DNA of 64,000 nucleotides from Ancylobacter rudongensis (GTDB lineage: Bacteria; Pseudomonadota; Alphaproteobacteria; Rhizobiales; Xanthobacteraceae): NCBI RefSeq assembly GCF_900100155.1, contig NZ_FMTP01000007.1, positions 62,001 to 126,000 of the forward strand, given 5' to 3'. The notes beneath the pieces are model-generated. The model was given only the letters and a program-made list of their open reading frames with translations. It was not told where the DNA came from and searched no databases. Within the stretch, counting starts at the first letter, position 1, and every line of letters begins with the position of its first letter. The position numbers and the translations under genes were made by a program. Below, in pieces: positions 1 to 64,000 of the stretch.

Positions 1-284
1 GTCGAGACCGAGCCGTAGAGGTGGCCGGTTTCGCCAGCCTGACGGACCAGGATGATCTCGGTGCCCTTCATCTTCTCGCCGACCTTGGCGGCCTCGGACT
101 TGAGCTCGAGGTTGCGGGTCTCCAGCTGGGCCTTCATCGATTCGAAGCGGCCCTTGTTCTCCTTGGTGGCGCGCAGCGCCTTGCCCGAGGGCAGGAGGAA
201 ATTGCGGGCATAGCCGTCGCGCACGCGAACGACTTCGCCCATCTGGCCGAGCTTGGCGACACGCTCAAGCAGGATGACTTCCAT
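1..284 (-). CDS. rplI: 50S ribosomal protein L9 (N-terminal part, cut by window edge)
   Basis: The minus strand reads [18 protein letters not shown] followed by the [15 protein letters not shown] segment (here [14 protein letters not shown]), which is the diagnostic N-terminal domain of L9, a 23S rRNA-binding protein of the large subunit. About 94 residues are visible: the N-terminal domain and the start of the long connecting helix. The C-terminal domain lies beyond base 1. The ATG at 284-282 follows a GAGAACTGAA stretch. It is the last visible gene of the rpsF-rpsR-DUF2232-rplI operon, the usual alphaproteobacterial arrangement. Confidence 0.95.
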
Positions 285-329
285 TTCAGTTCTCCATTCA
301 ATGCGTCAAAGTGGAAAGGTTGAGTGAGT

Positions 330-1292
330 TCAGACGTCGTTGGCGGCCGGCGGGCGCCCCGGCGGGCCGCCCTTTCGAAACCGCTGGCGCACGCCGAACA
401 GCGTTTCGGCGAGGCCGAGCAGCGCGAGCAGCGCGAAGGGCCAGCCCAGCGCGAGCGCGGCGATCCAGACGGTAGCGATGACCAGAGCGCGGCCGGCGGC
501 GCCGCGGGTGATCCAGTGGATGGTGGCGAGGCCGATGAAGGCGAAGGCCATGACCAGGGTGGAGGTCAGCAGTTGCGCCAGCAGGCCGATGAACCCGCCC
601 GCGAGGTTGGTGGCGATGAAGGTGCCGACGAGCAGCACGGCCACGGGACGCGGCACCGAAATCGTCGCGAGATCCGGCCAGGGGCGCATCAGGCGGCCGG
701 AGAGGCGGGAAATATGGGCGGCAAGCCAGAGATTGCCGATCTGTGTGACCATGGTCACGACGGCTGCCGCTGGCGGCATGACGAGGACCAGCAGGTCCAC
801 CATCCGCTCGACATCCGGCCCGCCGGCACCAGGGCTTTTCTCGAACATCTCCTGGAACAGCGTGCGCAAGGCAGCCTGGTAGCCCTCGACGCTGCCGGCC
901 ACCAGCGGGATCAGTGCCGCCACCGCCAGGCAACCGAGGATGGCGGCGGCCAGCACCACACGGCCGACGGGGAACCATTCGAGCGGCGCGCCAGGCTCCG
1001 GCTCGCGCGCCATCAGCGCGAGATAGGAGAGCACATAGGCGGGAAGGCCGACGCCGGCGACATAGGCGAGGAGAAGCTCGACACCGAAGAACACGCCGAT
1101 GGCCACGGCTGCCGCGGACGCGGCGATCAGCGCCGAGACATGCGTCCAGCCAAGGCCGACGATCAATACCGGCAGCGGAGCGAGATAGAAGAGGGGGAGG
1201 GCGAGCGGGCTGCCGGTCGCAACGGTGGCGACCATAAGCGCGGATGCCGCGCCGGCACCCAGCGCTATGAGCCAGTTCATAATCATCGACAC
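330..1292 (-). CDS. DUF2232 family integral membrane protein
   Basis: A very hydrophobic protein of about 320 residues with roughly eight membrane segments and no soluble domain. Position and character match the DUF2232 (YybS-like) membrane protein that commonly sits between rpsR and rplI in Hyphomicrobiales; its biochemical role is unknown. I take the GTG at 1292-1290, preceded by GGGACAGC; an in-frame ATG at 1286 is an equally possible start. It lies 45 bases before rplI and 132 bases after rpsR, with a strong GC hairpin (1387-1410) in the gap that may lower read-through from the ribosomal genes. The family assignment rests on hydrophobicity and gene order, not on a motif. Confidence 0.75.
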   Translation of the reverse strand: MSMIMNWLIALGAGAASALMVATVATGSPLALPLFYLAPLPVLIVGLGWTHVSALIAASAAAVAIGVFFGVELLLAYVAGVGLPAYVLSYLALMAREPEPGAPLEWFPVGRVVLAAAILGCLAVAALIPLVAGSVEGYQAALRTLFQEMFEKSPGAGGPDVERMVDLLVLVMPPAAAVVTMVTQIGNLWLAAHISRLSGRLMRPWPDLATISVPRPVAVLLVGTFIATNLAGGFIGLLAQLLTSTLVMAFAFIGLATIHWITRGAAGRALVIATVWIAALALGWPFALLALLGLAETLFGVRQRFRKGGPPGRPPAANDV

Positions 1293-1386
1293 GCTGTCCC
1301 GCCCTTAGCGGTTAGGGGAGGATCATCGTCCGCCCCAGCCAAGACCGCCGGAAGCCCGGGGCCTGTTGTCATTACACTGCACGAAG

Positions 1387-1410
1387 CGTCCCCGGCCTTG
1401 GCCGGGGACG
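1387..1410. repeat. Palindromic GC hairpin between rpsR and DUF2232
   Basis: CGTCCCCGGCC and GGCCGGGGACG form a perfect 11-bp stem with a TT spacer. It lies 15 bases past the rpsR stop. There is no T-run on either side, so it is not a clear intrinsic terminator. Hairpins of this CCCCGGCC/GGCCGGGG type are, to my knowledge, common dispersed intergenic palindromes in Hyphomicrobiales, and here it could tune the rpsR to rplI transcript. Confidence 0.5.
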
Positions 1411-1424
1411 AAGGCGTTACGCGA

Positions 1425-1694
1425 TCAGCGGATCACGAAGGGCAGCAGGCCGAGGAAGCGCGCGCGCTTGATCGCCTGGGCCAGTTCGCGCTGCTTCTTG
1501 GCCGAGACGGCCGTGATGCGCGAGGGAACGATCTTGCCGCGCTCGGAGATGTAGCGCTGCAGCAGCCGCACGTCCTTGTAGTCGATCTTCGGCGCATTGG
1601 CGCCGGAGAACGGGCAGGTCTTGCGACGGCGGAAGAAGGGGCGACGGGCGCCCGAGGTGTTTGCGGCTGCGCCGCCGGTGCCACCGAAAGCCAT
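1425..1694 (-). CDS. rpsR: 30S ribosomal protein S18
   Basis: An 89-residue basic protein with the S18 signature: [28 protein letters not shown], then the [21 protein letters not shown] helix region. S18 forms a heterodimer with S6 on the platform of the small subunit. The start is the ATG at 1694-1692, whose A is the last base of the rpsF stop codon (TGATG overlap), so the two partners are translationally coupled. A GTG one codon upstream is also in frame but less likely. Length is normal for the family. Confidence 0.96.
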
Positions 1695-2182
1695 CACTCA
1701 GTCTCCACGCTGGCCGGAGCCTCTTCGCGGTCACGGCGCGGGCCGCGATCGCCACGATCACCACCACGGTCGCCGCCGAAACTGCGCCCGCCGCCGCCGA
1801 AGCCGCGATCACCGCCGAAGCCGCGATCACCGAAGCCACGATCGCCACGATCGTCGCGGTCGCGCTTCTGCAGCATGACCGACTGGCCTTCTTCGAGCTC
1901 TTCGACGCGGACGGTGATGAAGCGAAGAATGTCCTCATCGATACGCATCTGGCGCTCCATCTCGGCCACGGCGGCCGGCGGCGCGTCGATGTTCAGCAGC
2001 GAGAAATGCGCCTTGCGATTCTTGCGGACGCGATAGGTAAGGGTCTTCACACCCCAATACTCGACCTTCGGGACCGAGCCACCATTCGCCTCCAGCACGC
2101 CCTTGAAGCGTGCCGTGAGTTCCTCGACCTGCTGCGCCGTTACATCCTGGCGCGCGAGGAACACGTGCTCATAAAGAGCCAT
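1694..2182 (-). CDS. rpsF: 30S ribosomal protein S6 with Gly/Arg/Asp-rich C-terminal tail
   Basis: Residues 1-95 are a standard S6 fold: [14 protein letters not shown] at the start, [19 protein letters not shown] in the middle, then the [10 protein letters not shown] segment. After about residue 110 the protein runs into a disordered tail built of DRG, GDRGFG and GGDRG units, ending in an acidic stretch. S6 binds S18 and 16S rRNA. The start at 2182 follows an AAAGGAAAGG ribosome-binding site. The tail makes the protein about 162 residues against about 100 for E. coli S6 without its glutamate tail. The repeated DNA of the tail (about 1750-1865) is coding, not an array. Confidence 0.95.
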
Positions 2183-2655
2183 GTTTCGTGCCTTTCCTTT
2201 GTTCCGCACTATTGCGGCCATCCTCCCGACGCCGAGCCCTTCGAGCCCGGAAAGGCTCGAATATTCTCGAAGGCGGGGACACGGGACGACGCGAATCCTC
2301 GGATACGCTGCCACGCCCGGCAAAAAGCCATGCGCAACCGTCCGTTCAGCCCCCGGCCGGGACTGACAGTGCGCGGGCTTATACGCGAAAAGAGCGGGAA
2401 ATCAAGGTTCGATGGGCCGTCCCGCGGGCGAGCCGGTGAATGTGGGGCCTCTGTTCGAGCTCTGAACGTATCATAATACGCGCTTGCTCCCGCAGCCGCT
2501 TCCCTCTCTGTGGCGGTTCAAGCGGCTCGGTCGGGGCCGATCCGGCGGCGAGACGCGGTGCGGCAGAGGCCGGGAGGCGGCCGGCAGCTTGACACGGGAC
2601 GCAGGGCGTTGTTCCTGCGGCCGCCGATTCAAAGAGGAATGGATATCGCAACGTC
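2183..2655. promoter_or_regulatory. Divergent control region between rpsF and fabD
   Basis: These 473 bases hold no convincing gene. On the rpsF side (minus-strand transcript) TTCGAGCC and GGCTCGAA (2240-2261) form a perfect 8-bp hairpin with a six-base loop whose transcript carries CCG, and CCGCA/TGCGG (2204-2217) forms a second small hairpin. Autoregulatory RNA bound by S6:S18 is known in rpsF leaders of many bacteria, but I cannot confirm that motif here. A short dyad CGTAT-CATA-ATACG sits at 2467-2480. On the fabD side an exact TTGACA lies at 2589-2594 without a good -10 box. Confidence 0.4.
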
Positions 2656-3606
2656 ATGAGCATCGCTTTCGTTTTTCCCGGTCAGGGCAGCCAGGTCGTC
2701 GGCATGGGCAAGGCCCTCGCCGATCAGTTCCCGGTGGCGCGCGCGGTGTTCGACGAAGTCGATGCGGCGTTGGGCGAAAAGCTCTCCGCGATCATGTGGG
2801 ACGGGCCGATTGAAACCCTGACCCTGACGGCGAACACCCAGCCCGCCCTGATGGCCGCCTCGCTTGCGACGCTACGTGTGCTGGAGGCCGAGGCCGGGCT
2901 TGATCTGGCACGTGATGCCGCTTTCGTGGCGGGCCATTCGCTGGGCGAATATTCCGCGCTCGCCGCCGCGGGCTCGCTCTCGATTGCCGATACGGCGCGG
3001 CTGCTGCGCCAGCGCGGCACCGCGATGCAGGCGGCCACACCCGTGGGTACGGGTGCCATGGCAGCGATTCTGGGTCTCGACTTCGACAAGGTCGCCGCCG
3101 TCGCCGCCGAGGCCGCTCAGGGTGAGGTCTGCGACATCGCTAATGACAATGCGCCCGGGCAGGTCGTTGTCTCCGGCAACGCCGCTGCCGTCGAGCGTGC
3201 CTGCGAGATTGCCAAGCGCGAGGGCGCCTCGCGCGCCATTCTGCTGACCGTCTCCGCCCCCTTTCATTGCCGCCTCATCACCTCCGCCGCCGACGCCATG
3301 CGCGAAGCGCTGGCCGGTGTCGAGGTGCATGCGCCGCGCGTGCCGCTGGTCGCCAATGTGACGGCAGCCCCCGTCAGTGCGCCGGACGAGATTCGGTCGC
3401 TTCTGGTCCGCCAGGTGACGAGCACGGTTCGCTGGCGCGAATCCGTGGCCTTCATGGCCGAGCAGGGCGTTACCCGGCTCGTCGAGGTCGGTACCGGCAA
3501 GGTGCTTGCCGGCCTCACCAAGCGCATCGCCCGTCAGGTGGCCGCCGTGAGTATCGGCGCACCCGAAGACGTCGCCGCCTTCGCCGCTGCGCCGGCGCAG
3601 GCTTGA
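2656..3606 (+). CDS. fabD: Malonyl-CoA:ACP transacylase
   Basis: This enzyme moves malonyl groups from CoA to the acyl carrier protein, supplying the extender for fatty-acid synthesis. The 316 residues show GQGSQ at 9-13, the nucleophile motif GHSLGE with Ser95, and the catalytic histidine in SAPFHC (His204). Length fits FabD. The ATG at 2656 follows AAAGAGGAATGG. It is the first gene of the fabD-fabG-acpP-fabF set, 22 bases ahead of fabG, so co-transcription with fabG is very likely. Confidence 0.96.
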   Translation: MSIAFVFPGQGSQVVGMGKALADQFPVARAVFDEVDAALGEKLSAIMWDGPIETLTLTANTQPALMAASLATLRVLEAEAGLDLARDAAFVAGHSLGEYSALAAAGSLSIADTARLLRQRGTAMQAATPVGTGAMAAILGLDFDKVAAVAAEAAQGEVCDIANDNAPGQVVVSGNAAAVERACEIAKREGASRAILLTVSAPFHCRLITSAADAMREALAGVEVHAPRVPLVANVTAAPVSAPDEIRSLLVRQVTSTVRWRESVAFMAEQGVTRLVEVGTGKVLAGLTKRIARQVAAVSIGAPEDVAAFAAAPAQA

Positions 3607-3628
3607 GACAGCAATTCAGGAGGTTCCC

Positions 3629-4366
3629 ATGTTCGATCTGACGGGGAAGACGGCACTCGTCACCGGCGCCACCGGCGGGATCGGCGGAGCCATCGCCAAG
3701 GCGCTGCACGCGCAGGGCGCCACGGTGGCGCTCTCGGGCACCCGCCGCGAAGTCCTTGAGGCGCTCGCCGCCGAGATGGGCGAGCGGACCCATGTCCTGC
3801 CCTGCGACCTCTCGAATATCGAGCAGGTTGAGCAGCTGGTGCCGCAGGCCGAGGAGGCCATGGGTGACATCGACATCCTGGTCAACAATGCCGGGATCAC
3901 CCGTGACGGCCTGTTTGTGCGCCTGACCGACGAGATGTGGGACACGGTGATCGCGGTGAACCTCACCGCCGGCTTCCGGCTGACCCGCGCCGCCGCCCGG
4001 TCCATGATGCGCCGGCGTACCGGCCGCATCATCGGCATCACCTCCATCGTGGGCGTGACCGGCAACGCCGGCCAGGGCAATTATGCTGCCGCCAAGGCCG
4101 GCATGATCGGCATGTCGAAGGCGCTGGCCAAGGAAGTGGCGGCGCGCGGCGTGACGGTGAACTGCATCGCCCCGGGCTTCATCGCCACGCCGATGACCGA
4201 TGTGCTCAACGACAAGCAGAAGCAGGCGATTCTCTCCGCCGTTCCGGCCGCGCGGCTGGGCTCGCCGGAGGATATCGCGGCAGCCGCCGTCTACCTCGCT
4301 TCCAGCGAGGCTGGCTATGTCACTGGGCAGACGCTGCATGTGAATGGCGGAATGGCCATGATCTGA
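3629..4366 (+). CDS. fabG: 3-oxoacyl-ACP reductase
   Basis: An NADPH-dependent short-chain dehydrogenase that reduces 3-oxoacyl-ACP in each elongation cycle. The 245 residues carry the cofactor motif TGATGGIG (12-19), NNAG (86-89), and the catalytic set Asn111, Ser139, Tyr152 and Lys156 in the YxxxK arrangement. AGGAGG lies seven bases before the ATG. It follows fabD closely and precedes acpP by 227 bases, so acpP probably has its own promoter in addition to read-through. Confidence 0.96.
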   Translation: MFDLTGKTALVTGATGGIGGAIAKALHAQGATVALSGTRREVLEALAAEMGERTHVLPCDLSNIEQVEQLVPQAEEAMGDIDILVNNAGITRDGLFVRLTDEMWDTVIAVNLTAGFRLTRAAARSMMRRRTGRIIGITSIVGVTGNAGQGNYAAAKAGMIGMSKALAKEVAARGVTVNCIAPGFIATPMTDVLNDKQKQAILSAVPAARLGSPEDIAAAAVYLASSEAGYVTGQTLHVNGGMAMI

Positions 4367-4593
4367 CGAGGCTCACCCAGAGCGCAGTTAACCCGCCCTT
4401 TACGGTGCTGGTTTTGGCGTTTGAAGTGTGCTAACAGCCGCCTCGGCTCACAGGGTCGAACCCCGCAACACCATTGCGGAATTGTTCGAGGCATCCTGTA
4501 ATCGGGGCAAAAAAGCAGGCCGCCAACACCGCGTTCGCGCGGGGGCCAAATGGTATAACGTAGCAACCTCCGGATACGGACGAGGGTGAACCG

Positions 4594-4830
4594 ATGAGCG
4601 ATATTGCCGAGCGCGTGAAGAAGATTGTAGCCGAGCATCTGGGCGTTGAGTCCGAGAAGGTTACCGAGAATGCGAGCTTCATCGACGACCTCGGCGCCGA
4701 CAGCCTCGATACGGTCGAGCTGGTCATGGCCTTTGAAGAAGCCTTCAACTGCGAGATTCCGGACGACGCCGCCGAGACGATCCTGACCGTCGGCGACGCC
4801 ATCACCTTCCTGGAAAAGAACGCGGCCTGA
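4594..4830 (+). CDS. acpP: Acyl carrier protein
   Basis: A 78-residue acidic protein with the phosphopantetheine site DLGADSLD, in which Ser37 carries the prosthetic arm. It shuttles growing acyl chains between the Fab enzymes and supplies acyl groups to lipid A and phospholipid synthesis. The start ATG at 4594 follows GACGAGGGTG. The gene is separated from fabG by 227 bases containing a TATAAC stretch at 4553-4558 that could be a -10 element for a separate strong promoter, as is usual for acpP, though no matching -35 is evident. Confidence 0.97.
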
Positions 4831-4903
4831 TCGCCGCTCTCGCGCGCTGCGGCGGTTCGCCCGTCGCGGCGCCTACTACTCTGAAGTTCTCCGGAGACAT
4901 CGG

Positions 4904-6166
4904 ATGAGGCGCGTCGTCGTTACCGGCCTCGGCATGGTGACGCCGCTCGGATGCGGCGTCGACATTACCTGGCAACGCTTGTTGGCCGGAAAGAGCGGGG
5001 CTGGCCGCGTCGAGAATTTCGACGTCTCCGACCTGCCGGCCAAGATCGCCTGCCAGCTGAAGCGGGGCGACGGCACCGACGGCACCTTCAATCCCGACCA
5101 GTGGATGGAGCCGAAGGAGCAGCGCAAGGTCGACGACTTCATCATCTACGCGATGGCGGCGGCCCGGCAGGCGCTTGATGATGCCGACTGGCATCCGACC
5201 TCCTACGAAGACCAGTGCGCCAGTGGCGTGCTGATCGGCTCGGGCATTGGCGGCCTTCAGGGCATCGCCGAAACCGCCCTGCTGCTGCAGGAGCGCGGGC
5301 CCCGGCGCGTCTCCCCCTTCTTCATTCCCGGCCGCCTGATCAATCTGGCTGGCGGCTATGTGTCGATCGAGCACGGTCTCAAGGGACCCAACCACGCGGT
5401 TGTCACTGCTTGCTCCACCGGCGCGCACGCCATCGGTGATGCGGCCCGCCTGGTGGCCTTCGGCGACGCCGACGTGATGGTCGCCGGCGGTACCGAATCG
5501 CCGATCAACCGGCTTGCGCTGGCGGGCTTTGCGGCCTGCCGTGCGCTGTCGACAAGCTATAATGACACCCCGGAAAAGGCCTCGCGCCCCTATGACAGGG
5601 ACCGTGACGGCTTCGTCATGGGCGAGGGCGCGGGTGTCGTTATCGTCGAGGCGCTGGAGCACGCCCTTGCGCGCGGCGCCAAGATCTATGGCGAAATCGT
5701 CGGTTACGGCCTCTCGGGCGACGCCTATCACATCACCGCTCCTTCCGAGGATGGCGACGGCGCCTTCCGCTGCATGACGGCGGCGCTGAAGCGGGCGGGG
5801 ATCACCCCGGCCGAGATCGACTACATCAACGCCCATGGCACTTCGACCATGGCCGACGAGATCGAGCTCGGTGCGGTGCAGCGCCTGCTCGGCAACAGCG
5901 CCGCGACGGTGTCGATGTCGTCCACCAAATCGGCCATCGGTCATCTTCTTGGCGCGGCCGGGGCGGTGGAGGCGATCTTCTCGCTGCTGGCGATCCGCGA
6001 CCAGATTGCGCCGCCGACGATCAACCTCGACAATCCGTCGATCGAGACGCCCATCGACCTTGTGCCGCATACCCCGCGTGAGCGGCAGATCGACTATGCG
6101 CTGTCGAACTCGTTCGGCTTTGGCGGCACCAATGCTTCCGTTGTCTTCAAGCGCTACGCGCACTGA
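4904..6166 (+). CDS. fabF: 3-oxoacyl-ACP synthase II (elongating condensing enzyme)
   Basis: FabF condenses malonyl-ACP with acyl-ACP in chain elongation. The 420-residue sequence has the Cys-His-His set of this class: Cys170 in TACSTGAHA, His311 in NAHGTSTMADE and His347 in SAIGHLLGAAGA, with the C-terminal SFGFGGTNAS glycine loop. The start ATG at 4904 is preceded by CTCCGGAGACATCGG. It sits 73 bases after acpP, the arrangement shared with most proteobacteria, and leads into mltG. Confidence 0.96.
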   Translation: MRRVVVTGLGMVTPLGCGVDITWQRLLAGKSGAGRVENFDVSDLPAKIACQLKRGDGTDGTFNPDQWMEPKEQRKVDDFIIYAMAAARQALDDADWHPTSYEDQCASGVLIGSGIGGLQGIAETALLLQERGPRRVSPFFIPGRLINLAGGYVSIEHGLKGPNHAVVTACSTGAHAIGDAARLVAFGDADVMVAGGTESPINRLALAGFAACRALSTSYNDTPEKASRPYDRDRDGFVMGEGAGVVIVEALEHALARGAKIYGEIVGYGLSGDAYHITAPSEDGDGAFRCMTAALKRAGITPAEIDYINAHGTSTMADEIELGAVQRLLGNSAATVSMSSTKSAIGHLLGAAGAVEAIFSLLAIRDQIAPPTINLDNPSIETPIDLVPHTPRERQIDYALSNSFGFGGTNASVVFKRYAH

Positions 6167-6288
6167 GCGCGGCGATGCGAACGCTGGGGAAGCGCGGCGC
6201 CTAGGACGGGCGGTTTCGCGCTTTCGCCATCTTTTCGGGTAGTCTGCCAGTGCGTTGCGCTGCCCGCGAACGCCAGGCGAGGCTCCCG

Positions 6289-7407
6289 ATGACCGATCCG
6301 ATCTCCCCGACGCCGCCGGGAAAGACTCCCGACCCGCACAAGGCATCGCGCCGGGCGAATCACCCTCTCGTTGTCGCCGGTAGCATGGTCTTCACGCTCC
6401 TGGTCGTTGCTATCGTCCTGGGTGGCGGGGCCCTGTGGATCGGCAAGGAGCGCTTCTACGCGCCGGGCCCGCTCGCAGCTGACAAGGCAGTGATCGTGCC
6501 AAACGAATATGGGGTGATCGACATTGCCGATCTTCTGCTCAAGCAGGGCGTGATTGACGACAAATGGGTCTTCGTCGGCGCAGCGGTCGGTACCCGTGCC
6601 TCCGGCAAGCTGAAGGCGGGCGAATATGCCTTTTCCGCCGGCGCCTCAATCCAGCAGGTCCTGGACACCATCGTTTCCGGTCGGGTGATCGAGTATACCG
6701 TCACCGTTCCCGAGGGCCTGACCAGCGACCAGATCGTCGAGCGGCTGCTTGAGGTAGCGGAGTTGTCGGGCAGCGTGCGGCAGGTGCCGCGCGAGGGCAG
6801 CCTGATGCCGGATACTTACAAAGTCACGCGCGGTACCTCGCGCGAGGATGTGCTGCGGCGCATGGCCCGCACGCAGGACACGACGCTGAAGGAAATCTGG
6901 GAAAAGCGCGACCCCTCGCTGCCGCTGAAATCGCCGGAAGAATTGGTCATCCTTGCCTCCATCGTAGAAAAGGAAACCGGCGTTCCCGAGGAGCGGGCCG
7001 AGGTGGCGGCTGTGTTCGTCAACCGGCTCAACAAGAAGATGCGCCTGCAGTCGGATCCGACGATCATCTACGGCCTGGTGCGCGGCAAGGGGCGGCTGGA
7101 ACGTCCGCTGACGCGCACCGACATCACCTCGCCGACGGCGTTCAACACCTACACGATTCCTGGTCTGCCGCCGGCGCCGATCGGTAATCCCGGCCGCGCC
7201 TCTCTGGAAGCCACCGCCCGGCCGGCAAAGAGCGACAACCTTTATTTCGTCGCTGACGGCACGGGCGGGCACGCCTTCGCCGCCACACTCGACCAGCACA
7301 ACAAGAATGTGGCGCGCTGGCGCCAGGTCGAGCGCGAGCGCAAGGTCGATCCGGCGGCGCAGCCGGCCGGAACGTCGGGGACGACTGGCGCCAACGCCGT
7401 CGACTGA
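6289..7407 (+). CDS. mltG: Endolytic murein transglycosylase MltG (YceG family)
   Basis: MltG cleaves nascent glycan strands in the periplasm and is thought to set their length. The 372-residue protein has a short cytoplasmic N-terminus, one membrane segment at about 27-50, a LysM-like region, and the YceG catalytic core with ILASIVEKETGVPEERAEV (catalytic Glu in the EKE at 227-229) and SDPTIIYG at about 255-262. I chose the ATG at 6289 because earlier in-frame codons extend into non-conserved sequence. Its place between fabF and yicC/gmk is typical for alphaproteobacteria. Confidence 0.94.
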   Translation: MTDPISPTPPGKTPDPHKASRRANHPLVVAGSMVFTLLVVAIVLGGGALWIGKERFYAPGPLAADKAVIVPNEYGVIDIADLLLKQGVIDDKWVFVGAAVGTRASGKLKAGEYAFSAGASIQQVLDTIVSGRVIEYTVTVPEGLTSDQIVERLLEVAELSGSVRQVPREGSLMPDTYKVTRGTSREDVLRRMARTQDTTLKEIWEKRDPSLPLKSPEELVILASIVEKETGVPEERAEVAAVFVNRLNKKMRLQSDPTIIYGLVRGKGRLERPLTRTDITSPTAFNTYTIPGLPPAPIGNPGRASLEATARPAKSDNLYFVADGTGGHAFAATLDQHNKNVARWRQVERERKVDPAAQPAGTSGTTGANAVD

Positions 7408-7493
7408 GCCCAATGTCTTCGCTGCCGGCTTGAGGCTGGCGGCGGCCCCCGTTATGGTCCGGCCGCCGTCTGGGGACGGGGCAGGGGGATGGC

Positions 7494-8381
7494 ATGACGC
7501 TGGCCAGCATGACGGGTTTCGCACGCACGCAGGGCATCAGCGGCGCGTGGAGCTGGGCCTGGGAACTCAAATCGGTCAATGGCAAGGGCCTCGATGTCCG
7601 CCTGCGGCTTCCCGGCGGATGGGACGGCCTGGAGGCGGGCCTCAAGCAGTCCGCCGCGCGTGTGCTCTCACGCGGCAACGTCAACGCCAACCTCTCGCTC
7701 ACCCGGGCGGACCCCGAGGTCAGCGTCCGCGTCAATGAGCATGTGCTGCGGACCATCGCGCAGTCGGTGGGTCGTGTCGCCGAGGAACTCGGCGCGCCGC
7801 CGGTGCAGCTTGAGAGCCTTCTGGGCCTCAAGGGTGTGCTGGAGGTCAGCGAAGCGCAGGAGAGCGAGACGGCGCGGGCGGGGCTGGAGGCGGCTGTTCT
7901 GTCCGGCTTCTCCCAGGCGCTCGCCGAGCTCGCCGCCATGCGCGCGCAGGAGGGTGCCGCCCTCGGCCTCGTGCTCAGCGAACGGCTCGACGGGATTGCC
8001 GCGCTCACTGCTGCCGCCGAGGCCAACCCGTCCCGCCGGCCGGAGGCGATCCGCGCCAAGCTCGCCGAACAGCTGCGGGTTCTGATGGACACCAGCGCCA
8101 GCTTCGATTCGGACCGGCTGCATCAGGAAGCACTGATGATGGCGTCCAAGGTCGATGTGCGCGAGGAACTGGACCGGCTGGTGGCCCATGTCGCCGCTGC
8201 CCGTGCCATGCTAGCCGAGGGCGGCGCGATCGGCCGCCGTCTCGACTTCCTCGCCCAGGAATTCAACCGCGAAACCAATACGTTATGCTCCAAGGCTAAT
8301 GACGTGTCGCTGACCGCCATCGGGCTGGAGCTGAAGGGGCTGGTCGAACAGTTCCGCGAGCAGGTCCAAAACATCGAGTGA
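7494..8381 (+). CDS. yicC: YicC/YloC family endoribonuclease
   Basis: A 295-residue protein starting [11 protein letters not shown], the family's conserved start, with the central [14 protein letters not shown] segment and the C-terminal DUF1732 block ([18 protein letters not shown] and [14 protein letters not shown]). E. coli YicC is a hexameric endoribonuclease linked to RNA turnover; the physiological role in alphaproteobacteria is not settled. The stop codon overlaps the region just before gmk, so the two are translationally close. The ATG at 7494 follows GGGGCAGGGGG. Confidence 0.93.
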
Positions 8382-8389
8382 GGGACAGG

Positions 8390-9073
8390 GTGAGCGACAG
8401 CAACGAGAACGCCGCAAGCCCCGCGGCCGCCATTGGCGGCCGGCGGGGGCTGATGCTTATCCTTTCCTCGCCCTCAGGAGCGGGAAAGTCGACCCTGGCC
8501 CGGCTGCTCCTGGAGCAGAACCCCGACATCTATCTCTCCGTGTCGGTGACGACCCGGGGACGGCGACCCAGCGAGGTCGAGGGCGTCCATTATCACTTCC
8601 TCACGCGTGAGCGCTTCGAGCGGCTGCGCGACGCCGGCGATCTCCTGGAATGGGCTGAGGTGCACGGCAATTTCTACGGCACGCCGCGCGAGCCGGTGGA
8701 AGCCGCCCTGTCGGCCGGCAGGGACGTGCTCTTCGACATTGATTATCAGGGCGCCGAACAGCTCTACGAGAAGATGCGCCAGGATATCGTCGGCGTGTTC
8801 ATCCTGCCGCCTTCGGCGGCAGAGCTGAAGACCCGGCTGGAGCGGCGGGCCGAGGATGCTTCGGGCGTGATCGAGAAGCGTCTGCGCAACGCGCGTACCG
8901 AGATCGCCCACTGGCGCGACTACAATTACGTGCTGGTCAATGCCGACCTGAACTCGACCTTCGCCAACCTGCGCAACATCCTTCTGGCCGAGCGCCTGCG
9001 TCGCGAACGCCAGCCCGGTCTTGAGCCGGTGATCGAGCGGCTGGACCACGAACTGGCGGAACTGGCGGAGTAG
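8390..9073 (+). CDS. gmk: Guanylate kinase
   Basis: Phosphorylates GMP (and dGMP) to the diphosphate. The P-loop [10 protein letters not shown] lies at 26-35, followed by the GMP-binding motifs [11 protein letters not shown] and GVHYHF, and the lid region [18 protein letters not shown] start at GTG 8390 because GAGGGACAGG sits directly upstream at good spacing. An in-frame GTG at 8378, overlapping the yicC stop, would add four residues. The protein is 227 residues with a short non-conserved N-terminal extension. It ends the plus-strand fab-mltG-yicC-gmk run and is convergent with rsmA. Confidence 0.94.
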
Positions 9074-9113
9074 GGGTTCCCTCCCAACGCCGCCCCGACG
9101 CCGATGCCGCTGC

Positions 9114-9983
9114 TCACGGTCGGCCGGCGCCGCCGGCCTGCCGCATCGCCACCCACTCATTGGCGAGGGCTACGAAGCCCTCGACCGTCACACGCTCGGC
9201 GCGTTCGGTCGGGGCAATGCCGGCCGCCTCCAGCAGCGCGCCGGTATCGACCCCGAGGCTTTTCAGGCTTTGGCGCAGCATCTTTCGACGCTGGCCGAAG
9301 CCGGCCTCGGTGACGCGCTCCAGTGCCTTAAGCGAGCAGGGCAGGGGGGCGCGGCGGGGTGTGATGTGGACCACTGACGACGTGACCTTGGGCGGCGGGA
9401 CGAAGGCCGAGGGCGGTACGTCGAAGGCGATGTGCGCCTGCGCCCTCCAGCCGGTCAGTACGGCCAGGCGGCCATAATGGTCGTCTCCCGGCGCGGCGAC
9501 GATACGCTCGGCGACCTCGCGCTGGAACATCAGCGTGAGGCTCTCATACCAGGGCGGCCAGGGATCGACCGAGAGCCAGCCGACCAGCAGCGGCGTGCCG
9601 ACATTGTATGGCAGGTTGGCGATGATGAGGGCACGCTCGTCCGCCGCGAGAAGGGCGCGGTAGTCCGTCTCCAGCGCATCGCCCTCGATGATCTCCAGCC
9701 GGCCGGGATAGTTTGCCGCTACCTCGGCCAAGGCGGCCACACAGCGGGAATCGCGCTCGATGGCGATCACGCGCCGCGCCCCGAGAGCAAGGATCGCCCG
9801 TGTCAGGCCGCCGGGGCCAGGGCCGACTTCGATGACGGTCAGCCCGTCGAGCCGGCCGGCGGTGCGGGCGATCTTCGAGGTGAGGTTGAGGTCGAGCAGG
9901 AAATTCTGGCCGAGCGACTTCAGTGCCGAGAGCCCATGATCCCGGATGACGTCGCGAAGCGGCGGCAGATTATCGATGCTCAT
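9114..9983 (-). CDS. rsmA: 16S rRNA (adenine1518/1519-N6) dimethyltransferase
   Basis: RsmA (KsgA) dimethylates two adjacent adenines in helix 45 of 16S rRNA late in 30S assembly. The 289-residue sequence shows LGQNFLLD (24-31), the SAM-binding glycine motif EVGPGPGGL (52-60), and the catalytic NLPYN (123-127). The C-terminal helical domain carries [13 protein letters not shown]. It starts nine bases after the pdxA stop and is the last gene of the lptF-to-rsmA minus-strand run. Loss of this enzyme gives kasugamycin resistance in other bacteria. Confidence 0.96.
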
Positions 9984-9992
9984 CTGACGACT

Positions 9993-11012
9993 TCAGCCTT
10001 CCGCTCGTGCGGCGTCGCTCTCGCTGAGCCGGCGCGCCAGAAGCAGCGCCTCGATCAGGCTGGAGGGATCGGCGCGCCCGGTTCCGGCGATGGCGAACGC
10101 CGTGCCATGGTCCGGCGAGGTGCGTATGAAAGGCAACCCAAGCGTGACGTTGACAGCGCGATCGAAGGCGAGGGCCTTGGCCGGCGCCAGAACCTGGTCG
10201 TGATAGGCGCCGATGGCGGCATCATATGTGGCGCGGGCGGCGGCGTGGAACAGCGTGTCGGCTGGCAGCGGCCCGCGCGCATCGATCCCCGCCTGCCGCA
10301 GCGCCGCCACGGCGGGGCGGGTGACATCCTCGTCCTCGCGCCCGAGCGTGCCGTCCTCGCCCGCATGCGGGTTGAGCCCGCAAATGGCGAGGCGGGGGGC
10401 TTTGATGCCGAAGCGATGCCGCAGATCGTGGGCAGTGATGCGGGCGGTCTCAATGAGTAGTTCACGGGTGAACAGGCGCGGCACATCCGCCAGAGGCACA
10501 TGGATCGTAGCGGGAACGACGGCGAGGTCCGGCGACCAGATCATCATCACCGGGCGCGGCGCCGGCGAGGCGGCGAGATAAGCGAGATATTCAGTATGGC
10601 CGGGAAAGGCGAAGCCATCGGCATACAGCACGGCCTTGGAAATCGGGTTCGTCACTACCGCGGCGGCACGCCCGGCTTTCACCAGCGCCACGGCGCTGTC
10701 GATCGCCGCACAGGCGGCGGGAGCGCTGGTGGTATCCGGCTGGCCTGGGGCGGCGGTCGCCGCCGGGCCCGCGCTGACGACAGGTAGCGCGGTGGGGAAC
10801 AAGGCGGCGGCGTCTTCGGGCGTGCATTCTTGAACCGGCACGGCGAGGCCGAGAGCTTCCGCCCGGCGGCGCAGCAGGCCTGCATCGCCGGTAACGAAGA
10901 AGGGTGGCAAGGCACGCGATTCCCGCATCAGCCAGGCTGCGAGGGTGATGTCGGGGCCGATTCCGGCCGGCTCGCCCATCGTCAGAGCCAAAACGGGCGA
11001 AGGGTGTGCCAT
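9993..11012 (-). CDS. pdxA: 4-hydroxythreonine-4-phosphate dehydrogenase
   Basis: PdxA oxidises 4-phosphohydroxy-threonine in the DXP-dependent vitamin B6 pathway. The 339-residue protein starts with LALTMGEPAGIGPD, the family hallmark, and contains the metal-site histidine motifs GHTEYLA and ICGLNPHAGEDG and the C-terminal YHDQVLAPAKAL and TSPDHGTAF segments. It begins seven bases after the surA stop and ends just before rsmA, the common surA-pdxA-ksgA order in proteobacteria. Confidence 0.95.
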   Translation of the reverse strand: MAHPSPVLALTMGEPAGIGPDITLAAWLMRESRALPPFFVTGDAGLLRRRAEALGLAVPVQECTPEDAAALFPTALPVVSAGPAATAAPGQPDTTSAPAACAAIDSAVALVKAGRAAAVVTNPISKAVLYADGFAFPGHTEYLAYLAASPAPRPVMMIWSPDLAVVPATIHVPLADVPRLFTRELLIETARITAHDLRHRFGIKAPRLAICGLNPHAGEDGTLGREDEDVTRPAVAALRQAGIDARGPLPADTLFHAAARATYDAAIGAYHDQVLAPAKALAFDRAVNVTLGLPFIRTSPDHGTAFAIAGTGRADPSSLIEALLLARRLSESDAARAEG

Positions 11013-11019
11013 CGACCGA

Positions 11020-12000
11020 TCAGCGATACTGGATCATGGCGGACTTGCGGGCATCGTCCAGCAACTTCTTGGAGACCGAGTCGAACTGCTTGTTCTCAAG
11101 CTCGGTGCGCACCTCACGCTTCTGCGCGCTCTCGCCGACCACTTCGCGGCGATTGCAGATCGCGATCATCTCAATGCCGGCGCGGGTGACTTCCGGTGCG
11201 GTCATCTGGCCGACCGGCGTGTCGTCCATGACCTTTCGCACCGGTGCGCTCATGTCGGCCGAGGTGCGGATGACCGGGTCGCGGACCACCGTCTCGCGCA
11301 TCCCGCGCGCCGTCTGGACGCCGGTTTCGCAATCCTTGAACTGCTTGCGCAGGTTGTTGGCCTCGGCCATGCGCTGTGAACGCTCCCCGGGGTTGGCCGT
11401 GCGGCCGACGACGAGGACGATCTGGCGCACCGTGTACTCGGTGGTGCGCTGGGCGCGGGTGAGGTCCTCGCCCTTCGACTGAAGCGCCGCGAAGACGTCG
11501 GAATCGCGGATGGTCGAGGCCGAGGAGAAACGGCCCCGAACATAATTGTTCCAGACATAGTCGGCCCGCATCTTCGTCTTGAGCATGCTGGCGTCGAGGC
11601 CGGACTGGGCGAGCGCCTGGGTCAGCTGCTCCGGTGAGCGGCCGCTACGGCTGCCCATGCGGGCGAACATCTTCTCGATCTCGTCCTTGTCGGCAGTGAC
11701 GCCGAACCGCTCGGCGGTGACGATCTTCAGGCGCTGATCGATCAGCTCTTCCAGCGCCTGCTTTTGCGAAAGGTTGCGCCGCTCGGTGAGCTGGGCGAGC
11801 TTGATGCGCTGGGCGACATCGAAGCTGGTGATGGGTTGCCCCTGCACCAGGACAAGTATCTGCTGGGCTCTGGCCGGCGCGGGCGGGAGCGTGGTGACGG
11901 CGACGACCGCGCAGCCAAGCACCAGCGCGCGGGCGAGCGGTCCCACGACGCGATGACGACCGGCGCGCCAGCCATCCCGTATCAAAGACCGTCCGAGCAT
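11020..12000 (-). CDS. surA: SurA-like periplasmic chaperone / peptidyl-prolyl isomerase
   Basis: The protein has a signal-like N-terminus (about 1-45, ending PAPARA), followed by a SurA N-terminal domain (LVLVQGQPITSFDVAQRI, LEELIDQRL). The C-terminal part is shorter than E. coli SurA (326 against 428 residues) and carries at most one parvulin-like domain, which I cannot confirm from motifs. SurA escorts outer-membrane proteins such as LptD, encoded immediately upstream, to the Bam complex. I use the ATG at 12000 because GGAGAG precedes it; an upstream in-frame ATG at 12045 lacks such a site. Confidence 0.82.
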   Translation of the reverse strand: MLGRSLIRDGWRAGRHRVVGPLARALVLGCAVVAVTTLPPAPARAQQILVLVQGQPITSFDVAQRIKLAQLTERRNLSQKQALEELIDQRLKIVTAERFGVTADKDEIEKMFARMGSRSGRSPEQLTQALAQSGLDASMLKTKMRADYVWNNYVRGRFSSASTIRDSDVFAALQSKGEDLTRAQRTTEYTVRQIVLVVGRTANPGERSQRMAEANNLRKQFKDCETGVQTARGMRETVVRDPVIRTSADMSAPVRKVMDDTPVGQMTAPEVTRAGIEMIAICNRREVVGESAQKREVRTELENKQFDSVSKKLLDDARKSAMIQYR

Positions 12001-12110
12001 TTTCTCTCCACTCTTGCTGTCGGCAGGCGCCGGGGCTTTCCCCATTTACAAGTCCCGCCGTACCCGCGCTGTTCTGGTCGGCGGATGTGGCGTCAATGCG
12101 ACGCCAAGGC

Positions 12111-14624
12111 CTAATCGCTGCTTCCGCTCGACCCCACATCGGTGGAGAAGCCCGCCTCGCCCAACGTCTTCAGCGTGAAGGTGACGAGGACCGTGTCGAC
12201 GCGCTCGCGATTGCCACTTTCAGTGTAATCCGAACGATAGCTGAGCGCGATGCCGAAGCATTCATCGATATAGGAGATACCGAACAGCGTGTAGTCGATC
12301 TCGTCGAGATTGAGATTGTAGCGCGCGGCCGCCTGCAGGTTCCAGTTCTCGCTCAGCTTCAGCGTGCCGGTGCCGAGAATGCCTTCGCGCTCCTCGTAAT
12401 AGCCGAGCAGGGGCTGGGCTGTGTACAGCCCGTAGAGCGCGGAGACTGTCAGCTGCTTGTTGATAACCGCCCGGCCTTCGACCTCGTAGCGCTCGACTGA
12501 CCAGTCGCTGTTGTCGAAGCGGAAGCGGTTGATGAGCGAGAAATTCGCGGTCGGCTGGTAGTAGAGCCGAGCCACATAGTCGGAGGCATCGTCTTCCAGG
12601 CCAGATTCGGCACCGGTGTTCGCCATGTCGTAATTGGCGTAGGAGTTGGTGCCGAACAGTTGGTAGGACTGGCCGAACAGGGCGTTGATCTGCCCGCCAT
12701 CATTGAAATTGGCGGTGTACTGGATGCCGACATTGGCGCGCCCGCCGCCTTCCACACGGTCATAGCCGGAATATTTGTTGATCTCGAACAGATTGGTGTC
12801 GTCGAAGATCAGGCTCTGCGCGTCTTCGTTCGGCAGCTGGCCGATATGGGTCTCATCCGGCCGGATGATGACCTGGGCGATCGGCTCGATGGTCTGGGTT
12901 CCCCAGTTCTGCACCGCGATGAAGGGGTAGCGGTATTCGAGACCGACGGCCGGCATGGCGCGCACGAGCTGCGTGTCGCCGCCGGTGCCGAGCCACGGCT
13001 CGTCCTCGGTCTGGGCCTGCACCGAGGCGACATCGAGCTGCATGTTGAAGAACGGCGTCCAGGTCTGGCCGGCCTGGTCGATGAAGGTGCGGCGCCAGTC
13101 GACCACGCCGGACAGGCGGCTGTAGCTGCCGACCATGCCGCGCATCAGGCAGGCGTCGCGCAAGCTCACGCCGGACGGAATTCGCGAGATGTCGCACTGG
13201 TTGGTGGGCCCGTCGTAAAGCTCCGGCACGAGCGGCGCATAGGCGGCGGAGGTGGCGCGCAGGTCGATCTGGTCGCGCGTCAAGCTGGTGAAGTTGATGT
13301 CGTAGCTGAACTGCCCGCCGAAGATCGAATCGCCCAGCGTCTTGCTGTAGTCGAGTACGGGGTGGATGACCGGCTGCTGCGACTCGACGTCATACGAGGT
13401 CAGGCCGGTGAAATACATCGCCCGCAGGTCGAAATAGGAGCGGTCGCCCTGGCCGACGAGATAGATCTGCGAGGTGACCTCGCGCGTCGTCGCGCTGATG
13501 AGGTTGTAGTCCTGGAGGAAGGTTTGGTCTGACATCAGCCAGCCGTCCCAACCCCAGTACCAGTTCTGGTTGATGTTGAAGCGGCCGTGCGTCTCGACCA
13601 CGCCGCGCTGATCGCGATCACCGGGCTGGCCCTGGAACTCGTCCCTGTCCATTTGATCGATGCCAGCCGCGCGGATGCTGTAGCTGCCCGTTTCCAGCCG
13701 GTGCCGGAACTCAGCGTCGAGCAGCACGCCCTGCTTGGAGACGATCATCGGCGAGAACGTCACGTCCATATTGGGCGCGATGTTCCAGAAATAGGGGATG
13801 GTCGCGCCGTAGCCGATCTCGGAAGTGCTCACGAATTGCGGGATCAAAAAGCCGGACTTGCGCTTCACCGTCGGATCGGGCGCTTCGAGATAGGGAACCC
13901 ACGCGATCGGGATGCCGAGGAACTCGATCCTGGCATCCTCGAAGTAGATCATCTGTTCCTTTTCTTTATGGATGATCTTGGCGGCCTTCACCTGCCACAT
14001 CGGCGGCTTCTGAGGATTTTCCTTACAGGGTTCGCACGGCGTGTAGGCGCCGCTGGTCAGGACGGTCGTGTCGCCATTCTCGCGATCGGCGCGGGCAGCG
14101 ACGAAATGCATGTCCTCTGGCGAATCGATGCGCAGCGAGTTGACGAAGCCGTTGCTGAAGTCCTGCGACAGGTCGAGGTTGTCGGCAGCGATGACGGTGC
14201 CGTCCTTGTCCTTCAGCCGCACGCCACCTTCGGCACGCAGCCGGTTGGCGTTGCGATCATAGACGACCCGCTTCGCTTCAAGGACCGCGCCGTCATAATA
14301 GATCTGGACGTTGCCTTCCGCGATCACCTCGTTGCGGGTGTTGTCGTAGACAAGCTCGTCGGCCGTCACGAGCATCTTCGCATTGGGGTCGGTTTGCCGC
14401 GTGACCAAGCCACCGACGAGGCCGGCGGGCTGCGCCGCCGTTGTCTGGGCAGCATTCGTCTGGCCAAGAGTCGTCTGACCATGAGCAAGCGTCGCCGGGC
14501 CGAAGGCGACCAACGCAACGGAGCCTGCTCCGAAAATCGACGCACAGACAGACCGGCGCAGGCGACTTCTCAGCCGCGGGATCGCCGAATCTGCCTGGCC
14601 GGCTATCACGTTGCCGACCTTCAT
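12111..14624 (-). CDS. lptD: LPS-assembly outer-membrane protein LptD
   Basis: LptD forms, with LptE, the outer-membrane translocon that inserts lipopolysaccharide into the outer leaflet. The 837-residue product has a signal region at about 23-50, an OstA/LptA-like jellyroll at about 80-190 (repeats such as AKMLVTADELVYDN and NVQIYYDGAVLEAKRV), a Cys pair at 197 and 200 (TPCEPC), and a large C-terminal beta-barrel ending in an aromatic-rich region. The ATG at 14624 overlaps the lptG stop (ATGA) and follows CCGGGAGGACGG, so it is coupled to lptG. Confidence 0.95.
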   Translation of the reverse strand: MKVGNVIAGQADSAIPRLRSRLRRSVCASIFGAGSVALVAFGPATLAHGQTTLGQTNAAQTTAAQPAGLVGGLVTRQTDPNAKMLVTADELVYDNTRNEVIAEGNVQIYYDGAVLEAKRVVYDRNANRLRAEGGVRLKDKDGTVIAADNLDLSQDFSNGFVNSLRIDSPEDMHFVAARADRENGDTTVLTSGAYTPCEPCKENPQKPPMWQVKAAKIIHKEKEQMIYFEDARIEFLGIPIAWVPYLEAPDPTVKRKSGFLIPQFVSTSEIGYGATIPYFWNIAPNMDVTFSPMIVSKQGVLLDAEFRHRLETGSYSIRAAGIDQMDRDEFQGQPGDRDQRGVVETHGRFNINQNWYWGWDGWLMSDQTFLQDYNLISATTREVTSQIYLVGQGDRSYFDLRAMYFTGLTSYDVESQQPVIHPVLDYSKTLGDSIFGGQFSYDINFTSLTRDQIDLRATSAAYAPLVPELYDGPTNQCDISRIPSGVSLRDACLMRGMVGSYSRLSGVVDWRRTFIDQAGQTWTPFFNMQLDVASVQAQTEDEPWLGTGGDTQLVRAMPAVGLEYRYPFIAVQNWGTQTIEPIAQVIIRPDETHIGQLPNEDAQSLIFDDTNLFEINKYSGYDRVEGGGRANVGIQYTANFNDGGQINALFGQSYQLFGTNSYANYDMANTGAESGLEDDASDYVARLYYQPTANFSLINRFRFDNSDWSVERYEVEGRAVINKQLTVSALYGLYTAQPLLGYYEEREGILGTGTLKLSENWNLQAAARYNLNLDEIDYTLFGISYIDECFGIALSYRSDYTESGNRERVDTVLVTFTLKTLGEAGFSTDVGSSGSSD

Positions 14625-15706
14625 CCGTCCTCCCGGTGAAGCAGGATGAGAATGCCCATCAATGCTCCTACGCCCGCTGGAAACCACGCTGCTATAATGG
14701 GATGCACAATCCCTGCCTCACCGAGGTCCTCGGCGAGCTTGGTGAAAACATAAAGCAGAAAGCCGGCCGCGACGCCACCGAGAATCGTCTGGCCGATGCC
14801 GCCGAACCGGAACACGCGCAGGCTCACCGAGGCGGCAATCAGCACCATCGCCAGCAGCAGCGCGGGTCGCGCCAGCAGGCTCTGATATTGCAGCCGATAG
14901 CGTTCCGCGCCAAATCCGACCCGGGTCGCGGCATCAATGGCGGCGGGCAGATCCCAAAAAGGCACGGTCTCGCTCTGAAGCGATTCCTGCACCTGATTGG
15001 GCGTGAGATTGGTAGCCAGCATGTACACGTCGTACTCCTGCAAACCTATTGCCGGAGTTAATACGCGCGCATTTTCCAGCCGCCACGCCCCGGGATCGAG
15101 CACGGCGCGGCGGGCCTCAATGCGCTCCAGCAGCTTGTCGTGCGTGTCGAACAGGAAGACGTTGACGCCGGTGAGTTCGCGTCCGCCATTGCTGGTGGCC
15201 GCCGCCTGGATGATGGCTTGTCCGTCGATGCTCTGCTGGCGCAGCCAGAAGCCGCTGCGGCCGGCCGCGAACAGGCCGGTCTGGCGGTTGAAGATCTCCG
15301 CTTCCAGTCGGCTCGCCCGTTCCTTGAACAGGGCCGAGACAGGGTTGTAGACCGTTGTGGAAAACGTGCCGAGCGCAACGGCAATCAGCGCCGCAGGAGC
15401 GATGAATTGCCAGGCCGAAATGCCAGCGGCGCGCGCCACCACCAGTTCCAGCCGCCGTGACAGCGTGAGGAACGTTCCGATCGCGCCGAACAGCACAGCG
15501 AAGGGCAGCAACTGCTCGGTGAAGAATGGCATGCGGTAGAACACCAGCAGCAGAAGCGTGCCGAAATCGACATCGCGCTCGCCGACGCGCCGGGACAGTT
15601 CGAGCAGGTCGATGAGCATGATCAGGCTGGCGCAGCCGACGAAAATGCCCATCACCGAGGTGATGAACCGGCGGCCGAAATAGAACCCCAGCGTGCGTCC
15701 GATCAT
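14621..15706 (-). CDS. lptG: LPS export ABC transporter permease LptG
   Basis: A 361-residue inner-membrane protein with three N-terminal and three C-terminal membrane segments around a periplasmic jellyroll domain (about 100-260), the YjgP/YjgQ fold. It starts MIGRTLGFYFGRRF with the FLxRxF-type beginning of the family. LptF and LptG with the ATPase LptB extract LPS from the inner membrane and feed the LptA/LptD bridge; LptD is encoded directly after with a four-base overlap. No lptB is in this window. Confidence 0.95.
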   Translation of the reverse strand: MIGRTLGFYFGRRFITSVMGIFVGCASLIMLIDLLELSRRVGERDVDFGTLLLLVFYRMPFFTEQLLPFAVLFGAIGTFLTLSRRLELVVARAAGISAWQFIAPAALIAVALGTFSTTVYNPVSALFKERASRLEAEIFNRQTGLFAAGRSGFWLRQQSIDGQAIIQAAATSNGGRELTGVNVFLFDTHDKLLERIEARRAVLDPGAWRLENARVLTPAIGLQEYDVYMLATNLTPNQVQESLQSETVPFWDLPAAIDAATRVGFGAERYRLQYQSLLARPALLLAMVLIAASVSLRVFRFGGIGQTILGGVAAGFLLYVFTKLAEDLGEAGIVHPIIAAWFPAGVGALMGILILLHREDG

Positions 15707-15754
15707 GCCGCCGCTCCGCTGCCGGTGATTTCATTGTGATCGCGCATCGGCGGC

Positions 15755-16915
15755 TCAGTTCACGGTCGCGCGCACGACGCGCTGGGCGAGGCGGTCGATC
15801 CTTATGCGAATCGCTTCCGGCATGCGTGGCTTGAAACGCCCGCTTAGCGAGATCATCGCCCCGATGATGAACACAATCGGCACAAGGTACACGACAGGGA
15901 TAAGGGCGGGCTCCGTGCGAACCTGGTTGACCAGCCCGAAGCTGGTAACCTGCAGGAAGATGATGAAGGGGGCGGTACCTGCCAGGGCCAGGCCACGTCC
16001 TTCGCGGGTGGTGCGCGGTTCGGCGAGCGCGGCGCAGGCTATGGCGAAGAAGGCGAGCACATAGAGTGGCAGCGAAAGCCGCCGGTGAAGCTCCTCGGTA
16101 AACCGTCCCGTGCCCTCGATCCTGACGACCACATCCTTCGGGTCGGGGCTCCAGAGGTCACGGAAGGAGCGCTCCGGCGCGCGGTAAACGGTCGGCTCGC
16201 CGCTATTGGTGAAGGGCGAGAGGTCGAAGGCGTAGCGCTGGAACTCGACCACATTACTGTCCGGCTTGCCGGGGGTGCGTCGGTGGATGGCTCCCTCTTC
16301 CAGAACCAGGAAGGTGCCTTCGGCGGAGTCGATCACCTGGCCACGCTCGGCGAGATAGGTGTTCACTTCCTTAGGATCGCGCGCATCATTGATGAAGATG
16401 CCCCCCAGCACGCCGTTGGCGTTGCGCTCGCGCACATGGAACACCATGCCCTGGGACAGGGTGGTGAACCGGCCGGGCTGGGCGATGAAGGCGACCACAT
16501 CGGCGCGCACCCGGGTAATCTCATAGCGGAACTGGCGCATCGCCGCCGGCACAAGTTCGATCGACAGCGCGGCGCAGCCCGCCGCCACCAGCAAGGCGAG
16601 AATCACCAGCGGCCGCAGGAATCGCCAGGTGGAAATGCCGGCCGCGCTTGCCACGACGATTTCGGAATCGCTGTTCATCCGGAAGAGCGTCTGTGCCACC
16701 GCCATGAACAGCGCCGCCGGCGCCAGGCCGAGGATGAGGGCCGGCAGGGCGAGGGCGGTAATGACGACGAAGGCAATGATCGTCTGGCCCTGCGTGGTCA
16801 TGATGTCGAGTTCGCGCAGGGCCTGCGTCACCCAGATCATGGCGGTCAGTACCAGCAGCGTTCCGAGGAAGGCCGTTGCGGCCGAGCGGAACACATAACG
16901 GTCCAGGCGGTTCAT
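15755..16915 (-). CDS. lptF: LPS export ABC transporter permease LptF
   Basis: Partner of LptG in the LptB2FG extractor. The 386-residue product starts MNRLDRYVFRSA, has the six-segment YjgP/YjgQ layout, and a periplasmic domain with VVEFQRYAFDL and FTEELHRRLSLPLY just before the second membrane block. The ATG at 16915 is the conserved start; upstream in-frame codons are not conserved. It is divergent from pepA, with about 200 bases between the two starts, and 48 bases before lptG. Confidence 0.95.
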   Translation of the reverse strand: MNRLDRYVFRSAATAFLGTLLVLTAMIWVTQALRELDIMTTQGQTIIAFVVITALALPALILGLAPAALFMAVAQTLFRMNSDSEIVVASAAGISTWRFLRPLVILALLVAAGCAALSIELVPAAMRQFRYEITRVRADVVAFIAQPGRFTTLSQGMVFHVRERNANGVLGGIFINDARDPKEVNTYLAERGQVIDSAEGTFLVLEEGAIHRRTPGKPDSNVVEFQRYAFDLSPFTNSGEPTVYRAPERSFRDLWSPDPKDVVVRIEGTGRFTEELHRRLSLPLYVLAFFAIACAALAEPRTTREGRGLALAGTAPFIIFLQVTSFGLVNQVRTEPALIPVVYLVPIVFIIGAMISLSGRFKPRMPEAIRIRIDRLAQRVVRATVN

Positions 16916-17115
16916 CGAGCGGCGTATCCTGATCCCTGTCGGTGAATGCCCGCTGCCCCGGCGTGGCCATGCTTGCGCACGATGCATAATTGGCTGAGCC
17001 TTCCGGCGCAAATCGGGCGGCGGCGCGTTGGCCCCGCGGCCCGTTTGAGGCTCGTCCCCCGTCGCACATTCGGCTAAAGAGAACGAACAAAGCCGTGACC
17101 AATCAAGGTGCCCCG

Positions 17116-18624
17116 ATGCCCGACCATGTGAAGATCAGTTTTGCCAAGCTTCCGGCCACTCTGGAAGGGCTCGTCGTCCTCCTGGCTGCGGAGCCGGCCG
17201 AGGGGGATGCGCCGGACTTTGCGCCGGCCGTCGAAACGCTTCTGGCGCCTGCGGCCACGCTGGTGGCAAGCGCGATGCAGGCGGATCGGTTCACCGGCAA
17301 GTCCGGCAAGGGGCTGGATATCCTGGCGCCGGCGGGGCTGGACGCCTCTCGCCTCATCGTCATGGGGGTGGGCAAGGCGGCGAGCCTCAAGACCTTCGAC
17401 TGGCTCAAGCTCGGCGGGGCCATCATGGGGCGCCTGCCCGCTTCGGCGAAGGAAGTGAGCGTCGTGCTGGCGTTGCCGGGCGGCGAGGTGCCGGCCGAGG
17501 CGGCGGCTGAGCTGGCGCTCGGCCTGCGTCTGCGCGCCTATGCCTTCGACCGCTACAAGACCAAGAAGAAGCCCGATGAGGCGACGGCGAAGCCGAAGCT
17601 GACTCTCTATATAGAGGACGATGCCGCGGCCAAGCGGGCGTGGAAGAAGCGCGAGGGCATCGGTGAGGGTGTGGTGATCGCCCGCGACCTGGTGAACGAG
17701 CCCGCCAACGTCCTCACCCCCACCGAATTCGCCAAGCGTGCCGGCGATCTCGCCAAGGTCGGCGTCGATGTCGAAGTGCTGGGCGAGAAGGACCTGAAAA
17801 AGCTCGGCATGGGCGCGCTGCTCGGTGTCGGCCAGGGGTCCGCCGAGGAGACCCGCGTCGTGGTGATGCGCTGGAACGGCGGAAAGGCGGGCGAGGCGCC
17901 AGTCGCTTTCGTCGGCAAGGGCGTTGTGTTCGATACGGGCGGCATCTCGATCAAGCAGGCTGCCGGCATGGAAGATATGAAGGGCGACATGGCGGGCGCT
18001 GCCTGCGTCGTCGGCCTCATGCACGCGCTAGCGAGCCGAAAGGCGAAGGCCAATGTGGTTGGCCTGATCGGCCTCGTCGAGAACATGCCCGACGGCAAGG
18101 CGCAGCGACCCGGTGACATCGTCACCTCGATGTCCGGCCAGACCATCGAGATCATCAACACCGACGCCGAAGGCCGCCTCGTGCTCGGCGATGTGCTCTG
18201 GTACGCCAAGGAGCGCTTCAAGCCGCAGTTCATGGTGGACCTCGCCACGCTCACCGGCGCCATCATCGTTGCTCTCGGCACCGAGCATGCAGGCCTGTTC
18301 TCCAACAACGACACGCTCGCCGAGCGGTTGACCGATTCTGGGCTGACCACGGGTGAGAAGGTGTGGCGCCTGCCGCTTTCCGCTGAGTACGACAAGCTCA
18401 TCGATTCGAAGTTCGCCGACATGAAGAACACGGGCGGGCGCTTCGGCGGCTCGATCACGGCCGCGCAATTCATCCAGCGCTTCGTCGGTGACGTGCCATG
18501 GGCGCATCTCGACATTGCCGGCACCGCCATGTCCTCGCCCGCCACCGAGTTCAACCGCAGCTGGGGTTCGGGCTGGGGCGTGCGCCTGCTCGACGATCTG
18601 GTGGCGCGTCACTACGAATCGTGA
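17116..18624 (+). CDS. pepA: Leucyl aminopeptidase (M17 family)
   Basis: A cytosolic two-metal aminopeptidase that removes N-terminal residues from peptides. The 502-residue product has the catalytic and metal motifs [15 protein letters not shown] and the M17 signature [12 protein letters not shown], with [12 protein letters not shown] marking the start of the catalytic domain. I start at the ATG at 17116 ([12 protein letters not shown]); an earlier in-frame start would add a non-conserved basic leader. It is divergent from lptF and followed by holC after 47 bases, as in other proteobacteria (lptF-pepA-holC). Confidence 0.95.
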
Positions 18625-18671
18625 CGCCCGCTTTCCGGCGGCCGCGTGGGCAGGGATAGGGAGCTCGTTTC

Positions 18672-19118
18672 ATGAGCGAAGTGTTCTTCTATCACCTGCA
18701 AAGCCGGCCGCTGGACGCCGCCTTGCCCCAGCTCCTGGAGAAATGCCTGGAGCGGGGATGGCGCTGCGCGGTGCAGGCGACCTCCCCGGAGCGGGTCGAG
18801 GCGCTGGACGCTCTCCTCTGGACCTATGACGAGAGCTCTTTCCTGCCGCATGGCACCGACCGCCAGGCCGAGCCGGCGCGCCAGCCGATTCTTCTCACAA
18901 CAGACGAATCAAATCCCAACGCCGCCGTGGTCCGTTTTCTGATCGACGGCGCCGCGATTCCCGATCCCGGCGCCTATCAGCGGGTGATCCACCTGTTTGA
19001 CGGCAACGATTCCGATGCCGTCGCGCCTGTTCGCCAGGCCTGGCGTGATGCGCGTGCCGCCGGGCACGACGTGACCTACTGGCAGCAGGACGCCAATGGG
19101 CGCTGGCAGCGGCGCTGA
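18672..19118 (+). CDS. holC: DNA polymerase III chi subunit
   Basis: A 148-residue protein starting EVFFYHLQSRPLDAALPQLLEK, with the chi-type GWRCAVQATSPERVEALDALLWTYDESSFLPHG region and the DxAxVRQAWRDAR C-terminal helix. Chi links the clamp loader to SSB at the replication fork. AGGGAGCTCG precedes the ATG. Its place directly after pepA supports the assignment. Confidence 0.93.
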   Translation: MSEVFFYHLQSRPLDAALPQLLEKCLERGWRCAVQATSPERVEALDALLWTYDESSFLPHGTDRQAEPARQPILLTTDESNPNAAVVRFLIDGAAIPDPGAYQRVIHLFDGNDSDAVAPVRQAWRDARAAGHDVTYWQQDANGRWQRR

Positions 19119-19418
19119 TTGGGGCCCCGCAGTGGCGCCGCTTGCCACAATTGCCGCGCCGCCGCTCCCGCGTGTTCCCGTTAATCCTTGATTTACCGAC
19201 GCTTTTCGCAAGGCGGCGTCGGGTTCCATCCAGGAGCGGGGTGGCGTGAAAATTGTGTCTCGATGGCAACACTTCGTTGCGGAATGGGCAGGAGGGGCCG
19301 TTTGGTACCACTTTGGCTTTGCACCGCCCGGTGGTTTCGAACAGTATCGCTGTGGGTGCCGCGCCGTGCGGCGGGTCCTGACAATTGAAAACCCAACATT
19401 GGTCCAATTTGGGGGAGA
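19119..19418 (+). promoter_or_regulatory. Upstream region of the porin gene
   Basis: About 300 bases with no gene. The composition is less GC-rich just before the porin, and GGGGGAGA at 19410-19417 is a strong ribosome-binding site. A CTTGAT (about 19186) lacks a matching -10, so I do not name a promoter. Porins of this kind are among the most abundant outer-membrane proteins, so a strong promoter is expected here. Confidence 0.35.
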
Positions 19419-20735
19419 ATGAAATTGAAGACGGTCATTAAGAATGTGCTGCTCGGTTCGGTTGCCGGGCTTGCTATGGTCGGGACTGCTGCGGCGGCCG
19501 ATCTGCCTGTGAAGGCGAAGGCTGCGGAATATGTGAAGATCTGCTCCACCTACGGCGCGGGCTTCTACTACATCCCCGGCACCGACACCTGCCTGAAGGT
19601 TGGTGGCTATGTCACCGCCGACACCTACTACACAGACATCGACGCCAAGACGAGCGTCAACACGCCGACCTTCTTCGGTCGTACGAACTACGATCCGGAT
19701 GGGCAGAGCTACTTCCTCACCCGCGTCGGCGTTCAGCTCGATGCCCGCACGCAGACCGAATACGGCACCCTGCGTTCGTACTTCGAAGGCCGCTTCAATG
19801 CGGGTGAAAACTACGGCTTCGGTCAGGAAATCGACACCGGCGCGTTCAGCTTCAGCGACGGCATTCGCAACCAGGCTGAAATGAAGTACGGCTACATCCA
19901 GTTCGCTGGCTTCACCTTCGGTCGCGCTACTTCGGCGTTCGACTTCTGGGCCGGCGACGGCTGGCAGGGCATTCAGCCGGGTTCGTTCTATTCCGACACC
20001 ACGCTGAACGTGATCCAGTACACCGCTGACTTCGGCAACGGCTTCTCGGCGACCATCGCCCTCGAAGATTCGTATGGCCGTGAAGACGAGTTCGCGAACT
20101 TCGAAGAGCTCAGCGGCCAGCAGGTTCCCGATATCGTCGCCAACATTGCCTACGAAGGCACCTGGGGTGCGTTCAAGGTGTCGGGCGCCTGGCACCAGAT
20201 CGGTGACTACGACCCGATCGATCTCGTCGATCCGCTGCTTTACAGCAACGATGACTCTGGCTGGGCCGTTCTCGCCGGCGTGCGCTTCGACTTCGCTGAA
20301 ACCACCACCCTGTACGTTGAAGGCGCTTACGCCTCTGGCGCTCCGGGCTATCTCGGCCTCGCCGGCACCATGCCGGTCGTCGATGCCTACGGCAATGCGG
20401 TTTCCGGCTGGTACGTCGGCGGCGCTCTGATCCACTACTGGACCCCCTCGGTGTTCACGGGTCTGGTCGGCAGCTACACGCAGACCGACAACTTCGCTGT
20501 TGACTACCTTGTCACCGATGGCACCGACACCTACGAGGGTATCTCCTCGACCGACTTCACCGGCTACAACGTCGGCGTCAACATCGGTTGGGTTCCGGTT
20601 AAGGGTCTGACCCTTGTCCTCCAGTACGACTACCTGAGCGCTGAATACTCGGGCTCGGACATCTCCGAGCTGGTTTCCTACTCGCAGGAAGCCACCCAGA
20701 ACCGCGTGACCTTCTCGGCCAAGCGTTCTTTCTGA
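19419..20735 (+). CDS. Outer-membrane porin (Porin_2 / Omp2-like)
   Basis: The 438-residue product has a signal peptide at about 1-27 (MKLKTVIKNVLLGSVAG to TAAAA) followed by DLPVKAKAAEYVKICSTYGAGF and GTDTCLKVGGYV, the recurrent mature N-terminus of rhizobial Omp2-type porins with its two cysteines. The remainder is alternating beta-strand sequence ending in KRSF, a terminal Phe suited to Bam recognition. It forms a general diffusion channel. Codons are strongly biased (TAC, AAC, TTC dominate), fitting high expression, and a strong terminator follows. Confidence 0.93.
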   Translation: MKLKTVIKNVLLGSVAGLAMVGTAAAADLPVKAKAAEYVKICSTYGAGFYYIPGTDTCLKVGGYVTADTYYTDIDAKTSVNTPTFFGRTNYDPDGQSYFLTRVGVQLDARTQTEYGTLRSYFEGRFNAGENYGFGQEIDTGAFSFSDGIRNQAEMKYGYIQFAGFTFGRATSAFDFWAGDGWQGIQPGSFYSDTTLNVIQYTADFGNGFSATIALEDSYGREDEFANFEELSGQQVPDIVANIAYEGTWGAFKVSGAWHQIGDYDPIDLVDPLLYSNDDSGWAVLAGVRFDFAETTTLYVEGAYASGAPGYLGLAGTMPVVDAYGNAVSGWYVGGALIHYWTPSVFTGLVGSYTQTDNFAVDYLVTDGTDTYEGISSTDFTGYNVGVNIGWVPVKGLTLVLQYDYLSAEYSGSDISELVSYSQEATQNRVTFSAKRSF

Positions 20736-20759
20736 TCTCTTCCGAGATTGGCTCTACGG

Positions 20760-20790
20760 AAAGCCCCGGCCTTGTGCCGGGGCTTTTTGC
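20760..20790 (+). terminator. Intrinsic terminator after the porin
   Basis: AAGCCCCGGC and GCCGGGGCTT form a perfect 10-bp stem around CTTGT, followed by TTTGCTTTT. It lies 25 bases past the porin stop. Confidence 0.9.
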
Positions 20791-20989
20791 TTTTGGGATG
20801 GTGCTTTTGAACGACGCGCCTTCAAGCAGCCGTGCAGGAGGTGGTTCTTCTCGGGAATGGGGCGAGGGCTAACCGCCGCCGCCGAATTGGCACGGTTAGG
20901 GCCAAGGCGGCGATAGACGCAGGGGCGCGCTTCGCACCCAAGAGGCACTAAAGCACACCGGAGTTTTCGCTAGGATAGGCGGGCAGCGT

Positions 20990-22861
20990 CTAGGACGCGG
21001 TCGCCTCGTCGAGGCGGGCGGACGCGTGCAACCAGTCTTCTTCCGCCTTGGCGAGGGCTTCGGCCGCCGCCGCGCGCTCCCGGGCGAAACGCTGGGCCTC
21101 AAGCGGCGCACGCGTATAGAGCGCATCCTCGGCGAGCTTGGCGTCGAGCGTGGCGAGACTGCGCTCCAGCTTCACCATTGCCGCCTCCAACTCCTTGATG
21201 CGCTTGCGCAGTGGGGCGGTCTCCGTCCGCCGGTCCGCGGCTTGCCGCCGCTCATCGGCCCGGGTGCCGGACGCCTCCTTGCGTGAGGACGACGCGCTGC
21301 GACCGACGACAAGCTTTTGATACTCGTCGAGGTCGCCGTCATAGGGACGCACCGTCCCCTCCGCGACCAGCCACAACCGTTCGGCGCTGGCGTCGAGCAG
21401 GGTGCGATCATGGCTGATGAGGATGACGGCGCCGGGAAAATCGTTGATCGCCTCGGTCAAGGCCTGCCGCGCGGCAATGTCGAGATGGTTGGTCGGCTCG
21501 TCCAGGATGAGCAGATGCGGCCCGTGAAAAGCGGCGAGGCCGAGCAGCAGCCGCGCCTTCTCGCCACCCGACAGCGCCGCGATCGTCGTATTGGCCGTCT
21601 GCCCGGAAAAGCCCATCTCGGCCGCGCGCGAGCGCACCTTGGCCTCCGGCGCCTCCGGCATCAGCCGGCGCACATGGTCGTACACGGTCTCGCTGGCCAC
21701 CAACTCATCCAGCTGGTGCTGGGCGAGATAGGCGATCTCCAGCCCAGCGGCCCGCACCATCGTTCCGCCCAGCGGCGCCAGCCGGCCGGAAATCAGCTTT
21801 GCAAAGGTGGACTTACCGTTTCCGTTCGGGCCGAGCAGGGCGATGCGGTCGTCATGGTCGATGCGGAGCGTGAGGCCCTTCAGGATCGGCTTCCCCGGCT
21901 CATAGCCGGCGGAAACGCCATCGAGCGTGAGAATGGGCGGCGAGGGAATGCGCTCGGGGTGCCGGATCGAGATGGCGGCGGCAGCCTCGGTTGCAATGTC
22001 GGCGAGAGGTGCCATCCGCGCCAGCGCCTTCAGCCGGGATTGCGCCTGCTTGGCCTTGGTCGCCTTGGCGCGGAAGCGCTCGACAAAGGCTTCCATATGC
22101 TTGCGCTTGGCTTCCTGCTTCGCCCGTGCCTTCTGGTCGACCACAAGCTTCTCGGAACGCTGGCGCTCGAAGGAATCATAGCCGCCGCGCCAGAGGGTGA
22201 GCTTGCCCTGGTCGAGATGCAGGATGAACCCCACGGATTCATTGAGCAATTCGCGGTCATGGCTTACGATGAGCACGGTGCGGGGATAGCGGGCGAGGAA
22301 GTCCTGCAGCCACAGCGTGCCTTCGAGGTCGAGATAATTGGTCGGCTCATCGAGCAGCAGCAGATCCGGCTCGGCGAAGAGCAGGGCGGCGAGCGCCACA
22401 CGCATGCGCCAGCCGCCGGAGAATTCCCAGCAGGGCCGCTGCTGGGCGGCATCGTCGAAGCCGAGGCCGGCGAGAATGCGTGCTGCGCGGGCCGGGGCGG
22501 CGTGGGCGTCGATGTCGACAAGGCGCAGCTCGATCTCGGCGATGCGCGCGGGATCCGTGGCATCCTCGCGTTCCTTCAAGAGCTTGGCGCGCTCGATATC
22601 GGCGGCGAGCACGACGTCGATCAGTTTCTCGGGACCCGCCGGGGCCTCCTGTGCCACCTGGCCGATACGGGCTGCGGTGGGAATGCGGATATCGCCGCTC
22701 TCCAGCTCCAGATCGCCGGTGATGGCGCGGAACAGCGTGGTCTTGCCGGTGCCATTGCGGCCGACAAGCCCGATCCGCGCGCCTTCCGGCAGCGCCACCG
22801 AGGCGTGGTCGATGAGAAGCCGGCCGGCGATGCGGAGGGAAATGTCGTCGAGGATGATCAT
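20990..22861 (-). CDS. ABC-F family ATPase (YheS-like)
   Basis: A soluble protein of about 623 residues with two ABC cassettes and no membrane segments. The first Walker A is GRNGTGKTT (34-42), the second GPNGNGKSTF; signature motifs are FSGGWRMR and LSGGEKARLLL, with LLLDEPTNYLD and LILDEPTNHLD Walker B regions. A charged linker (RAKQEAKRKHMEAFVERFR) separates them and a coiled-coil tail closes the protein. ABC-F proteins act on ribosomes, resolving stalled translation; the order MIILDDISLRI and domain layout most resemble E. coli YheS. It carries no sign of being a dedicated antibiotic-resistance member. Confidence 0.9.
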   Translation of the reverse strand: MIILDDISLRIAGRLLIDHASVALPEGARIGLVGRNGTGKTTLFRAITGDLELESGDIRIPTAARIGQVAQEAPAGPEKLIDVVLAADIERAKLLKEREDATDPARIAEIELRLVDIDAHAAPARAARILAGLGFDDAAQQRPCWEFSGGWRMRVALAALLFAEPDLLLLDEPTNYLDLEGTLWLQDFLARYPRTVLIVSHDRELLNESVGFILHLDQGKLTLWRGGYDSFERQRSEKLVVDQKARAKQEAKRKHMEAFVERFRAKATKAKQAQSRLKALARMAPLADIATEAAAAISIRHPERIPSPPILTLDGVSAGYEPGKPILKGLTLRIDHDDRIALLGPNGNGKSTFAKLISGRLAPLGGTMVRAAGLEIAYLAQHQLDELVASETVYDHVRRLMPEAPEAKVRSRAAEMGFSGQTANTTIAALSGGEKARLLLGLAAFHGPHLLILDEPTNHLDIAARQALTEAINDFPGAVILISHDRTLLDASAERLWLVAEGTVRPYDGDLDEYQKLVVGRSASSSRKEASGTRADERRQAADRRTETAPLRKRIKELEAAMVKLERSLATLDAKLAEDALYTRAPLEAQRFARERAAAAEALAKAEEDWLHASARLDEATAS

Positions 22862-22921
22862 GCCCGTCTTGTGCCGCGCCACGCGCCGCCGGGCAAGAGA
22901 GACGGCGGATCAAGCCGCCGT

Positions 22922-23479
22922 TCACCCCTGGCGGGAAAGGCCCCTCTCGCGCTGGAAGGCGATGAGGTCGAGCGAGGGCGCCGCCGCGTTGCCGAGCAAG
23001 GCGCTGACGAGACAGTGAACCTGGCCGCGATGATGGGTCTGGTGATTGAACACATGATCGAGAATCGTCGCCAGCTGCTGGGTGAAGCGGGTGCCGGCGA
23101 CATTGGCGTAAGTCGCATCAGATGCCAGCGTCGTGGCGTCGAGGCCGGCGACATAGGCCGCGATGCGCGCATCTTCCGCAGCGCGGGCCTGGGCCAATTC
23201 CGGCAATGTTTCGAACAGGATAGCGTCGAGCCCGGCAGGCTCGTCGCCGCTGCCGGTGATCCGGCGCAGCCACAATTTGTCGCCGACGAGAATGTGATTC
23301 AGCGTGCCGTGCACCGAGCCGAAGAAGGCGCCGCGGTCGGCCCGGTACTGCGCCTCGCTCAGCTGGGCAGCCGCGGCGTAGAGGCGCCGGTTGGCCCACT
23401 CATTATAGGCGGCGAAGTCGCGGTAGCGGTGGGTGACGAGCTGCTCGTAGGCGTGTTCGGACGGAGTGGCGGTCATCAT
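22922..23479 (-). CDS. DinB family protein
   Basis: A helical protein of about 185 residues with the metal-binding histidine pattern of the DinB four-helix fold: HGTLNHILVGDKLWLRR in the middle and DHVFNHQTHHRGQVH near the C-terminus. The family includes metal-dependent thiol-transferases and damage-induced proteins, but no substrate can be read from the sequence. I start at the ATG at 23479, with a second ATG one codon on; GGGGAT lies about ten bases upstream. It ends 60 bases before the ABC-F start, so the two may share a transcript. Confidence 0.85.
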   Translation of the reverse strand: MMTATPSEHAYEQLVTHRYRDFAAYNEWANRRLYAAAAQLSEAQYRADRGAFFGSVHGTLNHILVGDKLWLRRITGSGDEPAGLDAILFETLPELAQARAAEDARIAAYVAGLDATTLASDATYANVAGTRFTQQLATILDHVFNHQTHHRGQVHCLVSALLGNAAAPSLDLIAFQRERGLSRQG

Positions 23480-23633
23480 TGCGGCGATCCCCATGGTGCC
23501 GGCCAGCGCCGGAGGCGGGCGCCAGCCCCTTGCCTCGATGGTGCCGTGGCGCGCGGCCACTTTCCAATTCCGTCTGATGATGGACGCCATCACCGCGACC
23601 GCTGGGAGCGTGTAAGTCGCTGGCAGGCAAAAG

Positions 23634-23676
23634 AAAACGCCCCGGCCCTGCGGGAAGCAGGAACGGGGCGTTTTGC
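23634..23676. terminator. Nested bidirectional terminator hairpin
   Basis: AAAACGCCCCG (23634-23644) pairs perfectly with CGGGGCGTTTT (23664-23674), and an inner CCTGC/GCAGG stem extends it. The A-run and T-run on the two flanks make it usable in both directions. No obvious gene runs into it from the plus side. Confidence 0.75.
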
Positions 23677-23811
23677 GTCGGGCCGCCACCGGGTCGGCGG
23701 GAACGGCGGCTGCCGTCGGCTTTCCGTTGCCGGAATGAACGTATCTTGCACGTTGCCGGGCAACGGTTGCTGAACGGGCGGTTGGCGGTTGTTCATCCGG
23801 CGGGGCGCGGA

Positions 23812-23850
23812 CAAAAAAGTGCCCCGGCTCCTTGGGGGAGAAGCCGGGGC
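23812..23850 (-). terminator. Minus-strand intrinsic terminator
   Basis: On the minus strand GCCCCGGCT/AGCCGGGGC form a 9-bp stem with a 12-base loop, followed by CAC and six T residues. It lies about 195 bases past the stop of the small exported protein at 24045-24263, leaving a long 3' untranslated stretch. Confidence 0.8.
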
Positions 23851-24044
23851 TGATGGGCTCGCGTTGGGGCTTGGGGGAGTGGGGATGCCGCGAGCCTAAC
23901 CTTGTGAAACGAGTGAAGCGTGAGGCCGATGAGGTGGAGTGTTAGGCCGATGAGACCGAACAGGCCAGGTAAGCGATGAGTGGGCGAACGGTTCAGGCGA
24001 AACGCACCAGCCACACCCGCCAAGGCAGCCGGAAAGGGGGGGCC

Positions 24045-24263
24045 TCAGTAGCAGACGGGACGCTCGACCTCGACCATGCGGCCGGCATCACTCACCCAGC
24101 GCGACTGCATCACGCAATCGCCGGCGACCTGCTCAGCGGGAATTTCCACGGTCGCGACCGGCAGCTGGCGCTTGAAATAGCCGGTGGCGTCGGCAGCGCC
24201 CACGAACAGGGCGGTGAACCCCATGACGGCGGCAACAGCACTGATGGCAATGGCCTTGTACAT
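24045..24263 (-). CDS. Small exported protein, C-X20-C type (paralogue A)
   Basis: A 72-residue protein with a hydrophobic N-terminus (about 5-27, ending GAADA) that could be a signal peptide or anchor. The C-terminal part carries Cys50 and Cys71 separated by exactly 20 residues. The product at 24518-24724 has the same C-X20-C spacing and shares R, V, G and V at equal positions between the cysteines, so the two look like diverged paralogues. The oxidising periplasm would allow a disulfide. I do not recognise a named family and assign no function. The ATG follows GAGGTGCC. Confidence 0.65.
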   Translation of the reverse strand: MYKAIAISAVAAVMGFTALFVGAADATGYFKRQLPVATVEIPAEQVAGDCVMQSRWVSDAGRMVEVERPVCY

Positions 24264-24517
24264 CTCGGCACCTCATCCACCTTGCCGGTGGAAGGGCCAC
24301 CGGATTTATTCAGTCCTTAACGCGCTCAACCCTGCGGAACGAAACTCCAGGCACAGAAGCTCTCTTGCTGCGCCGCCGCAATCTGCGGCGGTTGCAGCGG
24401 AACGACAGGTATCAGGTCCGGTCATTCGTCTGCGTCTCTTTCGGTCCGTTAACACCCACTTAACGTGCGTACTCCCGGAAGAGTTCCAAGAGGTAATCAT
24501 CAAGTCGTGAACGCCGA

Positions 24518-24724
24518 TTATTCGGCGAATACGCAGCGCCGCTCTTTCACCCAGCGCGGCGCCCCCTGCGTGAACACGGCACGGCGCTCCAGGAAGCAGG
24601 TCTTGTAGCCGGCCGGCTGGCGCGACGGGTCGGTCGTCGCGTCGGCGACGGGCAGGAAGGGGAGGGCGAGAAGGCCGACAAGCACGGCCGCCAGAGCCAA
24701 CGCGGCGACAACACACTTCTTCAT
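24518..24724 (-). CDS. Small exported protein, C-X20-C type (paralogue B)
   Basis: A 68-residue protein starting MKKCVVAALALAAVLVG, with a hydrophobic segment at 4-27 and an Ala-Asp-Ala-like end (VADAT) suited to signal cleavage. Cys43 and Cys64 are 20 residues apart, as in the neighbour at 24045-24263. AGGA lies at good spacing before this ATG; an ATG three codons upstream is too close to that site. The gap of 254 bases to the paralogue suggests separate transcription. Function unknown. Confidence 0.65.
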   Translation of the reverse strand: MKKCVVAALALAAVLVGLLALPFLPVADATTDPSRQPAGYKTCFLERRAVFTQGAPRWVKERRCVFAE

Positions 24725-24870
24725 GGACTGCATCCTGGGCTGCGGCACCGGCCGCTTCGTTGCTAAACAAATGAGCGTGCGACGGTTCCACCGCAAGGCG
24801 GGGATTTCGGTTCCGAACGATGCGCTGCGGGATGGGCCGGGGTCTTGTCGAAAACGCCGCCCGCGCTTCT

Positions 24871-24899
24871 CTTGTCCGCAGGCGGAGGCGCCGCTATAA
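24871..24899 (+). promoter_or_regulatory. Candidate sigma-70 promoter of ndk
   Basis: CTTGTC (24871-24876) and CTATAA (24894-24899) are separated by 17 bases and resemble the alphaproteobacterial consensus CTTGAC-N17-CTATAT. Transcription would begin about 40 bases before the ndk ATG. Confidence 0.6.
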
Positions 24900-24944
24900 G
24901 CCGCTGCGAACCTTTCGCCCCCTTGTATCTTCAGGAAGCACGTC

Positions 24945-25367
24945 ATGGCGCTCGAGCGCACTTTCTCCATCATCAAGCCCGACGCCACCCGTCGCAATCT
25001 CACCGGCGCGATCAACGCCACCATCGAGAAGGCGGGCCTGCGCATCGTCGCGCAGAAGCGCATCCTGCTCACCCGCGCCCAGGCAGAGACCTTCTACGGC
25101 GTCCACAAGGAGCGTCCCTTCTTCGGCGAGCTCGTGGATTTCATGATCTCCGAGCCGATCGTCGTGCAGGTGCTGGAAGGCGAGGACGCCGTCGCCAAGT
25201 ATCGCGAAGTGATGGGCGCCACCAACCCGGCCAATGCGGCCGAGGGCACCATCCGCAAGGAATTCGCCCTCTCGGTCGGCGAGAATTCGGCCCATGGCTC
25301 CGACAGCCTGGAGAATGCGCAGATCGAGATCGCGCAGTTCTTCGCCGGTAACGAGATCGTCGGCTGA
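24945..25367 (+). CDS. ndk: Nucleoside diphosphate kinase
   Basis: A 140-residue enzyme that balances NTP and dNTP pools by ping-pong phosphate transfer. The phosphorylated histidine is His117 in NSAHGSDS, and the nucleotide-binding Lys11 is in IIKPDA. Length is exactly that of the family. The ATG at 24945 follows AGGAAGCACGTC. A promoter is visible upstream and a terminator at 25413-25447, so it is probably monocistronic. Confidence 0.97.
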
Positions 25368-25412
25368 TCGCTCTGGTCCGCTGCCCGCAAGGGTGGCAGG
25401 GCCTTGAAAACG

Positions 25413-25447
25413 CACCCCGTCCGGTCCGCCGGGCGGGGTGTTTCTTT
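25413..25447 (+). terminator. Intrinsic terminator after ndk
   Basis: CACCCCGTCCGG pairs with CCGGGCGGGGTG (one G-T pair) around a TCCG loop, followed by TTTCTTT. It lies 45 bases past the ndk stop. Confidence 0.9.
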
Positions 25448-25525
25448 GTGCGAAGCAGCGTAGACTAAGCGTTCGCAGCATCGATAATTGACAAAATGCG
25501 GTATTCGGGCTTGGCCACCGCATGG

Positions 25526-25538
25526 ATTATTATGTATG
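25526..25538 (+). promoter_or_regulatory. A+T-rich motif upstream of first terC gene (copy 1)
   Basis: ATTATTATGTATG is followed six bases later by AGATGGG. A near match (AATAATAATGTATG, then AGATGGGG) occurs in front of the second terC gene at 26532-26555. In such GC-rich DNA the shared A+T-rich block is notable and may be an operator or promoter core common to both genes. It is a sequence observation; no regulator is identified. Confidence 0.45.
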
Positions 25539-25550
25539 TTCCCTAGATGG

Positions 25551-25732
25551 GCGCTGCGGGGGTCCGGCCATGGAGAAGTGGCCCGCAGCGGGGATGCCGT
25601 TTAATGGCGCGCCAAGAGCGCCCGGGAGTGGGCCCGCCGGAGCCACCTCCTCTTGCCTCACCAGAAAAAATGGCGCGCCAACGCCGAAACAACTGACTGG
25701 AGTTCCGCCCGCATCCGGGCGGGAGGTGAGGG
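25551..25732 (+). promoter_or_regulatory. Structured leader of first terC gene
   Basis: Three foldable elements precede the ribosome-binding site. CGCTGCGGG (25552-25560) pairs with CCCGCAGCG (25582-25590). A 13-base sequence, AATGGCGCGCCAA, occurs at 25603-25615 and again at 25669-25681; its TGGCGCGCCA core is self-complementary, so the two copies can pair with each other or each act as a dyad. CCGCCCG/CGGGCGG (25705-25722) forms a hairpin that abuts the GGAGGTGAGGG ribosome-binding region. This looks like a regulatory leader, but it does not match the manganese (yybP-ykoY) riboswitch as I know it. Confidence 0.45.
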
Positions 25733-25741
25733 AATGACCAC

Positions 25742-26446
25742 ATGGATTACCTTGAGCCGCTTTTCTGGCTAGCACTTCTCAAAATCATCTGGATCAACGT
25801 CCTGCTGTCCGGCGACAACGCCGTCGTCATCGCGATGGCCTGCCGCTCGCTGCCCGACAAGATGCGCCGCACCGGCATGATCCTCGGCGCCGCCGTCGCG
25901 GTCGGCATGCGCATCGTGTTCACCGCCATCATCGCCGTGCTGCTGGGCCTGCCCTGGCTGCGCATCGTCGGCGCGCTGGCGCTGATGTATATCGCGGTCG
26001 ACCTCGTGCTGCCGGAAGAGGGCGAGGAAGGTGGCGTCGCCGCGCATGACAATCTGTGGCGCGCCGTCGGCACCATCGCCGTCGCTGACCTGGTGATGAG
26101 CCTCGACAATGTCGTCGCCATCGCCGCCGTTGCCGATGGCGACTGGACGCTGATCATTATCGGCCTGGTCATTTCCATCCCGATGATCATTGCCGGCGCG
26201 GCGCTGATCATGGGCCTGCTGGCGCGCTTCCCCTTCCTGGTGTGGGCCGGCGCGGCGCTGCTGGGCTGGGTCGCCGGCGAGATGTTCGTCTCGGACATCA
26301 AGGTGCTGGACTATTTCGGCGAGGCCATGGTCCATCACTACGAATACGCGGCGGCGGCCGCCGGTGCGGTGATCGTGCTCGGCACCGGCTGGGCGATCTC
26401 CCGCTTCAAGGGCGGGACTCACGCTGCGGGCCCGCACGGCTCGTGA
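25742..26446 (+). CDS. TerC family membrane protein (first of tandem pair)
   Basis: A 234-residue membrane protein with about seven segments. It carries the two TerC acidic repeats, LLSGDNAVVIAMACRSLP and VMSLDNVVAIAAV, that put Asp-Asn pairs into the membrane, in the compact YjbE/YkoY-like form without extra domains. TerC-family proteins are associated with metal export, manganese in the best-studied cases, or with tellurium resistance; the substrate here is inferred only. The ATG at 25742 is preceded by GGGAGGTGAGGG. It shares over half its residues with the next gene, and each has its own leader, arguing for separate control. Confidence 0.88.
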   Translation: MDYLEPLFWLALLKIIWINVLLSGDNAVVIAMACRSLPDKMRRTGMILGAAVAVGMRIVFTAIIAVLLGLPWLRIVGALALMYIAVDLVLPEEGEEGGVAAHDNLWRAVGTIAVADLVMSLDNVVAIAAVADGDWTLIIIGLVISIPMIIAGAALIMGLLARFPFLVWAGAALLGWVAGEMFVSDIKVLDYFGEAMVHHYEYAAAAAGAVIVLGTGWAISRFKGGTHAAGPHGS

Positions 26447-26470
26447 ACTGAACGGGGCTTCCCTCCCCCT

Positions 26471-26511
26471 CGACGCCCGCGACTCGTCAAGAGCGCGGGC
26501 GTCGGGCGTTT
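26471..26511 (+). terminator. Probable terminator after first terC gene
   Basis: CGACGCCCGCG (26471-26481) pairs perfectly with CGCGGGCGTCG (26494-26504), with a further CTC/GAG extension in the loop. The following GGCGTTTC is only weakly T-rich, so termination may be partial. Confidence 0.55.
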
Positions 26512-26522
26512 CAGGGGCGATT

Positions 26523-26550
26523 TCTGGCGTAAATAATAATGTATGCCAGA
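26523..26550 (+). promoter_or_regulatory. A+T-rich dyad upstream of second terC gene (copy 2)
   Basis: TCTGGCGTA (26523-26531) and TATGCCAGA (26542-26550) are inverted repeats with one mismatch, flanking an AATAATAATG core. The core plus TGTATG matches the block before the first terC gene. This has the form of an operator dyad; a manganese-responsive regulator is a reasonable guess from the gene family, not something shown by the sequence. Confidence 0.5.
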
Positions 26551-26607
26551 GATGGGGCGGGTGTTCCTGCTGACATCTGAACAAGACCGACGATCAGAGA
26601 GGACACG

Positions 26608-27351
26608 ATGGATTTCTCAAGCCCGATCTTCTGGGTGGCGTTGCTCCAGATCATCTGGATCGACCTGCTGCTTTCCGGCGATAACGCCGTGGTCATCGCG
26701 CTGGCCTGCCGCTCGCTGCCCGAGAAGCAGCGCAAATGGGGCATTCTGCTCGGCGCTGGCGCGGCGGTGGGCCTGCGCATCGTCTTCGCGCTCGTGGTCT
26801 CCTACATGCTCGGCGTCCCGTTCCTGAAGGTCGTCGGCGGCGTGCTGCTGTTCTGGATCGCCATCAAGCTGGTGCTGGACGAGGGCGCCGAGGGCCATCA
26901 TGTCGAAGGCGCCGACAGCCTGTGGAAGGCGGTGCGCACCATCGCCATCGCCGACGCGGTGATGAGCCTCGACAATGTGGTGGCGATTGCCGCCGCGGCG
27001 CGCGGCCATGCCGAGCTGTTCATCTTCGGCCTGCTGCTGACCATTCCGCTGATCGTGTTCGGCTCGCAGCTGATCCTCAAGCTGATCTCGCGCTTCCCGA
27101 TCCTGATCTGGTTCGGCGCGGCGCTGCTCGGCTGGATCGCCGGCGAGATGCTGGTCAGCGACAAGGTGGTGCTGGAGACCATGCAGGGTATGGCCCCGTG
27201 GCTGGTCGACGTGATCACCGATCCCGAGGACCCGGTCGGCCTGAAGCCTTCCGCCATCCCGCACTATCTGGCCGCTGTGGTCGGCGCGATCTTCGTGATC
27301 AGCTTCGGCTGGATCGTGAAGAACCGTCGCGGCGAGGCGACCGCGCACTGA
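26608..27351 (+). CDS. TerC family membrane protein (second of tandem pair)
   Basis: A 247-residue paralogue of the preceding gene, with the same LLSGDNAVVIALACRSLP and VMSLDNVVAIAAAARG motifs and about seven membrane segments. It differs in the region 90-105 (EGAEGHHVEGADS, a His-containing cytoplasmic loop) and has a longer C-terminal loop, DVITDPEDPVGLKP, rich in acidic residues. GAGAGGACACG precedes the ATG. The pair probably arose by tandem duplication and has diverged enough to suggest separate roles or regulation in metal homeostasis. A strong terminator follows. Confidence 0.88.
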   Translation: MDFSSPIFWVALLQIIWIDLLLSGDNAVVIALACRSLPEKQRKWGILLGAGAAVGLRIVFALVVSYMLGVPFLKVVGGVLLFWIAIKLVLDEGAEGHHVEGADSLWKAVRTIAIADAVMSLDNVVAIAAAARGHAELFIFGLLLTIPLIVFGSQLILKLISRFPILIWFGAALLGWIAGEMLVSDKVVLETMQGMAPWLVDVITDPEDPVGLKPSAIPHYLAAVVGAIFVISFGWIVKNRRGEATAH

Positions 27352-27385
27352 GCGCGACCTCTGTCGCTTGAGGTGTAAAAACAGG

Positions 27386-27422
27386 AGGCGCTCCGCTAGG
27401 ATAGCGGCGGAGCGCCTTTTTC
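27386..27422 (+). terminator. Intrinsic terminator after second terC gene
   Basis: AGGCGCTCCGC (27386-27396) pairs perfectly with GCGGAGCGCCT (27407-27417), followed by TTTTC. The ATG of the next gene begins at 27423, directly after the T-run. Confidence 0.9.
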
Positions 27423-29507
27423 ATGAATCAGCACATCCTGCCGACCCGCACTGGCTATTCCGCCTGTCCGCATGACTGCCCCTCCACCTGCGCGCTGGAG
27501 ATCGAGGTGGAGGATGGCCGCATCGGCCGCGTGCGCGGCTCGCGCGCCAACAGCTTCACCGCCGGCGTCATCTGCGCCAAGGTCGCGCGCTATGCCGAGC
27601 GGGCCAACCACCCGGACCGGCTGACCCAGCCCCTGCGCCGCATCGGGCCGAAGGGGGAGGGGCGCTTCGCCCCGATCTCCTGGGACGAGGCGCTGGACGA
27701 GATCGCCCACCGCTTCCGCGACGCTGAGCAGGCGCACGGGCCGGAGGCGGTCTGGCCCTATTACTATGCCGGCACGATGGGGCTGGTGATGCGCGACGGC
27801 ATCAACCGGCTGACCCGCGCCAAGGGCTATTCGCGGTTCTTTTCCTCGATCTGCGTCAACCCGGCCTGGAGCGGCTTCCTCGCCGGCACCGGCAAGCTCG
27901 CCGGGCCGGACCCGCGCGAAATGGCCAAGAGCGATTTCGTGGTGATCTGGGGCACCAACCCGGTGTCCACCCAGATCAATGTGATGACCCACGCCATCCG
28001 CGCCCGCAAGGAGCGCGGGGCGAAGATCGCCGTGGTCGATGTCTACCGCTCACCGACCATGGAGCAGGCCGACATCCCGATCCTGATCCGGCCCGGCACC
28101 GATGGCGCGCTCGCCTGCGCGGTGATGCATGTGCTGTTCCGCGACGGACTGGCCGACCGCGCCTATCTCAAGGACTTCGCCGATGACGCGGCCGGGCTGG
28201 AGGCGCATCTGGCCACCCGCACGCCGGACTGGGCCGAGGCGATCACCGGCCTGCCGGCGGATGAGATCGAAGCCTTCGCCCACGCCATCGGCCGGACCAA
28301 GAAGACCTTCATCCGCGCCGGCTACGGCTTCACCCGCTCGCGCAATGGCGCGGTGGCGATGCATGCGGTGAGCTGCATTCCCACCCTTACCGGCGCTTGG
28401 AAGCATGAGGGCGGCGGGGCGTTCCACTCCAACAGCGCCATCTATGGCTGGAACAAGCGGATGGTGGAGGGGCTGGACATCCCCACCAGCGCGCGCGAGC
28501 TCGACCAGTCACGCATCGGCGACATTCTCACCGGAGACCCGGAGGCGCTGCTTGGCGGCCCGCCGGTCACCGCGATGCTGATCCAGAACACCAACCCGGT
28601 GTCGGTCGCGCCCGACCAGGAGACGGTGCGGCGGGGCTTTGCCCGCAACGACCTGTTCGTCGCCGTGCATGAGCAGTTCATGACCGAGACGGCTGCCATG
28701 GCCGACATCGTGCTGCCGGCGACCATGTTCACCGAGCATGACGACCTCTATCAGGGCGGCGGCAACCAATATGTCATCCTCGGCCCGAAGCTGGTGGAGC
28801 CGCCGGGCGAGTGCCGGACCAACCACGCGGTGATCGTGGCGCTGGCCGACCGGCTCGGCGCCGCACATGAGGGGTTCCAGATGAGCCCGCGCGACCACAT
28901 CGACTGGCTGCTGCAGGCGAAGGGGCGCGGCACAGTGGAGGAACTGGAGGAAAAGCGCTTCCTCGACGTGCAGCCGGATTTCGACACCGCGCATTATGTG
29001 AAGGGCTTCAACTGGCCGGACGGCAAGTTCCGGCTGAAGCCGGACTGGGCGCATTCGCGCTTCACCTCCCCGGGCAAGTTCGGGCCGTATCGCGACATGC
29101 CGGAATGGCCGGACCATTGGACTGTCATCGAGGAGGCGAATGCGGACTACCCGTTCCGCCTCGTCACCGCGCCGGCGCGCTCCTTCCTCAACTCCAGCTT
29201 CACCGAGACCGAGGGCTCGGTTGCCCGCGAGAAGCGGCCGGAGCTGTTGCTGCACCCCGAGGATGCGGCGGCGTTGGAGGTGGGCGAGGGCGAGCTTGTG
29301 CGCGTCGCCAGCGCGCGGGGCGAGGTGCTTCTGCATGCCCGCCTGTTCGACGGGCTGCGGCGGGGCGTGGTGGTGGCGGAATCGATCTGGCCGAACCGCG
29401 CCCATGCTGGCGGGCGCGGCATTAACAGCCTCACCGGCGCCGACCCCGTCGCCCCCGCCGGCGGCGCGGCGCTGCACGACAACCGGGTGCGGATCGGGAA
29501 GGTGTAG
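27423..29507 (+). CDS. Molybdopterin-dependent oxidoreductase, substrate unknown
   Basis: A 694-residue enzyme of the DMSO reductase superfamily. It begins with a 4Fe-4S motif, Cys15-X3-Cys19-X3-Cys23-X27-Cys51 (SACPHDCPSTCALE), then the molybdopterin domain with Cys144 in FSSICVNPAW as a possible Mo ligand, GTNPVSTQ and QNTNPVSVAPD cofactor loops, and a C-terminal molydopterin dinucleotide-binding domain (SSFTETEG, NRAHAGGRGINSLTG). There is no Tat signal, so it is probably cytoplasmic. No electron-transfer partner subunit is adjacent, so donor and substrate cannot be inferred. The start codon touches the previous terminator, and the only ribosome-binding-like GCGGAG lies inside the terminator stem. 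Confidence 0.88.
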   Translation: MNQHILPTRTGYSACPHDCPSTCALEIEVEDGRIGRVRGSRANSFTAGVICAKVARYAERANHPDRLTQPLRRIGPKGEGRFAPISWDEALDEIAHRFRDAEQAHGPEAVWPYYYAGTMGLVMRDGINRLTRAKGYSRFFSSICVNPAWSGFLAGTGKLAGPDPREMAKSDFVVIWGTNPVSTQINVMTHAIRARKERGAKIAVVDVYRSPTMEQADIPILIRPGTDGALACAVMHVLFRDGLADRAYLKDFADDAAGLEAHLATRTPDWAEAITGLPADEIEAFAHAIGRTKKTFIRAGYGFTRSRNGAVAMHAVSCIPTLTGAWKHEGGGAFHSNSAIYGWNKRMVEGLDIPTSARELDQSRIGDILTGDPEALLGGPPVTAMLIQNTNPVSVAPDQETVRRGFARNDLFVAVHEQFMTETAAMADIVLPATMFTEHDDLYQGGGNQYVILGPKLVEPPGECRTNHAVIVALADRLGAAHEGFQMSPRDHIDWLLQAKGRGTVEELEEKRFLDVQPDFDTAHYVKGFNWPDGKFRLKPDWAHSRFTSPGKFGPYRDMPEWPDHWTVIEEANADYPFRLVTAPARSFLNSSFTETEGSVAREKRPELLLHPEDAAALEVGEGELVRVASARGEVLLHARLFDGLRRGVVVAESIWPNRAHAGGRGINSLTGADPVAPAGGAALHDNRVRIGKV

Positions 29508-29534
29508 CTATGTGGCTCACCGAGCGCGCCGGAG

Positions 29535-30398
29535 CTAGTATCCGGCTTCGGCCCATAGCATGGCCTCCTGATGGCGCTTCAGTTCTTCGAGAGACACAGG
29601 GAGTCTTTTGAGGTCAAGCAGGTACATCGGAATCTGCCATAAACGATAAAGAGTCTGTACATGCTTTTCTTCAGCTGTTTCGAGTGGCAGACTTTCGGCA
29701 ATAGCGCGTGCAAGTAAACGTTCGAGAATTTTCCTAATGTCCTCGAAACCTTCTTTATCCTGGAACGTAACCGTGCCCCAAGTCTCAGAGGTTGCCTGTA
29801 GGCCAGCCTCGGTAGTGAGGCCCAGTTGATGCAGTGCTTCAACTAATTGAAGCGAAGGGGGAGGCCAATCTCCAATCGATACACCGTCGTGAACGACAGG
29901 CGCGCTCCAAACTGGATCGCCATTCTCGAATGCTGCAATATCAACGTATAGTTGGCTTTCCCGCCGATACTCTTCCCAATTAGGCAGGATGTACTCACCC
30001 ATATTGCCTTCAAGATAATGGGTGCGTCGAGCTGTATCTACATATTCCTGAAGTTGTTTAGTGTCGACGGGTTTCCAGCTGGCTGCATTGGCATAGATCA
30101 TTCGGGCAAGGTGATTGTAGAACCAGCTCAGCATCGGTGTCAGGCGATCTTTCATCAGTGCTGAAGGGCAGCGAACGATGTCCATCAGGATCAAGCCCTT
30201 AGCGGCCTCTTCTTCTGCAAAGCCTTCTAGGACCTCGCGCTCACGCGAATGGCCCTGCAGCGCCTGAGCAGCCGACCAAAATCCAAAGGCGCTGTCGCGT
30301 ATCAGCGGAAGGCCTTCCGCAATGAAGCCCAGCTGTGCCTTGGGCGACATTTGCGCCAAGCGATTTGCCTGCCTAAGACCGATGTTCACCTTGCTCAT
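29535..30398 (-). CDS. AbiV-like (HEPN-type) protein, probably acquired
   Basis: A 287-residue, mostly helical protein. Residues about 25-78 (LPLIRDSAFGFW and FAEEEAAKGLILMD) resemble the helix pair with EExxK-type motif of AbiV abortive-infection proteins, a branch of the HEPN superfamily; the rest (about 90-285) I do not recognise. I see no clear HEPN R-X4-6-H nuclease motif, so RNase activity is not supported. Base composition drops sharply: two sampled 60-base lines have 25 and 36 G+C, against 47 in a line of the neighbouring gene. It sits alone, antisense between two GC-rich genes. GGAGG precedes the ATG. A role in phage defence is a hypothesis only. Confidence 0.5.
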   Translation of the reverse strand: MSKVNIGLRQANRLAQMSPKAQLGFIAEGLPLIRDSAFGFWSAAQALQGHSREREVLEGFAEEEAAKGLILMDIVRCPSALMKDRLTPMLSWFYNHLARMIYANAASWKPVDTKQLQEYVDTARRTHYLEGNMGEYILPNWEEYRRESQLYVDIAAFENGDPVWSAPVVHDGVSIGDWPPPSLQLVEALHQLGLTTEAGLQATSETWGTVTFQDKEGFEDIRKILERLLARAIAESLPLETAEEKHVQTLYRLWQIPMYLLDLKRLPVSLEELKRHQEAMLWAEAGY

Positions 30399-30731
30399 GG
30401 ATAACCTCCGGCAAGGACGCTATAGCGGCGCTTGGCCGTTTGCATCATCAGTTGGGAGCTTAAGCCAGAAACAGCTCGACATGGGGCGCGGCGGTTTGTC
30501 CGAGATAGAGGAGCGACGGCTGGAGAACGACACGATGCTGCTAGCGGCGCGGCACGACGGTGGGCATCGTGTGCGCGCACGCGATGCGGCCGGCAGCGGG
30601 GAGGGCCACCCCGCCTCGGCCGCGACATGCGCCGCTGTCGCAAATTTACGACCCAAGAGGTGGTAACTGAGGGGAACCGATCGACGCTGGCGGCGTCATA
30701 TCGACATCTTTCCTCGCAGCGGAACCGCCCC
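30399..30731. other. Interval between AbiV-like gene and transglutaminase
   Basis: About 333 bases without a recognisable gene. Next to the AbiV-like start, CTATAG (30420-30425 on the plus strand, near-palindromic) could serve as its -10 element, with no clear -35. The remainder returns to high G+C. I see no tRNA, integrase remnant or attachment-site repeat that would explain the insertion of the low-GC gene. Confidence 0.35.
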
Positions 30732-31559
30732 ATGAGATTCAACGTCGCCTCTCGGCTCGCCTATGAGGTGCGCGACAGGGCCGTCTTCATCCTCAACATC
30801 GAGGCGGCGGCGCTGCGGCACCAGACGATTCTGTCGGAAACGCTGAACCTCACCCCCGCGCTCGCGCTGGAGCGGCACGAGCTGGCGGGCGGCACCCGGC
30901 TGGTGCGCGTGGTGGTGGAGCCGGGCCTGTTCGAGGTCGCCTATGACGCCAGGGTCGAGCTGGCGATGCTCGATGCCGACCCCTCCCATGTCGGCGAGAC
31001 GCCGGTGGCGGAGCTGCCGCTGGGGGTGGTGCCCTTCCTCAACCCCAGCCGCTACTGCCAGTCGGACCAGCTCGGGCGCTTCGCCTATCACCAGTTCGGC
31101 GGCCTGCCGCCCGGCCATGAGCGGGTGACGGCGATCTGCAACTGGATCTACGACAATGTGGAGTATCTGAGCGGCAGCACCAATTCCGAGACCTCGGCCT
31201 ATGACACGATGGTGCAGCGCGCCGGGGTGTGCCGGGATTTCGCCCATCTCGGCATCGCCTTCTGCCGCGCACTGTCGATCCCCTCGCGCTTCGCCAGCTC
31301 CTATGCCTGGCAGCTCGACCCGCCGGACTTTCACGCCGTGTTCGAGTGCTATCTCGACGGCGCCTGGTATGTGTTCGACCCCACCCGCAAGGCCGCACTG
31401 CAGGGGCTGGTGCGGATCGGCGTCGGCCGCGACGCGGCGGATGCCGCCTTCGCCACCATCTATGGCGACGCTGTCATGACCGATATGCAGGTGTCGATCG
31501 CCCCGCTCGACGAGGTGGCGCATGCCGCGCCGACGCTGCGAGCGGTGGGGGTCGCGTAG
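30732..31559 (+). CDS. Transglutaminase-like cysteine protease family protein
   Basis: A 275-residue protein with an N-terminal beta-rich domain and a transglutaminase core holding the catalytic triad Cys167 (AGVCRDFAHLG), His201 (DFHAVFECYLDG) and Asp216 (VFDPTRK). Bacterial members are mostly peptidases or amidases rather than cross-linking enzymes; the substrate is unknown. The start at 30732 (MRFNVASRLAYEV) is conserved in style, though the upstream GCGGAAC is a weak ribosome-binding site. It ends four bases before the convergent purN. Confidence 0.87.
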   Translation: MRFNVASRLAYEVRDRAVFILNIEAAALRHQTILSETLNLTPALALERHELAGGTRLVRVVVEPGLFEVAYDARVELAMLDADPSHVGETPVAELPLGVVPFLNPSRYCQSDQLGRFAYHQFGGLPPGHERVTAICNWIYDNVEYLSGSTNSETSAYDTMVQRAGVCRDFAHLGIAFCRALSIPSRFASSYAWQLDPPDFHAVFECYLDGAWYVFDPTRKAALQGLVRIGVGRDAADAAFATIYGDAVMTDMQVSIAPLDEVAHAAPTLRAVGVA

Positions 31560-31563
31560 ACGC

Positions 31564-32217
31564 TCAGCCGACCGGCGGCACGACCAGCGCCGGCGGGGCG
31601 AGGGTGAACTCGTCAATCGTGACGCGGCCATTCTCCAGCCGGGCGCGGCCATCGGCGACGAGGCGCAGCGCGGCGGGATAGACGATATGCTCCTGCGCCA
31701 GCACGCGCGCGCCGAGCGTGTCGGGCGTGTCGCTCTCCAGCACCGGCACGGCGGCCTGAATGAGGATGGGACCGACATCCATTTCCGGCGTGACGAAATG
31801 CACCGTGCAGCCATGGATGCGCACGCCCTCGGCCAGCGCCCGCTCATGCGTGTGCAGGCCCTTGAAGCTCGGGAGCAGCGCCGGGTGGATGTTGAGCATC
31901 CGTCCCGTCCATTTTTCCACGAACGGGCCGGTGAGCAGGCGCAGGAAGCCGGCGAGGCAGACGAGATCGGCCTGCTCCTCCACCAGCACCGCGTCGAGCG
32001 CGGCGTCGAACGCGGCGCGGTCGGCATGCGCCTTGTGGTCGACGACGCGGGTGGGGATGTTGCAGGCCTGGGCGCGGGCAAGGCCATGCGCGTCCGGCCG
32101 GTTGGAGATCACCACCGCGATCTCGGCCGGAAAGTCCGGCGCCGCCGCCGCCTCGATCAGCGACATCATGTTGGAGCCGCGCCCGGAGATGAGGACGGCC
32201 ACGCGGGGTTTGGTCAT
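31564..32217 (-). CDS. purN: Phosphoribosylglycinamide formyltransferase
   Basis: Transfers a formyl group from 10-formyl-THF to GAR, the third step of purine synthesis. The 217-residue protein shows VLISGRGSNM (8-17, phosphate-binding), the formyl-binding NIHPALLPSFKG with catalytic Asn and His, and the TPEMDVGPI aspartate motif. The ATG at 32217 is 13 bases after the purM stop, so the two form an operon. Length and order match purM-purN in other proteobacteria. Confidence 0.96.
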   Translation of the reverse strand: MTKPRVAVLISGRGSNMMSLIEAAAAPDFPAEIAVVISNRPDAHGLARAQACNIPTRVVDHKAHADRAAFDAALDAVLVEEQADLVCLAGFLRLLTGPFVEKWTGRMLNIHPALLPSFKGLHTHERALAEGVRIHGCTVHFVTPEMDVGPILIQAAVPVLESDTPDTLGARVLAQEHIVYPAALRLVADGRARLENGRVTIDEFTLAPPALVVPPVG

Positions 32218-32230
32218 GGCGCCGTCCGGC

Positions 32231-33313
32231 TCAGAGCGGCGTGTGGAGGGTGAGCGTGCCGTCATAGACAGTGTGCGCCGCGCCCTCGCCGGGCTCGATG
32301 ACGCCGAGATGCACCACTTCCTCGCCGCCCTGCGCGAAAGCATCGGCCACGGTCTCGGCGTCTTCCGGGGCGCAGACCACCACCATGCCGATGCCGCAAT
32401 TGAAGGCGCGCAGCATTTCTTCCGGCGCCACATTGCCGGTCTGCGCCAGCCAGCGGAACACCGGGGGGAGGGTGACGCCGTCAAGGTCGATGCGGCCGAT
32501 CGTGTGCTTGGGCAGCACGCGCGGCAGGTTCTCGGTGAGGCCGCCGCCGGTGATGTGGGCGAGCGCCTTCACCTTGCCGGTGGAGCGGATGGCCGCGAGC
32601 GCCGACTTCACATAGAGCCGGGTGGGGATAAGCAGCGCCTCGCCCAAAGTGAGGCCGCGGGCGAAGGGGGCGGGCGAATCCCAGCCGAGGCCGGACAGCT
32701 CGACAATGCGGCGCACCAGCGAATAGCCATTGGAATGCACGCCTGACGAGGCGAGGCCGAGCAGCACGTCGCCGGGGCGCACATTGGGCGAGGGCAGCAG
32801 CTCGCCGCGCTCCACCGCGCCGACCGAGAAGCCGGCGAGGTCGTAGTCGCCTTCCGCATACATGCCGGGCATCTCAGCCGTCTCGCCGCCGATCAGCGCG
32901 CAGCCGGCCTCGACGCAGCCCCGGGCGATGCCGGCGACAATGGTGGCGCCGACCTCGGGGGCCAGCTTGCCGGTGGCGAAATAATCGAGGAAGAACAGCG
33001 GCTCGGCGCCCTGCACCACGAGATCGTTGACGCACATGGCGACGAGATCGATGCCGATGGTGCCGTGCCGGCCGGTCTCGATGGCGATCTTCAGCTTGGT
33101 GCCGACGCCGTCGGTGGTGGCGACGATGAGCGGGTCCTTGAAACCGGCGGCCTTGGGGTCGAACACCCCGCCGAAGCCGCCAATATCGGCATCGGCGCCC
33201 GGCCGGCGGGTCGCCTTGACCAGCGGCTTGATGAGATCGACCAGCCGGTTGCCGGCATCGATGTCGACGCCCGCATCGCGATAGCTGAGGCCTTTTTCCG
33301 TACCGGTCATCAT
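32231..33313 (-). CDS. purM: Phosphoribosylformylglycinamidine cyclo-ligase
   Basis: AIR synthetase, closing the imidazole ring in purine synthesis. The 360-residue protein has the ATP-grasp-like PurM features: [18 protein letters not shown] at the start, [22 protein letters not shown], and [20 protein letters not shown]. Two adjacent ATG codons (33313 and 33310) can start it; GGGGACGC lies upstream. It is the first gene of the purM-purN operon. Confidence 0.96.
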
Positions 33314-33397
33314 GCGTCCCCGAACAATGCTCGCGGATTAAACGCTTATGGCGCGGCGGGCAAGGTCGCGGGCGGCTTTCCCCCGCACGGCGCGGCC

Positions 33398-34546
33398 TCA
33401 GCCCCGGCGCCCGGCATGCTCGATGCCCAGCGCGGTGAGGCCGGCGGCCAGCCCCCAGAAGGCGGAGCCGAGGCCGAACAGCGACAGGCCCGAGGCGGTG
33501 ACCGCCAGCGTCAGCACGGCGGGAAAGCGCTTGGCCGTGTCGCCCATCGCCGAGGCGAGCGCGTTGACCAGCGGGCCGAGCAAAGCCAGTCCGGCGAAGG
33601 TCGCCACCAGTTCGCGCGGCAGGGTGGCGATCAGCGCCACCGCGCCGGCGCCGAAGCCGGCGAGCACGACATAGCTCAGCGCATAGAACGGCGTCGCCAG
33701 CCAGCGCTTTGCCGGGTCGGGATGGGCGTCCGGCCCGGTGCAGATCGAGGCGGTGATGGCGGCGAGGTTGCTGGTCAGCGAGCCGATCGGCGCCGTTATC
33801 AGCGAGGCGATGGCGGTGGAGGCCAGGATCGAAGGCGCCGGCGGCTTGTAGCCGGCCGCCTGCAGCACGGCGAGGCCGGGCAGGTTCTGCGAGGCCATGG
33901 TGACGATGTAGAGCGGGATGCCGACGCCGATCATCGCCTGCAGGTCGAAGCGCGGCACGATCAGCTCGATCGTCGGCCACGGCACGCCATCGGGCAGCGG
34001 GCCGACCCGGCCGAGGACGAAGGCCAGCGCGATGCCGAGCACCAGCACCGCCAGCACGGCGCCGAACGGGCTGATCCGCCGCGCCACCAGGAACAGCAGC
34101 ACCAGCGGCAGCACCAGCAGCGGGTCGACCTGCCCGGCGGAGAACACGCCGGTGCAGAAGCGGAACAGCACGCCCGCCAGCATGGCGGCGGCGATCGCCA
34201 CCGGCAGGCGCTGCACCAGCGCGCCGAGCGGCTTCACCGCGGCGGTGACGAGGATCAGCGCGCCGGCGACAAGGAAGGCGCCCACCGCCGGCTCGATGGT
34301 GAGGCCGTGCGAGGCGGCGATCAGCGCCGCGCCGGGCGTGGTCCAGGCGGTGATGATCGGCATGCGGTGGCGCCAGCCGAGCCAGGCCGAAGTCGCCGCC
34401 ATCGACAGGCACAGGCCGATGACGCCCGAAGTGATCTGCCCCGGCGTGGCGCCGAGCGCCTGCGCCGCCGCGACGATGAGGGTGAGCGTGCCGCCAAAGC
34501 CGACAAGGGCGGCGACGATGCCTGAGGTGACGACAGAGGAGCGCAT
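33398..34546 (-). CDS. BenE-type benzoate/proton symporter-like protein
   Basis: A 382-residue membrane protein with about 11-12 segments. It has the BenE family layout: a repeated two-half structure, with SGVIGLCLSMAATSAW, WTTPGAALIA and ASQNLPGLAVLQAAGY, and ICTGPDAHPDPAKRW between segments. BenE proteins import benzoate with protons, but many members lack proven substrates and no catabolic genes are nearby, so the substrate is open. The ATG at 34546 (MRSSVVTSGIVAAL) is chosen over an upstream start that adds a non-conserved basic leader. It is on the same strand as purM, 84 bases upstream. Confidence 0.85.
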   Translation of the reverse strand: MRSSVVTSGIVAALVGFGGTLTLIVAAAQALGATPGQITSGVIGLCLSMAATSAWLGWRHRMPIITAWTTPGAALIAASHGLTIEPAVGAFLVAGALILVTAAVKPLGALVQRLPVAIAAAMLAGVLFRFCTGVFSAGQVDPLLVLPLVLLFLVARRISPFGAVLAVLVLGIALAFVLGRVGPLPDGVPWPTIELIVPRFDLQAMIGVGIPLYIVTMASQNLPGLAVLQAAGYKPPAPSILASTAIASLITAPIGSLTSNLAAITASICTGPDAHPDPAKRWLATPFYALSYVVLAGFGAGAVALIATLPRELVATFAGLALLGPLVNALASAMGDTAKRFPAVLTLAVTASGLSLFGLGSAFWGLAAGLTALGIEHAGRRG

Positions 34547-34626
34547 GCGGCAGATCCGAACGGTGCGCCGGGCTGGCGCGACGCCGCCTTTTGGCACGCG
34601 CGGCCGGCGCCGTCATCAAGGATGGC

Positions 34627-35367
34627 TCACGCCGGCGGAGCGAGGCCGCCGAGGGGAATGAACTCGGGCGAAGCCTCCTCGGCGGCTCCGCCGTTCCAGT
34701 CGCCCAGCCAGCGCTCCACCCGCAGACCGGCCTGCGCGATTCGCCGTTCAAGCTCGGTGCCCGGGGTGAAGCGGATGCGGCTCTGCGCGCTCAGGGTGCG
34801 CCCGTCGCCCAGGCGATAGTAGGTGCCGTAGGTGACGACGCCCGAGGCTTCATCGCAGCTTGCCGTGTTCCAGGCCTCGACCCGGCCATGGGCGGGGTGA
34901 TCGACCCACCGGCGCGAATTGTGCGGCTGCCACTCCTCCCACTCGCGGGCGGCCGGGTTGCGGCTGTCGAAGATAAAGCGCCCGCCCGGCGCCAGATGTG
35001 CCGCGATGGTCGCGAGCACGGCGCGCTGGTCGTCATCGGTGAGGAAGACCTGGAAGGCGTGCCCGGTCAGCACGATGAGATCGAAGCGCTGCCCCAGGCG
35101 CAGCGTGCGGGCATCGGCCTCGATCCACACGGCGCCGTCGCTGCCCGGGCGGGCACGGGCCACGTCGAGCATCGCGGCAGCCGGATCGACGCCGACGCGG
35201 ACAGGGTTGGAGAGTCCCGCCAGAAACGCACCTGTCCCGCAGCCGAGATCGAGCACGCAGTCCACCTCCCGGGCAAGGCCGGCGCAGAAGCTGCGGTCCA
35301 TGCCCCAATCGTTCTCGGTATCGTAGAAGGCGACGAGGGACGCATCGGTATAAAGCGGGTCTTCCAT
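34627..35367 (-). CDS. Class I SAM-dependent methyltransferase
   Basis: A 246-residue Rossmann-fold methyltransferase with motif I DLGCGTGAF (40-48), an acidic residue at the end of the next strand (VGVDPAAAML), and the post-motif LAPGGRFIFDSRNP. The C-terminal part has beta strands typical of small-molecule methyltransferases. Substrate unknown. I use the ATG at 35367 because GGAGGAG precedes it; an upstream start adds 19 residues with no support. It lies 80 bases from the BenE-like gene, so co-transcription is possible. Confidence 0.87.
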   Translation of the reverse strand: MEDPLYTDASLVAFYDTENDWGMDRSFCAGLAREVDCVLDLGCGTGAFLAGLSNPVRVGVDPAAAMLDVARARPGSDGAVWIEADARTLRLGQRFDLIVLTGHAFQVFLTDDDQRAVLATIAAHLAPGGRFIFDSRNPAAREWEEWQPHNSRRWVDHPAHGRVEAWNTASCDEASGVVTYGTYYRLGDGRTLSAQSRIRFTPGTELERRIAQAGLRVERWLGDWNGGAAEEASPEFIPLGGLAPPA

Positions 35368-35567
35368 CACGCGCTCCTCCAGCCGGCCTCCTGCCTTCTG
35401 CCACGGAGGAACGTCCACCGCCATGTCGCGTTAGGGAAGGTTCTGTGAATGGCGGGGGCGCGCGTCCCGGCTGTGCGGCTTGTGCATCGCACGCGCGCCG
35501 TTTTCCTGTATTTATGTGCGCGAGGCGGCGTCGGCAGGCGCGGACCCGGGCGAGAGGCGGTTCACGA

Positions 35568-36695
35568 ATGGCGTGGCACAAGCAGGTGATGTTCTGGCTG
35601 GCGATGCTTGGCCTGTTCATTGCGGCCGCATGGCTGCTGAGCAGCGTGTTGCTGCCCTTCGTCGCCGGCCTCGCGCTCGCCTATTTTCTCAACCCGGTGA
35701 CGACGCGGCTGGAGCGCTGGGGCGTCAACCGGCTGGTGGCCTCGCTGGTGACGATCACCCTGACGCTGCTGCTGGCCATTCTGCTGATGCTGCTGGTCGT
35801 GCCGATCTTCGGCTCGCAGCTCGCCGCCTTCATCCAGCGCCTGCCGGAATATATCGGCAAGCTGCAGAATCTCTTGACCGGCGAGGGCGAGAGCGCGGCG
35901 TGGCTGCGCGATTTCGTCGGCGACCGCATGCCGAGCGTCCAGTCCGGGCTGAACGAGCTGGTCTCGCAGGGCGCGACCTACATGCTGACCCTGATCCAGG
36001 GGCTGTGGACCGGCGGGCAGGCGCTGCTCTCGGTGTTCTCGCTGCTGGTCATCACCCCGGTGGTGGCGTTCTACATTCTCAATGACTGGTACAGCATGGT
36101 CCACAAGGTGGATTCCTGGCTGCCGGTGCGCCACCGCGCCACCCTTCGCAGCCTTGCCCGCCAGATGGACGGCGCCATCGCCGGCTTCGTGCGCGGCCAG
36201 TCGCTGGTCTGCCTCATTCTCGGCAGCTTCTACGCCATCAGCCTGACCATGACGGGGCTGAATTTCGGCTTCGTCATCGGCTTCGTCTCGGGGATCATCA
36301 CCTTCATCCCCTATGTCGGCTCGCTGACCGGCCTCGTGCTGGCCGGCGGCGTCGCCATCGTGCAGTTCTTCCCGGACTATTCGATGATCGCCATCGTCAT
36401 CGGCATCTTCGTGTTCGGCCAGTTCATCGAAGGCTACATCCTCTCGCCCAAGCTGGTGGGCGACAGCGTCGGCCTGCACCCGGTGTGGCTGATGTTCGCC
36501 CTGCTGGCCTTCGGCTACATGCTGGGCTTCCTCGGCCTGCTGCTGGCGGTGCCGCTGGCGGCGGCGGTGGGGGTGCTGGTGCGCTTCGCCATCAACCAGT
36601 ATCTGGAAAGTCCGCTCTATACGGGGGAGGGCGAGGGGGAACTGCACAGCGCCCCCGCGCCGGTGCCCTTCCTGCCCGAGAGCCGGGTGCGCTGA
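35568..36695 (+). CDS. AI-2E family transporter (PerM-like)
   Basis: A 375-residue membrane protein with about eight segments: two N-terminal, a soluble amphipathic region at about 90-150, and a C-terminal block with GFVIGFVSGIITFIPYVGSLTG and EGYILSPKLVGDSVGLHP, the hallmark of the AI-2E exporter/PerM family. Some members export autoinducer-2, others exchange sodium and protons; the role here is not determined. The ATG at 35568 follows GAGAGGCGG. Its stop overlaps the region of the hdaA start, three bases apart, so the two genes are coupled, as in other rhizobia. Confidence 0.9.
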   Translation: MAWHKQVMFWLAMLGLFIAAAWLLSSVLLPFVAGLALAYFLNPVTTRLERWGVNRLVASLVTITLTLLLAILLMLLVVPIFGSQLAAFIQRLPEYIGKLQNLLTGEGESAAWLRDFVGDRMPSVQSGLNELVSQGATYMLTLIQGLWTGGQALLSVFSLLVITPVVAFYILNDWYSMVHKVDSWLPVRHRATLRSLARQMDGAIAGFVRGQSLVCLILGSFYAISLTMTGLNFGFVIGFVSGIITFIPYVGSLTGLVLAGGVAIVQFFPDYSMIAIVIGIFVFGQFIEGYILSPKLVGDSVGLHPVWLMFALLAFGYMLGFLGLLLAVPLAAAVGVLVRFAINQYLESPLYTGEGEGELHSAPAPVPFLPESRVR

Positions 36696-36697
36696 GC

Positions 36698-37435
36698 ATG
36701 GCCAGCCGACAGCTTGCCCTCGATCTGCCCCATGCTGACAGCCGGTCGCGGGACGATTTCCTGCCCGGCCTCGCCAATGAGGCGGCGCTGGCGCTGATCG
36801 AAGCCTGGCCGGACTGGCCGGCCCGCGCCGTCGCGCTGGTGGGGCCACCGGGTTCGGGCAAGTCGCATCTGGCCGCCATTTTCGCCGAGGCGGCCCATGC
36901 GCCTGTCATCCCGGCGGCGGCGCTCGACATCGCCGCCGTGCCCGGCCTGCTCGCCAGCGGCGCGCTTGTCGTGGAGGATCTGGGCGAGGGGCCGGTGCCC
37001 GAGGCGGCGCTGTTCCATCTGCTGAACCTGGTGGGCGAACAGAAGGCGGGCCTGCTGATCACCTCGGCGCGGCTGCCCTCGACCCTTTCGGAGGGCCTCG
37101 CCACCGCCGATCTCGCCTCGCGGCTGCGGGTGCTGCCGGTGGTGCGGCTCGGCCCGCCGGACGAGGAATTGCTGGCGGCGGTGGCGGTGAAGCTGTTCGC
37201 CGACCGGCAGATCCTTCCCGATGAGGCGCTGCTGGCCTACCTTCTGCCACGGGTCGAGCGGTCCATTGCCGGGCTGCGCGACGTGGTGGCCGAGCTCGAC
37301 CGCGAGGCGCTGGCGCGCAAGCGCCCGCTGACACGGGCGCTCGCCGCCGAGCTGCTGCGGGCGCGGGCGGATTCGTCCGACGAGACCGATCGGGCGCCCG
37401 GCGAAATTGTCCTCAACGACTTGACCATAGGTTAA
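36698..37435 (+). CDS. hdaA: DnaA-related replication inhibitor HdaA
   Basis: A 245-residue AAA+ protein that promotes hydrolysis of DnaA-ATP and prevents re-initiation. It begins with a clamp-binding motif, QLALDLP (5-11), the N-terminal signature of Hda, followed by the P-loop GPPGSGKSH (49-57), Walker B VVEDLGE and sensor motifs TSARLP and ASRLRV. The C-terminal helical domain lacks a DnaA DNA-binding domain, as expected. It is tightly coupled to the AI-2E gene and 8 bases before ppk1. Confidence 0.92.
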
Positions 37436-37442
37436 TCCCGAC

Positions 37443-39743
37443 ATGTCATCCAGCCGTCACGATGCCCGGCGACCTTCGCGCCGGACGAAGCGGGCCCCCC
37501 GCAAAGAGGATGGAGTGGCGACGGTGAGCGAGACGGAAATGCAGGGCGAGCCGATTGTCGAACTGACCGAGATGCCCATTCAGCCGACGGTGCCGCCCCG
37601 TCCGCTGGAAGACGAGCTGATGAAGTCGCCGGAGCGCTTCATCAACCGTGAACTCTCCTGGCTCGAATTCAATCGCCGTGTGCTGGAGGAAGCCGCCAAC
37701 ACCGAGCACCCGATGCTGGAGCAGCTGCGCTTCCTCTCCATCTCGGCCAACAATCTCGACGAGTTCTTCATGGTCCGCGTCGCCGGCCTGAAGGAGCAGG
37801 TGCGCGAGGGCTACACCGCCCGCAGCCCGGACGGGCTGAACCCGATCGAGCAGCTGGCGCGCATCGGCGTGGCGGCGGCCGAACTCGCCGAGGACCAGCA
37901 GGCGCGCTGGCGCGGGCTGCGGCAGTCGCTGATCGGCTGCGGCATCGTGCTGGTGGACGGCGCCGATGTGGAGAAGGCCGACCGGGCGGTGCTCGACGAC
38001 TTCTTCCTCGCCCATGTCTTCCCGGTGCTGACCCCGCTCGCCATCGACCCGGCGCATCCCTTCCCGTTCATTCCCAATCTCGGCTTCTCGCTGGCGCTGC
38101 AGCTCTCGCGTATCCATGACGGTCGCCGGATGAACGCGCTGATCCGCGTGCCGGCGAAGATCGACCGCTTCATCCGCCTGCCGGATGGCGAGGGCGGGGT
38201 GCAGCGCTTCATCACGCTGGAGCAGATGATCGGCCTGTTCATCGGCCGCCTGTTCCCCGGCTATCAGGTGAAGGGGCAGGGCGGCTTCCGCGTCATCCGC
38301 GACAGCGACCTCGAAGTCGAGGAAGAGGCCGAGGACCTGATGCGCCAGTTCGAGACGGCGCTGAAGCGCCGCCGGCTGGGGCAGGTGATCCGGCTGGAGA
38401 TCGACGCCTCCATGCCGGAGGAGCTGCGTGTGTTCGTCGCCCGCGAGCTCGGCGTGGTCGAGGACGAGATCTTCCTCGTCGACGGCGTGCTGGCGTTGAA
38501 CGAGTTCAGCCAGCTGGTCGGCGTCGACCGGCCGGATTTGAAGTTCAAGCCGTATAATCCGCGCTTCCCCGAGCGCATCCGCGACCATGCCGGCGACTGC
38601 TTCGCCGCCATCCGCGAGAAGGACCTCGTGGTCCACCACCCCTATGAATCCTTCGACGTGGTGGTGCAGTTCCTGCGCCAGGCGGCCCGCGACCCCAACG
38701 TCGTCGCCATCAAGCAGACGCTCTACCGCACCTCTTCCGACAGCCCGATCATCAAGGCGCTGGCCGAGGCGGCGGAGGCCGGCAAGTCGGTGACGGCGCT
38801 GGTGGAGCTGAAGGCGCGCTTCGACGAGGAGGCCAATATCCGCTGGGCGCGCGACCTGGAGCGCGCCGGGGTGCAGGTGGTGTTCGGCTTCCTGGAGCTG
38901 AAGACCCACGCCAAGCTCTCGCTGGTGGTCCGCCGCGAGGGCGGGGCGCTGTCGAGCTACTGCCATGTCGGCACCGGCAATTATCACCCGATCACCGCCC
39001 GCATCTACACCGACCTGTCGTTCTTCACCGCCGACCCGGCGATCGGCCGCGACGTGGCGCGCATCTTCAACTTCATCACCGGCTATGCCGAGCCGGTGGG
39101 GCTGGAGAAGCTGGCCATCGCACCGCTGACGTTGAAGAAGCAGATTCTCGACCATATCGACGCCGAGATGGAATTCGCCAAGGCCGGCAAGCCGGCGGCG
39201 ATCTGGCTGAAGATGAACTCGCTGGTCGACCCGATGATCATCGATGCGCTCTACCGCGCCAGCCAGGCCGGTGTGCCGATCGACATCGTGGTGCGCGGCA
39301 TCTGCTGCCTGCGTCCGGGCGTGTCGGGCCTGTCGGAGAATATCCGGGTCAAGTCGATCGTCGGCCGCTTCCTGGAGCATGAGCGCATCTATTGCTTCGG
39401 CAATGGCCACGGCCTGCCCCATACCGGGGCGGCGCTCTACATCTCCTCGGCCGACCTGATGCCGCGCAATCTCGACCGGCGGGTGGAATCGTTGTGCCCG
39501 ATCACCAACGCGACCGTGCACATGCAGATTCTCGAACAGATCATGGTCGCCAACCTGCAGGACAACCAGCAGAGCTGGCGCGTGTTGTCGGATGGCTCCT
39601 CGCAGCGCATAGTGCCCGGCGAGGGCGAGGAAAAGTTCAACGCCCAGCAGTATTTCATGACCAATCCGAGCCTGTCGGGACGTGGCAAGTCGCTTAAGGA
39701 ATCCTCGCCCCGCAACCTCCTACGCCGTCGCGATCGGACGTGA
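37443..39743 (+). CDS. ppk1: Polyphosphate kinase 1
   Basis: Reversibly makes polyphosphate from ATP. Residues from about 65 match PPK1: [32 protein letters not shown], the autophosphorylated histidine in [13 protein letters not shown], and the C-terminal [17 protein letters not shown]. From the ATG at 37443 the product is 766 residues, slightly long. An in-frame GTG at 37515, preceded by AAAGAGGATGGA, would remove a basic, non-conserved leader and may be the true start. ppx follows after four bases, so synthesis and breakdown of polyphosphate are co-expressed. Confidence 0.94.
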
Positions 39744-39747
39744 GCGC

Positions 39748-41265
39748 ATGAGCGAAGTGTTGCGTGATGCCGGACACGGCCTGTTGTCCGGCATGTCGGT
39801 TGCCGTCATCGATATCGGTTCCAACTCTGTCCGCCTCGTCGTCTATGAGCGCCTGTCGCGCTCGCCGACGCCGATCTTCAACGAGAAGGCCTCCTGCGGG
39901 CTCGGTCGCGAGGTGCTGACCACCGGCCGGCTCAACCCGGACGCGGTGGAGAAGGCGCTGGCCGCCCTGCGCCGCTTCCGGGTGCTGTGCGACCGCATGG
40001 GGGTGGGCAAGGTCTATGTGCTCGCCACCGCGGCGGCGCGCGACGCCGCCAACGGGCCGGACTTCGTCGCCGCCTGCACGGAAATCTGCCGCACCGAGGT
40101 GGAGGTGCTCTCGGGCAAGCGCGAGGCGCAGCTTTCCGCTCTCGGCATTCTCTCGGGCGTGCACCACGCCAATGGCGTGGTCGGCGATCTCGGCGGTGGC
40201 TCGCTGGAACTCGCGGACCTGCAAGGCCAGCGCATCGGCTCGGGCGTGACCTTTCCGCTCGGCGGGCTCGCGCTGCAGGACACGTCCGGCCGCTCGCTGA
40301 AGAAGGCCGACAAGATCGTCAAGGACCTCCTGACCAAGGACCCGCATCTCGAACATCTCAAGGGGCGCACCTTCTATGCGGTGGGCGGCACCTGGCGCGC
40401 GCTGGCGCGGCTGCACATGTTCCAGCGCGGCTATCCGCTGCATGTGATGCACGGCTACATCATCCCCGCCCGCGAGGCGCTGGAGTTCTGCCGGCTGGTG
40501 CGGCAGGTGCCGATCGACACGCTCTCGCGCATCGACACGGTGTCCGATGTCCGCCGGCCGCTGCTGCCCTATGGCGCGGTTGTGCTGGAGCATCTGATCC
40601 GCATCGGCAAGCCGACCAATGTCTTCATCTCGGCGCAGGGCGTGCGCGAGGGGCTGCTCTATGAGCTGCTGGAGGTCGAGGAGCGCCAGCACGACCCGCT
40701 AATCACCGCCGCCGCCGAGCTGAACGAAGTCCGCGCCCGCTCCCCCGCCCATGGCTGGGAGCTGATTGACTGGACCGACCAGTTCATGAAGAGCAGCGGC
40801 ATCGACGAGAGCGTCGAGGAAAAGCGGCTGCGCCATGCCGCCTGCCTGCTCTCCGACATCAGTTGGCGGGCGCATCCCGACTATCGCGGCGAGCAGAGCC
40901 TCAACCTCATCGCCCACGCCTCCTTCATCGGCGTGGATCACCCCGGCCGCGCCTTCCTGGCACTGGCGATCTATTACCGGCACATGGGGCTGATCGACGA
41001 GGACCTGTCGCCGCGCATCCGCGAGCTGGTGTCGGCGCGGCTGCTGGACCGGGCCCGCATTCTCGGCGCGGCGATGCGGGTGGCCTATATCCTCTCCGCC
41101 GCCATGCCGGGCACGCTGCCGCTGACGCCGCTGTCGGTGGAACGCGGCAAGCTGGCGCTGCAGCTGCGCGGCGAGCTGGCGCCGCTGAGCGGCGACCGCA
41201 TCGCCAACCGTCTGCGCACGCTGGCCCGGCTGATCGGCCGGGAATCAACGGTTCTGGCAGGGTAG
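39748..41265 (+). CDS. ppx: Exopolyphosphatase (Ppx/GppA family)
   Basis: A 505-residue protein with the actin-like ATPase-fold start VAVIDIGSNSVRLVVYE, GVVGDLGGGSLELADL, and an HD-like C-terminal domain (about 320-500) that includes LIAHASFIGVDHPGRAF. It removes phosphate from polyphosphate ends and may also cleave pppGpp. The ATG at 39748 is four bases from the ppk1 stop. The pairing with ppk1 supports the polyphosphatase role over GppA. Confidence 0.93.
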   Translation: MSEVLRDAGHGLLSGMSVAVIDIGSNSVRLVVYERLSRSPTPIFNEKASCGLGREVLTTGRLNPDAVEKALAALRRFRVLCDRMGVGKVYVLATAAARDAANGPDFVAACTEICRTEVEVLSGKREAQLSALGILSGVHHANGVVGDLGGGSLELADLQGQRIGSGVTFPLGGLALQDTSGRSLKKADKIVKDLLTKDPHLEHLKGRTFYAVGGTWRALARLHMFQRGYPLHVMHGYIIPAREALEFCRLVRQVPIDTLSRIDTVSDVRRPLLPYGAVVLEHLIRIGKPTNVFISAQGVREGLLYELLEVEERQHDPLITAAAELNEVRARSPAHGWELIDWTDQFMKSSGIDESVEEKRLRHAACLLSDISWRAHPDYRGEQSLNLIAHASFIGVDHPGRAFLALAIYYRHMGLIDEDLSPRIRELVSARLLDRARILGAAMRVAYILSAAMPGTLPLTPLSVERGKLALQLRGELAPLSGDRIANRLRTLARLIGRESTVLAG

Positions 41266-41391
41266 GGTTCGGCCGGGGGGCTCCGCTCCGGCTCGATTTG
41301 TCCTGTCCGCACCGCTAGAAACCCTGCTGATTGCGCAGTCTTGCGGCGGCGGGTGCGCAGGTCGGCCCGCTAGCAGGCGCCGGCGGCGCGC

Positions 41392-42585
41392 TCACTCCTC
41401 GGGGGTTGCCCGGTCCAGAGCGGCCCGCTCCAGCGCCGTCCGTTCGATGGCGATGACGCGGCCGCGCTGCATGGCCAGCGCCAGCCGGCCGGACTTCAGC
41501 GCCAAGGCGCGATCGCCGAACAATTCGCCGCGCCAGCCGCGCAGCGCGCCGACATCGGGCTCGTCCTCGGAGGCGATGCGCTCCAGATCGTCCACCGTGG
41601 CGATGATCTTGGCGGCGACGCCGTGCTGCTCGGAGGTCATGCGCAGCAGCACCTTCAGCAGCTCCACCGTCGCCGAGGCGCCGTTGGAGAGCGGCCGGTC
41701 GCGTTCGATGCGCGGCAGGGTCTTGGGGTCGCGGGCAAGGCCCGCCTTCACCGCCTCGACGATCATCTCGCCGGCGCGGGAGCGCTCGAAGCCTTTGGGG
41801 ATGGCGCGCAGCTGGCCGAGCTTCTCGATCGTGGTCGGGTGCTGCGAGGCGATCTCGCCGATCACATCGTCCTTGAGGATGCGCGAGCGCGGCGTGTCGC
41901 GGGCCTGCGCCTCGCGCTCGCGCCAGGCGGCGACTTCCATCAGAACGGCGAGGTCCTTCGGCTTGCGGGCGCGCGAGCGCAGCCGCTCCCAGGCGCGCTC
42001 GGGCTCCTGCCGGTAGGTGTCGGCGGAGGTGAGCACCGCCATCTCCTCGCCCACCCAGTCGGCGCGGCCGCGCTTCTTCAGGTCGGCGTCGAGCTTGAGG
42101 AAGACGTCGCGCAGATGGGTGACGTCGGCTTCGGCATAGGCGACATGGGCGGCGGAGAGCGGGCGGCGCGACCAGTCGGTGAAGCGCAGCGACTTGTCGA
42201 GCACCTCGCCGGTGAGGCGCTGCACCAGCTGGTCATAGGAAATGGAGTCGCCATGGCCGAGCACCATGGCCGCGACCTGGGTGTCGAACACTGGGTGCGG
42301 GATGATGCCGGCGAGGTGCCAGACGATTTCGATGTCCTGCCGGCCGGCGTGGAACACCTTCAGCACATTGGCGTCCGACATCAGCGCGAAGAACGGCGCG
42401 AGGTCGATGCCCTCCGCCAGCGCGTCGACCACCAGCGCCTCGTCCACGCTGGCGAGCTGCACGACGCAGAGCTTGGGCCAGAAGGTGGTCTCACGCAGGA
42501 ATTCGGTGTCGACGGTGATGAACGGGTGGCGGGCGAGGCGTTCGCAGGCCGCGGCGAGTTCGTCTGTGCTGGTGATCATGTTCAT
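41392..42585 (-). CDS. rnd: Ribonuclease D
   Basis: A 3'-5' exoribonuclease for tRNA and small RNA maturation. The 397-residue protein has the DEDDy motifs: Asp26/Glu28 in [23 protein letters not shown], and YAEADVTHL, and an HRDC-type helical region at about 210-290 ([19 protein letters not shown]). The ATG at 42585 lacks a strong ribosome-binding site; an ATG two codons later is an alternative. It is convergent with ppx, 127 bases apart, and divergent from the DUF992 gene. Confidence 0.94.
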
Positions 42586-42722
42586 GTTGATTTTTACATA
42601 TCGGAGTCGGAGCGCCGTTTCGACCCCGAAACATGCCGCAATTTGGCGAAAGGATTAACCATTCGCGGCTACGAGTCGCAAAGGCTTTCCGGCGGGGTGC
42701 CCGCCATGACTGGGGGATATCG

Positions 42723-43193
42723 ATGAAAAAGACCGCCTTCGCTCTCGCCACCGCCGCTCTGGCGCTGTCTTTCGTGCCCGCTTCCGCCGCCGAGCGGGTC
42801 AAGGCTGGCGTGCTGGTTTGCAATGCCGGTGCCAGCATCGGCATGCTGATCGAGTCCAAGCAGGAACTGACCTGCACCTACACCCCGGCCGATAACGGCC
42901 CCGAGCAGCGCTACGCCGGCACCATCAAGAATATCGGCGTCGAACTGGGCGTTACCGGCGGCGGCGTGCTGACCTGGGGCGTGCTGGCGCTGACCAAGTC
43001 GGTAGCCCCCGGCGCGCTGGCCGGACCCTATGGCGGCGTGACCGGCGACGTGGCGCTGGGCGTCGGCATCGGCGCCAATGTGCTGGTCGGCTCCGACAAG
43101 TCGTTCGCGCTCAACCCGATCTCCGTCGAGGGCAATGTCGGGGCGTCGCTGGCGCTGGGCGTGGGCGGGCTGAACCTGCGCTACGTGCCCTGA
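42723..43193 (+). CDS. DUF992 family exported protein
   Basis: A 156-residue protein with a signal peptide (MKKTAFALATAALALSF to SAA, about 1-23), then AERVKAGVLVCNAGASIGM and a glycine-rich beta region with LTCTYTPADNGPEQRYAGTI. Two cysteines (about 32 and 54) could form a disulfide. DUF992 is common in Hyphomicrobiales, often in several copies per genome, and has no proven function. The ATG at 42723 follows GGGGGATATCG. It is divergent from rnd and followed by aspS. Confidence 0.85.
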   Translation: MKKTAFALATAALALSFVPASAAERVKAGVLVCNAGASIGMLIESKQELTCTYTPADNGPEQRYAGTIKNIGVELGVTGGGVLTWGVLALTKSVAPGALAGPYGGVTGDVALGVGIGANVLVGSDKSFALNPISVEGNVGASLALGVGGLNLRYVP

Positions 43194-43344
43194 TCGCTTG
43201 CGGCCGGCGCCGCCTTGAACACAAGGCGGCCGCCTGTCCTTCTTGACAAAGCCGAGCCTCGCATGCACCCCTCCGCGCGCCCCGCGTGAGGGGTGTTTTG
43301 CTATGTCCGCCACGTCTCGGCGGCACCAACTCCGGGAAGACGCC

Positions 43345-45117
43345 ATGCACCGCTATCGCTCGCACACCTGTGGCGCCCTGCGCGCCAGCGATGTCGGCTC
43401 CACCGCGCGGCTCTCCGGCTGGTGCCATCGCATCCGCGATCATGGCGGCGTGCTGTTCATCGATCTGCGCGACCATTACGGCCTGACGCAGGTGGTGGTC
43501 GATCCCGACAGCCCGGCCTTCAAGCTGGCCGAGACGGTGCGTGCCGAGTGGGTGATCCGGGTCGATGGCCGGGTGCGCTCGCGCCCCGCCGGCACCGAGA
43601 ACCCCGAACTGCCCACCGGGCAGGTGGAGATGTACGCCACCGAGATCGAGGTGCTGGGCCCGGCCGCCGAGCTGCCCATGCCGGTGTTCGGCGATGTCGA
43701 GTACCCGGAGGAGACGCGGCTGCGCTACCGCTTCCTCGATCTGCGCCGCGAGAAGCTGCACAAGAACATCATGACCCGCGGCGCCATCGTCGATGCCATG
43801 CGCTCGAAGATGAAGGGCCAGGGCTTCTTCGAATTCCAGACGCCGATCCTCACCGCCTCCTCGCCGGAAGGCGCGCGCGACTTCCTGGTGCCCTCGCGCC
43901 TGCACCCCGGCAAGTTCTACGCCCTGCCGCAGGCGCCGCAGCAGTACAAGCAGCTGATCATGATGAGCGGCTTCGACCGCTATTTCCAGATCGCCCCCTG
44001 CTTCCGCGACGAGGACCCGCGCGCCGACCGGCTGCCGGGCGAGTTCTACCAGCTCGACCTGGAGATGAGCTTCGTCGAGCAGGAAGACGTTTTCGCCGCG
44101 GTCGAACCGGTCATCACGGGCGTGTTCGAGGAATTCGCCGACGGCAAGCCGGTGACGAAGAACTGGCCGCGCATTCCCTACGCCACCTCGATGCAGAAAT
44201 ACGGCACCGACAAGCCGGATTTGCGCAACCCGATCGAGATGCAGGACGTCTCCGAGCATTTTCGCGGCAGCGGCTTCAAGGTGTTCGCGCGCATGCTGGA
44301 AGACCCGAAGAACCGGGTCTGGGCCATTCCCGGCACCGGCGGCGGCTCCCGCGCCTTCTGCGACCGCATGAACTCGTGGGCGCAGGGCGAGGGCCAGCCG
44401 GGGCTTGGCTACATCATGTGGCGCGAGGGCAATGAGGGCGCCGGGCCGCTCGCCAACAATATCGGCCCGGAGCGCACCGAGGCGGTGCGCGCCCAGCTTG
44501 GCCTCGGCGCCGGCGATGCCGCCTTCTTCGTCGCCGGCAACCCGGAAAAGTTCGTCCGCTTCGCCGGCCTCGCCCGCACCAGGGTGGGCGAGGAGCTGAA
44601 GCTGGTCGACCATGACCGCTTCGAGCTGGCCTGGATCGTCGATTTCCCGTTCTACGAGTGGAGCGAGGACGACAAGAAGGTCGACTTCTCGCACAACCCC
44701 TTCTCCATGCCGCAGGGCGGGCTGGAGGCGCTGAACAACCAGGACCCGCTGACCATTAAGGCGTTCCAGTACGACATCGCCTGCAATGGCTATGAGATCG
44801 CGTCGGGCGGCATCCGCAACCACCGCCCCGAGGCGATGGTGAAGGCGTTCGAGATCGCCGGCTATGACGAGGCGACGGTGCAGGAGCGCTTCGGCGGCCT
44901 CTACCGCGCCTTCCAGTATGGCGCGCCTCCGCATGGCGGCATGGCGGCCGGCGTCGACCGCATCGTCATGCTGCTGTGCGGCACGACGAATCTGCGCGAG
45001 ATCTCGATTTTCCCGATGAACCAGCAGGCGCAGGACATTCTGATGGGGGCGCCGAACGAGGCGAGCCCGAAGCAGCTGCGCGAGCTGCACATCCGCACCA
45101 ACCTGCCGGAGAAGTAG
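43345..45117 (+). CDS. aspS: Aspartyl-tRNA synthetase
   Basis: A class II synthetase of 590 residues with an N-terminal OB anticodon domain (about 1-110), motif 1-3 elements including [24 protein letters not shown]-type motif 2 and GVDRIVMLL motif 3, and the GAD insertion domain at about 280-420. Many alphaproteobacterial enzymes are non-discriminating and also charge tRNA-Asn for the amidotransferase pathway; I cannot tell which applies here. GGGAAGACGCC precedes the ATG at 43345. A bidirectional terminator follows. Confidence 0.96.
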
Positions 45118-45165
45118 GCCGCTTCGCCTGCCGGCGAGGTGCGGCGGGCGGTGGTCATTGACGAA

Positions 45166-45190
45166 AAAAGGCGGCCACCGGCCGCCTTTT
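45166..45190. terminator. Bidirectional terminator between aspS and the 45212 gene
   Basis: AAAAGGCGGCC (45166-45176) pairs perfectly with GGCCGCCTTTT (45180-45190) around ACC. A- and T-runs on the two sides serve both convergent genes. Confidence 0.9.
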
Positions 45191-45211
45191 GTTTGAGCCG
45201 GGCGCGGCTGC

Positions 45212-47206
45212 CTAGCGCGCGGGCAGCGTCTCGACATTCAGCTCGTCGACCAGTCCCAGCGGGTCCTCGCTGTTCAGCGCCTCGACGATCAGCAGCACCG
45301 GCAGCGGCTCGTGGCGCGGGGTGATGCGCAAAGCCAGCGTGCCCATCGGCTTCTGCACGAAGCGGACGAAGGCCTCCACCGCCGGCCCGAGTTCCGGCCG
45401 GTCCGTTACCGCCTGCGCCAGCAGCAGGTCGGCGAAGCCGGCGAAGAGCTGGCGGATGTCCTCCGGCTTCAGCCCCTGCTCCTTGGCGGCGGCCTCAAGC
45501 TTCTGGTCGTAGAGGCCGGCATCGGTGACGGTGAGGTCGAGCGCGCCGAGATTGACCTCCATCGCCCCGGCCAGCGCCTCGTCCGGCTGGGTGGAGAAGA
45601 CGGAATCGTCCACCGCGCTCAAGGTGAGCCTGGCGTTGAAGGAGAAGGCGTCGGAGACTTCGATATAGGCGGGGTCGACCAGCACGCTGTCGTCCGCCTC
45701 GTTCCAGGCGGCGCCGAAATCCATGGCGATGCTGGCCCGGTCCACCTGTCCCGGCACCAGCGCGAAGGCGGAATTGCCGGCGTTGATCATGGCGGTCGGC
45801 CCGCTCATGCGCAGCGTGGCGGAAATGCGGGTCGGCAGGGCGTCCGGCTCGGCGGTCCAGGTGAGGGCGAATCGGTCGATATTGAGCGGCGAGCCCTGCT
45901 CGGTAGGGGACACCACATTGGTGATTTCGACCGACTCGACGGTGTTGAAGAACGGCGCCGGCCAGCGGCCGATATCGGCGGGATTCTCCGCCCCGTCCGC
46001 CAGCAGCGCCATCAGCGTGCCGGCCTTCAGGCCGCCCATCGCGAAGCGCCCCATCTGGAAGGCCTCGCCATCGGGTCCCTTGGCGGTGAGCTTCTCCAGC
46101 GCGAAGTTCTCCATCCGCCCGCCATCGATGGTGCCGACGGTGAAGGAGCCGAGGCCGAAGGCGAAGCCGCCTGGTGCCGCGCCTTCCACCCCTTCGGCGG
46201 CCATGCCGCCTATGCGCACGCCTTCGTCGTAAATGACAGCCGCCATCCGGAAAAGCGCGGCGGTTTCCTCGGGCGGGGCCTCGGCGCCTGCGGCCGCGAT
46301 CTTCTCCAGCTGCTCACGGGCGGCGAGCAGCTCCTCCACGGGAATCGCGGAGGGCCGGATCGCCACATCCGTCATCGACAGGCGCGCAATGCGCTGCGCC
46401 ACCCCGCCTTCCAGGGTGACGTCGTAATTCTCCATGGCGACGGAGTCGTGGATGGTGATGAACTGGTCGCTGGCCTCGCGCAGCTCGGAATCGAGCAGGA
46501 TCATCATTCCCGCCACGTCGAAGCCCTTGATGTCGACGCGCCCGATCGAGCCCTGGCCGATGCTGCCCGACGGGCCGGCGATGGTGAAGCGCGAGGGCTC
46601 GGCCGTCAGGGTGGCGAAGCGCCCATTGGCGAGCTGTCCCAGCTGGATGTCCCCATTTGTCTCTTCACTGGTCACGCGCGCATCGCCTGTGCCGGCGGTG
46701 CCGGTGCCGGTGGAGGCGGGGATGTCGATGCGCTCGGCGGTGATCTTGCGCAGGAAGTCGAGGGCGATCTGCGGCGGGCTGCCATCGACCGACGCCTGGG
46801 TGGGGAATTCCAGCGCCGTGATGGCGACGCGCGGCGCCTTGTACTGGCTGATGTTCGGCGCGCCGAGCAGGAGCGGCGGGCTGAGGGCGACATCGCCCAG
46901 CTCCACCGTCTGCGCGAAGACCCGGTCCGCACCGCGCTGCGCCACCCCGTCGGCCACCAGCGAGCCGATCTTCAGCGCGCCCTGCACCGGCCCGACGAGC
47001 GAGAGGTCGGCCAGCTCGAAGCGTCCGGCGAACAGGTCATAGTTCACCTTGCCGACGCTCGCCTCGACCCCGCCCGCCCGTAGCGTGCCCAGCGCCGCCT
47101 CAACCTGGCTGCGCGCCTCATGGTTGACATAGGCGGTGAGGCCGAAATAGCCGCCGACGCCGAGGACGACGAAGGCACTGAGAGCAATGAGAAACGGCTT
47201 GCGCAT
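45212..47206 (-). CDS. Membrane-anchored periplasmic protein of unknown function
   Basis: A 664-residue protein with a single N-terminal membrane segment (about 5-27, MRKPFLIALSAFVVLGVGG) and a long periplasmic part. The mature region consists of repeated beta-strand segments with layer-like motifs (for example DLFAGRFELADLSLVGPV, RFTIAGPSGSIGQGSIGRVDI, GRFAMGGLKAGTLMALLADG), resembling AsmA/YhdP-type repeating beta proteins in style, but I cannot assign a family. A role in envelope lipid transport or maintenance would be a guess. It is convergent with aspS and divergent from maeB. Confidence 0.6.
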   Translation of the reverse strand: MRKPFLIALSAFVVLGVGGYFGLTAYVNHEARSQVEAALGTLRAGGVEASVGKVNYDLFAGRFELADLSLVGPVQGALKIGSLVADGVAQRGADRVFAQTVELGDVALSPPLLLGAPNISQYKAPRVAITALEFPTQASVDGSPPQIALDFLRKITAERIDIPASTGTGTAGTGDARVTSEETNGDIQLGQLANGRFATLTAEPSRFTIAGPSGSIGQGSIGRVDIKGFDVAGMMILLDSELREASDQFITIHDSVAMENYDVTLEGGVAQRIARLSMTDVAIRPSAIPVEELLAAREQLEKIAAAGAEAPPEETAALFRMAAVIYDEGVRIGGMAAEGVEGAAPGGFAFGLGSFTVGTIDGGRMENFALEKLTAKGPDGEAFQMGRFAMGGLKAGTLMALLADGAENPADIGRWPAPFFNTVESVEITNVVSPTEQGSPLNIDRFALTWTAEPDALPTRISATLRMSGPTAMINAGNSAFALVPGQVDRASIAMDFGAAWNEADDSVLVDPAYIEVSDAFSFNARLTLSAVDDSVFSTQPDEALAGAMEVNLGALDLTVTDAGLYDQKLEAAAKEQGLKPEDIRQLFAGFADLLLAQAVTDRPELGPAVEAFVRFVQKPMGTLALRITPRHEPLPVLLIVEALNSEDPLGLVDELNVETLPAR

Positions 47207-47402
47207 GCGAGGCTGACCTGGGGGCGGGATCTGGGGACGTGCCGGGGAACGGTTTGAGGCGGACGGGCTGGCAGTGTCGTGCCGGCCGATGGCCCACCTT
47301 AAACCAACCGTCCAAAGTCCAGCACCAGAAAATGGGAAAGGGCGTTGTGCCCGTGAGCAGAATCCCTATGCTCCCGCGCCAAGCTCCGGGGAAGGAAACA
47401 CG

Positions 47403-49682
47403 ATGGCCTCTTACATCTCCGACGATCTGCGCTCTGGCGCCATGTTCTACCACCGCCACCCGCGTCCCGGTAAGCTTGAGATCCAGCCGACCAAGCCGCT
47501 CGCCAACCAGCGCGATCTTGCCCTGGCCTATACGCCCGGCGTCGCCGCCGTCTGCGAGGCGATCGCCGCCGACAAGTCGCTGGTGGCGGAACTGACCGCC
47601 CGGCAGAACCTCGTCGCCGTGGTCTCCAACGGCACCGCCGTGCTCGGCCTCGGCAATATCGGCCCGGAAGCCTCCAAGCCCGTGATGGAGGGCAAGGCGG
47701 TCCTGTTCAAGAAATTCGCCGGCATCGACGTGTTCGACATCGAGATCAACGCGCTGGAGCCGGACCATGTGGTGAGCGTGGTCGCCGCGCTCGAACCCAC
47801 CTTCGGCGGCATCAACCTCGAAGACATCAAGGCGCCCGAGTGTTTCGAGATCGAGACCCGGCTGCGCGAGATCATGAAGATCCCGGTCTTCCATGACGAC
47901 CAGCACGGCACCGCGATCATCGTGGTGGCGGCGATCGTCAATGCGCTGTTCCTCGGCGGCAAGAAGCTGGAGGACGTGAAGATCGTCACGTCAGGCGCCG
48001 GCGCGGCCGCCATCGCCACGCTGAACCTGCTGCGCTCCATGGGCGCCAAGCTGGAGAACATCTGGGTCACGGACATTGAGGGCGTGGTCTATGAGGGCCG
48101 CGAAAAGCTGATGGACCCCTATAAGGGGGTGTTCGCCCAGAAGACCGAGCTGCGCACGCTGGCCGAGGTGATCGCCGGCGCCGACATCTTCATCGGCCTC
48201 TCCGCCGGCGGCGTGCTGAAGCCGGAAATGCTGGCGGCGATGGCCGAGCGCCCGCTGATCATGGCGCTGGCCAACCCGACGCCGGAAATCATGCCCGACC
48301 TCGCCCGCGAGGCGCGCCCGGACGCGATGATCTGCACCGGCCGCTCGGACTTCCCCAACCAGGTCAACAATGTCCTGTGCTTCCCCTTCATCTTCCGTGG
48401 GGCGCTGGATGCCGGCGCGACCACGATCAATGAGGAGATGAAGGTCGCGGCGGTCAACGCCATCGCCGAGCTGGCGCGCGAGACGCCCTCCGACGTGGTC
48501 GCCCGCGCCTATGGCGGCGAGACGCCGGTGTTCGGCCCGGCCTCGCTGATTCCCTCGCCCTTCGACCCGCGCCTCATCCTGCGCATCGCGCCGGCTGTGG
48601 CACGGGCGGCGATGGAATCGGGCGTTGCCAAGCAGCCGATTGCCGATTTCGACGCCTATCAGGAGCAGCTCGACCGCTTCGTCTTCCGCTCCGGCCTGGT
48701 GATGAAGCCGATCTTCGCCCTCGCCAAGCAGGCGCCCAAGCGCGTGATCTACGCCGAGGGCGAGGATGAGCGCATCCTGCGCGCGGCGCAGGTGGTGGTG
48801 GAGGAGGGCATCGCCCGCCCGATCCTGATCGGCCGTCCCTCGGTGGTGGAGACCCGGCTGCAGCGCTTCGGCCTGTCCATTCGCCCCGGCCGCGAATTCG
48901 ACCTCATCAACCCCGAGGACGATCCGCGCTACCGCGACTATGTCACCACCTATGTCGAGCGCGCCGGCCGGCGCGGCGTGACGCCCGAGCTCGCCCGCAC
49001 GCTGGTGCGCACCACGCCGACGGTGATCGCGGCGATCGCGGTGGTGCGCGGCGATGCCGACACCATGCTGTGCGGCGTCGAGGGGCGCTTCACCCGCCAT
49101 CTGCGCCACATCCGGACCATTATCGGCCTGGCGCCGGGCGTGCGCGACGTGGCGGCGCTGTCCATGCTGCTGACGCAGAAGGGCGCGTTCTTCCTCTGCG
49201 ACACCCAGGTGCAGGCCGACCCCACCGCCGAGGACCTGGCCGAGATGGCGCAGCTCGCCGCCGCCCATGTCCGCCGCTTCGGCATCGAGCCGAAGGTGGC
49301 GCTGCTCTCGCATTCCGACTTCGGCAGCCGCGACGACGACAGCGCCTTGAAGATGCGCCGCACCCTCGACCTGATCCTGCAGCGCGCCCCCGACCTGATG
49401 GTCGATGGCGAAATGGAGGGCGACAGCGCGCTGGTGCCGGAAATGCGCGAGCGGGTGCTGCCGGGCTCGCGCCTGCAGGGCGTGGCCAACATCCTCGTCA
49501 TGCCCAATCTCGACGCCGCCAATATTGGCTACCAGATGGTGAAGGTGTTCGGCGATGCGCTGCCCGTCGGCCCGATCCTGCTCGGCCCGGCGCGGCCGGC
49601 GCATGTGCTCACCCCCTCGGTGACGGCGCGCGGCATCGTCAACATGACCGCCATCGCGGTGGTGGAAGCCCAGCACGCCTGA
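47403..49682 (+). CDS. maeB: NADP-dependent malic enzyme with phosphotransacetylase-like domain
   Basis: Decarboxylates malate to pyruvate with NADP. The 759-residue protein has the malic-enzyme domain at about 15-420 ([33 protein letters not shown] Rossmann loop, LANPTPEI) and a C-terminal phosphotransacetylase-like domain at about 440-755 that in MaeB acts in regulation and assembly rather than catalysis. The ATG at 47403 follows GGGGAAGGAAACACG. It stands alone, divergent from the membrane-anchored protein. Confidence 0.95.
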
Positions 49683-49892
49683 GCGCGGCGCGCCGCGCCG
49701 GCCCCGCGTGGCGGTTCACCGTGCGAAAAGGCCGGAGGCGCGCCCCGATAGCGCGCTTCTGCGCCGGGGCGGCCTCATGATACCCTAAAGGTCCGGGCCC
49801 GACTCGCGCGCGGCGGCTTGCCGCGCGCTGCGGTGTCTCCGGGCCTTGCGCGGGAGTCGGAGGACGGCCTCGCCCCAGCGGAGATCTGACCG

Positions 49893-50219
49893 ATGCGTGC
49901 CCTTTTCTCGCTTGCGACGCTGGCGCTGGCCGCCGGCTTTCTCGGCTTCGCACCCGGAGCGGCGCGGGCCAATGACACCGCGGTCGGGGCGATCATCGGC
50001 GGGACGGCCGGCGCGATCATCGGCGGCGCCACCACCGGCAAGGCTGGCGGCGCGGTGGCCGGGGCGGTGATCGGCGGCACCGCCGGGGCGATCATCGGCA
50101 ACCAGAGCGACAAGAAGAAGAACAAGAACAAGTCGTACTACTACTGGTCCGGCGGCAAGTGCCTGTACCGCTACCCCAACGGGCAGGTGATCAAGGTCAG
50201 CAAGAACTATTGCTACTAA
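49893..50219 (+). CDS. Glycine-zipper exported protein
   Basis: A 108-residue protein with a signal peptide (about 1-26, to GAARA), a glycine-zipper block of repeated GAIIGGTAGAIIGG units (about 32-70), a lysine/asparagine-rich linker, and a C-terminal tail with two cysteines (GGKCLYRYPNGQVIKVSKNYCY). Such proteins insert into or associate with the envelope; a specific role is not known. The ATG follows CGGAGATCTGACCG. Its stop codon is shared with the beginning of a RIME-like repeat. Confidence 0.75.
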   Translation: MRALFSLATLALAAGFLGFAPGAARANDTAVGAIIGGTAGAIIGGATTGKAGGAVAGAVIGGTAGAIIGNQSDKKKNKNKSYYYWSGGKCLYRYPNGQVIKVSKNYCY

Positions 50220-50285
50220 AGCATTTTCGAGCGGAGTAGCGTCCGGTTCGCGTGAAGAAAATCCGTAAAGACAAAAACCTGGAGC
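50218..50285. repeat. RIME-like intergenic repeat, copy 1
   Basis: This 68-base block aligns closely with 51371-51436: both read A(A/G)AGCAT(T)TTCGAG, then GGTTCGCGTGA(A)GAAAAT, CGT(A/G)A and CTGGAGC. The GAGC-to-GAGC frame and GCGTAAA/ACAA core recall the RIME family of rhizobial intergenic elements. It starts at the last two bases of the glycine-zipper stop codon. Confidence 0.7.
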
Positions 50286-50582
50286 CGGTCCGGTGAACCG
50301 GCCTTCACCGGACCGGCTCTAACCCCCGGCCAGGGCGGGCAGAGGTCCCGTCCGTGCGCATGGGAAATGACGCAGCGGCACTTTTTCGCCCACCGGTTGC
50401 TTTATGACCTAAATGTGGCGGGTTTTGCCGTGGAATTGACATATTTCTGACCAAGCTAACCGCAGCGCGAATTCGCCAGACGCGAGGTGCCGCAAGGTGC
50501 CGCCGGCTGGCGGGGCTCGGCGCAATTCGGCGGGTGCCGCAGGTGCTCGCCGGTGTCTCACTGGTCTCGAAGGTTGTCTCTG
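50220..50582. other. Intergenic region upstream of first csp gene
   Basis: Besides the RIME-like copy and hairpin, this 363-base stretch has an exact TTGACA at 50436-50441 that could be the -35 of the csp promoter, though the -10 is unclear (GCTAAC at 50455-50460 leaves only 13 bases). GGTGCCGC is repeated at 50486, 50496 and 50533 in the leader. No gene is seen. Confidence 0.4.
50282..50319. repeat. Long perfect inverted repeat beside RIME-like copy 1
   Basis: GAGCCGGTCCGGTGAA and TTCACCGGACCGGCTC form a perfect 16-bp stem with the loop CCGGCC. It overlaps the end of the repeat copy. It lacks a T-run, so termination is not assured; it may be part of the same mosaic element. Confidence 0.7.
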
Positions 50583-50795
50583 ATGGCGGATACCGGCACG
50601 GTTAAGTGGTTCAACGAGCAGAAGGGCTACGGCTTCATTCAGCCCGACAATGGCGGCAAGGACGTTTTCGTCCACATCAGCGCGGTGCAGCGCTCGGGCC
50701 TGCAAAGCCTGCGCGACGGCGACAAGATCTCTTTCGAGTTGCAGACGGACCAGCGCTCGGGCAAGACCTCGGCGGTTGATCTGCGTCCGCTCTGA
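50583..50795 (+). CDS. Cold-shock protein (first of tandem pair)
   Basis: A 70-residue OB-fold protein with RNP1 KGYGFIQP and RNP2 VFVHIS, preceded by the conserved GTVKWFNEQ start. CspA-family proteins bind single-stranded RNA and DNA and act as RNA chaperones. It is nearly identical to the next gene at the protein level. Which stimulus controls it cannot be told from the sequence. The ATG follows GTTGTCTCTG with no strong ribosome-binding site. Confidence 0.95.
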   Translation: MADTGTVKWFNEQKGYGFIQPDNGGKDVFVHISAVQRSGLQSLRDGDKISFELQTDQRSGKTSAVDLRPL

Positions 50796-50843
50796 CGCGG
50801 CGCGGGCTGGAATCGGACGGTTTCGTCCGGTTAGATTCAATAC

Positions 50844-50873
50844 AATGTCGTCGTTCCTTGGAGCGACGACATT
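50844..50873 (+). terminator. Possible terminator between the csp genes
   Basis: AATGTCGTCG (50844-50853) pairs perfectly with CGACGACATT (50864-50873) around a ten-base loop; the following TTCGG is only weakly T-rich. It lies 49 bases after the first csp stop. Confidence 0.5.
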
Positions 50874-51070
50874 TCGGCTGCGGAAGCTCTGCATCTACCA
50901 TCCGCGCCTCTTGCAAACACGGCCATTCGCGGTAGTCTCTCGCGCAGACTTTGGCTGGACTCTGGGCCGTTTCACCTGCGGGTGCACGTTCAGCTTTTCT
51001 TCCAAATTCGACCCAGCGGCGGGGCCGTGCCTGCGCCGGATGTGCAACCTCGATACGTGAGACTATCCTA

Positions 51071-51286
51071 ATGTCTACCCAGACCGGCACCGTGAAGTGG
51101 TTCAACGATCAGAAGGGCTACGGCTTCATTCAGCCCGATGGCGCTGGCAAGGACGTTTTCGTCCACATCAGCGCGGTTCAGCGTTCGGGCCTGCAGGGCC
51201 TGCGTGACGGCGAGAAGGTGTCCTTCGAGCTGCAGACCGATCAGCGCTCCGGCAAGACCTCGGCGGTCAATCTCCGCGTCGGCTGA
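51071..51286 (+). CDS. Cold-shock protein (second of tandem pair)
   Basis: A 71-residue paralogue of the gene at 50583, with GTVKWFNDQKGYGFIQP and KDVFVHISAVQRSGLQ identical or near identical. The region before it (50796-51070) is distinct from that of the first copy and includes an A+T-richer stretch, so the two are likely expressed under different conditions. The upstream ACTATCCTA gives no strong ribosome-binding site, as in some csp genes where leader structure controls translation. Confidence 0.95.
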   Translation: MSTQTGTVKWFNDQKGYGFIQPDGAGKDVFVHISAVQRSGLQGLRDGEKVSFELQTDQRSGKTSAVNLRVG

Positions 51287-51292
51287 TCGCAG

Positions 51293-51365
51293 GCCGGCCC
51301 TGGCGCCGGCTTTTGCGTAAACAAGGGAAAGCCGCTGGCCCCGCCGGGCCGGCGGCTTTCTTTTT
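51293..51365 (+). terminator. Tandem terminators after second csp gene
   Basis: GCCGGC/GCCGGC (51293-51310) is followed by TTTTGC, and GAAAGCCGC/GCGGCTTTC (51327-51360, with an inner GGCCC/GGGCC) is followed by TTTTT. The second is the stronger. Confidence 0.85.
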
Positions 51366-51370
51366 GGGCT

Positions 51371-51436
51371 AGAGCATTTCGAGTGAACCGGGTTTCGGTT
51401 CGCGTGAGAAAATGCGTGACAACAAGAGCCTGGAGC
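51371..51436. repeat. RIME-like intergenic repeat, copy 2
   Basis: This copy matches 50218-50285, sharing TTTCGAG, GGTTCGCGTGA, GAAAAT, ACAA and CTGGAGC blocks with small indels. It lies between the csp terminator and the 3' end of the glycosyltransferase gene. Confidence 0.7.
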
Positions 51437-51469
51437 ACATCAGGCGAACCGGCTTTCCCCGGACGTCCT

Positions 51470-53911
51470 CTAGGGCGGAGGAGGTGGGGCGAGGCCGAGC
51501 CCCTGGACGATCGTCTTCATGCGGGCGACGCCTGTGTCGAAGCTGTGGCGTTCACGCATGCGCCGCAGCCCGCTATCGGAGAGCCGTTGCCAGAGTTCTT
51601 CGTCCCGGTAGGCGCGAACCACGAGCTTGGCGAATTCAGCGGGGTCATCGGCCACAAGAATACCGCCATCCTCGTAGAGCCTCATTCCCTCGGCCGCGAT
51701 TGACGTGCAGATGCAGGGAACGCCGTGGCACAGGCTTGAGATAACCTTGCCCTTGGTGCCAGCGCCGTAGCGCAGGGGCGCAACGGTCAGCCGCAACGCT
51801 TCGAAAGTCTCGCGGAGGTCAGCGACATGGCCGATGAAGACCAGTCCCCGGTCGGTCCGTCTCCGCAGGTCGTCGGGCATGTCCGCGCCCATCAGATGGA
51901 ATTGCGCATCCGGCAGCTCGCGCAGCACGAGGGGCCATATCGAATCCAGAAAATGCCTAACGCCGTCGAGATTGGGCAGGTGCCGATAGCCGCCGATAAA
52001 GCCAATATGGCGTCGCGCCGCGAAATCTGCGCGCCGGCCGGGAACGTCTCGGATAAGCCGAACCTCGTAGACGGGGGCGCCCGGCACTTCTTCTTCGAGA
52101 AGCTTCAACTCCTCATCCGATACGACGATCGCCGCGTCGGCAAGCCGGATCAGGTCCAACTCCCTTTCCCGCGTATGAAGCGCTTCATCGATCTTTGCGC
52201 GATTCCCTTCGAGGCTGCCTTCCCGGCGTTGTCTGACGTAATGAAGATCTACCGTATTGAATATAATCTTGGAGTGTCGGCTATGCGCGCGGACAGTTTC
52301 GAAAAATTGTCCGCCATGATGAACGCGCGAAAGGAATACGAGCTCGAATAACGACCCATTTGCACGTATAAAGTCAAATATACTTGATGCGTAAGTGTCA
52401 TCGACAGCGATAGCGCCCGTTCGTTCAAGGCTTTCCTTGGCCGCTCTCGCAATCTCATTCAGCGCTTTGGATTGAAAATGGCTCTTTGCCACAAAATAGA
52501 CGCTGTATCCCATCCGCTGAAAGATACGGACGAAATTGATCGCATCGAGCGATCCGGAATCGCGATCCGGCGTTGGATAGACGCTGTCGATGATGAGAAC
52601 GCACCGGCGGCCCTCGGGCGTCAGCTTCCCGGCGAGGGTGCGATCTGACGGCGCGGCGGGCGCGGTGGATGGACCAAAAGCGCTGGGAACGAGGGTAAAG
52701 GGCGGGGGACTGGAAGGCCGACGATGAGCCTTCGGCAATGCCAGGTAGTCTTCGCTTTCCATCCATTGCCGGAACGGTGGCGTAGGGACGCCCTGGCGGA
52801 TGACCCAGGACCGGAAGATACGGCGCGGCTTGCCATTGTTGTGGAACAGGATGCGCCGCAAGCCGCGAGCCGGCTTGCCATCGCGTCGAAACAGCACCCT
52901 GCCGAGAAGCGAGCGCTGGTGATCCGACGACTGGCCGGGCAAGCGCTCCAGCTCCCGCAGGCGCTGCTGGCTGGTTCGCAGTTCCTCCAGAATGCCGTCG
53001 AACAGGCGCTGCTGCTGCGTCGCGAAGTCGGCCAGAGCCTGCGCGTCGTCGAGGGCGGTTGGAGACGTGCCGGCGTCCGCTCTCTCTTCCTGGTGCCACC
53101 GCAGAACGTCGATCAGCCCCGATGCACGAACGAGCAAAGGTGCGCGCAGCAGGCTCGGCAGCAGGCTTGGCAGCCTGATCGACGGCGCGATGACGGTGTC
53201 GTAATGGCGCCGTGCCTCGTCGATACCGGCGACGAATTCGCAGGGAATATTGAGCGATTGCGAGATGTCCTGCCATTTGAACGGCAGGTCGATCGTGTCG
53301 GCGCGCCAATAGGCAAATGGTCGCCGATAGGCCGCGGCGACCAGGCAGGCATGCATGGCCGAGCCCAGTACGAAATCGGCCGAGAAAATGGCGTCGATGA
53401 CATCGGTCAGCGCCTTTTCGTTGTTCTCGATATTGGGCCGCACGACAACATCGCAGCCGGAAGCGGCAAGAAGGGTGCGATCGTCTCGCTTGTCGTGAAA
53501 ATGGGGCACGCAGATGGACTTGCCCGCCAGCCAGTCCAGCTTCTGCGGGCGGTAGAGCGCCGGCAGAAGGAAGGCCGGATCGCCCTGCGGCGCGAATGCG
53601 CCAAGCTCAAGCTCGGAGGCGCTTAATGGTCCGCGGACGGCTTGAATCTCGACGGCCGGCCATTTCTCGCGAGAGAGACCTCCGGCTTCACGGATGCCGC
53701 ATCCCCAGAAAACCACGGGGTGGCCACTCTGCGCCCGCAGCGGAACGAACATGTCGTCCATCACGCTGCCTATAATGTGAACCCCTGAAACATCGGCCCG
53801 ATAGCCGAAGAACAGACGTGACACGAGATATTCCGACAGGAAATCACCGAAATTCTGCGTATCTTCGCCCTTCAACCAATAAAGAATATTGGATTTATTC
53901 GAGCGTTTCAT
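51470..53911 (-). CDS. Polysaccharide pyruvyltransferase / glycosyltransferase (GT4) fusion
   Basis: An 813-residue two-domain protein. Residues about 7-235 match the polysaccharide pyruvyl transferase fold (NFGDFLSEYLV, FWGCGIREAGG, VRGPLSASEL, GDPAFLLPALY, SAMHACLVAAAYRRPFAYW). A coiled coil at about 288-325 and a 15-residue tandem repeat (units at 339-353 and 354-368, sharing LF, GKP and arginines) link to a GT4-type glycosyltransferase at about 436-805 with DSVYPTPDRDSGS, FIGGYRHLPNLDG, and LRYGAGTKGKVISSL. Parts of the gene fall to about 50% G+C in sampled lines, suggesting acquisition. It likely modifies a surface polysaccharide; sugar and acceptor are unknown. Confidence 0.8.
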   Translation of the reverse strand: MKRSNKSNILYWLKGEDTQNFGDFLSEYLVSRLFFGYRADVSGVHIIGSVMDDMFVPLRAQSGHPVVFWGCGIREAGGLSREKWPAVEIQAVRGPLSASELELGAFAPQGDPAFLLPALYRPQKLDWLAGKSICVPHFHDKRDDRTLLAASGCDVVVRPNIENNEKALTDVIDAIFSADFVLGSAMHACLVAAAYRRPFAYWRADTIDLPFKWQDISQSLNIPCEFVAGIDEARRHYDTVIAPSIRLPSLLPSLLRAPLLVRASGLIDVLRWHQEERADAGTSPTALDDAQALADFATQQQRLFDGILEELRTSQQRLRELERLPGQSSDHQRSLLGRVLFRRDGKPARGLRRILFHNNGKPRRIFRSWVIRQGVPTPPFRQWMESEDYLALPKAHRRPSSPPPFTLVPSAFGPSTAPAAPSDRTLAGKLTPEGRRCVLIIDSVYPTPDRDSGSLDAINFVRIFQRMGYSVYFVAKSHFQSKALNEIARAAKESLERTGAIAVDDTYASSIFDFIRANGSLFELVFLSRVHHGGQFFETVRAHSRHSKIIFNTVDLHYVRQRREGSLEGNRAKIDEALHTRERELDLIRLADAAIVVSDEELKLLEEEVPGAPVYEVRLIRDVPGRRADFAARRHIGFIGGYRHLPNLDGVRHFLDSIWPLVLRELPDAQFHLMGADMPDDLRRRTDRGLVFIGHVADLRETFEALRLTVAPLRYGAGTKGKVISSLCHGVPCICTSIAAEGMRLYEDGGILVADDPAEFAKLVVRAYRDEELWQRLSDSGLRRMRERHSFDTGVARMKTIVQGLGLAPPPPP

Positions 53912-54293
53912 ATCAGGGCGACCACAGGACTAAAACGCAACGTTCATAGCATCGATGGTATTATTAGCCCAGACTCTCATATCGATAAGCTCGAATGATG
54001 CATGTTGAGACGTCGACAAGCAGGTCCGCAGCCCTTGCCAAACTAGACGGTAGCGACGCGGGAGCCAGCAGGCCTGGTTTTGGACATCCGTTCACCGTTC
54101 GCCCGGGACGGGAAGGGGCATCCGGGGGCGGGTGACGTGCGGCTTGTGCAGAGACCACGGGTCACCTCGTGGTCGCGCATCTCGCGCCATTTCCGCCTGA
54201 AACCGTTCGCTCAACCCTCAGAAAGGGTGAGCGAACGGTTTGCGCCGTTGTGCAGGATTCAGTGACGCATCCGCCTAAGCAGCGGTCAGTGCG
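53912..54293. other. Region between glycosyltransferase and nrdJ
   Basis: The part adjoining the glycosyltransferase start is unusually A+T-rich for this genome and presumably holds its promoter; none can be named with confidence. A small hairpin, ACCACG/CGTGGT, lies at 54156-54175 and the nrdJ terminator at 54200-54241. No gene is seen. Confidence 0.45.
54200..54241 (-). terminator. Hairpin terminator after nrdJ
   Basis: AAACCGTTCGCTC with ACCCT pairs with AGGGT and GAGCGAACGGTTT, interrupted by a one-base bulge, giving about 18 bp. It lies 53 bases past the nrdJ stop and ends in GGTTT; the T-run is short. Confidence 0.65.
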
Positions 54294-57200
54294 TCACGAG
54301 CACCCCGTCGTCGAGCCACAGGTCTCGCACTTCAGGCAGGTGCCGTTGCGCACCATGGTGAAGTTCTGGCACTCGGGGCAGGATTCGCCCTCATAGCCCT
54401 TGGCGCGGGCCATGGCGCGGGCTTCCGCCTTGGTCGGGCCGGCCGCCGGGGCCGCCGCAGGGGCGGACCAAGGGAGGGCGTCGGTGGCGCCCAGTTCCGG
54501 CTCGTCCTCGTCCAGCGGCTCGGCCTTGAGCGCGGTGGCGCCCTGGATGCCGCCGCGTAGCGCGGTGACGTTGGAGGCGGCCGCGCTGGTGGGCGCGGTG
54601 GGGGTGCCGGCCGGCACCACCATCAGGCTCACATTCTTGCCGCGCATCAGCCCCTTGGAGACCATGCGCGAGGCGGCCGAGGTCGGCGAGGCCTTGCCCT
54701 CGTCCACGCCCTTGCCCAGCGCGTCGAAATGCGACTCGCCCGGCTCGACATGGCCGAGCTCGTGGCGGCCGAGATAGGACACGGCGAGCTCGCGGAAGAT
54801 GTAGTCGAGGATCGAGGTGGCATACTTGATCACCTCATTGCCCTGCACCGGGCCGGCGGGCTCGAAGCGGGTGAAGGTGAAGGCGTCGACATATTCCTCC
54901 AGCGGCACGCCGTACTGGAGGCCCAGCGACACCGAGATGGCGAAATTGTTGATGAAGGAGCGCAGCGCCGCGCCTTCCTTGTGCATGTCGATGAAGATCT
55001 CGCCGAGGCGGCCATCATCATATTCGCCGGTGCGAAGATAGACCTTGTGCCCGCCGACCACCGCCTTCTGGGTGTAGCCCTTGCGGCGGTCCGGCATCTT
55101 CTCGCGGTCGCGCATGGCGATGACGCGCTCGACGATCTTCTCCACCACCTTCTCGGTGATCTGGGTGGCGCGGGCGGCGGCGGGCTTCTCCAGCAGCGCC
55201 TCGACCGCGTCTTCCTCGTCATCCTCGTCGGAGATGAGCTGCGAGTTCAGCGGCTGGGAGAGCTTGGAGCCGTCGCGGTAGAGCGCGTTGGCCTTCAGCG
55301 CCAGGCGCCAGGAGAGCAGATAGGCCTCCTTGCAGTCCTCGACGGTCGCCTCGTTCGGCATGTTGATGGTCTTGGAGATCGCGCCCGAGAGGAAGGGCTG
55401 CGCCGCCGCCATCATCAGAATGTGGCTGACCACCGAGAGGTAGCGCTTGCCGATGCGCCCGCACGGATTGGCGCAGTCGAAGACGGGATAGTGTTCCGTC
55501 TTGAGGAAGGGCGCACCCTCCAGCGTCATCGCCCCGCAGACATGGATGTTCGCGGCCTCGATGTCCTTCTTGGAGAAGCCGAGGAAGGGCAGCAGCTCGA
55601 AGGCCGGATCGGCCAGCTTGTCGGCGGGAACGCCGAGCTTGGCCAGTGCCTCGTCGCCCAGCGTCCAGCGGTTGAACACGAACTTGATGTCGAAGGCCGC
55701 CTTCACGCTGCCGTCGATCTTCGACAGCATGGCGTCGTCGAAGCCCTTGGTGCGCAGGGTCGAGTGGTTGATCGCCGGCGCCTGGGTGATCGAGCCGTGG
55801 CCGACCGCATAGGCCTCGATCTCGGCGAGCTGGCTCTCGGAATAGCCGAGCGTGCGCAGCGCCTCCGGCACGGCGCGGTTGATGATCTTGAAATAGCCGC
55901 CGCCGGCCAGCTTCTTGAACTTCACCAGCGCGAAGTCGGGCTCGATGCCGGTGGTGTCGCAATCCATCACCAGGCCGATCGTGCCGGTGGGCGCGAGCAG
56001 CGTGGTCTGGGCGTTGCGGTAGCCATGCGCCTCGCCGAGCGAGAGGGCGAGGTCCCACGTCGCCTTGGCACGCTCCACGAGCAGCGCCTCGGGCACCTTG
56101 GCATGGTCGAGCGGCACCGGGTTGGTGCTCAGCCCCTCATAGCCCTCGCGCTCGCCATAGGCGGCGCGCCGGTGGTTGCGCATCACCCGCAGCATGTGGG
56201 CGGCGTTGGGCTGATATTCCGGGAACGGGCCGAGCTGCTTGGCCATCTCGGCCGAGGTGGCATAGGCGACGCCGGTCATGATGGCGGTGAGCGCGCCGCA
56301 ATAGGCGCGGCCGGCGTCCGAATCATAGGGGATGCCGGAGGTCATCAGCAGGCCGCCAATATTGGCGTAGCCGAGGCCGAGGGTGCGGTAGTCGTAGGAA
56401 AGCTGGGCGATCTCTTTCGAGGGGAACTGCGCCATCAGGATCGAGATTTCGAGCACGACCGTCCACAGCCGGCAGGCATGCTCATAGCTCTCGACATCGA
56501 ACGTGCCGTCCGCATTGCGGAACTGCAGCAGGTTCAGCGAGGCGAGGTTGCACGCCGTGTCGTCGAGGAACATGTATTCCGAGCACGGGTTCGACGCGCG
56601 GATCGGGCCACCGGCCGGGCTGGTGTGCCAGTCATTGATGGTGGTGTGGAACTGGATGCCGGGATCGGCGCAGGCCCAGGCGGCGTGGCCGATCTTCTCC
56701 CACAAATCCTGTGCCTTCAGCGTCTTCACCACCTTGCCGGTGATGCGCGAGGTCAGGTTCCAGTCGGCATCGGCCTCGACCGCGTTCAGGAAGGCGTCGT
56801 CGACGCGCACCGAATTGTTCGAGTTCTGGCCGGAGACGGTGAGATAGGCCTCGGAGTCCCAATCGGTGTCGTAGATCGGGAATTCGATGTCGGTGTAGCC
56901 CTGCTTGGCGAACTGCACGACGCGGCGGATGTAGTTCTCCGGCACCTGCGCCTTCTTGGCGGCGCGGATCTCGCGCTTCAGGGCGGGGTTCTTCTCCGGC
57001 TCGTAGCAATCGTCGCCTTCGCCCTCGCAGTTCACGCAGGCCTTCATCACGGCCTTCATGTGCTTGGCGACGGTCTTGGAGCCGGTGACGAGAGCGGCGA
57101 CCTTCTGCTCCTCCTTCACCTTCCAGTCGACATAGGTCTCGATGTCGGGGTGATCGACATCGACCACCACCATCTTGGCGGCGCGGCGGGTGGTGCCGCC

Positions 57201-58010
57201 CGACTTGATGGCGCCCGCCGCGCGGTCGCCGATCTTGAGGAAGCTCATCAGGCCGGAGGAGCGGCCGCCGCCGGAGAGCTTCTCGCCCTCGCCGCGCAGG
57301 GCGGAGAAGTTGGAGCCGGTGCCCGAGCCGTACTTGAACAGGCGCGCCTCGCGCACCCACAGATCCATGATGCCGCCATCGTTCACCAGATCGTCGGAGA
57401 CGGACTGGATGAAGCAGGCATGCGGCTGGGGGTGCTCATAGGAGGTCTTGGAGCGGGTGAGCTTGCCGGTGACATGGTCGACATAGAAATGGCCCTGGCT
57501 GGGACCATCGATGCCATAGGCCCAGTGCAGGCCGGTGTTGAACCATTGCGGCGAGTTCGGCGCCGCCATCTGCATGGCGAGCATGAAGCGGTGCTCGTCG
57601 AAGAAGGCCTGCGCGTCCTCTTCCGAATCGAAATAGCCGCCCTTCCAGCCCCAATAGGTCCAGGTACCGGCCAGACGATCGAAGACCTGGCGGGAATCGG
57701 TCTCGCCGGTGAAGCGGTCCTTCTCGGGCAGGGCGCTGAGCGCCTTCTCGTCGGCGACGCCGCGCCAGAGGAAGGACGGGACGGTCTCTTCCTCGGCCTT
57801 CTTCAGCCGCGCCGGCACGCCCGCCTTGCGGAAGTACTTCTGCGCGATGATGTCGGTGGCGACCTGCGAGAAATGCTCGGGCACGTCGATGGCTTCGAGA
57901 CGGAACACCACCGACCCGTCGGGATTGCGAATCTCGCTCGTCGCCTTGCGGAACGCGATGTCCGCATAGGGTGAACGGCCGGCCTGCGTGTAACGGCGCT
58001 GGATGCGCAT
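54294..58010 (-). CDS. nrdJ: Adenosylcobalamin-dependent ribonucleotide reductase
   Basis: A 1238-residue class II reductase converting ribonucleotides to deoxyribonucleotides with B12, independent of oxygen. It has the NrdJ N-terminal domain, [20 protein letters not shown] and [19 protein letters not shown] catalytic loops, a thiol-redox region, and a C-terminal zinc-ribbon-like segment (SCPECQNF and CLKCETCG). The ATG at 58010 gives [15 protein letters not shown], the usual rhizobial start; GGGGACG lies upstream. The long leader (58011-58292) and candidate NrdR box suggest NrdR control. It is monocistronic. Confidence 0.96.
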
Positions 58011-58588
58011 TCTGGTTCGTCCCCGGTTCGGGCGGACCTGTCCGCGGCCCGCGTGTCGATCTTCAAAGCCTCGGACCTGCGTCCGCATACCCCGTCATCC
58101 CGGAATCGAACGGCTGGAGGGCCGCACCGTTCCGGTGTGTTGTTGATACGCACGTGGAACGCATAAACGCCCCGCCGGAATGTGGTACCGGCGATGGAGC
58201 CCGCTTCAAACTGGATGATGCCGGCCCGCAAAACCTACGCTGCGGCCGACGGCGCCAAACTGGCCGACTCCCTCTGACGCGTCAACCTTACGTCACAAAC
58301 TCTAGTGTGGAGTATGTGAAAAATCTCTAAATGTAGATGGTGAGGCAACAGTCCGGCCGCCAGGGCCGAACGCCAATCCGTGGGGGATTCGCTCCCTGAG
58401 TCCAGAGCCAATGCGCGCCTGCGTGACAGGGCGGTGAACAGTGGGGATGACGGGCATCACTGCTGTCTGTGCAATTGCCATTGCCTCTTCGCACGCTGGC
58501 ACGGATGCGCTGACCCATCGGCATCTGGACAGCGGCGGCAGGGGGCCCCAAATGGCTGCCAACCCAGCCATCGAACCCGGCCCCTTGC
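58011..58588. promoter_or_regulatory. Divergent region between nrdJ and the MFS gene
   Basis: This 578-base interval holds no convincing gene. It contains the candidate NrdR box (58293-58308), a TTGACG (minus strand, about 58279-58284) that could be an nrdJ -35 element, and a small GCGGAC/GTCCGC hairpin (58032-58045) near the nrdJ start. I looked for a cobalamin riboswitch because nrdJ uses B12, and did not see its conserved core. Confidence 0.4.
58293..58308. promoter_or_regulatory. Candidate NrdR box upstream of nrdJ
   Basis: TCACAAACTCTAGTGT matches the NrdR consensus ACACAATATATAGTGT at 12 of 16 positions, including CACAA and TAGTGT. NrdR represses ribonucleotide reductase genes when dATP is high. 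NrdR boxes usually come in pairs about three helical turns apart; a second copy is not obvious here. Confidence 0.4.
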
Positions 58589-59779
58589 ATGACCTCCGCC
58601 CCCGACGCGCCCCCCGCCGCCGGCGCCCTGACCTTTTTCCTGCTGGCGCTGGCGGCCGGGCTCGGCGCCGCCAATCTCTATTACGCCCAGCCGTTGATCG
58701 CGCTGATCGCCGACGATATCGGCCTCGACGAGACGCTGGCCAGCCTTGTCGTCACGGTGGGGCAGCTTGGCTATATCGTCGGGCTGCTGCTGCTGGTGCC
58801 GCTTGGCGATATTGTCGAGAACCGGCGGCTGATCGGCGCCATCCTGCTCTGCGCCGCGGCGGGGCTGGGCCTCGCCTTCGTTTCCACCGCGCCGGCGCTG
58901 TTCCTGCTGGCGGCGCTGGTGTTCGGCATCGGCTCGGTGGTGGCGCAGGTGGCGGTGCCCTTCGCCGCCCATCTCGCCCGGCCGGAAGAGCGCGGCCGCA
59001 AGGTCGGCAGCGTGGTCAGCGGGCTGATGACCGGCATCTTGCTGGCCCGGCCGGTTTCCTCGCTGCTGGCGCACTGGTTCGGCTGGCGGGCGGTCTTCCT
59101 CCTCGCCGCGCTGGCGATGCTGGCGCTGGCGGTCGGCCTGCGGCTTGCTCTGCCGGCGCGCCGCCCGAGCGGGCGCTCCAGCTATCGCCGCCTCGTCGGC
59201 TCGCTTTGGCCGCTGCTGCGGACGCAGCCGGTGCTGCGCCGGCGCGCGGCCTATCAGGCGGCGATGTTCGGCGCTTTCACTTTGTTCTGGACCGCCGCGC
59301 CGCTGGAGCTCTCGGCGCCGGCCTTCGGCCTCGGCCAGCAGGGCATCGCGCTGTTCGCGCTGGCCGGCGCCGCCAGCGTGGTGGTGTCGCCGCTCGCCGG
59401 CTGGCTGGCCGACCGGGGATTTGCGCGGTTGGCGACCGGCGCGGCGCTGCTGCTGGCGATCGCCGGCCTGCTCGTCACCGAGCTCGGCGTCGCTATTTCT
59501 TCAGTGGTCGTGCTGGCGCTTGGCGCCATCGTGCTCGACTGCGCGGCGACGGCCAATCTGGTGTTCGGCCAGCGCGCCATCTTCATGCTGGCGCCGGAGA
59601 TCCGATCGCGGCTCAACGCGCTCTATATCGCCACCTTCTTCTTCGGCGGCGCGCTGGGTTCGGCGCTGGCCAGCCCGCTCTATGCGCTGGGCGGCTGGGG
59701 CGCGGTGACGGCGGCGGGCAGCGCGGTGCTGGCCCTGGCGCTGGCCTATTACGCCACCGAGTTCCGCCAGCGTGGTTAA
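58589..59779 (+). CDS. MFS transporter
   Basis: A 396-residue major-facilitator protein with about 12 membrane segments. It shows YYAQPLIALIADD in segment 1, the loop GDIVENRRLIGA (motif A-like) between segments 2 and 3, and ARPEERGRKVGSVVSG in the next. The AAANLVFGQRAIF-type segment and LYIATFFFGGALGSAL suggest the YnfM/AraJ-like drug or sugar efflux branch, but the substrate is not identifiable. The ATG at 58589 has no clear ribosome-binding site. It is divergent from nrdJ. Confidence 0.88.
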   Translation: MTSAPDAPPAAGALTFFLLALAAGLGAANLYYAQPLIALIADDIGLDETLASLVVTVGQLGYIVGLLLLVPLGDIVENRRLIGAILLCAAAGLGLAFVSTAPALFLLAALVFGIGSVVAQVAVPFAAHLARPEERGRKVGSVVSGLMTGILLARPVSSLLAHWFGWRAVFLLAALAMLALAVGLRLALPARRPSGRSSYRRLVGSLWPLLRTQPVLRRRAAYQAAMFGAFTLFWTAAPLELSAPAFGLGQQGIALFALAGAASVVVSPLAGWLADRGFARLATGAALLLAIAGLLVTELGVAISSVVVLALGAIVLDCAATANLVFGQRAIFMLAPEIRSRLNALYIATFFFGGALGSALASPLYALGGWGAVTAAGSAVLALALAYYATEFRQRG

Positions 59780-59869
59780 GCGTCACGCCGAGGCGCGTGC
59801 GGCTGGACTTCGGGCGGTGCGGGTGGCATGTTCCGCGCGAGATTTACGGCCGGCGCAGGGACGAATTTC

Positions 59870-60283
59870 GTGAAGCTTTCCGACTTCATCACCGAGACCT
59901 TCACCTGGTGGAACGCCCAGACCATGGGCACGCGCTTCCATACCTGGCGGTATGGGGAGTTCGTCGGCACGGACGATTTCGGCAACCGCTACTTCCGCAC
60001 CAAGGGCGGCAAGATCGACCCCGCGCTCGGCTTCGAGCGGCGCTGGGTGATCTATAACGGCGTTGCCGAGGCCACCGCCATTCCGCCGGGCTGGCACGCC
60101 TGGATGCACCAGCGCTCCGATGTGCCGCCGAGCCAGGAAACCTATGTGCCGCGCGAGTGGGAAAAGCCGCACCGGGCCAACCCGACCGGCACGGTCAACG
60201 CCTATCACCCGCCCGGCTCGGCCATCGGCTTCGGCCATCGCCCGGAAGTGACGGGCGACTACAAGGCCTGGACGCCCGAGTGA
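59870..60283 (+). CDS. NADH:ubiquinone oxidoreductase NDUFA12-type subunit
   Basis: Homologue of the mitochondrial accessory subunit NDUFA12 (B17.2), found in alphaproteobacterial complex I. The start GTG at 59870, preceded by CAGGGACG, gives VKLSDFITETFTWWNAQTMGTRFHT, the family's conserved start; an upstream ATG at 59828 would add 14 non-conserved residues. The 137-residue product has the WVIYNGVAEATAIPPGWHAWMH and YHPPGSAI motifs. It is commonly followed by a DUF2155 gene and aat in this order, as here. Confidence 0.92.
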   Translation: MKLSDFITETFTWWNAQTMGTRFHTWRYGEFVGTDDFGNRYFRTKGGKIDPALGFERRWVIYNGVAEATAIPPGWHAWMHQRSDVPPSQETYVPREWEKPHRANPTGTVNAYHPPGSAIGFGHRPEVTGDYKAWTPE

Positions 60284-60414
60284 GGCTCGCCACGCCGGCA
60301 GGGCAGGCGGGGCCGCACGCGGCATTTTCGCGCCCGCCCCGACATCGCCGCATTGCCCGGCATCTTGGCCCCCAGCGCGCGCCGGAGGGCTGGTGCGCTT
60401 CGCGAGGCTTTCCG

Positions 60415-61083
60415 GTGCACGGCATTTCCGCTTTTCGACCGTTCCTGCGTTCCGCGCTGCTCGCGGGAGCGATGCTGGCCGGGCTTGCCGCCGCCGCGCC
60501 GCTCGCCGCCCAGCAGAGCTGGCAGGGCGGGGTCGAATCGCAGCCGCTGGCGCCGCCCCCCGGTGCGATGGACGGGCCGGTGCAGGACCCCGATTCGCCG
60601 CCCGGCGGCGTCGGTGTGCCCTCGATCATGGACGACCCCGATGCCGGCGCGCCGCGCGCCCCGGCGCAAGCCCCGGCGGAAGTGCCGGGCCAGGCCACCG
60701 TCGGCCCCAGCGGCGATATCGAGGTGATCCAGCCGCCGGAACAGAAGGTGGAGAACCGCACGGCGGTGTTCTCCGGCCTCGACAAGATCACCGGCCGCAT
60801 CACCAGCTTCGACGTGTCGATCAACGAGACGGTGCAGTTCGGCGCGCTGCGCATCACCCCGCGCGCCTGCTACACAAGGCCCGAGACCGAGCAGCAGAAC
60901 ACCACCGGCTTTGTCGAAATCCAGGAGATTTCGCTGGATGGCAAGGTGCAGCCGCTGTTCGGCGGTTGGATGTTCGCTTCCAGCCCCGGCCTGCACGGCG
61001 TCGAGCACCCGATCTATGATGTGTGGCTGACCAACTGCAAGCAGACCGACCCGGTGATCGCCTCGCCCGGCGGCCAGCAGTAG
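60415..61083 (+). CDS. DUF2155 family exported protein
   Basis: A 222-residue protein with a signal peptide (about 1-35, to LAAQQSW), a proline-rich linker at about 45-105, and the DUF2155 core with [45 protein letters not shown] and [20 protein letters not shown], whose two cysteines are probably disulfide-bonded. The GTG at 60415 is chosen because GAGG precedes it and the next ATG falls inside the signal peptide. Its last 70 bases overlap the convergent aat. Function unknown. Confidence 0.88.
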
Positions 61084-61694
61084 AAATCCCCTTCGCCCGC
61101 TTCCAGCGCCTGCGCCAGCAGGCGGTGATACTGGCGCCTCGGCACCTCGATGGCGCCGAAGCTCTTCAGATGGTCGGTGACGAACTGGGTGTCGAGCAGC
61201 ACGAAGCCGCCCTTCTTTAGCCTCGCCACGAGATGCACCAGCGCCACCTTCGAGGCGTCGCGGGCGGTGTGGAACATGCTCTCGCCGAAGAAGGCGCGCC
61301 CCAGCCGCACGCCATAGAGCCCGCCGACCAGCGCCCCGTCCTGCCACGCTTCCACCGAATGGCAGTGGCCGCGCGCATAGAGGTCGCAATAGAGCTTGCG
61401 GATGCGCCGGTTGATCCAGGTCGAGCCGCGCCCGTCGGCGGGGGCGGCGCAGCCGTCGATAACCGCCTCGAAATCATGGTCGATGCGGATCTCGAACCGG
61501 TCCGAGCGGATGGTGCGGGCGAGACGGCTGGAAATGGCGAAACCGTCGAGCGGGATCACGCCGCGCCGCTCCGGCTCGATCCAGTAGAGGCCGGGATCGT
61601 CGGCACTCTCGGCCATCGGGAAGATACCGCAGGCATAGGCCTTCAGCAGCACTTCCGGGGTGATCTCGACCTGGTGTTCGCGCGGGCGTGACAT
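61014..61694 (-). CDS. aat: Leucyl/phenylalanyl-tRNA-protein transferase
   Basis: Adds Leu or Phe from tRNA to N-terminal Arg/Lys of proteins, marking them for ClpAP (N-end rule). The 226-residue protein contains [54 protein letters not shown] and the VVLLDTQF-type [13 protein letters not shown]. It ends inside the DUF2155 gene on the opposite strand. It is 155 bases from accC, with a terminator between, so it is likely a separate unit. Confidence 0.95.
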
Positions 61695-61765
61695 GGCGCC
61701 AGCATGACGGAGATGCGCGGCGCTGTGAAGGCGGGGGAGCGATGGCTCGCCTTGTGGCGGACATG

Positions 61766-61791
61766 AAAATGGCCGGGACGAGCCCGGCCAT
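61766..61791 (-). terminator. Hairpin terminator after accC (also a dispersed palindrome type)
   Basis: On the minus strand ATGGCCGGG and CCCGGCCAT form a perfect 9-bp stem with a five-base loop, followed by TTTTC. It closes the aroQ-accB-accC run. Near-identical GGCCGGGcnnGTCCCGGCC palindromes recur in intergenic DNA of Hyphomicrobiales, to my knowledge, so it may be a mobile-type repeat used as a terminator. Confidence 0.7.
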
Positions 61792-61848
61792 GACGTCGTT
61801 CGGCGTTAAGGCTGAACCCACAGTTAGAGACTAACAATGGGACCAGTA

Positions 61849-63201
61849 TCAGGCGCCCGGCTCACCCTCGGCAAGGAAGTGTTCCAGCCAGTGGATGTCG
61901 TAGGCGCCGCGCTTGATGTCGTCGTTCTCGACCAGTTCGCGGAACAGCGGCAGCGTGGTCTCGATGCCTTCCACCACGAACTCGTTCAGCGCCCGGCGCA
62001 GGCGCGCGAGGCATTCCTCGCGGGTGGCGGCGTGGACGATCAGCTTGCCGATCATGCTGTCGTAATAGGGCGGGATCGAATAGCCCTGATAGACCGCCGA
62101 ATCGATGCGCACGCCGAGGCCGCCCGGCACATGCCAGTAGCCGATCTTGCCCGGCGAGGGCCGGAAGGTGCGCGGGTGCTCGGCGTTGACCCGGCACTCG
62201 ATGGCATGGCCGCGCAGCACTACATCGTCCTGGGTGAAGCTCAGCGTGTCGCCTGCGGCGACGCGGATCTGCTCGCGGATCAGGTCGAATCCGGTGATGG
62301 CTTCCGTCACCGGATGCTCCACCTGGATGCGGGTGTTCATCTCGATGAAATAGAACTCGCCATTCTCGTACAGGAACTCGATGGTTCCGGCACCGAGATA
62401 CTTCATGTCACGCATCGCCTTGGCGCAGGTCTCGCCGATGCGGGCGCGCTGTTCGGCGGTGATGGTCGGGGAGGGGGCCTCCTCCAGCACCTTCTGGTGC
62501 CGGCGCTGCAGCGAGCAGTCGCGCTCGCCCAGATGCACCGCATTGCCCTTGCCGTCGCCGAACACCTGAATTTCGATGTGGCGGGGGGTGCCGAGATATT
62601 TTTCGATATAGACCGCATCGTCGCCGAACGCGGCGCGGGCTTCCGAGCGGGCGGTCGAGAGGGCGGAGGACAGTTCGTCTTCCGAGCGCGCCACCTTCAT
62701 GCCGCGCCCGCCACCGCCGGCGGCGGCCTTGATCAGCACGGGATAGCCGATCTCGCGGGCGACCTTGATCGCCTCGTCGTCAGAGGTGACGCCGCCCTCG
62801 GAACCCGGGACGCAGGGAATGCCGAGCGCCTTGGCGGTGCGCTTGGCCTCGATCTTGTCGCCCATGACGCGGATATGCTCGGGCTTGGGCCCGATGAAGG
62901 CGACGCCGTGGTCGATGAGGATCTCGGCGAAGCGCGCATTCTCGGAGAGGAAGCCGTAGCCCGGATGCACCGCTTCCGCGCCTGTGATCTCGCAGGCGGC
63001 GAGCAGGGCGGGAATGTTGAGGTAGCTGTCCTTGGCGGACGGCGGGCCGATGCACACGCTCTCGTCGGCCAGCTTCACATGCATGGCGTTGGCGTCGGCG
63101 GTGGAATGAACCGCCACGGTGGCGATGCCCATTTCCTTGCAGGCGCGCAGCACGCGCAGGGCGATCTCGCCGCGATTGGCAATCAGGATCTTGCCGAACA
63201 T
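61849..63201 (-). CDS. accC: Acetyl-CoA carboxylase, biotin carboxylase subunit
   Basis: Carboxylates biotin on AccB with ATP and bicarbonate, in the first committed step of fatty-acid synthesis. The 450-residue ATP-grasp enzyme has [32 protein letters not shown] glycine loop, [31 protein letters not shown] and the C-terminal YDSMIGKLI segment. It starts 10 bases after the accB stop, forming the accBC operon with aroQ upstream. Confidence 0.97.
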
Positions 63202-63211
63202 CAGGCGCGCC

Positions 63212-63691
63212 TCACTCGATGATCAGGAGTGGCTCGCCATATTCGACCGGCTGCGCATTCTCCACGAGGATTCGGGTCACGGTGCCGGCGCGGGGCGCGG
63301 GAATCGCGTTCATGGTCTTCATCGCCTCGACGATGAGCAGCGTCTGGCCTTCCTTCACCACCGAGCCGACATCGATGAAGTACTTGGCGCCGGGCTCCGG
63401 GCCGAGATAGGCGGTGCCCACCATCGGCGAGGTGACGAGGCCGGGATGCTTGGAGATGTCGTCCACGGCCGCCGGCGCCAGGGCGGCGGGTGCCGGCGCG
63501 GGAGCGGCGGCCACCGGGGCCGGCGCAACCGCGACCGGGGCGGCGGCATAGACGGTCGGCGCGGCGCGGACGACGCGGATGCGCAGATCCTCGTGCTGCA
63601 CCTCGATCTCGGTGAGGTCGCTTTCGGAGAGCAGGTTGGCGATCTCGCGCACCAGCGCGGGGTCGATGTTCGGCTTGTTGGTTTTCATCAT
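63212..63691 (-). CDS. accB: Acetyl-CoA carboxylase, biotin carboxyl carrier protein
   Basis: A 159-residue protein with an N-terminal [20 protein letters not shown] segment, an Ala/Pro-rich linker (about 44-76), and a C-terminal biotinyl domain with VEAMKTMN, where Lys125 is biotinylated. Two ATG codons (63691 and 63688) can start it. It is coupled to accC and 30 bases after aroQ, as is usual in alphaproteobacteria. Confidence 0.97.
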
Positions 63692-63721
63692 GATCCCGTG
63701 ACGGTGGCTCGCCCGTCTCCC

Positions 63722-64000
63722 TCAGCTGATCTTGCCACCGGCGGTGGCGAGCGCATCGATGGCGAGCCGGTAGCCATCGATCCCCAGCCCGCAGATCACC
63801 CCACGGGCGACCGGCGAAATAAAGGAATGATGGCGGAAGGCTTCGCGCGCGAAGACGTTGGACAGGTGGACTTCGACGACAATGAGGCCGACCGCCTTGA
63901 TGGCGTCGGCAAGGGCGACGGATGTATGGGTATAGGCGGCCGCGTTCAGCACCACGCCGCGCGAGCCGCGTGCTTCCTGCAGGAAGGTGACGAGCTCGCC
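63722..64000 (-). CDS. aroQ: Type II 3-dehydroquinate dehydratase (C-terminal part, cut by window edge)
   Basis: The visible 92 residues include [38 protein letters not shown] and [16 protein letters not shown], the C-terminal half of the small type II dehydroquinase of the shikimate pathway, with the catalytic His in EVHLSN. The 5' part of the gene lies past base 64000. Transcription runs into accB. Confidence 0.96.

Follow-up and report, generated by a model that had tools for sequence, protein, structure and literature searches.

An orphan leader RNA and a separate palindrome precede the tandem terC genes of Ancylobacter

TerC proteins have been linked to metal handling and to the metal supply of exported enzymes (PMC10550928, PMC12096827). 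For the RNA control of their genes one riboswitch class is described, the manganese riboswitch yybP-ykoY (RF00080), reported to act either where transcription terminates or where translation is initiated (PMC13274385). The terC1 gene examined here is likewise preceded by a 5′ leader, the position in which yybP-ykoY is found ahead of genes for TerC-family or manganese-efflux proteins (PMC13274385), but this leader gives no match to the RF00080 covariance model. It resembles leaders that sequester the Shine-Dalgarno (SD) sequence, and translational riboswitches, in that an anti-SD/SD pairing adjoins a conserved core and a competing fold can be drawn, and differs from them in having no known ligand, in its occurrence in one genus and in a core that is not proven by covariation. 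No paper on this leader was found in the openly licensed PMC literature. For the two terC genes of the window, the 64-kb stretch of Ancylobacter rudongensis DNA that was analysed, we lean, with somewhat better than even confidence, towards two independent control regions: a translational switch RNA for terC1 and a palindrome bound by a transcription factor for terC2. The leader RNA is the more interesting of the two elements.

The two A+T-rich blocks ahead of terC1 and terC2

In the window, which belongs to a 4.5 Mb genome, ndk is followed by terC1 and terC2 in tandem, both of them genes for TerC-family membrane proteins (Table 1). The two are 55% identical, and TerC1 is 91% identical to its counterpart in Ancylobacter dichloromethanicus (L002). 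Among 30 genomes of the genus sampled for comparison, the window's own included, the pair occurs in 29, and the remaining genome (G003) has terC1 alone, still preceded by the leader. The window's own genome has a further TerC-family gene, its third, which is only distantly related (28% identity; G000:C5:8881-9474) and has counterparts in many members of the genus.

Table 1. Features of the terC region, in window positions
Feature	Position	Strand	Evidence
ndk (nucleoside-diphosphate kinase), neighbour upstream of terC1	24945..25367	+	Pfam NDK 8.5e-53
Intrinsic-terminator-like hairpin after ndk	25412-25441		terminator scan
Putative terC1 promoter TTGGCC-18-TATGTT, containing the copy 1 A+T block	25511..25540	+	conservation; TTGGCC 25511-25516, 18-base spacer, TATGTT 25535-25540
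Near-invariant core of the terC1 leader RNA, 135 bases	25551..25685	+	30-genome alignment
Anti-SD CCUCACC, end of the CU-rich tract	25656..25662	+	complementary to 25725-25731
Hairpin just upstream of the SD, stem 25704-25711 with 25716-25723	25704..25723	+	covariation
terC1 SD GGUGAGG	25725..25731	+	sequence; predicted paired
terC1, TerC/YjbE family, 234 aa	25742..26446	+	Pfam TerC 1.1e-44; TIGR03717 5.9e-60
Perfect inverted repeat, 11 bp, downstream of terC1	26471..26504	+	inverted-repeat search of the terC1-terC2 gap
TTCAGG, possible weak -35 of terC2, 18 bases before TAATAA	26510-26515	+	sequence
Imperfect palindrome (copy 2), 28 bp, TCTGGCGTAA-N8-GTATGCCAGA, putative terC2 operator	26523..26550	+	genus conservation
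TAATAA, possible terC2 -10 inside the palindrome	26534..26539	+	sequence
terC2, TerC/YjbE family, 247 aa	26608..27351	+	Pfam TerC 4.5e-48; TIGR03717 1.1e-69

The initial annotation had described one A+T-rich block, ending in TGTATG and followed by AGATGGG, ahead of both genes (copy 1 before terC1, copy 2 before terC2), the second flanked by an inverted repeat, and had read this as the mark of a shared regulator or promoter class. The letters are indeed present, with TGTATG at 25533 and 26540, AGATGGG at 25545 and 26550, and the arms TCTGGCGTA (26523-26531) and TATGCCAGA (26542-26550) at copy 2, and within the 64-kb window TGTATG is followed by AGATGGG within 8 bases at just these two places. 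Both blocks are also extreme for window DNA of 66% GC: the lowest 15-base stretch has 13% GC in copy 1 and 7% in copy 2, and about 2 in 10,000 and 2 in 100,000 window stretches, respectively, are as low. Alignment of the two upstream regions gave a score of 15, which is reached by 113 of 1000 shuffled pairs; their direct likeness is weak and no more than chance. AGATGGG follows copy 1 in three of 30 genus loci (L082-L084) and copy 2 in three of 29 (L082, L089, L092), and among the genus genomes it stands behind both copies in the window's own genome only. It was dropped as a part of the motif, the tails being a coincidence without conservation in the genus.

What is conserved beyond chance is the copy 1 block (30/30), the copy 2 palindrome (26/29) and, between the two copies that had been compared, a leader before terC1 that was absent from the earlier description. 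The conserved parts differ: before terC1 it is a promoter-like TTGGC..TATGTT, with no dyad conserved, and before terC2 a 28-bp dyad. The idea that conserved regulatory elements precede both genes has held up, for both of them within the genus and not outside it, where the palindrome matrix gave no score above 1.2 bits on terC upstream regions; the idea that they are a single element is not supported. The letters are real, yet they are parts of two distinct elements and not of one shared island.

TTGGCC-18-TATGTT is read here as a putative sigma-70-type promoter of terC1. Across the 30 genus genomes, TGGC and then ATTATTATGTATG are almost unchanged within the 32 bases around copy 1 (18 of 32 columns invariant, mean identity 0.885), and ATTATTATGTATGTT occurs exactly once per genome in 28, with one base changed at the same place in the other two. 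A consensus promoter scan did not find TTGGCC-18-TATGTT and reported a site at 25461-25488 instead. A wider regulon of the copy 1 block was rejected, since with up to two mismatches the 30 genomes yielded 31 further places and the reversed control 34. In G005, G013, G014 and G020, ATTATTATGTATTTG, which differs from the block by two mismatches, occurs once each.

Conservation and structure of the terC1 leader

The leader of about 190 nt follows the putative promoter and begins at 25551. In its core, 106 of 142 alignment columns are identical in 30/30 genomes and the mean pairwise identity is 0.922, compared with 0.714 at the third positions of the first 80 terC1 codons, 0.571 in the leader tail and 0.499 in the spacer upstream of the promoter. 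The leader thus contains a conserved, aptamer-like core of the kind that characterizes translational riboswitch classes. A translated leader peptide was considered and rejected, as indels of one and two bases within the core argue against it. The leader also holds two invariant GGCGCGCC palindromes (25606-25613 and 25672-25679), 66 bases apart, which are able to pair with each other or to fold locally.

In searches of family, order and class genomes, plasmids and phages, the leader is confined to this genus. A profile search of 111 loci retrieved the 30 genus loci, the window's own genome again (L001) and the named Ancylobacter loci L002, L020 and L027 at E <1e-45, the best locus after these having an E of 0.31; the leader represents one orthologous locus per genome, and its placement before terC1 is not independent evidence. 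The covariance model of the core (R1) matched in 2/297 order genomes, both of this genus, and in 1/385 class genomes, the window's own, in large searches whose stricter filters may have passed over weak or diverged homologues. Among 119 family genomes, a search at the DNA level hit five members of this genus plus a partial stretch (L123), which lies within coding sequence and was not accepted as a homologue. No copy of the leader was found in plasmids and phages, and the terC upstream regions of nine loci from other genera, read by eye, contain no similar leader. No Rfam family reached its gathering score anywhere in the window; the terC region, searched at E up to 10, gave only sub-threshold matches to eukaryotic small RNAs and a Streptomyces RNA, and five genus loci, the window's own included, gave 13 matches, all sub-threshold and none on the leader.

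For the structure, 28 distinct leaders out of 33 loci were aligned, five identical leaders having been dropped. The complementarity between anti-SD and SD is conserved, with 98% of cells in this helix paired, so that the anti-SD can pair with the SD in most members, in a register that varies. The hairpin just before the SD covaries: four of its eight pairs change on both sides, 85% of its cells are paired and 15 cells show a both-sided change. Over the whole structure there are 17 such cells versus 6.9 in shuffles, none of 500 being as high, although related sequences can exceed such shuffles without any structure, and 97.1% of cells are paired versus 40-54% with the partners slid. Pair 119-190 was not counted as covariation; it shows two pair types, yet is unpaired in 14/28 leaders. 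RNAalifold on the core found a both-sided change in one of 39 pairs, with a covariation term of -0.4 of -60.3 kcal/mol, and the folding energy of the whole leader is ordinary (z -0.54, 56/200 shuffles as stable). The core helices mostly never vary, so that neither fold is supported or refuted by them and the covariation resides mainly in the hairpin before the SD. Double changes are seen in columns 88-99 (GC to AU, 2/28), a pair of the competing fold, and in columns 127-143 (CG to UA, 3/28), a pair of the masked fold.

In the folding model, the leader is predicted to hide the terC1 SD. The mean pairing probability of the SD is 0.962 in the 28 leaders versus 0.704 when the sequence upstream of it is shuffled (34/560 shuffles reach the value of their own leader), and in 27/28 leaders the predicted mean for the SD exceeds 0.5. 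In the lowest fold it pairs with the CU-rich tract in 26/28, comprising 20 leaders in the CCUCACC register, five in a shifted register and L105, whose changed SD GCUGAGG pairs with CUCAGC of the same leader; the exceptions are L090 and L092, whose lowest fold pairs the SD otherwise and leaves it partly free. The lowest fold of the window's own leader has the SD on the CU-rich tract in the shifted register, the CCUCACC register lying 1.8 kcal/mol higher with a probability of 0.18. This register is more than 0.1 kcal/mol above the lowest fold in 7/28 leaders, the window's included, and 3.9-11.9 kcal/mol above it in L092, L105, L108 and L109. The competing fold, which joins the two palindromes and uses part of the anti-SD, is predicted at 1-10 kcal/mol above the lowest, with a population of at most 0.17.

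A model for terC1 control and its alternatives

We propose that terC1 would be transcribed from a promoter of its own, at copy 1, with a structured 5′ leader of about 190 nt, in which pairing of the CU-rich anti-SD tract, ending in CCUCACC, with the SD GGUGAGG would keep terC1 off. In the competing fold, a long-range UGGCGCGCC/GGCGCGCCA helix together with GAGCGC/GCCUC pairing would occupy part of the anti-SD and loosen the masking. As in translational riboswitches, some signal would tip the balance between the folds; judged by the gene context, Mn2+ or another metal, or pH, is the likeliest one. The leader would be classed as an orphan, riboswitch-like translational switch, with ligand and switching both inferred, as are, for the locus as a whole, the transcription starts, the terC2 regulator and the direction of control. 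A metal response of the terC genes, which the initial annotation had raised as a possibility, is plausible and would fit the YjbE/TerC family. The leader is compact and the predicted switch gives clear predictions.

The nearest known candidate is a highly diverged yybP-ykoY riboswitch. The gene immediately after the leader is of the TerC/YjbE family, as expected of an RF00080 leader of a manganese-homeostasis gene, TIGR03717 and TIGR03716 carry "R_switched" in their names, and TerC-family genes are among the known targets (PMC13274385). However, RF00080 has no match in the window at the gathering score, and relaxing the limit to an E of 10 for the terC region or to an E of 5 for five genus loci brought up none; 0/30 genus genomes exceed the cut-off and the window's own genome shows no match even at an E limit of 1, and we regard this identity as very improbable. 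The family itself exceeds the cut-off in 3/150 order genomes (6/150 at E up to 0.001), and in two other order members that were checked it precedes mntP (L180:1605-2228, L181:1710-2273). Within the genus, an E limit of 1 brings up a match in 12/30 genomes. One of these is convincing, a sub-threshold match in G005 with 36.9 bits and an E of 3.7e-8; short fragments in the others reach an E of 6e-4. G005 is also the one genome of the 30 with mntP. Most of the genus is without mntP and the riboswitch, yet has kept the terC pair with its orphan leader, which hints at a manganese role without showing one. It is conceivable, though less likely than not, that the leader is the sole member so far of a new metal-sensing riboswitch class of one alphaproteobacterial genus, unrelated to yybP-ykoY, which arose where mntP and the manganese riboswitch are mostly absent. 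Rather unlikely in our estimate is a cis-regulatory RNA that is sensed by a protein, temperature or pH and not by a bound metal or metabolite. The arrangement of anti-SD, hairpin and SD can serve such switches as well, and no evidence here points to a particular signal, but the invariant columns, more than 100, exceed what a thermometer would need.

A second, unrelated leader on the TerC family would permit a direct test of the repeated evolution of manganese-sensing RNA; if the signal is a protein or something else, the leader would still be a conserved RNA without an Rfam match. In G005 (L186, L187; G005:C46:24736-25455), mntP with the RF00080 match directly upstream and the terC leader occur in the same genome.

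The palindrome before terC2

The perfect inverted repeat downstream of terC1 is possibly the terminator of that gene, which would give terC2 a transcription unit of its own; this repeat is not among the sites of the terminator scan. In the proposed scheme, a dimeric transcription factor, probably a repressor, would bind the 28-bp palindrome, which overlaps the putative -10 of terC2. The promoter scan reported no site at this putative promoter. The inverted-repeat search of the gap between the genes, which found the perfect repeat, did not pick up the palindrome, whose arms are imperfect in the window; in L090 and L092 they are perfect.

At the fixed spacing of 8, TCTGGCATAC-N8-GTATGCCAGA or a variant of it (up to five mismatches in 16 arm positions) precedes terC2 in 26/29 genomes and is missing in three (L108, L109, L110). 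When spacings of 6-12 and up to three mismatches were allowed, the palindrome was found before terC2 in 24 genus loci, always as N8, so that terC2 is preceded by a conserved dyad of fixed spacing, as expected of the operator of a dimeric transcription factor. Its end lies 51-72 bases from the terC2 start codon in 24 genomes and 179-180 in two. With the stricter pattern (up to three mismatches) there is one place per genome in 22/30, all beside terC2, versus none for the reversed-pattern control. A single site per genome is not what is usually seen with a transcription factor. The weight matrix was trained on 27 sites, among them that of L108 (4 mismatches, 8.4 bits, 240 bases upstream), which was judged to be no real palindrome, and 26 were counted.

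Copy 2 is most likely a repressor operator, that is, a site for a DNA-bound protein, the repressor being suggested by the position of the possible -10 within the palindrome. The transcript could instead form an RNA hairpin in the terC2 leader, with a possible 10-bp stem and an 8-nt loop; the arms of 22 distinct sites pair slightly better than shuffled ones (10/1000 as high) and contain four double-change cells versus 1.5 in shuffles (31/1000 as high). The inner positions, however, vary without compensation, with C-A in 8/22 and A-G in 12/22, which favours recognition as DNA over a stem in the RNA, and the A/T centre is conserved nearly as much as the arms; the chance of a hairpin seems to us small. 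Only a little more credible is one regulator acting on both blocks, perhaps through a common half GTATG next to the A/T core. WTWATWATGTATG occurs in both blocks of the window, and under a matrix built from the genus copy 2 sites, copy 2 itself included, copy 1 comes 8th among the strand positions of the 64 kb, better than a random place, although A+T richness by itself would raise this rank. Against it, copy 1 scores -2.5 bits and copy 2 54.8 bits, 57 bits apart, and copy 1 is without a conserved left arm or outer arms in the 30 genomes. The shared regulator or promoter class of the initial annotation is not supported by these scores, and a common regulator of terC1 and terC2 is possible, not likely.

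Returning to the putative operator, the site resembles the operators of the manganese-responsive transcription factors MntR and Mur in being a palindrome before a manganese-linked gene, but its sequence differs from what we take to be their motifs. A search of the window's own genome for DtxR/MntR-type domains (PF01325) gave two matches, one above the cut-off whose best score is as a MarR-family protein, so that it was set aside, and one below it (L179); no DtxR/MntR-type candidate for the regulator of terC2 thus came from a match over the cut-off.

A wider palindrome regulon was likewise not accepted, six places in the window's own genome having up to three arm mismatches versus four in the reversed-pattern control. 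Two of the five places not at terC2 were looked at and were not counted as a regulon: L112 (G000:C4:23869-23892), a similar palindrome TGGCATGC-N8-GTATACCA between two divergent genes, by eye those for pyruvate kinase and pyruvate carboxylase, and L115, a palindrome-like place near a gene read as a tricarboxylate-binding protein. In Xanthobacter and Azorhizobium (L004, L009), other palindrome-like stretches were seen by eye before the terC2 orthologues (CCTAGGGTAAATTTTACCTTAGG; TTACCTTAGGTAAGGTA), and the operator may differ between these sister genera.
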